A DNA stretch of 33,256 bases from Anaerofustis stercorihominis (GTDB lineage Bacteria > Bacillota > Clostridia > Eubacteriales > Anaerofustaceae). Below, in pieces: positions 1 to 33,256 of the stretch. The position numbers and the translations under genes are program-made. How positions within the stretch are numbered: position 1 is the first letter of the stretch; each line of letters begins with the position of its first letter. The notes beneath the pieces are model-generated. The model did not search any database and was not told where the DNA came from. It saw only the letters and a list, made by a program, of their open reading frames with translations. The stretch spans positions 1-33,256 of the forward strand of contig SVCP01000015.1 in the NCBI GenBank assembly GCA_015058295.1, in the 5' to 3' direction.

Positions 1-467
1 TCCCCCATTGATGAAAGGATATCTTCAACCTCCTGCATTATAGCAGGGTCTATCTTTTCGTTTTCGCAGATCATGCACATTCCTTCGCCTACGGAAATGG
101 GAAGGTTCGGCATTATTCTGATGATGTTTTTATCCGGGCCAAGTGCGTTTGTGAGAGTCTGTACGGGAATGCCTGCGGCAATACTGATCACAGTAGTGTT
201 TTCACCGATATATTCTCTTATTTCTCCACATACGGAGATGATCTTGTCCGGCTTTACGCAAAGGAACACATAATCCGCACCTTCAAGGACGGAAGTGTTG
301 TCCGTGGAGACATTTATGTCAAGTTCAACGTGAAGCTCGTTGAGTTTTATTTCGTCTATATCCGTTGCATAAATATTGCTCGGTGCGATCTTTCCGCTTT
401 TTACGATTCCTCTGATAATGGAGGAGGACATATTTCCTGATCCGATAAATACTGCTTTTTTATTCAT
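1..467 (-). CDS. proC: Pyrroline-5-carboxylate reductase, N-terminal part (runs off the left edge)
   Basis: Catalyses the last step of proline synthesis, NAD(P)H-dependent reduction of pyrroline-5-carboxylate, in the cytoplasm. About 155 residues are visible. They begin MNKKAVFIGSGNMSSS, the dinucleotide-binding glycine motif near the N-terminus, and continue through a Rossmann domain with VFLCVKP (about residues 68-74) and NIIRIMPNLP (about 113-122), both typical of ProC. The ATG at 467 is preceded by AGGTG at a suitable distance. The C-terminal dimerisation domain lies outside the window. The gene stands alone here, divergent from the FMN reductase at 790, and has its own extended -10 promoter. 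The family is clear; a paralogous role such as ornithine cyclisation cannot be judged from the partial sequence. Confidence 0.9.
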   Translation of the reverse strand, partial: MNKKAVFIGSGNMSSSIIRGIVKSGKIAPSNIYATDIDEIKLNELHVELDINVSTDNTSVLEGADYVFLCVKPDKIISVCGEIREYIGENTTVISIAAGIPVQTLTNALGPDKNIIRIMPNLPISVGEGMCMICENEKIDPAIMQEVEDILSSMG

Positions 468-510
468 AATATATACACCTCTTAAAGTAATAAAATCTCA
501 TTATATTGAC

Positions 511-539
511 AGTATACCAAAAAAAGATTTTCTTGTACA
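511..539 (-). promoter_or_regulatory. Promoter for proC
   Basis: Read on the minus strand: -35 TGTACA, 17-nt spacer, extended -10 TGGTATACT. It lies about 45 nt upstream of the proC start. A second TATAAT-like hexamer sits just downstream (minus strand, about 502-507) but has no matching -35. Confidence 0.6.
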
Positions 540-733
540 CAAAAAGACATTTATGCGGACAAATTCATTATATATTCACGGGTAATTCACATTGATATGA
601 TAATATTTATGTCGTAGGGACACTGATCCTTATAAATTCTCTTCAATTCCTTTTTATGGCAAAACCGCTTTCACATGAAGGCGGTTTATGCTTTTGTTTA
701 TGTTGAACGCAGTATTTGCATTTTATACCCGTG
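540..733. other. Spacer between divergent genes, with one hairpin
   Basis: The 322-nt gap between proC and the gene at 790 holds the proC promoter, a hairpin at 662-687 (AAACCGC/GCGGTTT with inner TTCA/TGAA pairing) and the -10 element at 734. Nothing else was recognised. The hairpin resembles a terminator but has no gene ending into it on either strand. Confidence 0.4.
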
Positions 734-739
734 TATAAT
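734..739 (+). promoter_or_regulatory. -10 element for the FMN reductase gene
   Basis: A perfect TATAAT about 50 nt upstream of the start at 790. No convincing -35 is found at 16-18 nt, so the promoter call rests on the -10 alone. Confidence 0.4.
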
Positions 740-789
740 ACAATATATACAGATACACTTATCTGAACAAACGTAAAGGAGAAGAAACT

Positions 790-1326
790 TTGAAAAATGT
801 ACTTATTTTATCCGGCAGTCCGAGAAAAAACGGCAACTCGGACACACTCTGTAACGAATTTCTGCGTGGTGCGGTTGATGCGGGGAATGATGTTGAGAAG
901 ATATTCCTTGATGAGAAGAACATAGGTTTCTGCAAAGGCTGTATGTACTGCCGCACGCACGACGGAAAATGCGTCATAGATGACGATGCCGCAGAAATTC
1001 TCGACAAATTTGAAGCTGCTGATGTTATCGTGCTTGCATCTCCCGTATATTTTTATTCAATAGTTGCGCAGATGAAGACTTTCATCGACAGAATGTCCGC
1101 AAGATGGACAAGAACGAAAAACAAGGAATTTTATTACATACTCACTGCAGCGGAAACGACAGATACGGTAATGGACTGTTCCCTTGAATGTTTCAGAGGA
1201 CTGCAGGTATGCCTCAAAGGTTCTGTCGAAAAAGGCGTTATTCTCGGAAAAGGTCTTTCAAAGCCCACAGATGCGAAAAATTCCGCATTTATGCAGGTTG
1301 CATATGATATGGGAAAGAATGTGTGA
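790..1326 (+). CDS. NADPH-dependent FMN reductase / flavodoxin-like iron-sulfur flavoprotein
   Basis: A 178-residue cytoplasmic flavoprotein of the NADPH-dependent FMN reductase family. The N-terminus KNVLILSGSPRKNGNS is the FMN phosphate-binding loop. CKGCMYCRTHDGKC (about residues 49-62) is the cysteine cluster found in iron-sulfur flavoproteins and related reductases, and DVIVLASPVYFYS (about 78-90) is the second flavin-contact segment. The start is a TTG preceded by AAAGGAG, which places the FMN loop at the extreme N-terminus as in the family. It is a single-gene unit ending in a strong terminator. The substrate is not known; electron transfer or quinone/azo reduction are possible. The family is certain, the role is not. 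Confidence 0.85.
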   Translation: MKNVLILSGSPRKNGNSDTLCNEFLRGAVDAGNDVEKIFLDEKNIGFCKGCMYCRTHDGKCVIDDDAAEILDKFEAADVIVLASPVYFYSIVAQMKTFIDRMSARWTRTKNKEFYYILTAAETTDTVMDCSLECFRGLQVCLKGSVEKGVILGKGLSKPTDAKNSAFMQVAYDMGKNV

Positions 1327-1334
1327 ATCAAATA

Positions 1335-1363
1335 AATAAGGTCTCGTTGCGGACCTTATTTTT
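1335..1363 (+). terminator. Rho-independent terminator after the FMN reductase gene
   Basis: A 9-bp perfect stem (AATAAGGTC/GACCTTATT) with an 8-nt loop, followed by five T, starting 9 nt after the stop codon. Confidence 0.9.
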
Positions 1364-1387
1364 GTGTAGTTCAGTATTGCGAGGGAC

Positions 1388-1540
1388 AAGCCCTCCCTTG
1401 CGAAAAGGGAGGGTGGTAAAACGTAAGTTTTACCGGGAGGGATCGACCTTTAAACCTGAACTCAATAAATCAAAATATGTACAGACAATCCCCCTTGAAA
1501 ATCAGGGATTTTCTTTCCCCCTTTGCATAAGGGGGACTTT
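1388..1540. repeat. Composite I: two hairpin repeats in convergent orientation
   Basis: The left unit (1388-1446, plus) reads CCCTCCC, short loop, GGGAGGG; then a second hairpin GGTAAAAC/GTTTTACC; then another GGGAGGG and ATCG. The right unit (1483-1540) is the same design on the opposite strand, with middle hairpin GAAAATC/GATTTTC. The right outer hairpin is followed by TTTTT reading outward. The same unit recurs at 12115, 13503, 19900, 20046, 20137, 23123 and 23261. It belongs to a REP/BIME-like family; no coding potential is evident. Confidence 0.75.
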
Positions 1541-1579
1541 TTGCGTTCTTCCGGGGAAATATCAGTATCTTAATATGAG

Positions 1580-1668
1580 CAGGTACAAAAATGCTCTGCT
1601 GTAAAAGGGGAGCCGGCGGCGCAGCTGATTGAGCCAAAAGGACGGAGGCGAAATATCAACCGTACCTG
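1580..1668. repeat. Short inverted-repeat element next to composite I
   Basis: Bounded by CAGGTAC (1580-1586) and GTACCTG (1662-1668), a perfect 7-bp inverted repeat. The inside contains GTAAAAGGGGAG and GGACGGAGG, which resemble the G-rich parts of the neighbouring repeat family, so it may be a degenerate relative. Confidence 0.4.
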
Positions 1669-1695
1669 TGAATTTCTGTATTTGACAAATAAAAA

Positions 1696-1715
1696 AGGCT
1701 GCCTTATGGCAGCCT
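1696..1715 (-). terminator. Rho-independent terminator of rpsF-ssb-rpsR
   Basis: Minus strand: perfect 8-bp stem AGGCTGCC/GGCAGCCT with loop ATAA, followed by a run of T (the A run at 1691-1696). It lies 10 nt past the rpsR stop. Confidence 0.9.
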
Positions 1716-1724
1716 GAAGCTTTA

Positions 1725-1970
1725 TTATTCTGTTGTGTACGGCAATAAAGCGATATTTCTTGCAACTTTAACTGCGTTTGTAACAGCTCTCTGGTGTTTA
1801 GCGCATGTGCCTGTTGCTCTTCTCGGGAGAATTTTATATCTTTCTGAGATATATTTTCTGAGAAGTTTTGTGTCTTTATAATCTACAGTGTCAAGTTTGT
1901 TTTCGCAAAAATAGCAAACTTTTTTTCTGCGTTTGAAATTATCGTTTTTGTTGAATTTATTTTCTGCCAC
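1725..1970 (-). CDS. rpsR: Small ribosomal subunit protein bS18
   Basis: An 81-residue protein of the 30S platform that binds 16S rRNA as a heterodimer with S6. The sequence KVCYFCENK, then [24 protein letters not shown], is characteristic of S18. Cys19, Cys22, Cys56 and His59 form a likely zinc-binding set, so this is the zinc-containing (C+) form rather than a cysteine-free paralog. It is the last gene of the rpsF-ssb-rpsR operon, 33 nt after ssb, and is followed by a terminator. The length is normal for the family. Confidence 0.97.
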
Positions 1971-2003
1971 TTGAATGTCTCCTTTCCGAAGAATACCTGC
2001 CCT

Positions 2004-2456
2004 TTAAAAAGGTACGTCCAGGTCATCGATCTCTTCAAAACCATCAACGGGAACACCGAAGAACGGATCCGCGTCATTGTTTGAATAGTTGTTAGACTGA
2101 TATGAAGATCTCTGGGTAGTCTGCTGAGACATTCTCTCACTCTTCGGAGTAAGGAATTCAACTTCATCAGCAACGACTTCCGTGATGATTCTTCTGCTTC
2201 CGTCATTCGCAGTATAGCTGCGGGTCTGGAGTCTTCCGGACACACCTACCTGAGAACCTTTTGTAAGATATTTTGCGCAGTTTTCGGCACTTTTGTTCCA
2301 TGTGATAACGGGAATAAAATCTGCTGCTCTTTCGCCGTCTCTTGACGCATAAGTTCTGTTAATGGCAACGGTGAATGTTGTGCAGGAAGCTCCTGTGGGA
2401 ATCTGGCGCAATTCGGGGTCTTTGGTAAGTCTTCCGATTAAAATTACCTTGTTCAT
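2004..2456 (-). CDS. ssb: Single-stranded DNA-binding protein
   Basis: A 150-residue SSB that coats single-stranded DNA during replication and repair. Residues 1 to about 105 form the OB fold, beginning MNKVILIGRLTKDPELR with the family motif WNKSAENCAKYLTKGSQV at about residues 53-70. A flexible Ser/Gln/Asn-rich linker follows. The acidic tail ends DDLDVPF, close to the canonical DDDIPF tip that recruits partner proteins. It is the middle gene of the rpsF-ssb-rpsR operon, whose order is conserved in Firmicutes and couples replication and ribosome supply. Start ATG at 2456, 14 nt after the rpsF stop. Confidence 0.97.
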   Translation of the reverse strand: MNKVILIGRLTKDPELRQIPTGASCTTFTVAINRTYASRDGERAADFIPVITWNKSAENCAKYLTKGSQVGVSGRLQTRSYTANDGSRRIITEVVADEVEFLTPKSERMSQQTTQRSSYQSNNYSNNDADPFFGVPVDGFEEIDDLDVPF

Positions 2457-2470
2457 TCCGATTCACCTAA

Positions 2471-2767
2471 TTATTTTTCTAACTTTACAATGATTCCACG
2501 GAAAAGATTTTCTGTGATCTTGTAAATGTGGTTCAACTGATCGAGAACATCATTGTTGCCTTTGAAATTAATCAGTGTGTAGTAACCTTCACGCTGTTTG
2601 TTGATTTCGTAAGCAAGTCTTTTCTTGCCCCATTCGTCAACTGTTTCAACTTCACCGCCCTTAGATGTGATAACGTCTGTTACTTTTTCTGTCATCGCTT
2701 TCTGTTCTTCTTCTGTGAGAAGCGGGCTTGTGATAAATAACGTTTCGTATGCTTTCATCATTTTCAC
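2471..2767 (-). CDS. rpsF: Small ribosomal subunit protein bS6
   Basis: A 98-residue 30S platform protein that pairs with S18. It begins MKMMKAYETLFITSPLLTEEE and contains VETVDEWGKKRLAYEINKQREGYY (about residues 39-62), typical of S6. An excellent ribosome binding site, AAGGAGG, precedes the ATG at 2767. It is the first gene of the operon, so the promoter at 2828-2856 serves all three genes. The roughly 55-nt leader contains a perfect 7-bp GAAA-capped hairpin and a GGGG/CCCC hairpin. S6:S18 is known to bind rpsF leaders in other bacteria, but the expected CCG bulge was not identified here, so autoregulation is only possible. Confidence 0.97.
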   Translation of the reverse strand: MKMMKAYETLFITSPLLTEEEQKAMTEKVTDVITSKGGEVETVDEWGKKRLAYEINKQREGYYTLINFKGNNDVLDQLNHIYKITENLFRGIIVKLEK

Positions 2768-2827
2768 CTCCTTATGGACTTATGGGGGATAACACCCCAA
2801 GGAAGTTCGTTTTTCAACGAACGATTA

Positions 2828-2856
2828 ATTTTATCACGAAAAAACACCTTATGCAA
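2828..2856 (-). promoter_or_regulatory. Promoter of the rpsF operon, with its -35 inside a hairpin
   Basis: Minus strand: -35 TTGCAT, 17-nt spacer, extended -10 TGATAAAAT. The -35 hexamer overlaps the loop and arm of the palindrome at 2839-2866. Confidence 0.65.
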
Positions 2857-2866
2857 GGTGTTTTTT
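2839..2866. terminator. Perfect palindrome of terminator form in a divergent intergenic region
   Basis: AAAAAACACCTT and AAGGTGTTTTTT form a 12-bp stem with loop ATGC; it would act as a terminator on either strand. No gene ends into it, because both flanking genes point away. It overlaps the rpsF promoter. Confidence 0.55.
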
Positions 2867-3000
2867 TGATATTTTTATATTTTTTGTGCGGATAACTACC
2901 TGTCAAATATAGCATAACCGCAGAAAAATGTCAATCGTACTTAAACAAAAGACGTAATAAATAAAACCGGCTGATAATTTACCGTATTTATAACCGATTG

Positions 3001-3029
3001 TTGGTAATAAGTCTGTGATATGGTATTAT
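3001..3029 (+). promoter_or_regulatory. Promoter for the gene at 3082
   Basis: TTGGTA, 17-nt spacer, TATTAT with an extended TGG before the -10. It lies about 50 nt upstream of the start codon. Confidence 0.6.
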
Positions 3030-3081
3030 TATTGTGAACGTAAGTTGATTTTTCGTTATAAACTGTGTGGGAGGGGTATGA

Positions 3082-4311
3082 ATGAAGCATAAAAAATTAA
3101 GAGTTCTTGCAGCAGTTCTGATATTATTACTTATTTTACTTTTATCCACAAGGCTTGACAATGCTGTTTTCCGTTATCTCACCGCAGACAGCCCGGATGA
3201 ATATCTTGATGATATATGCGAAATGAGCTTTGATATGATAGTCGATGAAATGAATGATGTTCTGAAAGTAGGAATTCCGCCGGACGTTTTGTTGACGCAT
3301 ATGAATGCGCTGAAACTTAAACTTGACGAAGTATCCGCAGAACACATTGAAGAGATCATAGAAGATGAACATACACACGAGTTTCTGAAGAGTGAATTTC
3401 TTGGACTTTATTCCATGAAGGTGGACAGTGACATTCGGGAAATGATAGACAATACGTCATTTGACGGCAAGTGGATGGATTATATCCTTGACGAAAACGC
3501 AATGTTTGCCATGAGGGTTGCCGCAGTGGATGCTATGAGTGATAATATCCTCGTTGCGGACAGGCTGAAAGAAATCCTTCCCGGACTTGATGAGGATATG
3601 GCTTTTTTCGTTATGAAAAAGATATTTTCCGCAGACAGTATTTCAGGGGAACAGCTTGCTGATGAAGTTATTTCTGAGCCGGACTCATACAGTTCCCAAA
3701 GAATATCCGCTGCCATTGACATAAAAGCGGATGCACTTATGAGAAACACAAGAAATCTGAGCTATGAGGAACTGATGTCGGAGAAAGAGACATTCTTTGA
3801 TCTGCTCCGGGGCTTTTATCTGTCTTATGACAAAAATCTCATTTTAAAATACGGGCAGACGAAAAATGAAGATGTGAGAGCGGTGAATCCTGTAGTCCGT
3901 GCCCTGAGTGCCATGGCGACAATACGATGTGAAAAAGCCGTAAGATATATGCTGACGGAATTTGCGGAGGATTACAGAAATGCCGGTTTCAGGGACAGCC
4001 ATATATCTGACGCGTCCGATATTTATATCCGTGAGACGGTGGATCATAATCTTAAAGCTCTTGCAAAACTTGCTTCGGAAGATCCGGAGTGGGAAGATGT
4101 ACTTTTAATAGCCGAAGCCGTGAAAAGATGCTATTACGGAGAACTGATCGAGCCTCTCAAAGAGATGATATATTCACTTCCGCTGAATCCCGAGACAGCA
4201 AAAGTCAAAAAACTCTTTGAGGAGTTCAGGGACTGGACAGATTACAGACACCCGACAGATTATGGTGTATTTGTGGATTATGACGGTTACATTGATTCGT
4301 GGCATTGGTGA
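3082..4311 (+). CDS. Unknown protein with an N-terminal membrane anchor
   Basis: A 409-residue protein not assigned to a family. A basic start (MKHKKLR) is followed by a hydrophobic leucine-rich segment (about residues 7-22). No lipobox cysteine is present, so it is probably a single-pass anchor with the rest outside the membrane. The remainder is acidic and looks almost wholly alpha-helical, with repeated stretches such as EDMAFFVMKKIF and NPVVRALSAMATIRCEKAVRYMLTEFAED that suggest a HEAT-like solenoid; this is an impression, not a domain match. The C-terminus is rich in Tyr, Asp and Trp. The start follows GGGAGGGG; an ATG at 3078 is in another frame and stops at once. It is a single-gene unit with promoter and terminator. 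Confidence 0.8.
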   Translation: MKHKKLRVLAAVLILLLILLLSTRLDNAVFRYLTADSPDEYLDDICEMSFDMIVDEMNDVLKVGIPPDVLLTHMNALKLKLDEVSAEHIEEIIEDEHTHEFLKSEFLGLYSMKVDSDIREMIDNTSFDGKWMDYILDENAMFAMRVAAVDAMSDNILVADRLKEILPGLDEDMAFFVMKKIFSADSISGEQLADEVISEPDSYSSQRISAAIDIKADALMRNTRNLSYEELMSEKETFFDLLRGFYLSYDKNLILKYGQTKNEDVRAVNPVVRALSAMATIRCEKAVRYMLTEFAEDYRNAGFRDSHISDASDIYIRETVDHNLKALAKLASEDPEWEDVLLIAEAVKRCYYGELIEPLKEMIYSLPLNPETAKVKKLFEEFRDWTDYRHPTDYGVFVDYDGYIDSWHW

Positions 4312-4320
4312 AAATGAAAT

Positions 4321-4353
4321 AAAAAAAGAAAACCCGTCAGATAATCTGACGGG
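4321..4353 (-). terminator. Terminator of the yicC-gmk-uvrC-murA-MBL run (minus)
   Basis: A perfect 9-bp stem CCCGTCAGA/TCTGACGGG (4333-4353) with a 3-nt loop. On the minus strand it is followed by TTTTCTTTTTTT (4321-4332). It lies about 30 nt past the MBL hydrolase stop. Confidence 0.85.
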
Positions 4354-4356
4354 CAG

Positions 4357-4381
4357 AAGCCCCTTTACGGGGCTTATTTTT
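4357..4381 (+). terminator. Terminator of the gene at 3082 (plus)
   Basis: Stem AAGCCCC/GGGGCTT with a 5-nt loop, followed by ATTTTTGT. It sits back to back with the minus-strand terminator at 4321-4353, so the convergent transcripts have separate hairpins. Confidence 0.85.
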
Positions 4382-4384
4382 GTG

Positions 4385-5173
4385 TTATACTTCCATTGTT
4401 TCGGAGATTCTGTCGTGGAGGGCTACGTTGAGGGTGTAGTCTTTGCCACGGAGCATATTGTTGTTTTCAAGATATCCGCATACTGTGTTCACTGCGATAA
4501 GCGGAGTGTTGTTGTGGCGGCTGAGGTGTCCGAGGATTATCTGCTCCGTTCCGCTTTCAATGAGGTCTTTGCATAAAAGAGCTGCGGTGTAATTGGAGAT
4601 GTGCCCATGTTCGCCTAATATTCTCTTTTTCAGGTATGCGGGGTACGGGCCGTTTTTGAGCATCTGAATGTCGTGATTTGATTCCACAAGTGCGCATTTC
4701 GCACCTCTGAGATGAGAGAATATATCTTCTGTTATTATCCCCGTGTCCGTTGCGATGACGGCTCTGTCCTTTCCGTTACTGAAGCTGTATCCCACAGGGT
4801 CTTTCGCATCGTGGGAGATGGGAAACGGGAGGATCTCCGTTCCGTTTATCTCAAAAGCCTCGTTTGTATCAAATGTTCTGAGATTGCTTTCCTTCATCTT
4901 CCCGAGCTTTGAAAGGGATGCGTGAAGTGTGGCGGGATTTGCATATATGGGAAGGTCCAGCTTTCGGGAGAGTATCCCTGCGCCTTTTATGTGATCGTCG
5001 TGCTCGTGAGTGATGAGGATGCCGTCTATTTCCGCGGGATTTACTCCAAGTTCTTCAAGAGCGCACACCACGCCCCTTGCGGATACACCTGCATCTATGA
5101 GCAGTTTTACTCCTTCGTTTTCAAACAGAATGCAGTTTCCGCTTGAGCCGCTGAAAAGACTTGTCAGTTTCAA
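4385..5173 (-). CDS. MBL-fold metallohydrolase (YycJ/WalJ-like)
   Basis: A 262-residue metallo-beta-lactamase-fold hydrolase related to the YycJ/WalJ group. It begins MKLTSLFSGSSGNCILFE, the typical opening of that group. The metal-binding motif THEHDDH (His56, His58, Asp60, His61) follows strand LLIDAGVS. Later ligands are probably Asp and His in VIATDTG, VESNHD and LGHLSRHNN. WalJ-type proteins are linked to DNA repair and cell-wall signalling in Bacillus, but here there is no walRK operon, so the substrate is uncertain. The start is a TTG overlapping the murA stop by 4 nt (TTGA), with AAAGGA upstream inside murA, so the two genes are translationally coupled. Confidence 0.85.
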   Translation of the reverse strand: MKLTSLFSGSSGNCILFENEGVKLLIDAGVSARGVVCALEELGVNPAEIDGILITHEHDDHIKGAGILSRKLDLPIYANPATLHASLSKLGKMKESNLRTFDTNEAFEINGTEILPFPISHDAKDPVGYSFSNGKDRAVIATDTGIITEDIFSHLRGAKCALVESNHDIQMLKNGPYPAYLKKRILGEHGHISNYTAALLCKDLIESGTEQIILGHLSRHNNTPLIAVNTVCGYLENNNMLRGKDYTLNVALHDRISETMEV

Positions 5174-6432
5174 TCGTCGATCCTTTCGATGTCTGCGCCG
5201 AGAGCCTTGAGGTTGTTGACGATATTGTCATAACCTCTGTCGATGTGCTCCAACCCTGTAATTTCGCTTGTTCCGTCTGCAACAAGGGCAGCTATTATCA
5301 TTGCCGCACCTGCACGAAGGTCCGTTGCCTTTATGGGGCAGGCTGTGAGCTTTTCGACCCCTGTGAATACGGCAGTGTTTCCTGCCACGATGATGTTGGC
5401 TCCCATTTTTCTGAGCTCATCTGTATATTTGAATCTGTTTTCGAAAATTGTTTCCGTAATTGAGCTTGATCCGCGGGCGATACTCATAAGAACTCCCATA
5501 GGCTGCTGAAGGTCTGTGGGGAATCCCGGATGAGGAAGTGTTTTCAGCTTTGTGGGGTTGAAAGGTCTGTGCCCGATTACCCTGAGTGCATCATCAAACT
5601 CGATGATTTCCGCGCCCATTTCCTTTATTTTCGCACTGATGGAATCAAGATGCTCCGGAATGATGTTCTTTATGAGGACATCACCTTCCGTTGCCGCGGC
5701 GGCGATCATGTATGTTCCTGCGGTGATCTGATCCGCAACCACACAGTATGATACGGGGTTGAGTTTTTTTACTCCCGTGATCTTGATGACATCTGTTCCC
5801 GCACCGACGATCTTTGCTCCTGCTTTATTCAGGAAATTTGCAACGTCCACAACGTGGGGTTCTTTCGCTACGTTTTCGAGGGTGGTTATGCCTTCTGCGA
5901 ATACTGCGGCGAGCATTACGTTGATTGTGGCACCTACGGATACCACATCAAAATATACACGTGAGCCTACGAGCTTATCCGTATATGCGTGGATATATCC
6001 GTCCCTGAGGTCTACCGTCGCTCCGAGAGCAAGAAAACCTTTGATGTGCTGGTCAATCGGTCTTGCGCCGATGTCGCATCCGCCGGGAAGTGGGATCTTT
6101 ACATCATTGAAAAGCCCGAGGAGCGCACCGATCATATAATATGACGCACGCATGAGGGTGCTTTCTTCTTCGATCTTATATATATTGTCCGCAGAAACGT
6201 CTTTTGTATCTACACTCATGGTTCCGTCGGCGTTGTGTGTGATGACGGAACCGAGCTTTGTAAGCATCGTTTCGTAGTGTTTTGTATCGCTGATATGGGG
6301 GACATTTTCAAGTACGCATTCTCCTCTGCAGAGAAGTGTTGCCGGTAAAATTCCCAGTGCCGCATTCTTTGCACCTGTGATTGATACTTCGCCTCTGAGA
6401 GGTGTCCCTCCTTTAATTAGAATCTTCTGCAT
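5170..6432 (-). CDS. murA: UDP-N-acetylglucosamine 1-carboxyvinyltransferase
   Basis: A 420-residue enzyme transferring enolpyruvate from PEP to UDP-GlcNAc, the first committed step of peptidoglycan synthesis, and the fosfomycin target. ITGAKNAALGILPATLL (about residues 18-34) is the substrate-binding start. LPGGCDIGARPID holds Cys119, the catalytic and fosfomycin-reactive cysteine (Cys115 in E. coli). The length is normal. The ATG at 6432 is preceded by AAAGGAG. It lies between uvrC and the MBL hydrolase gene, overlapping the latter by 4 nt. A TATAAT on the minus strand 35-40 nt upstream suggests it may also be transcribed separately. Many Firmicutes carry two murA paralogs; which one this is cannot be told here. 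Confidence 0.96.
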   Translation of the reverse strand: MQKILIKGGTPLRGEVSITGAKNAALGILPATLLCRGECVLENVPHISDTKHYETMLTKLGSVITHNADGTMSVDTKDVSADNIYKIEEESTLMRASYYMIGALLGLFNDVKIPLPGGCDIGARPIDQHIKGFLALGATVDLRDGYIHAYTDKLVGSRVYFDVVSVGATINVMLAAVFAEGITTLENVAKEPHVVDVANFLNKAGAKIVGAGTDVIKITGVKKLNPVSYCVVADQITAGTYMIAAAATEGDVLIKNIIPEHLDSISAKIKEMGAEIIEFDDALRVIGHRPFNPTKLKTLPHPGFPTDLQQPMGVLMSIARGSSSITETIFENRFKYTDELRKMGANIIVAGNTAVFTGVEKLTACPIKATDLRAGAAMIIAALVADGTSEITGLEHIDRGYDNIVNNLKALGADIERIDD

Positions 6433-6466
6433 AATCTGCTCCTTTGTTTGCCGGATAACTGAGTAT

Positions 6467-6472
6467 ATTATA
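6467..6472 (-). promoter_or_regulatory. Possible internal -10 element upstream of murA
   Basis: Minus-strand TATAAT in the 75-nt uvrC-murA gap, about 35 nt before the ATG. No clear -35 was found. Confidence 0.35.
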
Positions 6473-6507
6473 CTATTTATTGCAATAAAAATGAATACTG
6501 AATGTAA

Positions 6508-8358
6508 TTATTTTTCCCTGAAATATTCATAAACAGCTCTTGCTGACGCCGAATTCATTCTTTCCGCCTTTTTGAGTTCTTCTTCGTCGGCTTCTTTTAT
6601 GGCATCAATGCTTCCGAAATACTTCATGAGGGATGCGGCACGTTCTTTTCCTATGCCGGGAATATTTTCAAGTTCCGATGTTATTACACTCTTTGTTCTT
6701 GTCTTTCTGTGATATCCGATGGCTTTTTCGTGAACATATTCGCTTATTGCCATACAGATGTCCTTGCCTGAGTTGATTTCTCCGAGAGAATGTTCTTTCC
6801 CGTCGGAGGTGATTATTCCTCTGAGTTTATGTTTTGAGTTTTTTACAAGCCCCAGTATACCTATATGAGAGTATCCGAAATCCTGAAGGATACCTTTTAT
6901 TACCTTTACATGGGTCGCTCCGCCGTCAAGCATTATAATATCCGGAAGCGGCAGGAATTTGGGATTTTCCACGTTCGTCTGCTGTTCTTCCATCGCTCTT
7001 GTGAGCCTGCGGAATATGACTTCCGACATGGAGCCGTACTCGTCTGTGCCTCCCATATATTTTATTCTGAACTTTCTGAGGGATGACGGGTCTTTTTTTC
7101 CGTCGGTGTATACCACCATCACCCCCACAGCATCACTGCCTGAAATATGGGAAATATCGTATGCTTCGATCCTCTTTGCACTACGGGTTCCCGCAAGGCG
7201 CGCGATCTCGCCGAGGGCATCGTTTTTTCTCTTCTGTGTGTTTTCCTTTCTTGTGCGGACTATTTCCGCCGCAAGACGGGCGTTGTTCACGGAGAGTGTC
7301 AGGAGTCTCTTTTTTTCGCCTCGTTGCGGAACGATAAGTTTTGTCTTTTTCCCTCTGAGAGTTGTGAGTGCCTGAATAATCCCTTCGTCGTCATCCGTTT
7401 CGCACTGCACGATTATTTCCGACGGCACATATACCATACCTGTATAGTACTGAAGCAGAAAATTCGACAATACATCGCTTAAATTTTCATCGGAACAGCT
7501 GAGTTTCTTTGAGACTGTACGCACAGTCTTTCCGTCACGCACGATAAACATATGCACATATGCTGTGCCGTTTTCCATATGAATCCCGATGATATCCCTT
7601 TCGTCAAATGATGCGGAAGTTATCATCTGCTTGTCAAACAGGCTGTTTATTTCGTCTATCTGCTTTTTTATTTCTCCCGCAAGTTCGAAATTCAGCTTGC
7701 CTGCTTCTTCTTTCATCATTGCTGTCAGCTTATCCGTGAGTATATGGCTCTTTCCGCTGAGGATACTCTGTACTTCCTCCACATACTTGTAATAAACTTC
7801 TTTGCTTACATCTCCTCTGCAACAGCCGAGACACTGATGTATGTGATAATTAAGGCAGACTTTTCCCGTTTCTGAACCGAAGGATGTTTTTTTCGTGCAC
7901 ATCTGAAGGGGATATACCCTGTTTATGGCTTCGATTGTGGCTTTTACTGCGGAAGCATCGGAATACGGGCCGAAATATTTGTTTTTGTCGTTTTTACGGC
8001 TGCGCGTGAAAACAACCCTCGGATATTCTTCCGAAAGGCTCAGCATAATGTACGGATACGCCTTGTCATCCTTTAATAAAATGTTGTAATAAGGCCTGTG
8101 TGTCTTTATCAGGTTACATTCCAGAATCAGCGCCTCTGCCTCGCTGTCCGTAATGACATAATTTATGTCACGGATATTTGCCACCATATGCATTACTTTT
8201 GCCGTATGGGAGGAACTGCTCTGAAAATAGCTTCTTACACGGTTTCTGAGAATTTTGGCCTTGCCTACATAGATTATCTTCCCCTCACCGTCAAGCATCA
8301 TATAAACTCCGCTTCTGAGAGGCAGATTGTCTATTTTGTTTTTAAGAATTTCGTTCAT
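6508..8358 (-). CDS. uvrC: Excinuclease ABC subunit C
   Basis: A 616-residue nuclease that makes both incisions in UvrABC nucleotide excision repair. Domains in order: GIY-YIG nuclease (SGVYMML...KIIYVGKAKILRNRV, about residues 17-43); a cysteine cluster (CLNYHIHQCLGCCRG, about 168-182); a UVR helical hairpin that binds UvrB (about 205-240); the RNase H-like 3' nuclease with IMLDGGATHVK (about 480-490); and a C-terminal helix-hairpin-helix (ENIPGIGKERAASLMKYFGS). The start overlaps the end of gmk by 17 nt, so it is probably coupled to gmk translation. Its place between gmk and murA is not the usual Bacillus arrangement. Confidence 0.97.
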   Translation of the reverse strand: MNEILKNKIDNLPLRSGVYMMLDGEGKIIYVGKAKILRNRVRSYFQSSSSHTAKVMHMVANIRDINYVITDSEAEALILECNLIKTHRPYYNILLKDDKAYPYIMLSLSEEYPRVVFTRSRKNDKNKYFGPYSDASAVKATIEAINRVYPLQMCTKKTSFGSETGKVCLNYHIHQCLGCCRGDVSKEVYYKYVEEVQSILSGKSHILTDKLTAMMKEEAGKLNFELAGEIKKQIDEINSLFDKQMITSASFDERDIIGIHMENGTAYVHMFIVRDGKTVRTVSKKLSCSDENLSDVLSNFLLQYYTGMVYVPSEIIVQCETDDDEGIIQALTTLRGKKTKLIVPQRGEKKRLLTLSVNNARLAAEIVRTRKENTQKRKNDALGEIARLAGTRSAKRIEAYDISHISGSDAVGVMVVYTDGKKDPSSLRKFRIKYMGGTDEYGSMSEVIFRRLTRAMEEQQTNVENPKFLPLPDIIMLDGGATHVKVIKGILQDFGYSHIGILGLVKNSKHKLRGIITSDGKEHSLGEINSGKDICMAISEYVHEKAIGYHRKTRTKSVITSELENIPGIGKERAASLMKYFGSIDAIKEADEEELKKAERMNSASARAVYEYFREK

Positions 8359-8902
8359 TTACAATAAGGGCGTAAAGCTCATCAAGGGCTGTTGTAAGAT
8401 CATCATTTATTACGATATGATCGTATCTGTCCTTATATTCAAGCTCTCCGAAAGCGTTTTTCAGCCGAAGTTCGATCTGTTCCGGTGTTTCTGTCTGTCT
8501 TCCTGTGAGCCTTTCTCTGAGAACTTCTTCCGAAGGCGGCGCAATGAATATAAGAATGGCGTCATTTTCCTGTTTTTTCATATTCATTCCGCCCTGCACG
8601 TCGATTTCCAGAAGGACATCATATCCTTCATTGAGTTTATCCTGTACAGTCTGTTTGAGTGTGCCGTAACGGTTGTTGTGTACACGGGCCCATTCGTAGA
8701 ATTCGTCGTTTGCCACCTTTTCGTCAAACTGTTCGTTCGTAAGGAAATGATAAGATACGCCGTTTACTTCGCCTTCTCTCGGAGCACGGGTTGTTGCGGA
8801 AACGGAAAGAAAGATCTTTTCGTCTTTTTCGCAGAGCATTTTGCATAATGTTCCTTTGCCTACTCCCGAAGGACCGGAAACAACAAATAAGTTACCTTTC
8901 AT
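8342..8902 (-). CDS. gmk: Guanylate kinase
   Basis: A 186-residue enzyme phosphorylating GMP or dGMP to the diphosphate with ATP. MKGNLFVVSGPSGVGKGTL carries the P-loop. TTRAPREGEVNGVSYHFL and the EIDVQGG segment are the GMP-binding and catalytic parts of the family. The start is set at the ATG at 8902 because AGAGGA precedes it and this gives the normal N-terminus; an upstream in-frame ATG at 8944 would add 14 residues of no recognisable function. It follows yicC, as in many Firmicutes, but no rpoZ or remA gene lies beside it. Confidence 0.96.
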   Translation of the reverse strand: MKGNLFVVSGPSGVGKGTLCKMLCEKDEKIFLSVSATTRAPREGEVNGVSYHFLTNEQFDEKVANDEFYEWARVHNNRYGTLKQTVQDKLNEGYDVLLEIDVQGGMNMKKQENDAILIFIAPPSEEVLRERLTGRQTETPEQIELRLKNAFGELEYKDRYDHIVINDDLTTALDELYALIVNERNS

Positions 8903-9000
8903 GGTTATTCCTCTTTTGCCGGTTATATTTATATTCTCCCGCATATGAATATCTGTGTCTTGTTCTTACGGGAGTTATATACGCTGGTTAATTGCCTGAA

Positions 9001-9030
9001 GCCGCTTGCGGGCTTTTCGGAAATCTGTAA
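9001..9030 (+). repeat. Fragment of the 11791-11953 inverted-repeat element
   Basis: GCGGGCTTTTCGGA followed by CTGTAA closely matches the right arm of the larger element (TGCGGACTTTTCGGACAAGCTGTAA). It lies in the 132-nt gap between yicC and gmk. Confidence 0.45.
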
Positions 9031-9034
9031 GCTT

Positions 9035-9910
9035 TTACTCTATGTTCTGGATCTGTTCACGCATCTTTTCAAGCTCGCTCTTTATTTCAACAACAAGGGA
9101 GCTGATTTCGAAGCTGTTTGATTTTGATGCGATGGTGTTTGCTTCGCGGTTGATTTCCTGAAGAAGGAAGTCAAGCTTTCTTCCTGAAGGTTCTTTTGAT
9201 TCGATTATCTTCAGGAAGCTCTTCAGGTGCGCACCGAGACGGACGAGTTCTTCCGTGATGCTGCAGTTGTCAGCATAGATGGCCATTTCCGTTGCTATAC
9301 GGTTTTCGTTGATGATTCCGCCCACAAACTCTTCAACGCTCTTTCTGAGCTGTTCGTAGTATGCTTTCGGAATCTCCTGTGCATATTCTTTGATTTTTGC
9401 AATATATCCTTCAATAAGGGAAATACGGTAGATAAAATCTCCCTTGAGGTTTTCGCCTTCGGTTGTTCTTGCTTTGTCGAGCATAGCTGCCGCATCGTTT
9501 ACTGCCTTTGAGAGACATTCCCAGAGATAATCAAGGTCTGTTGTTTCTTCTTTTAATGTAACAACATCCGGGAATTTTGCGATGAGGGAGATTGAAATAT
9601 CGTCTTTTGCGAAGGGAACATCGCTTCTGAGCTCGTTGAGTATTTCATAATATTTCAGCGCAAGGGCTCTGTCATAGAAAAGCTCACCGCCTTTTGTGCC
9701 TTCTGTCTGCATTCTTACGGAAACTTCAACCCTTCCTCTGGTTACCACAGCTGAGATGGCTTTTTTGAGATTTTCTTCGAGGGGGCTGAGTTTTCTCGGC
9801 ATTTTTACGGAAAAATCTCTGTAACGATGGTTTACTGTCTTGATTTCCACATATATATTTAATTCGCTGTCGGAATATTCACCCATTCCGAAGCCGGTCA
9901 TGCTCTTCAT
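9035..9910 (-). CDS. yicC: YicC/YloC-family endoribonuclease
   Basis: A 291-residue member of the YicC family, recently shown in other bacteria to be endoribonucleases that affect small RNA turnover. It begins MKSMTGFGMGEYSD and contains VEIKTVNHRYRDFSVKMPRKLSPLE (about residues 21-45), both diagnostic. The C-terminal conserved region is GRKLDFLLQEINREANTIASKS (about 241-262). It is the first gene of the minus-strand run yicC-gmk-uvrC-murA-MBL, with a near-consensus promoter. GGAGG precedes the ATG at 9910. The family is certain; its targets in this organism are unknown. Confidence 0.95.
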   Translation of the reverse strand: MKSMTGFGMGEYSDSELNIYVEIKTVNHRYRDFSVKMPRKLSPLEENLKKAISAVVTRGRVEVSVRMQTEGTKGGELFYDRALALKYYEILNELRSDVPFAKDDISISLIAKFPDVVTLKEETTDLDYLWECLSKAVNDAAAMLDKARTTEGENLKGDFIYRISLIEGYIAKIKEYAQEIPKAYYEQLRKSVEEFVGGIINENRIATEMAIYADNCSITEELVRLGAHLKSFLKIIESKEPSGRKLDFLLQEINREANTIASKSNSFEISSLVVEIKSELEKMREQIQNIE

Positions 9911-9942
9911 AAATATCCTCCGTACATGTGTTAATGTATATA

Positions 9943-9977
9943 CAGTGAATTATATCACTGTCGGATAATAATGTCAA
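9943..9977 (-). promoter_or_regulatory. Near-consensus promoter for the yicC run, -10 framed by an inverted repeat
   Basis: Minus strand: TTGACA (9972-9977), 17-nt spacer, TATAAT (9949-9954), with TGA before the -10. The -10 hexamer is exactly bracketed by CAGTGA (9943-9948) and TCACTG (9955-9960), a perfect 6-bp inverted repeat and a candidate operator. Confidence 0.85.
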
Positions 9978-10007
9978 AAGAATACAGCAATAATAAAGGC
10001 AGTACCC

Positions 10008-10036
10008 TTGAAATCCGCTGTCGGATAATGTAGAAT
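10008..10036 (+). promoter_or_regulatory. Promoter for mltG-trmR
   Basis: TTGAAA (10008-10013), 17-nt spacer, TAGAAT (10031-10036). The spacer contains CTGTCGGATAAT, a 12-nt sequence also present in the spacer of the divergent yicC promoter, exactly 60 bp away in direct orientation. Confidence 0.7.
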
Positions 10037-10061
10037 TATATAAAAAATGCGGGGGAAACTT

Positions 10062-11126
10062 ATGAGCGTTAAAAATAAAAAGAAAAAACCGGATACTGTG
10101 AGAATGCTTGTTCTCATAGCTGTGGCAGTGATATTTATGTGTGCTGTGGGAATATTCGGATATAAATATATGCTTTCACCTGTGGATAAAAGCGGGGAGG
10201 ACGTTCGTGTTGAGATCACGGAAGGTTCATATCTCGGTGATATCGCAGATGAACTTAAGGAAAACGGGCTCATCAGAAGTGCGTTTGTATACAAATTATA
10301 CGCAAAGATTGAAGGAGTGGGTTCTTCACTGAAAGCGGGAAACTATACATTCAACAAGAATATGTCTGCGGAAGAGATTACGGAACTTCTGCTTATAGGT
10401 ACACAGAAGGAGACCATGACCATAACAATCCGTGAAGGGCTGGACTCATACAGAATATCAAACTATCTCGAAGAAACAGGACTTTTTACCGCAGAAGAAT
10501 TTCTCGGAGAAATAGAAGATAACTTTGACTATTATCAGGACAACTACGAATTTCTGAAGGATGTTGACGAAAACTCCGGCAGGGATTGTCTCCTTGAAGG
10601 ATACCTTTTCGGGGATACATATGATGTGTATGTTGATGCAAGCCCGAGGGACGTCATCGAGAAGATGCTTGACAGATTTGATGACGTGTTCGAGGAAGAA
10701 TATTACGACAGATGCGATGATCTTGGCATCACTATCGACGAAGCGGTAACCATGGCATCAATCGTCGAGAGAGAAACCATATCAAACGACGAACTCGAAA
10801 CTGTTGCGGGAGTATTTTATAACAGGATCGATGACGGTATGCGCCTTGAATCCTGCGCAACGCTTCAGTATATCTATAAAGATTACCAGTATACATTCAC
10901 ATACAAACAGATGCAGACGGATAATCCGTACAACACATATAAGTACAGCGGGCTTACTCCGGGGCCCATCGCAAACTTCAGAAAAGAAGCGCTCTATGCG
11001 GCGCTTTACCCTGATGAACATGATTATTACTACTTCTGCGCAAAAGGCGACGGAACGAGCGCTTTTGCAAAAACACTTTCGGAGCACGAAGACAATATTG
11101 ACAGATACGGAGACAACTGGGAGTAA
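10062..11126 (+). CDS. mltG: Endolytic peptidoglycan transglycosylase MltG (YceG-like)
   Basis: A 354-residue membrane-anchored lytic transglycosylase thought to cut nascent glycan strands and so set their length. A lysine-rich cytoplasmic start (MSVKNKKKKP) is followed by a transmembrane segment (about residues 13-33). A LysM-like N-terminal part precedes the catalytic domain. ASIVERE places the catalytic Glu at residue 236. GVFYNRIDDGMRLES and the PYNTYKYSGLTPGPIAN segment are family signatures. The ATG at 10062 is chosen because GGGGGAAACTT precedes it; an ATG at 10047 would put that site inside the gene. The mltG-trmR pairing is conserved in Bacillus and Clostridia. Stop and trmR start share TAATG. 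Confidence 0.93.
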   Translation: MSVKNKKKKPDTVRMLVLIAVAVIFMCAVGIFGYKYMLSPVDKSGEDVRVEITEGSYLGDIADELKENGLIRSAFVYKLYAKIEGVGSSLKAGNYTFNKNMSAEEITELLLIGTQKETMTITIREGLDSYRISNYLEETGLFTAEEFLGEIEDNFDYYQDNYEFLKDVDENSGRDCLLEGYLFGDTYDVYVDASPRDVIEKMLDRFDDVFEEEYYDRCDDLGITIDEAVTMASIVERETISNDELETVAGVFYNRIDDGMRLESCATLQYIYKDYQYTFTYKQMQTDNPYNTYKYSGLTPGPIANFRKEALYAALYPDEHDYYYFCAKGDGTSAFAKTLSEHEDNIDRYGDNWE

Positions 11127-11788
11127 TGAGAGAAAGAACCAGAGAATACCTGAATTCCCTTCTGCCCCACGATTCGGAATACAAAAGGGTGGAACCTCTC
11201 CTTGAATACAAAAAAGACGCAAGGGAGCATCTTTATCCGGTAATTCACGATGATGTGCTGCAGCTTATAAGGGTGCTCATCAAATCAAACGGGGCGAAAA
11301 ATATGCTTGAAGTAGGGACTGCTGTAGGCGCTTCCGCTATGCTGTTCGCTTCATTCATGGGAGAAGATTCCCGTGTTATAACAATAGAAAGAGACGAGGA
11401 CAGCCACAAAAAAGCCGTGGAAAACATCACTTCCTACGGCTATGCGGACAGAATAACCCCACTCCTCGGCGAAGCTGAGCCTATCGTTGCGGATATGGTG
11501 AAGGAAATGCAGGGGCAGTTCGACATAGTATTCCTCGACGGAGCGAAAGGGCATTATATATATCTTCTGGATGATTGTGTGAAGCTTCTTCGTCCGGGAG
11601 GGCTGTTGATTGCGGACAATGTACTTTTCCGCGGTATGGTCAGCGGAGCGGACAAGCTCATAAGAAGAAAAATAACCATCGTAAAACGACTCCGTAAATT
11701 CCTCATCGCCATAAACGACCGTGAAGACATCATTTCTTCCGTACTTCCTATTGGCGACGGAGTGAGTGTGTCGGTGAAGGTGAAATAA
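11126..11788 (+). CDS. trmR: O-methyltransferase, probably tRNA 5-hydroxyuridine methyltransferase
   Basis: A 220-residue class I SAM-dependent methyltransferase of the YrrM/COMT-like group. In Bacillus, TrmR methylates 5-hydroxyuridine at the tRNA wobble position to 5-methoxyuridine. Visible motifs are LEVGTAVGASAML (SAM-binding motif I, about residues 56-68), ITIERDEDSHKKA (acidic loop, about 86-98), DIVFLDGAKGHYI (about 134-146) and the metal-site segment GGLLIADNVLFRGMV. It overlaps the mltG stop by 1 nt and is probably co-translated. In Bacillus the next genes are U32 peptidases that make the hydroxyuridine; these are missing here, so the substrate is inferred from synteny and family. 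Confidence 0.85.
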   Translation: MRERTREYLNSLLPHDSEYKRVEPLLEYKKDAREHLYPVIHDDVLQLIRVLIKSNGAKNMLEVGTAVGASAMLFASFMGEDSRVITIERDEDSHKKAVENITSYGYADRITPLLGEAEPIVADMVKEMQGQFDIVFLDGAKGHYIYLLDDCVKLLRPGGLLIADNVLFRGMVSGADKLIRRKITIVKRLRKFLIAINDREDIISSVLPIGDGVSVSVKVK

Positions 11789-11790
11789 TT

Positions 11791-11953
11791 CAGCTTGCCG
11801 AAAAGCCCGCACCGCCAAATCATTGATTGAATGAATATACGTCTGATTTGGCTTGCTGTGTTGTTTTTTAATCGCCGGCGGTTACGTACGCTTTAGTACG
11901 CGCCCTTCGTCGATTAAAAAGCCGCCTTGCCTGCGGACTTTTCGGACAAGCTG
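11791..11953. repeat. Three-arm inverted-repeat element (163 bp)
   Basis: The outer arms CAGCTTGCCGAAAAGCCCGC... (11791-11811) and 11932-11953 pair over about 20 bp with one bulge and one mismatch. Inside are two further stems: GCCAAATCA/TGATTTGGC (11814-11822 and 11844-11852) and TTTTTAATCG/CGATTAAAAA (11865-11874 and 11911-11920). The second contains a smaller GGCG/CGCC plus CGTAC/GTACG hairpin. Together they make a three-way junction. It lies directly after trmR and before a terminator. It could be a MITE-like non-autonomous element or a structured RNA; no ORF is evident. Confidence 0.7.
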
Positions 11954-11963
11954 TAAAAAGAAT

Positions 11964-11992
11964 AACAACACGCAGAAATTGCGTGTTGTTTT
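11964..11992 (+). terminator. Terminator after mltG-trmR
   Basis: A perfect 11-bp stem AACAACACGCA/TGCGTGTTGTT with a 5-nt loop, followed by TT. It lies about 175 nt after trmR because the structured element intervenes. The mostly symmetrical stem could also work on the minus strand. Confidence 0.75.
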
Positions 11993-12114
11993 GCCTTACT
12001 GAACTTTCGGGGGCAGACAATCCACCGTGAGGGGAAGTATAAAGGAATCTTGGGAAGAATACTGCATATGGGGTTGTGCTTTTTACTGAAAATATGACAG
12101 ATGCGGCATAATAA

Positions 12115-12163
12115 AGCCTCCCCTGTGTAAGGGGAGGTGCTCCGCAGGAGCGGAGGGGTTGTC
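12115..12163 (+). repeat. Single hairpin repeat unit, plus orientation
   Basis: CCTCCCC, loop, GGGGAGG; then GCTCC-GCA-GGAGC; then GGAGGGG and TTGTC. It has the same three-part design as the units at 1388 and 20046 but with a different middle stem. There is no convergent partner here. Confidence 0.65.
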
Positions 12164-12194
12164 AGGCTTTGTGGTTGGCAGGATAATTATACGG

Positions 12195-12218
12195 CAGAGG
12201 CATTCAGCCTCTGTTTTT
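12195..12218 (+). terminator. Terminator-like hairpin upstream of the SipW-type gene
   Basis: Stem CAGAGGC/GCCTCTG, loop ATTCA, then five T. It is a second plus-strand terminator about 400 nt past trmR and insulates the promoter at 12240. Confidence 0.75.
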
Positions 12219-12239
12219 GTGTTTTATGCGGATTTCAGG

Positions 12240-12268
12240 TTGACTTGATATACACATACATATATAAT
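12240..12268 (+). promoter_or_regulatory. Promoter for the SipW-type protein gene
   Basis: TTGACT, 17-nt spacer, TATAAT; about 72 nt upstream of the GTG start. Confidence 0.8.
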
Positions 12269-12340
12269 TGATGTGATTGAATCAGAAGAACTTATTCTGC
12301 GGAAATTTTTTTGCAGATTAACCCGGAAGGAGGAAAAAAA

Positions 12341-13453
12341 GTGAAAAATACAAAGAAAACGATACTTGCGTTTGTGTGCGCTGTGCTGATAATTGCCACA
12401 TCCGTCGTAGGCACTATGGCATATCTGACTGATACAGATTCCGCTGTAAACACATTTACTGTAGGTACCGTAGGATTGAGTCTTGATGAGGCGAAGGTTG
12501 AGCCGTACGGCACGCCTGTGGAAGGTGCCGACCGTGTGAAGGATAATGAGTATCTCCTGATCCCGGATCATACATACATCAAGGACCCGACAATCCACGT
12601 GGATGAAGACAGCGAAAATGCTTACATCTTTGTGAAAGTTGACAATCAGATCGCTTCTTATGAAGCAAAGACGGAAAATACCGAAAAAGGCTACAAGAGC
12701 ATCGCAGATCAGATCGCAGCAAACGGCTGGACTCTGCTTGAAGGTGTTGCCGATGTATATTACAAAGAGTACATCAAAGGTCAGGAAGATAAGGATCTTG
12801 AGATTTTTGAAGAATTTAAAATCGACGCCATGGCAAATGACGCAGAAGGCTGGGACAAAATCAGCCCCGAAACAACAAAGATCAACGTAACAGGCTATGC
12901 GGTACAGAAAGACGGCTTCGGCACGGCAAAGGCTGCGTGGAATGCTGCGGACTTCCCCGAAGATGATGATGCGGTTGTGGTTACCAATGCCAATGAATTT
13001 GACGCCGCATGGAGAGCAGGCGGAACTGTAAAGCTGGGTAAAAATGTTACTTTCCAACATCTAAGCGATCCCAATGTCACACTTCCGGATATAGTACTTG
13101 ATTTGAACGGTTATAAATTGAATGTGTTTGATAAAATATATTCTAACCAGTCCACCTCTATCTCGGCTTACAGAAAGATGACCATTATGGACAGCAAGGG
13201 CGGTGGAAGCATAGCTGGAAATGCGATAAATGCCTATAACAATAACGTCACAATCACAGGGGGGACCTATAACATAGCCCTTACCGGTAATTCATCCTAC
13301 ACCATCACCGGAGGAACCTTCAACGGAACCCTTAGTATGAGTTCAGCGACCATCACCGGCGGCAAATTCCGTAGTGATCCAACCAGATTTGTTAATGTCG
13401 ATACACACACTGTAACGAACAGTGAAGGTTGGTATACAGTCACAGCAAACTAA
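12341..13453 (+). CDS. SipW-type signal peptide protein, TasA-like, with a short beta-helix tail
   Basis: A 370-residue secreted protein. The N-terminus has the SipW-cognate signal: a hydrophobic stretch, then VGTMAYLTDTDSAVNTFTVG, as in TasA/CalY-type matrix fibre proteins. Residues of about 35-200 resemble the TasA-like beta-sandwich (NAYIFVKVDNQI, then VADVYYKEYI). After an acidic hinge (EDDDAVVV) comes a region of short repeats, NNVTITGGTYN, SSYTITGGTFN and SSATITGGKF, with the spacing of a right-handed beta-helix. There is no LPXTG anchor. The start is GTG with GGAAGGAGG seven bases upstream; an upstream in-frame TTG at 12311 lies before that site. No sipW gene is in the window. A matrix or adhesion role is inferred. 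Confidence 0.8.
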   Translation: MKNTKKTILAFVCAVLIIATSVVGTMAYLTDTDSAVNTFTVGTVGLSLDEAKVEPYGTPVEGADRVKDNEYLLIPDHTYIKDPTIHVDEDSENAYIFVKVDNQIASYEAKTENTEKGYKSIADQIAANGWTLLEGVADVYYKEYIKGQEDKDLEIFEEFKIDAMANDAEGWDKISPETTKINVTGYAVQKDGFGTAKAAWNAADFPEDDDAVVVTNANEFDAAWRAGGTVKLGKNVTFQHLSDPNVTLPDIVLDLNGYKLNVFDKIYSNQSTSISAYRKMTIMDSKGGGSIAGNAINAYNNNVTITGGTYNIALTGNSSYTITGGTFNGTLSMSSATITGGKFRSDPTRFVNVDTHTVTNSEGWYTVTAN

Positions 13454-13471
13454 TTACATAAGATCAGAAAA

Positions 13472-13497
13472 CCCCGCGCGGATTGTGCGGGGCTTTT
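13472..13497 (+). terminator. Terminator after the SipW-type gene
   Basis: Stem CCCCGC/GCGGGG with a 9-nt loop, then CTTTTGTT; 18 nt after the stop. Confidence 0.85.
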
Positions 13498-13502
13498 GTT
13501 GT

Positions 13503-13535
13503 CAATCCCCTGTGTAGGGGGAAGGATAAAGGGGC
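13503..13535 (+). repeat. Degenerate hairpin repeat unit
   Basis: CAATCCCCTGTGTAGGGGGAAGG followed by a lone GGGG; a truncated relative of the unit at 20046, lacking the middle hairpin. Confidence 0.4.
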
Positions 13536-13592
13536 TATGACGGCGCGACTGTTCACAATACAGCAGAAAAATGGTGCGTTTTTGTGTAAGTA

Positions 13593-13601
13593 TGATATAA
13601 T
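13593..13601 (+). promoter_or_regulatory. Extended -10 promoter for the gene at 13640
   Basis: TGATATAAT, a perfect extended -10, about 38 nt before the ATG. No -35 is recognisable. Confidence 0.6.
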
Positions 13602-13639
13602 TATATTATATATATGAAACACGAAAGGGCACATATACG

Positions 13640-14128
13640 ATGAAAGAATATAAGATCTTTACTTTTGAAGAAATCGCCGAAAGAGTCGGACTGACACAGG
13701 AAGAAAACAGCAGGGTAAAGGAGCGTGTGGCAGAGGGGCTTTCGCTGACTGATGCAATACGCCCGGAATGTCGCTGGCCGGAAGGATTTCTTGAGAAGCT
13801 GAAAGGCAAAAGCCTCGAAGAACAGATGAAATATTACCGTATTGTGGAGACTGTACATACAGGCAGGACAGCATACGGAGAGATCACAAAAGAAAATTAT
13901 AACAACTACGGCTATGCCCTTGAGGATTATAATGAACTTACGGCACTTATAGTTGATGACGGCGTACTCATCGGCGTAATGATAAAATCCGCATGGCGTC
14001 GTGAAGGGTACGGTACGGTTGCCTTACCGTATGATGATATATGCACATATTATGCAAGCGACAACAACGGCTCAGGATACAGCGAGAGAGAAGACTACGC
14101 ACATCTTTGCTGTGTGACGGCGGAATAA
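13640..14128 (+). CDS. Unknown cytoplasmic protein
   Basis: A 162-residue protein not recognised. No signal peptide or membrane segment. The N-terminal half is charged and helical (EEIAERVGLTQEENSRVKERV), with a flavour of a DNA-binding or capping helix, but no clear helix-turn-helix. The C-terminal half (about residues 90-162) is rich in Tyr, Asp and Gly (YGYALEDYNELTALIVDDGVLIG) and ends near CCVTAE. The ribosome binding site is weak (AAAGGG, rather far from the ATG). It lies 19 nt upstream of a lipoprotein gene and probably shares its transcript. Coding use resembles the neighbours. Confidence 0.7.
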   Translation: MKEYKIFTFEEIAERVGLTQEENSRVKERVAEGLSLTDAIRPECRWPEGFLEKLKGKSLEEQMKYYRIVETVHTGRTAYGEITKENYNNYGYALEDYNELTALIVDDGVLIGVMIKSAWRREGYGTVALPYDDICTYYASDNNGSGYSEREDYAHLCCVTAE

Positions 14129-14147
14129 AATTTATATGGAGGTAAAT

Positions 14148-14609
14148 ATGAAAAAATTACTCAGCGTGATGCTGGCTGTTTGTATGCTCTTTGCACTTAC
14201 GGCCTGCGGTACGGAATATGAAGACACAAACGGGGATGATATCACCCTTGAGACCATTACGGATGAAGACATCATCAACCTCGCAACAGGTGCTTCGGGA
14301 CTTACTTATAAGGAGACAAACATCGGCGGACTGAAAAGCAGTGAATATTCCGCAAAGAACTTTAACGGCGTGGAACAGATATATCTGACGAACTTTATCG
14401 CAAAAAGCGATGTGTGCATATATATCGGACATATGAATGTTGAAAGCGGAAACTTCAAACTTGCGGTCATAAACGACGGCAAAATCATAAAAGAGATCCC
14501 CGCAGACACATTCAACGAAGAGTTCTGGTTTTATGACCTGAAAGGTACATTCTCCGTTCATGTAGCGGGAGAAAGCGCAAAATTCGATTTCTATATTGAT
14601 ATTGACTGA
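14148..14609 (+). CDS. Unknown small lipoprotein
   Basis: A 153-residue exported lipoprotein. The signal MKKLLSVMLAVCMLFALTAC ends in a lipobox (LTAC), with Cys20 the predicted lipidated residue. The mature part starts with an acidic Asp/Thr/Glu linker and continues with a beta-rich region (about residues 50-153: VCIYIGHMNVESGNFKLAVI, then GTFSVHVAGESAKFDFYI) that looks like a single small beta-sandwich. The ATG at 14148 is chosen because GGAGG precedes it; an ATG at 14136 overlaps that site. No function is known; it may act with the membrane protein 44 nt downstream. Confidence 0.78.
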   Translation: MKKLLSVMLAVCMLFALTACGTEYEDTNGDDITLETITDEDIINLATGASGLTYKETNIGGLKSSEYSAKNFNGVEQIYLTNFIAKSDVCIYIGHMNVESGNFKLAVINDGKIIKEIPADTFNEEFWFYDLKGTFSVHVAGESAKFDFYIDID

Positions 14610-14653
14610 TATGTGGCATTACAAATATGACATATTACGGATGAGGTTATAAT

Positions 14654-15184
14654 ATGAAGGACAGAAAAATTTTAGGATATGCGGGATTTTACTCGTTTGT
14701 TATGCTTGTAATGATGCTGATTTTTATTGTGGGACAGTGCCTTGCAAACAGATCTGTGTATTATATGTATGATGTTATCATCAACTTTGGATTTGTAAAT
14801 ACTGTTATTGCACAGCTTTGCACAATGGGAGCTGCCGCTACAGGATACCACAATGAATTCTATAACGGTGCAGCACAGTTTTTGTCGGGAATGAATGCGG
14901 TTGCGGCTGTATTTTACGGACTGTGTGTACTGATCATTCTCTTGCAGGTGATTTCTATGCTGAAAATGCGTAAAGGCAGGAAGATCGCATACAGGACCCC
15001 ATTGCTTCTTAATACTCTTGATGTGGCACTTCATATTGTTTATCTTGGAAATGCCGCCACATCACTGATTATGCTTGTGGTGAAGATATGGGGAGAAATT
15101 TTGCTGTTCGGTGCTCATCGGTATCAGAAGAAGGAGCTGAAGATGCTTAAAGAACAGGCAAAGGCGGCACAGACGAATGCATAA
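14654..15184 (+). CDS. Unknown integral membrane protein, about four helices
   Basis: A 176-residue membrane protein, not assigned to a family. Hydrophobic segments lie at about residues 10-30, 40-60, 83-104 and 122-150, separated by short loops. A basic loop (KMRKGRKIAYR, about 106-116) and a lysine-rich tail (RYQKKELKMLKEQAKAAQ) suggest the C-terminus is cytoplasmic. GAGG precedes the ATG. It follows the lipoprotein gene and is followed by a terminator, so the genes from 13640 to 15184 probably form one three-gene unit. No catalytic motif is visible. Confidence 0.75.
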   Translation: MKDRKILGYAGFYSFVMLVMMLIFIVGQCLANRSVYYMYDVIINFGFVNTVIAQLCTMGAAATGYHNEFYNGAAQFLSGMNAVAAVFYGLCVLIILLQVISMLKMRKGRKIAYRTPLLLNTLDVALHIVYLGNAATSLIMLVVKIWGEILLFGAHRYQKKELKMLKEQAKAAQTNA

Positions 15185-15201
15185 ATGCTTTCGTATATTT
15201 G

Positions 15202-15227
15202 ACACTCACTGCGGTGGGTGTTTTTTT
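15202..15227 (+). terminator. Terminator after the membrane-protein gene
   Basis: Stem ACACTCAC/GTGGGTGT (one G-T pair) with loop TGCG, followed by a run of T. Confidence 0.85.
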
Positions 15228-15247
15228 ATGGGGAATGTGTTTATGTA

Positions 15248-15276
15248 TTGAAAAAATGAAAACACTATGTTATCAT
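15248..15276 (+). promoter_or_regulatory. Promoter for the KilA-N gene
   Basis: TTGAAA, 17-nt spacer, TATCAT with TGT before the -10; 38 nt upstream of the ATG. Confidence 0.65.
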
Positions 15277-15313
15277 AAAGAGAACATATGTTTGATTGGA
15301 GGCAGTCGTATCT

Positions 15314-16150
15314 ATGGCAAAAACAGTTAAAGAAGTGATACATGCAAGTGGTATAGATATAGGCATCTATACGTCTGATTTTATAAATGAATACATATCA
15401 ATCACGGATATCGCACGGTATAAAAGCGATGATCCCGCCGCTGTTATACAGAACTGGATGCGCAACAGAGATGTTATTGAGTTTCTCGGATTATGGGAGA
15501 GCCTGCATAATCCGGATTTTAAACACCTCGAATTCGAGGGGTTTAAAATGAAAGCAGGAGCAAATGCTTTTACTATGTCTCCGAAGAAATGGACAGAGGC
15601 TACCGGCGCAATCGGGATAGTGAGCAAGGCAGGTCGTTACGGGGGGACATATGCACATTCTGATATTGCGTTTGAATTTGCTTCATGGATATCCCCTGAG
15701 TTCAAACTGTACATTATCAAGGACTACAAACGTCTGAAATCGGAAGAAAACAGCCGTTTATCCCGGAGCTGGAATCTGAATCGTGAACTGTCAAAGTTGA
15801 ATTATCGTATTCATACGGATGCTATCAGGGATAATCTGATACCGCCTGAGCTGACACCTGCACAGATATCCCATACATATGCAGGGGAGGCTGATATGTT
15901 GAATGTGGTTATGTTCGGAAAGACGGCTAAGCAATGGAGAGAAGAGAATCCCGATGAGAAAGGAAACATCAGAGATTGTGCTACGATATATCAGTTACTT
16001 GTATTATCGAATATGGAAAGTTATAATGCAACACTGATACGTCAGGGAATAAATCAGCAGGAACGTATGCTGTTGTTGCATGATGTGGCCGTTCAGCAGA
16101 TGAAAACATTGAGTATGTTGAATATGGAACAACTTCCGGGAGTTGAGTAA
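15314..16150 (+). CDS. KilA-N domain protein
   Basis: A 278-residue protein with an N-terminal KilA-N domain (about residues 15-145), a DNA-binding module common in phage and large DNA virus proteins. Visible hallmarks are YISITDIARYKSDDPAAVIQ, WMRNRDVIEFLGLWESL, then the later GGTYAHSDIAFEFASWISPEF, which is the most conserved KilA-N stretch. The C-terminal half is helical and not recognised; it may mediate oligomerisation. The ATG at 15314 follows GGAGG at 11 nt; a TTG start at 15296 would put this site inside the gene. It has its own promoter and terminator, so it is a single-gene cassette, perhaps a phage-derived regulator. No other phage gene is nearby. Confidence 0.85.
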   Translation: MAKTVKEVIHASGIDIGIYTSDFINEYISITDIARYKSDDPAAVIQNWMRNRDVIEFLGLWESLHNPDFKHLEFEGFKMKAGANAFTMSPKKWTEATGAIGIVSKAGRYGGTYAHSDIAFEFASWISPEFKLYIIKDYKRLKSEENSRLSRSWNLNRELSKLNYRIHTDAIRDNLIPPELTPAQISHTYAGEADMLNVVMFGKTAKQWREENPDEKGNIRDCATIYQLLVLSNMESYNATLIRQGINQQERMLLLHDVAVQQMKTLSMLNMEQLPGVE

Positions 16151-16158
16151 TAATACCG

Positions 16159-16185
16159 CCACTCGCTTTGACGAGTGGTTTTTTT
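16159..16185 (+). terminator. Terminator after the KilA-N gene
   Basis: Perfect stem CCACTCG/CGAGTGG, 6-nt loop, followed by seven T. Confidence 0.92.
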
Positions 16186-16220
16186 ATGGGGAATTTCGGC
16201 TGTTAATTATTGCTTTTATA

Positions 16221-16229
16221 TGGTAAAAT
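16221..16229 (+). promoter_or_regulatory. Extended -10 promoter for the 16258-19585 run
   Basis: TGGTAAAAT, an extended -10, about 30 nt upstream of the ATG at 16258; no good -35. Confidence 0.5.
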
Positions 16230-16257
16230 ATAAATATAAAGAGTTTTCGGAGGGATT

Positions 16258-16683
16258 ATGAGTTACGGATATGTCAGTTTACAGAGCAGTTTTTATGATT
16301 TCAGGCTGAAAGATATGGATGTGTTTTTCAGTGATATGAAGTGCCTTGATATTATAAAAGCCGTACTCGATGAAAACGGCAACATAAAAAACTTCCCCGG
16401 CATAACGGAGGATGAGCGGTGGCAGAACAAAATGAACGTGAGGCTTTTTTATGATGTACGGTATGAGGCCTGTTTTATATCCCTTGATGACGGTACGTTT
16501 CTTATGAAATGGATCGTTCAGCCAAACGGATGGTACTGGGTGGATGAAGACGGATTCGGATTTTCGGGAGATTCGCAGATAACCCTTTACTGCATAATTG
16601 ACGAAAACGGAAACTTCACGAAAAAGTTTGAACTTTACAGCATAGACAATACGCTGTATGCTGATGAATACGCAGAAATGTAA
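16258..16683 (+). CDS. Unknown small protein
   Basis: A 141-residue protein not recognised. No signal peptide or membrane helix. It is rich in aromatic and acidic residues, with a beta-strand pattern (ACFISLDDGTFLMKWIV, then NGWYWVDEDGFGFSG, about residues 72-105) suggestive of a small beta-sheet domain, possibly of immunity-protein type; that is a guess from appearance only. The ATG at 16258 has CGGAGGG upstream. It is the first gene of a tight plus-strand run, 12 nt before the cyclase gene. Confidence 0.72.
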   Translation: MSYGYVSLQSSFYDFRLKDMDVFFSDMKCLDIIKAVLDENGNIKNFPGITEDERWQNKMNVRLFYDVRYEACFISLDDGTFLMKWIVQPNGWYWVDEDGFGFSGDSQITLYCIIDENGNFTKKFELYSIDNTLYADEYAEM

Positions 16684-16695
16684 ACAGGTGAATTT

Positions 16696-17292
16696 ATGAA
16701 AATATATGACATATCACAGGAAGTTCTCGGATGTACGGTTTATCCGGGAGATCCTGTTCCGACGACGGAAAAGCTGACAGATATGAACGACGGAGGATTG
16801 TATAATCTTTCTTCCATTCAGATGTGCGTTCACAACGGCACCCATACAGATGCGCCGTCTCATTTTATAAAAGACGGAAAGAATATCGACGAAATATCTC
16901 TTTATTCATTTGTGGGAATGTGCTGTGTTGTGCAGCACAGCGGGGAAGTGCTCTCTTCCGATGCGGAAATAATTATTGCAAAAGCAAAGACTGCGGATAA
17001 TGATGCGTGGCGAAGAATACTCATAAAAGGCGATGCGGTGGTGTCGGCGGAAGCGGCGGAAGTCTTTGCTCAGGCCGGAATACTCCTTCTGGGGAACGAA
17101 TCCCAGAGTGTAGGGCCTGTGGATGCACCTATGGCGGTACATAAAATATTACTCGGAAGGAACGTCGTTCTTCTTGAGGGAATACGTCTTGCGCAAGTCC
17201 CTGAAGGGGTGTATTTACTCTCGGCGGCGCCGCTTAATATCCGGGGTGCGGAAGGTGCTCCCTGCAGGGCTGTATTGATAGATATGAAATAA
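16696..17292 (+). CDS. Cyclase-family metal-dependent hydrolase (kynurenine formamidase-like)
   Basis: A 198-residue enzyme of the cyclase family (PF04199), which includes arylformamidase KynB and isatin hydrolase. It opens MKIYDISQEVLGCTVYPGDP, typical of the family. The metal-binding signature HNGTHTDAPSHF lies at residues 46-57. Later conserved parts are LIKGDAV and LLGNESQSVGPVDAPMAVHKILL. The reaction is hydrolysis of a cyclic or formyl amide; no tryptophan-degradation genes are nearby, so the substrate is unknown. It sits 12 nt after the gene at 16258 and just ahead of the protease gene, in an apparent operon. Confidence 0.88.
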   Translation: MKIYDISQEVLGCTVYPGDPVPTTEKLTDMNDGGLYNLSSIQMCVHNGTHTDAPSHFIKDGKNIDEISLYSFVGMCCVVQHSGEVLSSDAEIIIAKAKTADNDAWRRILIKGDAVVSAEAAEVFAQAGILLLGNESQSVGPVDAPMAVHKILLGRNVVLLEGIRLAQVPEGVYLLSAAPLNIRGAEGAPCRAVLIDMK

Positions 17293-17314
17293 TGGTTTGA
17301 TTCAGTATAAAGGT

Positions 17315-18058
17315 ATGAAAAAATTGTTTGACAAAGATGAAGTGATGTTTGCCGTCGGATGGATAATTGTTTATGTTATTACGTTCGCAAACGCCGATAT
17401 GATATCAGAAAGTATCGGAATACCCAAACTTGTTACAGTTTTCGCAGGGGCCGTACTGACAGCTGTGCTGATTTTGTTTATCAGAAAACATTCCCTTTCG
17501 GAATATCTCGGAGTGTGCAGGGTAAAGACGGACAAAAGACACTTTCTGTATTTTATTCCGCTGATAATTATTTCAAGTGTGAATCTGTGGGGCGGAGTGA
17601 GCTTTACTCAGCCTTATGTTTATACACTTCTTTACATAATAAGCATGGTCTTTGTGGGATTTTTAGAAGAAGTCATATTCCGCGGGCTTCTTTTCAAAGG
17701 AATGTGCCGCACGGACATAAAAAGCGCAGTGATAGTTTCTTCCGTCAGCTTCGGCATGGGGCATATTGTGAATTTACTGTTGGGTGCGCCGCTTTTTGAT
17801 ACACTGTTGCAGCTTGTATATGCATCTGCCATAGGTTTTTGCTATACGGCGGTGTTTTTACTCGGCGGAAGTATTGTGCCGTGCATTATCTCACATATTT
17901 TTGTGAACGCAACGAGTATTTTCGCCGCAGAAACTTCCGCAGGTGCGGATATAACAATAACTGTAGTACAGACTGTGATAAGTACGATCTATGGATTGTA
18001 TCTTCTGAACGAATATAAAAAACACGCAAAGATTAATGAAAACGGAGAAAATATATGA
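17315..18058 (+). CDS. CPBP-family intramembrane metalloprotease
   Basis: A 247-residue polytopic membrane protein of the CPBP (Abi/CAAX protease) family. FLEEVIFRG holds the EExxxR motif (Glu118, Glu119, Arg122). The following motifs FGMGH and SHIFVN supply the remaining metal-ligand histidines. About seven or eight hydrophobic segments are visible. Members process prenylated or signal-type substrates, or confer immunity to self-made bacteriocins; no bacteriocin gene was identified nearby. The start is uncertain: ATG at 17315 is used, though TTG at 17297 is in frame and neither has an ideal ribosome binding site. The end overlaps the next gene by 4 nt (ATGA). Confidence 0.85.
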   Translation: MKKLFDKDEVMFAVGWIIVYVITFANADMISESIGIPKLVTVFAGAVLTAVLILFIRKHSLSEYLGVCRVKTDKRHFLYFIPLIIISSVNLWGGVSFTQPYVYTLLYIISMVFVGFLEEVIFRGLLFKGMCRTDIKSAVIVSSVSFGMGHIVNLLLGAPLFDTLLQLVYASAIGFCYTAVFLLGGSIVPCIISHIFVNATSIFAAETSAGADITITVVQTVISTIYGLYLLNEYKKHAKINENGENI

Positions 18059-18450
18059 AATATTACAGAGAAGACATTAACGAAAAGATAAAAAGGATAT
18101 CTTCGGAAGATGATTTTACCGTTGGGGAAGAATATCTGTGGGGTGATACGGAAAACACAGTGGAATACATCAACCGTCTTCAGGATAAAAGACGGGGAGA
18201 TATATTAAATATCGTTCTGAAAGCTTTTCTTGAGCACCTGATGGAAGTGGAGCATCCCTGCGACACATGGACAGAAGACATTCCGTATTATTTTGAAATA
18301 AGAGCAGCTTTTACCCTCAGGACATTCGACGGCATTGACGGGGAAATATACAACGAGTTCCAGCAGCTTATCCGCAGGAAATCCGATGAATGTTTCCGCC
18401 GTGGAAGAACTCCGCTTTCGGTGCCCGACGACTGGGACGAAGAAGAATAG
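18055..18450 (+). CDS. Unknown acidic protein
   Basis: A 131-residue protein not recognised. No export signal or membrane helix. It is strongly charged, mostly helical, and ends in an acidic tail (PDDWDEEE). WTEDIPYYFEIRAAFTLRTFDG (about residues 76-97) is its most distinctive stretch. It overlaps the CPBP protease gene by 4 nt, so translation is coupled. It is followed 58 nt later by a DUF4298 gene. Coupling to the protease suggests a shared role but gives no function. Confidence 0.72.
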   Translation: MKYYREDINEKIKRISSEDDFTVGEEYLWGDTENTVEYINRLQDKRRGDILNIVLKAFLEHLMEVEHPCDTWTEDIPYYFEIRAAFTLRTFDGIDGEIYNEFQQLIRRKSDECFRRGRTPLSVPDDWDEEE

Positions 18451-18508
18451 ATTCTGCTATGCGGGATACATAAACGAAAACGTATAAGGGATCGGAGATA
18501 AATGTATA

Positions 18509-18784
18509 ATGAGCGAAACGGTTTACAGAATAAAAATCATGGAGTTTTATCTTGATTCCCTCTGTTTAGCCATTAAAAACTGTCCGGAAGCATTTGATTA
18601 TGATGAAAACGTAAAGGATATGCTTAAAAAGCTGACGGATTATTATGATGGCGGGCAGTGGATGAGAGATTATGAGGCAGACGAAAGAGGCGAATTGCCT
18701 CCGGGGCTGAAAAGGGGCGTACTGAGTGAAGATGCTGTGTATGATCTTCTCAGCGAAGTGCATAATTTAAGGTGCGGACAATAA
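18509..18784 (+). CDS. DUF4298-domain protein
   Basis: A 91-residue protein matching the DUF4298 pattern: an N-terminal helix pair followed by LTDYYDGGQWMRDYEADERG (about residues 41-60) and LPPGLKRGVLSEDAVYDLLSE (about 63-83). The family is small, cytoplasmic and widespread in Firmicutes; no function is established. The length is normal. GGAG lies about 12 nt upstream of the ATG. It lies 21 nt before rsmJ. Confidence 0.8.
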   Translation: MSETVYRIKIMEFYLDSLCLAIKNCPEAFDYDENVKDMLKKLTDYYDGGQWMRDYEADERGELPPGLKRGVLSEDAVYDLLSEVHNLRCGQ

Positions 18785-18805
18785 AAACAGGACGACAGGT
18801 GTTTT

Positions 18806-19585
18806 ATGAATACTGCAGAAAATAACAATGCGGTTTTACTGAGAATCAGTGAACAATGTTATGACACTCCTCAGGCTGTGCGCCTCAGGGAGAAATTTAC
18901 GGAAGGTGACGGAGGAGGACTTGTTCTTAATCTTGACAGCGACGGATTAAGCCTTGTATCTTCCGACGGACTGACTCTGAGAGGGGATTTTTCCCACTTG
19001 CAGAGAAGGGTGTCTTCCGCAAACATAAACAGCGAGCTTCTTGTGCGTGCGGCAAAGATAAAAAATCATAATGGTCCGCTCACCGCAATAGATGCGACAG
19101 CAGGGATGGGGGATGACTCTTTTCTGCTTGCGGCGGCAGGATTTAATGTGAAGATGTACGAAAGAAATCCTGTAATTTATGAGCTTCTGTATGATTCTCT
19201 CCTTCGTGCAAGGGAAATTCCCGGATTGCGGGAGACGGTTTTGCGTATGGAAGTTCACAATGAGGACAGCATTTCGGCAATGAGGAATATAAATGAGCAT
19301 ATTGATGTTGTGCTTTTAGATCCTATGTTCCCGGAAAGGCAGAAAAGCTCTCTCGTGAAGAAAAAGCTTCAGCTCATACAGTCTCTCGAAAACCCTTGTG
19401 ATGACGAGAATGAGTTATTCCTCGCCGCAGTGGGCGTAAAGCCGAAAAAACTCGTGATAAAGCGTCCGCCGAAGGGCGGGTATCTTGCGGGGATAAAGCC
19501 GGATCATTCCCTCAGCGGAAAGGCTGTCAGGTATGACTGCTTCGTTGAGCCGTTTAACCGTATGGAAAAATTCAGATTACAGTAA
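18806..19585 (+). CDS. rsmJ: 16S rRNA (guanine1516-N2)-methyltransferase
   Basis: A 259-residue SAM-dependent methyltransferase matching RsmJ, which modifies G1516 of 16S rRNA in E. coli. Motif I is TAIDATAGMGDDSFLLAAAG (about residues 93-112), followed by MYERNPVIYELLYDSLLRA, the family signature. The catalytic region is VVLLDPMFPERQKSSLVKKK. The C-terminal KLVIKRPPKGG also fits. It is the last gene of the plus-strand run. RsmJ is best known in gamma-proteobacteria, so substrate identity in a Clostridium-like organism is inferred. No obvious terminator follows directly; the repeat field begins 18 nt after the stop. Confidence 0.88.
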   Translation: MNTAENNNAVLLRISEQCYDTPQAVRLREKFTEGDGGGLVLNLDSDGLSLVSSDGLTLRGDFSHLQRRVSSANINSELLVRAAKIKNHNGPLTAIDATAGMGDDSFLLAAAGFNVKMYERNPVIYELLYDSLLRAREIPGLRETVLRMEVHNEDSISAMRNINEHIDVVLLDPMFPERQKSSLVKKKLQLIQSLENPCDDENELFLAAVGVKPKKLVIKRPPKGGYLAGIKPDHSLSGKAVRYDCFVEPFNRMEKFRLQ

Positions 19586-19602
19586 CCACGCGTGTGAGCC
19601 AG

Positions 19603-19890
19603 CTCTGATTCCTATCGAAAGCACCTTACGGCACTTTATCGTTCCATAAAGCTGTTTCTCCTTTATCGCGGAAATCCCATTTCCGCGAGTATGGGAAAGT
19701 AACTGTCTTTATGCCATATATTCTTGTTTATATCTTCTTGTGTCTGAAAAAGTACTAATTCCCACCCGCCCACCCTTTTCTTGCAGGCCTGCGGCCTGCA
19801 CCGCGCCTGCGGTGCTGAGCCTGCTTCGCAGACTTACGTAGAGCAATAACAGTCTGTGCCGCATTTTCTTGCTTACATAGTGAAAATATT
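19603..19890. repeat. Large dispersed repeat, copy 1, with G-quadruplex motif and GC-rich hairpins
   Basis: 19603-19784 is nearly identical by eye to 33025-33207. It contains a perfect hairpin CGCGGAAAT-CCC-ATTTCCGCG, a 71-nt subunit from GGGAAAGTAAC (19693) to AATTCCC (19763), and a C-run CCCACCCGCCCACCC (19761-19775) whose complement is a canonical four-run G-quadruplex motif. Then come GC-rich hairpins: GCAGGCC-TGC-GGCCTGC (19783-19799), GCACCGC-GCCT-GCGGTGC (19798-19815) and CTGC-TTC-GCAG (19821-19831). From about 19841 a degenerate second subunit begins (AATAACAGTCTGTGCC). No ORF is plausible. Confidence 0.8.
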
Positions 19891-19899
19891 GGAAAATAT

Positions 19900-19954
19900 G
19901 ACAATCCCTCCTGTGCGACTTGTCGCACTTTCCTCCCTTTGCACAAGGGAGGCA
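19900..19954 (-). repeat. Single hairpin repeat unit, minus orientation
   Basis: Same family as composite I. Middle hairpin GTGCGAC-TT-GTCGCAC (19913-19928); outer hairpin CCTCCCTT/AAGGGAGG (19932-19952). Confidence 0.7.
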
Positions 19955-20045
19955 GAACGGGAGATTTTTCTGTAACGGGTGCATTGCAGTTCTGTGTCCG
20001 GTGGAACTTCGGGAAATTCCGTACTTCGTACAAACAGAACACAAA

Positions 20046-20190
20046 AAGTCCCCCTTGTGTAAAGGGGGAAGCAAAATCATCGGATTTTGCAGGGGGATTG
20101 GCTATATGCTGATGTATTGAGTTTATATTATTACGCACAATTCCCTCCCTGAAAGCTTACGCTTTATTCCCCCCTTTGCACAAGGGAGGA
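20046..20190. repeat. Composite II: convergent pair of hairpin repeats
   Basis: Plus unit 20046-20100: CCCCC, loop, GGGGG; GCAAAATC/GATTTTGC; GGGGGATTG. Minus unit 20137-20190: same design, with middle stem AAAGC/GCTTT. The left outer hairpin is preceded by AAAAA, so it reads as a terminator leaving the element on the minus strand. A further piece of the G-rich end (ACACAAGGGAGGGATTTTT) lies at 20221-20239. Confidence 0.75.
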
Positions 20191-20270
20191 ATATTGAATC
20201 TCTCTTGTGGTGAAATGCATACACAAGGGAGGGATTTTTATTTTATCCGCAAAAGTTTTCTTTATAAAGC

Positions 20271-20298
20271 AAAAAGCGACGGGATTCCGTCGCTTTTT
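20271..20298 (-). terminator. Terminator of the UroD-GPH unit
   Basis: A perfect 12-bp stem AAAAAGCGACGG/CCGTCGCTTTTT with loop GATT; 17 nt past the transporter stop on the minus strand. The A/T ends make it potentially bidirectional. Confidence 0.9.
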
Positions 20299-20314
20299 GT
20301 TGAGGTGTTGTGTA

Positions 20315-21709
20315 TTACTGCTGCTGAGCTGCTGCTGCAAGCTGAGCATCTCTTTCGATATTTGCTTTTGCGTACATAGCTGCGTCTTCGTCCTTGATCT
20401 TGTAACCGAAGAAGAAGATTGCTGCTGCGATAAGACAAAGTACTGCCGGGATGATACCGATGATGAGCATGAAGTCAGAAATGAATTTTTCTGTGATTTC
20501 CATACCTGCTTCGTATCCGATGAATGCAAGACCGTATCCACCTACTGCTGAACCACCTGCAAAACCTATCTTCATGGGGATATTTGACATAGCCATAGCA
20601 ACCGCACGGTTATCGATTCCTGTCTTGTAGTAGCCGTATTCACCGCAATCGAGGTAGTAGTTTACGCCGAAAGCCGTGAACATGTACATACCTGCTGTGA
20701 ATGTGCATGTGAAGAATGTGAATACCCATTTGCTTGTTGCGCCGAGGAATGAGATACCGAGGTTACTTGCTGCATAGAGGATCATACCTGCAATGAAAGC
20801 ATTTTTCTTGCCGAGTTTTCTTCCGATTGACGGAATGATAAGGCTGGCAACGAATGCGAATGTTGTCTTGATTGTCATTGATGTAGCCATGAAGCCGTAA
20901 TCATTGATAACATATCTGAAGTAGTAAGCCTGGATACCTGTGAATACGTTCATAGCGATGTAGAATATAGCCATAGCAACCATGAGGATAAGAAGCTGGC
21001 TGTTTCCTGCAACTGACTGAACCATTTCTTTTACAGTAACAGTTTTCTTTGCTGCTGCTGTGGGAGGTGCGTCGTATGTTTTTGCGAGGTTTGACATCAT
21101 GAATGCGCCGATGAAGTAGAATACAGCATATGATGTACAAGCTACGAAGTAGCCCCAGTTTTCGCCTACGATACCACCCATGATTCCAACGAGGGGAAGT
21201 GTGATTGCTGAAGTGATGATAGTACCTGCAGCTGTAGCCTGAGCTGATTTTGCAGTGATATCACTTCTCATGCCCATATCAGAACCTGCCATGTACTGAA
21301 GTACGCCGCCGCGGCAGATCATGAGTAAGCTCATTACGAGACCGAAGCCGATGTATGCGATGGCAACGATAGATGCTCTGAGAGCTTCGGATTTGAGACC
21401 GAGAACGTTTGTATCAAGGTATACAAGTGCGAAGGAAATGAAGCCTACGATACCGATAAATTTAAGCCACGGGCGATATTTACCGTTTTTGAATTTAACT
21501 TTTTCCATCACCGGACCTGCAACGATACTTACGATAAGGTCGATGGATTTAGCAACGAGGAGTGCCGTTGATACTGTTGCTGCGTTGATCATGAGATAGT
21601 CTGTCATATACAGGTTCATATACGGCATAGCCATTGAAGAACCTACGCCCTGTAAGAAAACGGCGATGGTATAGATCCAGACATCTTTTTTCTTCTGATT
21701 GTTTGTCAT
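20315..21709 (-). CDS. GPH-type MFS symporter (glycoside/small-molecule:cation)
   Basis: A 464-residue integral membrane transporter of the MFS_2/GPH group, with about twelve hydrophobic segments. The start DVWIYTIAVFLQGVGSSMAM and the following KSIDLIVSIVAGPVMEKVKFKNGKYRPW (about residues 54-81) match the first cytoplasmic loop signature of GPH symporters, which take up sugars, glycosides or betaine-like solutes with a cation. A cytoplasmic central loop (about 217-232) separates the halves. The tail is AAAAQQQ. AAAGGA precedes the ATG at 21709. It is the second gene after a UroD/MtaA-like gene with a 95-nt gap, so it probably imports that enzyme's substrate. Substrate is not predictable. Confidence 0.87.
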   Translation of the reverse strand: MTNNQKKKDVWIYTIAVFLQGVGSSMAMPYMNLYMTDYLMINAATVSTALLVAKSIDLIVSIVAGPVMEKVKFKNGKYRPWLKFIGIVGFISFALVYLDTNVLGLKSEALRASIVAIAYIGFGLVMSLLMICRGGVLQYMAGSDMGMRSDITAKSAQATAAGTIITSAITLPLVGIMGGIVGENWGYFVACTSYAVFYFIGAFMMSNLAKTYDAPPTAAAKKTVTVKEMVQSVAGNSQLLILMVAMAIFYIAMNVFTGIQAYYFRYVINDYGFMATSMTIKTTFAFVASLIIPSIGRKLGKKNAFIAGMILYAASNLGISFLGATSKWVFTFFTCTFTAGMYMFTAFGVNYYLDCGEYGYYKTGIDNRAVAMAMSNIPMKIGFAGGSAVGGYGLAFIGYEAGMEITEKFISDFMLIIGIIPAVLCLIAAAIFFFGYKIKDEDAAMYAKANIERDAQLAAAAQQQ

Positions 21710-21804
21710 TTTTGTGTCCTTTCTGAAATAATATAATTGCTTTATTTAACATATGCATATGAGCATATATTGTCTTTTTTATGCCTGCCGGGGCTTTTAT
21801 CGCT

Positions 21805-22890
21805 TTATTCGTCGAACTGAGCGTAGTATTTTCTTGAAGCTTCGTAAACCTTCATGAGCATTCTCGGATCAGATGATGACGGGTTGATTACGACTCTTCT
21901 GTCTTTGTATACTTCAACGAATTCTTCAGCCGCTTTCATGAGCTCTTCTTCTGTTGCGTTTTCGTCCTGCATGGGGATTCCCATACCGAATGTGAGGCAT
22001 GTGTCAGGATAGAGTGCTGAAAGTTTTTCGTAATCGTTGAGCGTCTGTCCGCACCAGATATCAACTCCCGCTTCGATCATTGCCGGAACCAGTTCTTCGC
22101 ACTGTCCGCAGCAGTGAAGTTCGAAGATAACTCCGTTTTTATGGCAGGAATCAACGATTCTCTTCAGATACGGTACGAGCATTTCCCTTGCTGTTTCCAA
22201 AGAGAAGAACGGAGCATTCTGTGTTCCCCAGTCATCGTGCATGAGATACATATCCATATCGAAATATTTCTTATAGCGTGTGATCATATCGTCATACATA
22301 TCGCAGAGTTCGCTGAAAAAGCTGTGTACGGCTTCCTTCTGGTCTTCGTCGATAAGGGCGATAGCAGCACCTTCAACATCCATGAGGGAGATGAGTCTTT
22401 CCCACAGACCGCTGAGTGCGCATACTTCAAGAACAGAGTCCGTTGATGAAAGATATTCTTTGTTTCTTTCCGCTGTGCCTTCCCAGTCAAGTTCGTTGAT
22501 ATCGGGGATCTTTGTGATATTTTTCCATTCGTTCATATCGGTGATGAGCGGATCTCCCGGTTTTACCGTAGCGCCGCCTACATGAGGAACGTATACCCAG
22601 TCAAGGTCGAACCAGCCTTTTGTTACCAGTTCGTACTGCATCGGTTCTTCGCCGTCAACAACGAGATGTGTCGCAACGTTGTCCGGATGCATTCTCGGAC
22701 GGAAACTGAGAACTTCGCCGCCAAAGCCGAGGATCGGGATCCAGTAAGGTTTTTTACCTTCAAAATACAGAAGTGTGTTTTCTTTTGATGTTATCGGTCT
22801 GTCATATTTCGGTGCGCCGGGACGTCCCCAGATGCCGGGATACTGACCTACAGGTGTGATTTCACTTTTGTCAAAGGGTTTTCTTGCCAT
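21805..22890 (-). CDS. Uroporphyrinogen decarboxylase-family (MtaA/CmuA-like) protein
   Basis: A 361-residue protein of the UroD superfamily, closer to corrinoid methyltransferases (MtaA/CmuA) than to heme-pathway HemE. LHCCGQCEELVPAMIEAGVD (about residues 254-273) contains the HxCG zinc-ligand motif. HDDWGTQNAPFFS is the typical barrel segment before it. The usual third ligand, a C-terminal Cys in a GCG-like turn, appears replaced by Ser (NPSSSDPRM), which is unusual. GGAGA precedes the ATG at 22890. No corrinoid protein or heme gene is nearby. It is co-transcribed with a GPH symporter. A methyl transfer role on an imported compound is inferred, not shown. Confidence 0.85.
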   Translation of the reverse strand: MARKPFDKSEITPVGQYPGIWGRPGAPKYDRPITSKENTLLYFEGKKPYWIPILGFGGEVLSFRPRMHPDNVATHLVVDGEEPMQYELVTKGWFDLDWVYVPHVGGATVKPGDPLITDMNEWKNITKIPDINELDWEGTAERNKEYLSSTDSVLEVCALSGLWERLISLMDVEGAAIALIDEDQKEAVHSFFSELCDMYDDMITRYKKYFDMDMYLMHDDWGTQNAPFFSLETAREMLVPYLKRIVDSCHKNGVIFELHCCGQCEELVPAMIEAGVDIWCGQTLNDYEKLSALYPDTCLTFGMGIPMQDENATEEELMKAAEEFVEVYKDRRVVINPSSSDPRMLMKVYEASRKYYAQFDE

Positions 22891-22918
22891 TTTCGTCTCC
22901 TTATTTAAGCTTTTTTAT

Positions 22919-22938
22919 GGAAATTTCGCGAATATTCC
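22919..22938. promoter_or_regulatory. Candidate operator just after the UroD promoter
   Basis: A 20-bp interrupted palindrome, GGAA-AT-TTCGCGAA-TA-TTCC, symmetrical at 16 of 20 positions with core TTCGCGAA. It lies immediately downstream of the expected transcription start, where a repressor would block elongation. Confidence 0.5.
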
Positions 22939-22950
22939 GTCTTTATTTTT

Positions 22951-22979
22951 ATTTTATGATATTTGAATTAAAATGTAAA
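22951..22979 (-). promoter_or_regulatory. Promoter of the UroD-GPH unit
   Basis: Minus strand: TTTACA, 17-nt spacer, TAAAAT; about 60 nt upstream of the ATG. Confidence 0.7.
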
Positions 22980-23122
22980 ACGAAAAAAACTACAAGGTAA
23001 TTCCTTTTAGGAAACAGCTCGCATTCAAAAATAATATTCATAAACATCGCATTAATTTTGTGTAGTGCTGTGAATATATTATTATTATCCTGTCTGTGCC
23101 GATGCGCCAAAGGAATATGGAC

Positions 23123-23320
23123 AAGTCCCCCTTGTGTAAAGGGGGAAGCAAAATCAGGGATTTTGCAAGGGGGATTGTTTGTATATGCAGAACCATATGG
23201 AAATCATATGTTGTGATTCGTATGTACCCCCCCTCTTACTGTCGTACTGCTTTTCCTTCACGATCCCTCCCTGAAAATCTTACGATTTTCTTTCCCTCCC
23301 TTTTACGCAAGGGAGGGCTT
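23123..23320. repeat. Composite III: convergent pair of hairpin repeats
   Basis: Plus unit 23123-23177: CCCCC/GGGGG, GCAAAATC/GATTTTGC, then GGGGGATTG; almost identical to the plus unit at 20046. Minus unit 23261-23320: CCCTCCC/GGGAGGG outer hairpin followed by CTTTTTT, with middle stem GAAAATC/GATTTTC. The roughly 80-nt interior is unrelated to composite II. Confidence 0.78.
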
Positions 23321-23381
23321 TTTTATATTTCCTGCAATAAAGAATAAATGCCACAAACTGCAGTTACTTTCCCTGACCCGC

Positions 23382-23401
23382 AAACTGCTGTGCAGTTTTT
23401 T
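23382..23401 (+). terminator. Terminator-like hairpin, plus orientation
   Basis: AAACTGC-TGT-GCAGTTT followed by TTT. No plus-strand gene ends here; it lies 8 nt from the minus-strand terminator at 23409. Confidence 0.45.
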
Positions 23402-23408
23402 ATACAAA

Positions 23409-23433
23409 AAAGCTGCCACAGCGTGACAGCTTT
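23409..23433 (-). terminator. Terminator after the DUF2284 gene
   Basis: Minus strand: 11-bp stem AAAGCTGTCAC/GTGGCAGCTTT with one G-U pair and a 3-nt loop, followed by TTT; 6 nt past the stop. Confidence 0.88.
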
Positions 23434-23438
23434 ATATA

Positions 23439-23969
23439 TCAGTATAAAAGCGCTCCAAAATATGTGACAGTATTTTCTCCGTTGTTGTATTTTATCCCGG
23501 CAAGACTGGCAAGCTCGCTTACCCACAGGCCGTATCCTTCAAGTGCGTGATGCATTTTGTCGGGGAAGCGACATTCGCTGTCAGGATAAGTACATTCCTT
23601 GCAGATTCCGCAGCCTTCATTCCAGAAAAGCATATAATCGGAAAACATATCCTTTATTTCTTCGTCGAAACGCCATACGAGTTTCTTGAAATCTTTCATT
23701 GATGTTTTCCAGCCGGCAAAATCAAAAGGCCCGTCCATGTCGTATTTTCCCGTAAATACGAGCATATTTTCATACCTGAGGCATCTTTCTTTGCATTCTT
23801 CAAGTGTCCCCACCGCAGGAGGGCATGCCCAGCATCTGCCGTATTGTCCGCAGGACTCCCCGGCGCATATGTTTCTGATATCTTCGCGGAAATTAAGCTG
23901 TGTGGTCTTTACTGTGCCGCACTCAAATATACCTGCGGCGGCTGCCTTTTCTCTTAAAATATTTTCCAT
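23439..23969 (-). CDS. DUF2284 predicted metal-binding protein
   Basis: A 176-residue cytoplasmic protein of the DUF2284 family, cysteine-rich and predicted to bind metal or an iron-sulfur cluster. The signature CGQYGRCWACPPAVGTLEEC (about residues 40-59) is present, as is the second cluster GCGICKECTYPDSECRFPDK (about 118-137), together giving at least eight conserved cysteines. The C-terminal ALEGYGLWVSELASLAGI also fits. AGAGGA precedes the ATG at 23969. It lies 20 nt after the gene at 24661 and shares its transcript. Function is unknown in the literature I can recall; family assignment is firm. Confidence 0.88.
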   Translation of the reverse strand: MENILREKAAAAGIFECGTVKTTQLNFREDIRNICAGESCGQYGRCWACPPAVGTLEECKERCLRYENMLVFTGKYDMDGPFDFAGWKTSMKDFKKLVWRFDEEIKDMFSDYMLFWNEGCGICKECTYPDSECRFPDKMHHALEGYGLWVSELASLAGIKYNNGENTVTYFGALLY

Positions 23970-23989
23970 GTGCTTGTCCTCTGCTGATA

Positions 23990-24661
23990 TTATTTTTCTC
24001 TTGAGGAAAAGATCTCTTTTATCGAATCAATAAGTGTGTAATACAGATAGTTACCGGCGATTCTGGCCTCGGGATGTGAAAACGAAATGAAGATCTTTCC
24101 TTCAAGGTCAAGATACCATATTCCTTTGTGTGTCATTTTCCAGTCACTGTCGTTTATTTCCCGGCGGTAAAAATAGTTGACCTCCCTGCAAGCTTTTCCG
24201 GTTGCGCAGGCTATGATGATATCGGGATCGTAAAGAGTTATCTGTTCAATGAGTGCATCTTTGTATCTGGCAGCCGCACGTGAGATCTCCTTCATATCCG
24301 ATGTATGGGTACCGGGAGTCTTTTTTATGTTTACTGCACCGATCTTCGGCAGGTATTTCTTTCTTCTTTTTGCGTTTGTTTCTCTGTCACTGTCAAGTTC
24401 CGCCCACGGAATGTCTCTGTTTATATTCAGGATTCCTTCTGTCCATCTTGCTATCTCATCCCATGTGCTTTCGCGTCCTCCGTTGTTGATGAAACTGCGC
24501 AGGTCCCAGTCTTTGCCGCCGTTTACTTCTTTGAGAACGTAGATTATTCTGTATTGTGCACTGTTATATTCCGTTTCGTCAGCAATTCCGTCGGGGATTA
24601 TTACGGATTCACTCTCTTTGAGCCTTTCAAACAATTGGTTTTCTTTATCTCTGATACTCAT
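23990..24661 (-). CDS. Unknown protein, possibly of the uracil-DNA glycosylase fold
   Basis: A 223-residue cytoplasmic protein. YRIIYVLKEVNGG (about residues 37-49) sits where UDG-like proteins have their first catalytic loop. IGAVNIKKTPG (about 107-117), DPDIIIACATGKA (about 147-159) and FSHPEAR (near residue 197) follow in the order strand, strand, HPxx motif of the UDG superfamily. The usual uracil-excision residues are not clearly present, so it may be a divergent member with another role. The start is set at ATG 24661; a longer form from 24727 would run through the murC terminator hairpin. No ribosome binding site is obvious. First gene of a two-gene unit with DUF2284. Confidence 0.65.
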   Translation of the reverse strand: MSIRDKENQLFERLKESESVIIPDGIADETEYNSAQYRIIYVLKEVNGGKDWDLRSFINNGGRESTWDEIARWTEGILNINRDIPWAELDSDRETNAKRRKKYLPKIGAVNIKKTPGTHTSDMKEISRAAARYKDALIEQITLYDPDIIIACATGKACREVNYFYRREINDSDWKMTHKGIWYLDLEGKIFISFSHPEARIAGNYLYYTLIDSIKEIFSSREK

Positions 24662-24695
24662 TTTATTTACATATTCACTTGTATGTCTGCCTGCA

Positions 24696-24721
24696 CAAAA
24701 GCACCCATAAGGGTGCTTTTG
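24696..24721 (-). terminator. Terminator of murC
   Basis: An 11-bp stem CAAAAGCACCC/GGGTGCTTTTG with a 4-nt loop, 8 nt past the murC stop on the minus strand. Its T run is short and partly in the stem. Confidence 0.8.
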
Positions 24722-24729
24722 TTTCATAA

Positions 24730-26130
24730 TTATTTGTTGTTTTTAAGATATTCCACCAAATCGTAAGCGACTTTGTTGATGGACTGGCTTCCCGCAACGA
24801 GGACGATGTCGCCTTCTTCTGCGTTGTCGGAAATGAATTTTACGATATCTTCGAACTTTGAGATTACTCTTGCGGAAGCGCCGTATCTTTCCGTTGCGGC
24901 TTTTGCAAGGTCTTCGGAATAGATGTTCCAGTCGTTTGCTTCTCTGTCGGAGTAGATGTCGTTGAAGATGACTTCATCAGCATCTTTTACCGCTGCCACA
25001 AATTCATCAAACAGGAAGAATGTTCTTGAATATGTATGCGGCTGGAATACAACCCAGAGTTTGTTGTGTTCGTAATTCTTGCAGGCTTCGATTGTTACCC
25101 TGAGTTCCGTCGGGTGATGAGCATAATCTTCGAATACTTTTATGCCTCTTTCTTCTCCCGCAAGCTGGAAACGTCTGTTTGCGCCTGTGAATGCGGCAAA
25201 TGTCTTGTGAATGACTTCCTTGTCGATTCCAAGATGATCAGCAAGGATAATTACCGAAAGGCTGTTGGATACGTTGTGCGCTCCGGGGATATTCAGGGAG
25301 AATGTTCCGTAATATTCTTCGCCTTTGTATGCGTCAAAAGTCGGTTTGCCGAGAGCATCGTATGAAATATTCAGAGCTCTCCAGTCGTTGCCTTCGCCGA
25401 AACCGAATGTCGCGATGTTGCAGGTAAGGTTCGGAAGGATCTTTCTGACCTGTTCGTCGTCTCCGTTTGCGATGAGAAGTCCGTCATCGGGGATGATCTT
25501 TGCAAACTTTTCGAATGATGAACGGATATGATCTATTCCGCCTGTGAAGTAATCAAGATGATCTTCCTCGATGTTGAGGATAGTTCCGATCTTGTGTTTT
25601 GTATGAAGGAAGCTGTCGACGAATTCGCAGGCTTCGATGACGAAATAGTCTCCTTCTCCGCAGCGGTAGTTTCCGCCGAGAAGTTCAAGTGTTCCTCCGA
25701 TGGATACGGACGGGTCCATATCCGCATAGTAAAGCAAAAGTGAACTTAAAGATGAAGTTGTTGTCTTTCCGTGAGTTCCGCTGATGGCGATTGTTGCGGG
25801 ATAAAAATCAGAAAGACATCCGAGGAATACGCTTCTTTCCATTTCCGGAATACCCAGCTCTTTCGCTCTCATTCTTTCCGGGTTTGTTTCTTTGATTGCC
25901 GCAGAATAAACGAGAAGGTCAGTGTCTTCCGGTACGTTATTTGCGTCGTGGCCGATATATACCTTTACTCCGTATTTTTCGAGCTTTTCCGTATAGCTGC
26001 AGGGACGCATATCAACTCCGGACACTTCAAATCCCTTTGTGAGGGAGATGAGTGCAAGACCGCTCATGCTTGTGCCGCCGATGCCGACGAAAAATATTTT
26101 CTTTATATTATCAAGTCTGTTCTGTTTCAT
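24730..26130 (-). CDS. murC: UDP-N-acetylmuramate--L-alanine ligase
   Basis: A 466-residue cytoplasmic ATP-dependent ligase adding L-alanine to UDP-MurNAc, the first amino acid of the peptidoglycan stem. Domains: N-terminal nucleotide-sugar binding (KIFFVGIGGTSMSGLA); central ATPase with P-loop ISGTHGKTTTSS (about residues 112-123) and EACEFVDSFL; C-terminal ligase domain with FEDYAHHPTELR and VVFQPHTYSRT. The ATG at 26130 has AAGGAG upstream; an in-frame ATG at 26205 would add 25 residues that overlap the promoter. It is a single-gene unit with promoter and terminator, divergent from glmU, which makes the substrate of MurA. Confidence 0.96.
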   Translation of the reverse strand: MKQNRLDNIKKIFFVGIGGTSMSGLALISLTKGFEVSGVDMRPCSYTEKLEKYGVKVYIGHDANNVPEDTDLLVYSAAIKETNPERMRAKELGIPEMERSVFLGCLSDFYPATIAISGTHGKTTTSSLSSLLLYYADMDPSVSIGGTLELLGGNYRCGEGDYFVIEACEFVDSFLHTKHKIGTILNIEEDHLDYFTGGIDHIRSSFEKFAKIIPDDGLLIANGDDEQVRKILPNLTCNIATFGFGEGNDWRALNISYDALGKPTFDAYKGEEYYGTFSLNIPGAHNVSNSLSVIILADHLGIDKEVIHKTFAAFTGANRRFQLAGEERGIKVFEDYAHHPTELRVTIEACKNYEHNKLWVVFQPHTYSRTFFLFDEFVAAVKDADEVIFNDIYSDREANDWNIYSEDLAKAATERYGASARVISKFEDIVKFISDNAEEGDIVLVAGSQSINKVAYDLVEYLKNNK

Positions 26131-26176
26131 AATACGACTCCTTATTTTGCGAGAAATCCGCAGAGATTCAACTTGA

Positions 26177-26205
26177 ATTTTATCACAATATGTTTGTTTG
26201 TTCAA
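26177..26205 (-). promoter_or_regulatory. Promoter of murC
   Basis: Minus strand: TTGAAC, 17-nt spacer, extended -10 TGATAAAAT, the same -10 form as the rpsF promoter. Confidence 0.75.
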
Positions 26206-26342
26206 CCGCTTTTGTAAATATTGCTGTTAACTTTGGTGTATGTTCTTTCTGTAAGAGTGCCGTGTGTGGTATTGTATTCGGCAGAGTGTATAATATGTAG
26301 GAATTTTCATAATTTTTAGCTGTATTTTTTGTGCGGATTGTG

Positions 26343-26348
26343 TATAAT
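26343..26348 (+). promoter_or_regulatory. -10 element for glmU
   Basis: TATAAT 60 nt before the ATG; preceded by TTGTG but without a clear -35. A second TATAAT lies at 26289-26294. Confidence 0.45.
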
Positions 26349-26407
26349 GATAATATGCGTTTTTATTGCAAAGAAAACTTGAAGTTTAAAACAGGAGAAT
26401 AAAATAT

Positions 26408-27757
26408 ATGACAAAAATTTCGGCAGTTATACTGGCAGCAGGCAAAGGAACGAGAATGCGTTCCGATACACCGAAGGTGCTTTTTAAGGTATGCGGCAAG
26501 GAAATTCTCCGCCATGTTGCGGACAATGCGGCAGATTGCGGAATTGATGATATAGCCATCGTTGTTTCGCCGAATTCCGATGAAATACGCGCCAATCTCA
26601 CAGACAAATACACATATTGTGTTCAGTACACCCCTCTCGGCACAGGGGATGCACTTCTGAGCAGTAAGGAATTCCTCAGAAAGCAGGGCGGAAAAGTTCT
26701 CGTAATGTGCGGTGATGCTCCGCTTATTGATAAAAACAGCCTTAACGAATTTATCGGTTACGCAGAAAGAGGAGAGTATGATCTTTGCCTTCTCAGCGCT
26801 GATATCACAACCAAAAACAGCTATGGAAGGATCGTCCGCGAAAACGGTCAGCTCAGAAGGATCGTGGAAACAAAGGATGCAGACGAAAATGAACTTCTCA
26901 TTACGGAAGTTAACTCAGGCACATATCTCATCGACATCGAAAAGCTTCTTGAATCTGCAGGGGAAATAAACTGCAACAACGCACAGGGAGAATATTACCT
27001 TACGGATTTTGTGGAAGTGTTCGCAAAGAAAGGATATAAGATCGGTGCTTACAAAACAAACGACAGCGATGTTGTTTTAGGCGTAAACACGAGAGTTGAC
27101 CTTGCGAAGATCACAAAAGTAATGCAGAAGAGAATAAACGAAGAGATCATGCTCAGCGGAGTTACGCTTGTTGATCCCGACAACACATATATCGACAAAG
27201 GCGTCGTTATCGGAAGAGACACGGTTATCTGGCCGGGAACAATCATCACAGGAAAGACAACAATCGGTGAAGGAAACGAAATATACTCTTCAAGGATTGC
27301 TGACTGCACTATCGGGGATAAAAACCTCATTGAAGCATCTACCCTCGAAGAATCATCTATGGGCGATGGTAACAAGATCGGCCCGTATGCACATTTCAGA
27401 CCGAAGAGCGCTATCGGGGATAACCTGAAGATAGGCAACTTCGTGGAACTGAAAAATGCCAAGCTCTCAGACGGAGTCAAGGCATCACACCACGCATATT
27501 TAGGTGATGTTGATATTGAAGAAAATGTAAATATCGGTTGCGGAGTAATCTTCGCAAACTACGACGGAGTAAACAAACACCGCAGCTATGTGGGCCGTGA
27601 CAGCTTCATCGGCTGCAACACGACGATCATTTCACCTGTAAATGTAGGAAAAGGCACATTCGTTGCCGCAGGTGCAAATGTTACGGACGACACTCCGGAA
27701 GACAGCTTTGTCATTGCAAGGGCAAGACAGGAAACAAAAAGAAAAAGACATAAATAA
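26408..27757 (+). CDS. glmU: Bifunctional GlmU: GlcN-1-P acetyltransferase / GlcNAc-1-P uridyltransferase
   Basis: A 449-residue bifunctional enzyme that makes UDP-GlcNAc, the substrate of MurA. The N-terminal uridyltransferase opens ISAVILAAGKGTRMRSDTPK (about residues 3-22), followed by PLGTGDALL and MCGDAPLID. The C-terminal part (from about residue 250) is a left-handed beta-helix of hexapeptide repeats (VIGRDTVIWPGTIITGKTTI) ending in the acetyltransferase site with GPYAHFRP and NYDG. AGGAG lies about 12 nt upstream of the ATG. First gene of the plus-strand run with prs; the glmU-prs order is conserved in Firmicutes. Confidence 0.97.
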   Translation: MTKISAVILAAGKGTRMRSDTPKVLFKVCGKEILRHVADNAADCGIDDIAIVVSPNSDEIRANLTDKYTYCVQYTPLGTGDALLSSKEFLRKQGGKVLVMCGDAPLIDKNSLNEFIGYAERGEYDLCLLSADITTKNSYGRIVRENGQLRRIVETKDADENELLITEVNSGTYLIDIEKLLESAGEINCNNAQGEYYLTDFVEVFAKKGYKIGAYKTNDSDVVLGVNTRVDLAKITKVMQKRINEEIMLSGVTLVDPDNTYIDKGVVIGRDTVIWPGTIITGKTTIGEGNEIYSSRIADCTIGDKNLIEASTLEESSMGDGNKIGPYAHFRPKSAIGDNLKIGNFVELKNAKLSDGVKASHHAYLGDVDIEENVNIGCGVIFANYDGVNKHRSYVGRDSFIGCNTTIISPVNVGKGTFVAAGANVTDDTPEDSFVIARARQETKRKRHK

Positions 27758-27786
27758 CCCAAAGCGCTATCCGTGCCGAAAGGCAT

Positions 27787-27795
27787 TGATATAAT
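27787..27795 (+). promoter_or_regulatory. Extended -10 element upstream of prs
   Basis: TGATATAAT in the 87-nt glmU-prs gap, 50 nt before the prs ATG. It suggests separate transcription of prs and the genes after it. Confidence 0.55.
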
Positions 27796-27844
27796 ACAAA
27801 CTAACAATCATAATTTATTCATTGAAAGACAGGAAGAAACAACT

Positions 27845-28795
27845 ATGAACTATTTTTCTGAAATCGCACTTATCTCAGGTAACGCGAACCGTCCCCTTTC
27901 GGAAGAAATTTCCGGAATTCTCGGCATCCCCCTCTGTGACACATCTGTAGTCAGATTCGCAGACGGCGAAATTTCCGTTACGATCCATGAATCTGTCAGA
28001 GGAAAAGACGTATTTATCCTCCAGCCCGCATGCCCGCCGGCAAACGACAGCCTTATGGAAATACTTATTCTTATCGACGCACTCAAGAGAGCTTCAGCAG
28101 GCAGAATCAACGTTGTAATGCCGTATTACTGCTATGCAAGACAGGACAGAAAGGAAAAGGCGCGTGTTCCTATTTCCTCAAAGCTCGTTGCTGATCTTAT
28201 CAGCGTTGCAGGTGCAGACAGAGTTATCGCATGTGACCTTCACGCAGACCAGATCATGGGATTCTTCAATATCCCCGTAGACAGACTTCAGGCAATGCCC
28301 ATTATCGCCGAATACATCATGTGCCACGAATATGACCTTGACAACATGGTAGTTGTATCTCCGGACGTAGGAAGCGCAAAGCGTTCAAGAGCACTTGCTG
28401 AAAGACTCGGTGTGCCCCTTGCTATCGTTGACAAACGCCGTCCGAAGGACAACGTTGCGGAAGTTATGAACATCATCGGCGATGTAGAAGGAAAAGACGT
28501 TATTATGATCGATGATATGGTAGATACGGCAGGTACTATCGTAGGTGCGGCAAACGCACTGAAAACTCTCGGCGCCGAACATATCTTTGTATCCTGCACA
28601 CACGGTCTTCTTTCAGGCCCTGCAGTTGAAAGAATCAAAAATTCGGCAATCGACAAATTTATCATGACAAACACAATTCCCCTTCCGGAAGAAAAACGTC
28701 TCGACAAGATCGAAGTCGTATCCATCGCTCCGCTTCTTGCTGATGTAATCAAGAGAGTTCACACAGGTGATTCCGTAAGCGAATTGTTCAACTAA
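27845..28795 (+). CDS. prs: Ribose-phosphate pyrophosphokinase
   Basis: A 316-residue enzyme making PRPP from ribose 5-phosphate and ATP for purine, pyrimidine, histidine and tryptophan synthesis. Signatures in order: VVRFADGEISV (about residues 35-45), MPYYCYARQDRKEKARVPIS (about 94-113) with the flexible loop, CDLHADQIMGFFNIPVD (about 127-143), and the PRPP-binding loop VIMIDDMVDTAGTI (about 216-229). The start is ATG 27845 after AGGAAG; an in-frame start at 27773 would include the promoter. It is followed 17 nt later by the transketolase genes, which supply its pentose phosphate. Confidence 0.97.
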   Translation: MNYFSEIALISGNANRPLSEEISGILGIPLCDTSVVRFADGEISVTIHESVRGKDVFILQPACPPANDSLMEILILIDALKRASAGRINVVMPYYCYARQDRKEKARVPISSKLVADLISVAGADRVIACDLHADQIMGFFNIPVDRLQAMPIIAEYIMCHEYDLDNMVVVSPDVGSAKRSRALAERLGVPLAIVDKRRPKDNVAEVMNIIGDVEGKDVIMIDDMVDTAGTIVGAANALKTLGAEHIFVSCTHGLLSGPAVERIKNSAIDKFIMTNTIPLPEEKRLDKIEVVSIAPLLADVIKRVHTGDSVSELFN

Positions 28796-28812
28796 TATAT
28801 CGGAGTAAAAAC

Positions 28813-29619
28813 ATGAATTTAAAAGAAATTGCTTCAAATGTCAGAGTAAACATAATCAATCAGACAGCAGATGCAAACAGCGGCCACCCGGGCGGAAGCC
28901 TTTCGGGCGTTGAGATACTTACTCTTCTGCAGTTTGAAGTTATGAATATTCCCTCATATGATGATCCCGACAGAGACCGTTTCGTTCTCAGCAAAGGTCA
29001 CGCATCTCCTCTTTTGTATGGCGTTCTCGAACAGAAGGGCGTTCTCACAAAGGAAGACCTGAAGTCTTTCCGCCGCATAAATTCAAAGCTTCAGGGACAC
29101 CCGGATATGAACAAAGTTACGGGAGTTGATATGAGCACGGGTTCTCTCGGTCTCGGTGTATGCAGTGCCGTAGGTATGGCTCTTGCGGGAAAACTTGACA
29201 AGAAAGACTACAGAGTATACACACTCCTCGGTGACGGGGAAATTCAGGAAGGCACAGTATGGGAAGCATTCATGAGTGCTGCTCATTACTGCCTTGACAA
29301 CCTCTGCGTCATCATCGACAACAACAACCTTCAGATCGACGGAGAAATAAACAAAGTTATGTCTCCGTATCCCATCAAAGAAAAGCTCGAGGCATTCGGC
29401 TTCAACGCACTTGAAGTTGACGGACATGATTTTGCATCTCTGAGAGAAGCTTTTGATAACGCGAAACAGACAAAAGGTCGTCCGACGGCAATCATCGCAA
29501 AGACCACAAAGGGCAAAGGCGTATCCTTTATGGAAAACAATGCTTCATGGCACGGAACAGCACCCAATGCTGAACAGAGAGAAGCGGCAATCAAGGAAAT
29601 CACGGAGGCTGTAAAATGA
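28813..29619 (+). CDS. Transketolase, N-terminal subunit
   Basis: A 268-residue subunit carrying the thiamine diphosphate pyrophosphate-binding domain of a two-part transketolase, which interconverts pentose phosphates in the non-oxidative pentose phosphate pathway. NQTADANSGHPGGSLSGVEI (about residues 16-35) and LSKGHASPLLYGVL (about 58-71) are substrate and cofactor residues. GDGEIQEGTVWEAFMSA (about 140-156) with DNNNLQIDG forms the metal-ThDP motif. CGGAG precedes the ATG. It overlaps the C-terminal subunit by 4 nt (ATGA). Split transketolases are common in Clostridia. Confidence 0.94.
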   Translation: MNLKEIASNVRVNIINQTADANSGHPGGSLSGVEILTLLQFEVMNIPSYDDPDRDRFVLSKGHASPLLYGVLEQKGVLTKEDLKSFRRINSKLQGHPDMNKVTGVDMSTGSLGLGVCSAVGMALAGKLDKKDYRVYTLLGDGEIQEGTVWEAFMSAAHYCLDNLCVIIDNNNLQIDGEINKVMSPYPIKEKLEAFGFNALEVDGHDFASLREAFDNAKQTKGRPTAIIAKTTKGKGVSFMENNASWHGTAPNAEQREAAIKEITEAVK

Positions 29620-30557
29620 GTAATATGATCGCTACAAGAGAATCTTACGGCAATGCGCTTGCGGAGCTGGGTAAAATAAATGAAAATGTAGTAGTTTTTG
29701 ATGCGGATCTTTCAGGCTCCACAAAGACAGCTGTATTCAGAAAAGCCTTCCCGGAAAGACATTTCAACGCCGGTATCGCTGAAATGAATATGGCAGGCAT
29801 GGCGGCAGGTATGGCTGCATGCGGAAAAGTTCCGTTTATCTCAACATTTGCTGTTTTCGGAACAGGCAGAATCTATGATGCTGTAAGAAACGCAATCTGC
29901 TACCCGAAACTCAATGTGAAGCTCGCCATGACACACGCAGGCCTTACGGTCGGCGAAGACGGCGCAACACATCAGATGCTGGAAGATGTTGCTCTTATGA
30001 ACGCACTTCCGAATATGACAGTTATCGTTCCCGCAGATGATACGGAAGCGAAACAGGTTGTTTTTGCGGCGGCAGAAGTTGACGGCCCCGTATATATGCG
30101 TTTCGGAAGAGGAAAAACAGACGTTATTTTCGACGAAACATATAAATTCGAAATCGGCAAGGCAAAAGTGATCACAGAAGGAAGCGACGTAGCTATTTTT
30201 GCATGCGGTATCATGGTTGCGAAGGCTCTCAAAGCAGCAGAAATGCTCAGGGCAGAAGGTATCAGCGCCGAAGTAGTAAATGTTGCTACGATCAAGCCTC
30301 TTGATACAGACAAGATCATCGAAGTTGTAAAAAAGACAGGCTGTGCCGTTACATGCGAAGAACATTCAGTCTATGGCGGACTCAACAGCGTTATCGCTCA
30401 GGCTCTTGCAAACAATTATCCCGCACCGCTTATGGCTGTTGCTGTACAGGACAGCTTCGGTGAAAGCGGAAAGCCGGATGAGCTTCTGGAAAAATACGGC
30501 CTTACGGCGGAAAATATCGTTCTTCAGGCTAAAAAGGCTATAGCTCTGAAGGGCTAG
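29616..30557 (+). CDS. Transketolase, C-terminal subunit
   Basis: A 313-residue partner of the preceding gene, with the pyrimidine-binding and C-terminal domains. It begins with ATRESYGNALAELGK and contains FDADLSGSTKT (about residues 30-40), HFNAGIAEMNMAGMAAGMA (about 50-68) with the catalytic Glu that activates thiamine, and MTHAGLTVGEDGATHQMLED (about 106-125). The C-terminal domain ends in VQDSFGESGKPDELLEKYGL. It overlaps the N-terminal subunit gene by 4 nt, which favours equal synthesis of the two subunits. It is followed by the VTT membrane protein 3 nt later. Confidence 0.94.
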   Translation: MSNMIATRESYGNALAELGKINENVVVFDADLSGSTKTAVFRKAFPERHFNAGIAEMNMAGMAAGMAACGKVPFISTFAVFGTGRIYDAVRNAICYPKLNVKLAMTHAGLTVGEDGATHQMLEDVALMNALPNMTVIVPADDTEAKQVVFAAAEVDGPVYMRFGRGKTDVIFDETYKFEIGKAKVITEGSDVAIFACGIMVAKALKAAEMLRAEGISAEVVNVATIKPLDTDKIIEVVKKTGCAVTCEEHSVYGGLNSVIAQALANNYPAPLMAVAVQDSFGESGKPDELLEKYGLTAENIVLQAKKAIALKG

Positions 30558-30560
30558 GGT

Positions 30561-31247
30561 ATGATTGACAAAATAAAAAAATATGCACCTGTGCTGTTTA
30601 TCATAGCGGTTGTGGGGCTTATTGTCCTTCTCATATGGGATATGGGATGGGATACCCTTTCGGACAGGGACAAACTTACGGCATATATCGGGCAGTTCGG
30701 TATGTGGGCACCGTTCGTATTCATAGGTATACAGACTCTGCAGGTTATCGCCGCACCTATTCCCGGAAATATTACCGGCCTTGTGGGCGGTGCGCTTTTC
30801 GGAATGATATGGGGAAGCGTATACAACTCACTGTCCGTAATACTGGGTTCCATGTTTATGTTCTGGCTCGGAAACAAATACGGAATGGCCGCAGTCAACA
30901 AGTTCGTAAAGCCCGAAACCGTAGAAAAATATCTGCCTAAGATGAACGGCAGGAAAGCAAGGGGATTTCTTCTCGGGCTGTTTCTCGTTCCGTTTGTGCC
31001 GGATGATGCAATCTGCCTTCTCGCGGGGATCACGGACCTTACGTTTCTTACATTCCTCGGCTATGTCATCATCGGAAGGATACCTTCCTGCATTATAACA
31101 AATGCAATGGGAGCGGGAATATACAGCGGAAGTACCCTGACAATCGCCGTATTTGCTGTAATTTATTACGTAATAGTCTTTACAATTTACAGCAACTTTG
31201 ATAAAATAAAGAGTCATTTTATTAAAAAGAACCCTATGGAGGAGTAG
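30561..31247 (+). CDS. VTT-domain (TVP38/TMEM64-type) membrane protein
   Basis: A 228-residue integral membrane protein of the VTT/SNARE-associated family, related to DedA. The first helix is at about residues 10-26. The family core [23 protein letters not shown] (about residues 63-85) has the re-entrant glycine/proline loop, followed by [14 protein letters not shown]. The second conserved part is [18 protein letters not shown] (about 139-156), matching the P..P.D motif. Relatives are implicated in lipid flipping, including undecaprenyl phosphate recycling for the DedA/PopT group; direct evidence for TVP38 types is limited. It begins 4 nt after the transketolase stop and ends 2 nt before pyrG, so all are in one operon. 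Confidence 0.88.
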
Positions 31248-31249
31248 TT

Positions 31250-32848
31250 ATGAAGCCATTCTATATTTTTGTAACCGGTGGGGTCGTATCTTCACTTGGA
31301 AAAGGGATCACAGCAGCATCCCTCGGCAGACTTCTCAAAGCAAGAGGCCTGAAAGTCTTTTCACAGAAACTTGACCCGTATCTTAACTATGCACCGAGCA
31401 CAATGTCTCCGTATCAGCACGGCGAAGTTTTCGTAACTGACGACGGTACCGAAGCTGACCTTGACCTCGGGCACTATGAAAGATTCATCGACGAAAATCT
31501 TTCCAAGTCAAGCACAATCACAACAGGTAAGATATACTGGTCTGTAATCTCCAACGAGAGAAGAGGAGAATATCAGGGCGGAACAGTACAGGTTATCCCG
31601 CACATCACAGATGCTATCAAGAACTTCATCCTCGATGCGGGTGTACAGAGTGATGCGGATGTAATCATCAGCGAAATCGGCGGAACGGTAGGGGATATCG
31701 AAAGTCAGCCGTACCTGGAAGCTATCAGACAGCTCCGCTATGACCTGGGCGTATCAAGAACACTTTTCGTTCATGTTACACTCCTTCCGTATCTTTCAAA
31801 ATCAGGCGAATTAAAAACAAAACCGACACAGCACAGCGTAAAGGAACTTCTCGGCCTTGGTATTCAGCCGGATATCATTATCCTCAGAAGCGAAGTGCCC
31901 TTTGATGACAGCGTAAAAGACAAGATCAGCCTTTTCTGCAACGTTGAAAAGAGAGCCGTAATCGCAAACCTGGATGCTGATTCACTTTACGAAGTACCGC
32001 TTCTTCTTGAAAAACAGGGTCTTGCGGATCTTGTATGCGAAAAATTCGGTATTGAATACGAAAAAGTGGACCTCGAAGAATGGACAGCTGTTGTTGAAAG
32101 AGAAAGAAATGTGGACAAACAGGTCAACATCGCTCTCGTAGGAAAATATGTTGAACTCAGAGACGCATATCTCTCTGTTGCGGAAGCTCTTCATCATGCA
32201 GGAATCCATAACGATGCGAAAGTAAACATCGCATGGCTGCAGGCAGCTGACATCACAGCTGAAAACGTAGACGAAACACTCAAAGGTTATGACGGAATCC
32301 TCGTTCCCGGCGGTTTCGGATACCGTGGTGTTGAAGGAAAGATCCTTGCGGCAAAATACGCAAGAGAAAACAAGATCCCGTTCCTCGGCATCTGCATGGG
32401 TATGCAGACAACGGTTATTGAATTTGCAAGAAACGTAATGGGTATTCAGGATGCCAACAGCAGTGAATTCGATGCTGAAACACTCAATCCCGTTATCGAC
32501 ATTATGCCGGTACAGAAGAATATCGTTGACAAAGGCGGCACAATGCGTCTTGGTGTATATCCGTGCGTTCTCAAGGAAGGCACAAAGGCATATGCTGCTT
32601 ACGGCACAACAGAAATCGTTGAACGCCACAGACACCGTTATGAAGTAAATAACGAATACCGTGCAAGACTTGAAGAAGCAGGTATGATCGTCAGCGGACA
32701 GTCTCCGGACGGACTTTTGGTTGAAATTATCGAACTTGAAGATCATCCGTGGTTTGTTGCCACACAGGCACATCCGGAACTTAAATCCCGTCCAAACAGA
32801 CCGCATCCGCTTTTCAAGGATTTTGTGGCAGCGGCGCTTGAAAAATAA
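31250..32848 (+). CDS. pyrG: CTP synthase
   Basis: A 532-residue enzyme that aminates UTP to CTP with glutamine and ATP. The N-terminal synthetase domain begins [20 protein letters not shown] (about residues 5-24) and includes [20 protein letters not shown] and [20 protein letters not shown]. The C-terminal class I glutamine amidotransferase domain has GICMGMQ with nucleophile Cys382, and His and Glu of the triad in HPELKSRP near residue 513. GGAGGAG precedes the ATG. It is the last gene of the prs run, so PRPP and CTP supply are linked to pentose metabolism. Terminated at 32877. Confidence 0.97.
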
Positions 32849-32876
32849 ATTGTTAGTTGTTTCTTTTAAAAAATAT

Positions 32877-32907
32877 AAACCGTCCCTTTTGACAGGGGAC
32901 GGTTTTT
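32877..32907 (+). terminator. Terminator after pyrG
   Basis: Perfect 10-bp stem AAACCGTCCC/GGGACGGTTT with a 9-nt loop and a T run; 29 nt past the stop. Confidence 0.92.
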
Positions 32908-32933
32908 GTATTGTGCAGGCAGTCGGAGAGTCC

Positions 32934-33256
32934 GGGAAAGTGACTGCCGTTATGCCGTATATTCTTGTTAATTTCTTCTTTTGTTTAAGAAAGTACTAAT
33001 TCCCACCCACCCGCGTCGAAACATCTCTGATTTCTCTCGAAAGCACCTCACGGCACTTTCTCCTTCCATAAAGCTGTTTCTCCTTCATCGCGGAAATGGG
33101 ATTTCCGCGAGTATGGGAAAGTAATAACAGTCTGTGCCGTATATTCTTGTTTATATCTTCTTGTGCTTAAAAAAGTACTAATTCCCACCCGCCCACCCTT
33201 TTCTTGCGACGCTGCGCGTCGCGCTGCCGCCTGCGGCGGGCTTTGGAAAGTAATAA
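32934..33256. repeat. Large dispersed repeat array, copy 2, running off the right edge
   Basis: Three starts of the same subunit: 32934-33004, 33115-33186, and the beginning of another at 33246 (GGAAAGTAATAA). 33025-33207 repeats 19603-19784 almost exactly. The hairpin CGCGGAAAT-GGG-ATTTCCGCG (33089-33109) has the loop inverted relative to copy 1. CCCACCCGCCCACCC recurs at 33184-33198; a three-run version is at 33002-33012. GC hairpins GCGACGC-TGC-GCGTCGC (33206-33222) and CCGCC-TGC-GGCGG follow. No plausible ORF. Confidence 0.8.

Follow-up and report, generated by a model that had tools for sequence, protein, structure and literature searches.

Insertion sequences of the IS200/IS605 type carry hairpins beside their Y1 transposase gene, use single-stranded DNA as substrate and leave no target duplication. 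Among smaller dispersed elements, REPINs already combine a 'clover' configuration with compensatory changes in variable hairpin-forming spacers (PMC3116915). The 16-mer of the Neisseria pilE locus, GGGTGGGTTGGGTGGG, folds in vitro as a parallel G-quadruplex (G4; PMC10094033). In the DNA studied here the two kinds of structure meet: a G4 motif terminates an array of hairpins, and most of the closely related elements have no G4, a finding that goes beyond the preliminary description of this DNA.

The window, the whole 33,256-nucleotide stretch that was analysed, is a single contig from a draft assembly of Anaerofustis stercorihominis (1.83 Mb, labelled G000). Its pyrG has its nearest named counterparts in the Eubacteriaceae MAG RGIG6509 from sheep rectum (85%) and in Anaerofustis stercorihominis (70%); a search with the methyltransferase gave no match. 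It contains CCCACCCGCCCACCC twice as an exact match (Table 1), and dinucleotide shuffles give an expected chance count of none, even with two mismatches allowed. The minus strand, GGGTGGGCGGGTGGG, has the four G3 runs and short loops of a canonical G4. Both sites lie inside a dispersed repeat of approximately 90 bp (D1), a third copy of which carries only the three-run form CCCACCCACCC. The preliminary description had reported two motifs within a dispersed repeat as well as the three-run form, and both observations hold, the former as exact matches far above chance. A census of G000 by pattern and model searches yielded 13 exact GGGNGGGNGGGNGGG sites, at least three further copies with GGGTGGGTTGGGTGGG, in which the middle loop is two bases, and a total of 39 stretches similar to the window repeat.

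Conservation was assessed on 18 copies of one subfamily, collected via the neighbouring GCCGCAGGC terminus without use of the G4, and any cell differing from the column majority was scored as a substitution. The G-runs had changed in 6.2% of cells, compared with 36% in the loops, 13% in the linker and 17% in the 3' flank (Fisher p of 1e-7, 0.03 and 6e-5, respectively, values that are indicative only as the copies are related to each other). The G-run figure is conservative, since the count takes in two tail-less elements and one mis-slid alignment, which inflate the number of G-run changes. The proposal that the G-runs are better kept than loops, linker and 3' flank is thus borne out for this subfamily.

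Table 1. Features of the G4-bearing repeat copies in the window (positions in the window)
Feature	Position	Strand	Remark
G-quadruplex motif GGGTGGGCGGGTGGG, copy 1, at the 3' end of the hairpin array	19761..19775	-	exact match, none by chance
Palindrome GCAGGCCgcaGGCCTGC adjoining the G4, copy 1	19783..19799	-	includes the conserved 9-mer GCCGCAGGC at 19787-19795 (-)
Hairpin CAGCACCGCaggcGCGGTGCAG, copy 1	19796..19817	-	4-nt overlap with the neighbouring palindrome GCAGGCCgcaGGCCTGC
Hairpin AGTCTGCgaaGCAGGCT, copy 1	19818..19834	-	
Dispersed repeat module with G4 and conserved 3' flank, copy 1	19690..19785	-	
G-quadruplex motif, copy 2	33184..33198	-	no chance match in shuffles
Hairpin GCGACGCgcaGCGTCGC, copy 2	33206..33222	-	7 copies in G000, an intact four-run G4 after each (7/7)
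Palindrome CCGCCgcaGGCGG with GCCGCAGGC terminus at 33229-33237	33227..33239	-	outer array end, copy 2
Dispersed repeat module, copy 2	33112..33207	-	89% identical to copy 1
Three-run form; switch to another module (GCGTCGAAAC...), no hairpin array	33002..33012	-	
Dispersed repeat module, copy 3, without hairpin array	32934..33012 (as D1 copy 32923-33012)	-	86% identical to copy 1

The element in the window lacks its right inverted end, with the G4 in that place, and the window copies have been multiplied within a larger composite repeat. The modules of this composite repeat change partners at C-runs (window 33002-33012; C41:15392 and C71:16219 in G000; loci L028 and L030), and the C/G-run serves as a junction between modules, as the flanking repeat switches exactly there. 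A search with the copy 1 module gave 10 matches in its own genome and, at E<=0.001, no match among 100 relatives. Near the G4 repeat lies a further dispersed palindromic repeat, TCCCCCTTGTGTAAAGGGGGA with a GATTTT hairpin (window 20046-20107, 23123-23184 and 1477-1549), and palindromes similar to it stand in for the G-tail in some elements of G001, another species of the same genus.

The GCCGCAGGC terminus occurs 94 times in G000, compared with 4 occurrences of the reversed pattern, and 22 inverted pairs lie within 110 bp. These pairs delimit 22 symmetric elements of 82-109 nt arranged as GCCGCAGGC, three hairpins and GCCTGCGGC, and bounded by terminal inverted repeats of the kind that define MITEs; G-rich inverted termini are likewise found in G001. 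Folding with DNA parameters gives a closed stem with three hairpins for all 22, comprising 868 Watson-Crick and only 6 G-T pairs (6/874). Distinct arms make up 51 of 62, and complementarity is 0.998 within an arm's own hairpin compared with 0.376 crosswise; as arms were recognised by complementarity, the share of paired positions is to some extent a given, and what is informative beyond pairing is the constant layout, the arm diversity and the rarity of G-T pairs. In G001, the array pairs comprise 694 Watson-Crick, 1 G-T and 15 other (1/710 G-T), and the alignment contains two-sided changes in 34 cells versus a one-sided change in 1. The triloops are of the GNA/TNC type in 35 of 48 cases in G001 and 22 of 47 in G000, where 12.5% would be expected; GNA loops with G-C closing pairs form exceptionally stable DNA mini-hairpins (PMC4686876). 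Two near-identical G000 copies (L181) differ by the inversion of one hairpin loop, TGC versus GCA. That the arms vary yet stay self-complementary suggests that the DNA fold, not the sequence, is preserved and perhaps spread, and a cloverleaf family with such hypervariable complementary arms is more unusual than the G4 itself. The combination of conserved ends, a variable hairpin interior and compensatory change is that used to recognise REPINs; the REP/REPIN tag GTAG/CGTC, on the other hand, starts none of the 44 listed ends, which mostly read GGGG or GCCCC.

A full G4 is present at only 2 of the 44 ends of the symmetric elements. G accounts for 41% of their first ten outer bases, and the G4 appears to be the end point of a gradation in G-rich tails. 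Given its presence at 2 of 44 ends, the G4 is an optional tail that the wider family does not need; in addition, the number of G3 runs is below four in approximately a third of the G001 copies. The reading put forward in the preliminary description therefore stands as regards a dispersed repeat whose G-runs are kept as loops and flanks vary, and is not supported as regards a G4 that the element requires. T-tracts, read as those of terminators, run into 11 of the 22 symmetric elements, at 13 ends compared with 2 in the reverse sense.

Among the 100 relatives, the motif and the hairpins occur together only in G001 (33 motifs) and in G007 (5 motifs), which represents one other genus of the family; the motif search in relatives was repeated order-wide. 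G4 matches in G004, G023, G045, G068 and G089 were rejected, as the upstream sequence lacks comparable hairpin arrays and several are of low complexity or apparently coding. Most copies have the same order on the G-strand, at least two perfect hairpins with mostly 3-nt loops followed by the G4, and this plan is common to G000, G001 and G007. Even so, no sequence similarity to the window repeat was detectable in the G001 and G007 repeats. Complete G001 elements are typically ~180-195 bp long, although shorter forms exist, and run from a C-rich end through three hairpins, a GC-rich centre and three further hairpins to a G-rich end; one double cloverleaf with a G-rich tail, resembling these elements, is present in G000. 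A search of G001 with a model of two of its own hairpins, from which the G4 was left out, gave 82 matches. Among the best 28 of these 82, four or more runs of G3 or longer come next in about two thirds of cases, and G5-A/T-GG-T-GGG-C-GGG or similar in most others; two are followed by another repeat, and a few end at contig ends. The elements also appear to limit assembly, since a contig ends within ~150 bp of about half of the G4 sites in G001.

A covariance model of eight trimmed cloverleaves, with both-strand matches of one element counted separately, gave 34 matches in G000, 15 in G001, which are halves of the double elements, and 1 in G007, with no match in the other ten genomes of the family. 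In a class-wide search, run with stricter filters under which weak matches can be lost, only G000 and G001 matched among 391 genomes. Among the genomes searched, the cloverleaf elements are thus confined to three genomes of one family. The two G007 elements, one found by the covariance match and the second via its terminus, carry termini of another sequence than the model elements, again with three arms behind an inverted terminus. A large three-arm element in G007 (L369, C24:52276-52419) has the terminal inverted repeat GGGGCGCGCAAGCG and is bordered by apparent CAACTA direct repeats, the only candidate target duplication seen, which as a single case was not counted.

We favour an explanation to which we give an even chance of being correct: that a non-autonomous, palindromic, REPIN/MITE-like dispersed DNA element, the fold of which acts as DNA and is copied or transposed, has the G4 as its G-rich end. 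In the full form, a G-rich/C-rich inverted terminus closes three perfect hairpins into a DNA cloverleaf of 82-109 nt, with two such sets in tandem in G001. The fold would act at the DNA level, either in single strands exposed at forks or as a cruciform, and the folded strand or cruciform may be the substrate of copying or transposition, as has been proposed for REPINs (PMC3116915). The fold appears to be preserved as DNA, and the copies resemble a family that has spread. Copying or transposition of the folded strand or cruciform is the likeliest step, and we infer that the elements are mobile, possibly through an IS200/IS605-type single-strand transposase. The terminal G-runs may grow or be retained by virtue of holding the strand open or marking the end; where they reach four, a very stable parallel G4 could form, making it a dispensable end feature that would help to keep or mark the strand. 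The window unit would then have lost its right inverted end, kept the G4 there and been multiplied in the larger composite repeat. The lack of a G4 in most symmetric elements counts against this explanation.

Direct repeats in the flanks of the 22 symmetric elements are no longer than those in cross pairs, and a target-site duplication was thus not found for these. This would also be expected under an IS200/IS605-like mechanism, if such a mechanism applies. Counting against mobility, no empty site was seen, and no intact dedicated transposase was found for the elements. Fragments of an IS200-like Y1 transposase with an intact HVH motif are present at the ends of two G000 contigs (C62 and C32; L122:1-620 and L123:2050-2546), and several perfect hairpins with 2-3-nt loops flank the IS200-like gene immediately up- and downstream. 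A RAYT as direct partner was rejected: in G001, the sole Y1 protein carries PDRANFLI where HUH has been lost, no three-run G motif occurs within the 8 kb around its gene, and HUH-less relatives occur in repeat-free genomes. This HUH-less Y1-type protein is single-copy and kept across several genera of the family (L115:1090-1995, L121:4516-4828; also L124 and L125), its gene adjoins an mcsA-like gene in G001, and it looks domesticated. Alternatively, the arrays may be passive palindromes with no element-specific mobility, such that template switching between arms in replication keeps the hairpins, gene conversion and slippage keep the G-runs and segmental duplication spreads the copies. The strict Watson-Crick arms and the flipped triloops of L181 do fit palindrome correction, as the multiplication of the window copies with the composite repeat and the missing target duplication fit a passive spread. 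We nevertheless consider it unlikely, since it does not by itself explain the constant three-arm layout, the conserved 9-bp terminus in 22 scattered elements or the placement of the T-tracts.

The G4-ended elements are intergenic, located mostly at gene 3' ends and rarely between divergent genes, and convergent gene pairs around elements are common in G000. Such placement, together with a stable predicted RNA fold with a G4, would suit an element acting at the RNA level, with the arrays as 3'-UTR stabilisers or terminators resembling transcribed REPs and the G4 acting in the mRNA. A selected RNA is, however, expected to show many G-U intermediates, and the almost complete lack of G-T pairs in variable, complementary and covarying arms indicates DNA rather than RNA. 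Moreover, elements in tandem gene pairs show no strand preference (10 versus 10 in G001), a search of Rfam 15 with the window and eight loci gave 0 matches at gathering score, and elements are often placed after an existing T-tract, so that we regard an RNA-level role as improbable. It is slightly less probable still that selection acts on the function of the G4 itself, as a site of recombination or of replication control comparable to the pilE G4, with the hairpins secondary. The G-runs are indeed better conserved than the loops, the pilE 16-mer (PMC10094033) recurs in G000 and repeat modules switch at C-runs, but the G4 is missing at 42 of the 44 symmetric ends and incomplete in the G001 copies described above, nor did a linked variable gene system come to light in passing.

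Comparison of gene neighbourhoods shows that the surroundings mostly differ between G000 and G001, with only 5 of the 39 G000 element loci sharing even a homologous neighbour gene with a G001 element locus. At two loci, one upstream of MetRS and one behind the gene for an AAA ATPase, an element is present in both species, suggesting that some element positions may be old. The G4 hairpin elements upstream of MetRS (L043:1380-1760 and L085:1-180) are in opposite orientation and have no aligned element sequence.

If the elements are indeed mobile, miniature DNA of the REPIN kind would come to include a multi-arm cloverleaf with G4 ends, found in a lineage of Clostridia without a recognisable RAYT. 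The elements would also provide dozens of natural, sequence-unrelated but fold-identical DNA structures with which to study the copying, tolerance and processing of palindromes and G-quadruplexes. A broader proposal, which we offer only tentatively and think doubtful, is that these are bacterial DNA elements in which the fold is the heritable unit, the arms being rewritten by palindrome-preserving copying and the G-tails extended to G4s.

Compared with known systems, the elements resemble REPINs and REPs with RAYTs (PMC3116915, PMC3733652), being short, palindromic and intergenic, with conserved ends, a variable hairpin-forming interior and compensatory changes; REPINs are, in addition, thought to move as single-stranded DNA. 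In contrast to REPINs, the elements described here lack the GTAG/CGTC tag and a catalytic RAYT was not found, and they have three or more separate, hypervariable arms closed by a 9-bp terminus as well as G-rich or G4 tails. The ends of IS200/IS605 elements are a candidate parallel, with rows of triloop hairpins beside the IS200-like copy in G000. Mitochondrial double-hairpin, RHE and palindromic elements (PMC2800124, PMC2670323) are similarly selfish-looking hairpin arrays spreading in intergenic DNA. Stems are conserved and loops variable in the sponge RHEs, whereas in our elements the stems vary and complementarity is kept, and the mitochondrial elements are not known to carry a G4. The GGGAATC and GGGGA(C/T)T repeats of Xanthomonas and Nostoc (PMC4692102) are likewise dispersed, intergenic G4-forming sequences, often near gene ends, with a bias to four G-runs and inverted G4 pairs, but they are tandem heptamers without hairpin arrays, whereas here G4s with single-nucleotide loops cap palindromic elements. 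Finally, the Neisseria pilE G4 (PMC10094033), a parallel G4, is identical to the 16-mer in at least three G000 copies; it is a single regulatory site for antigenic variation, whereas the G4 described here belongs to a dispersed repeat with hairpins.
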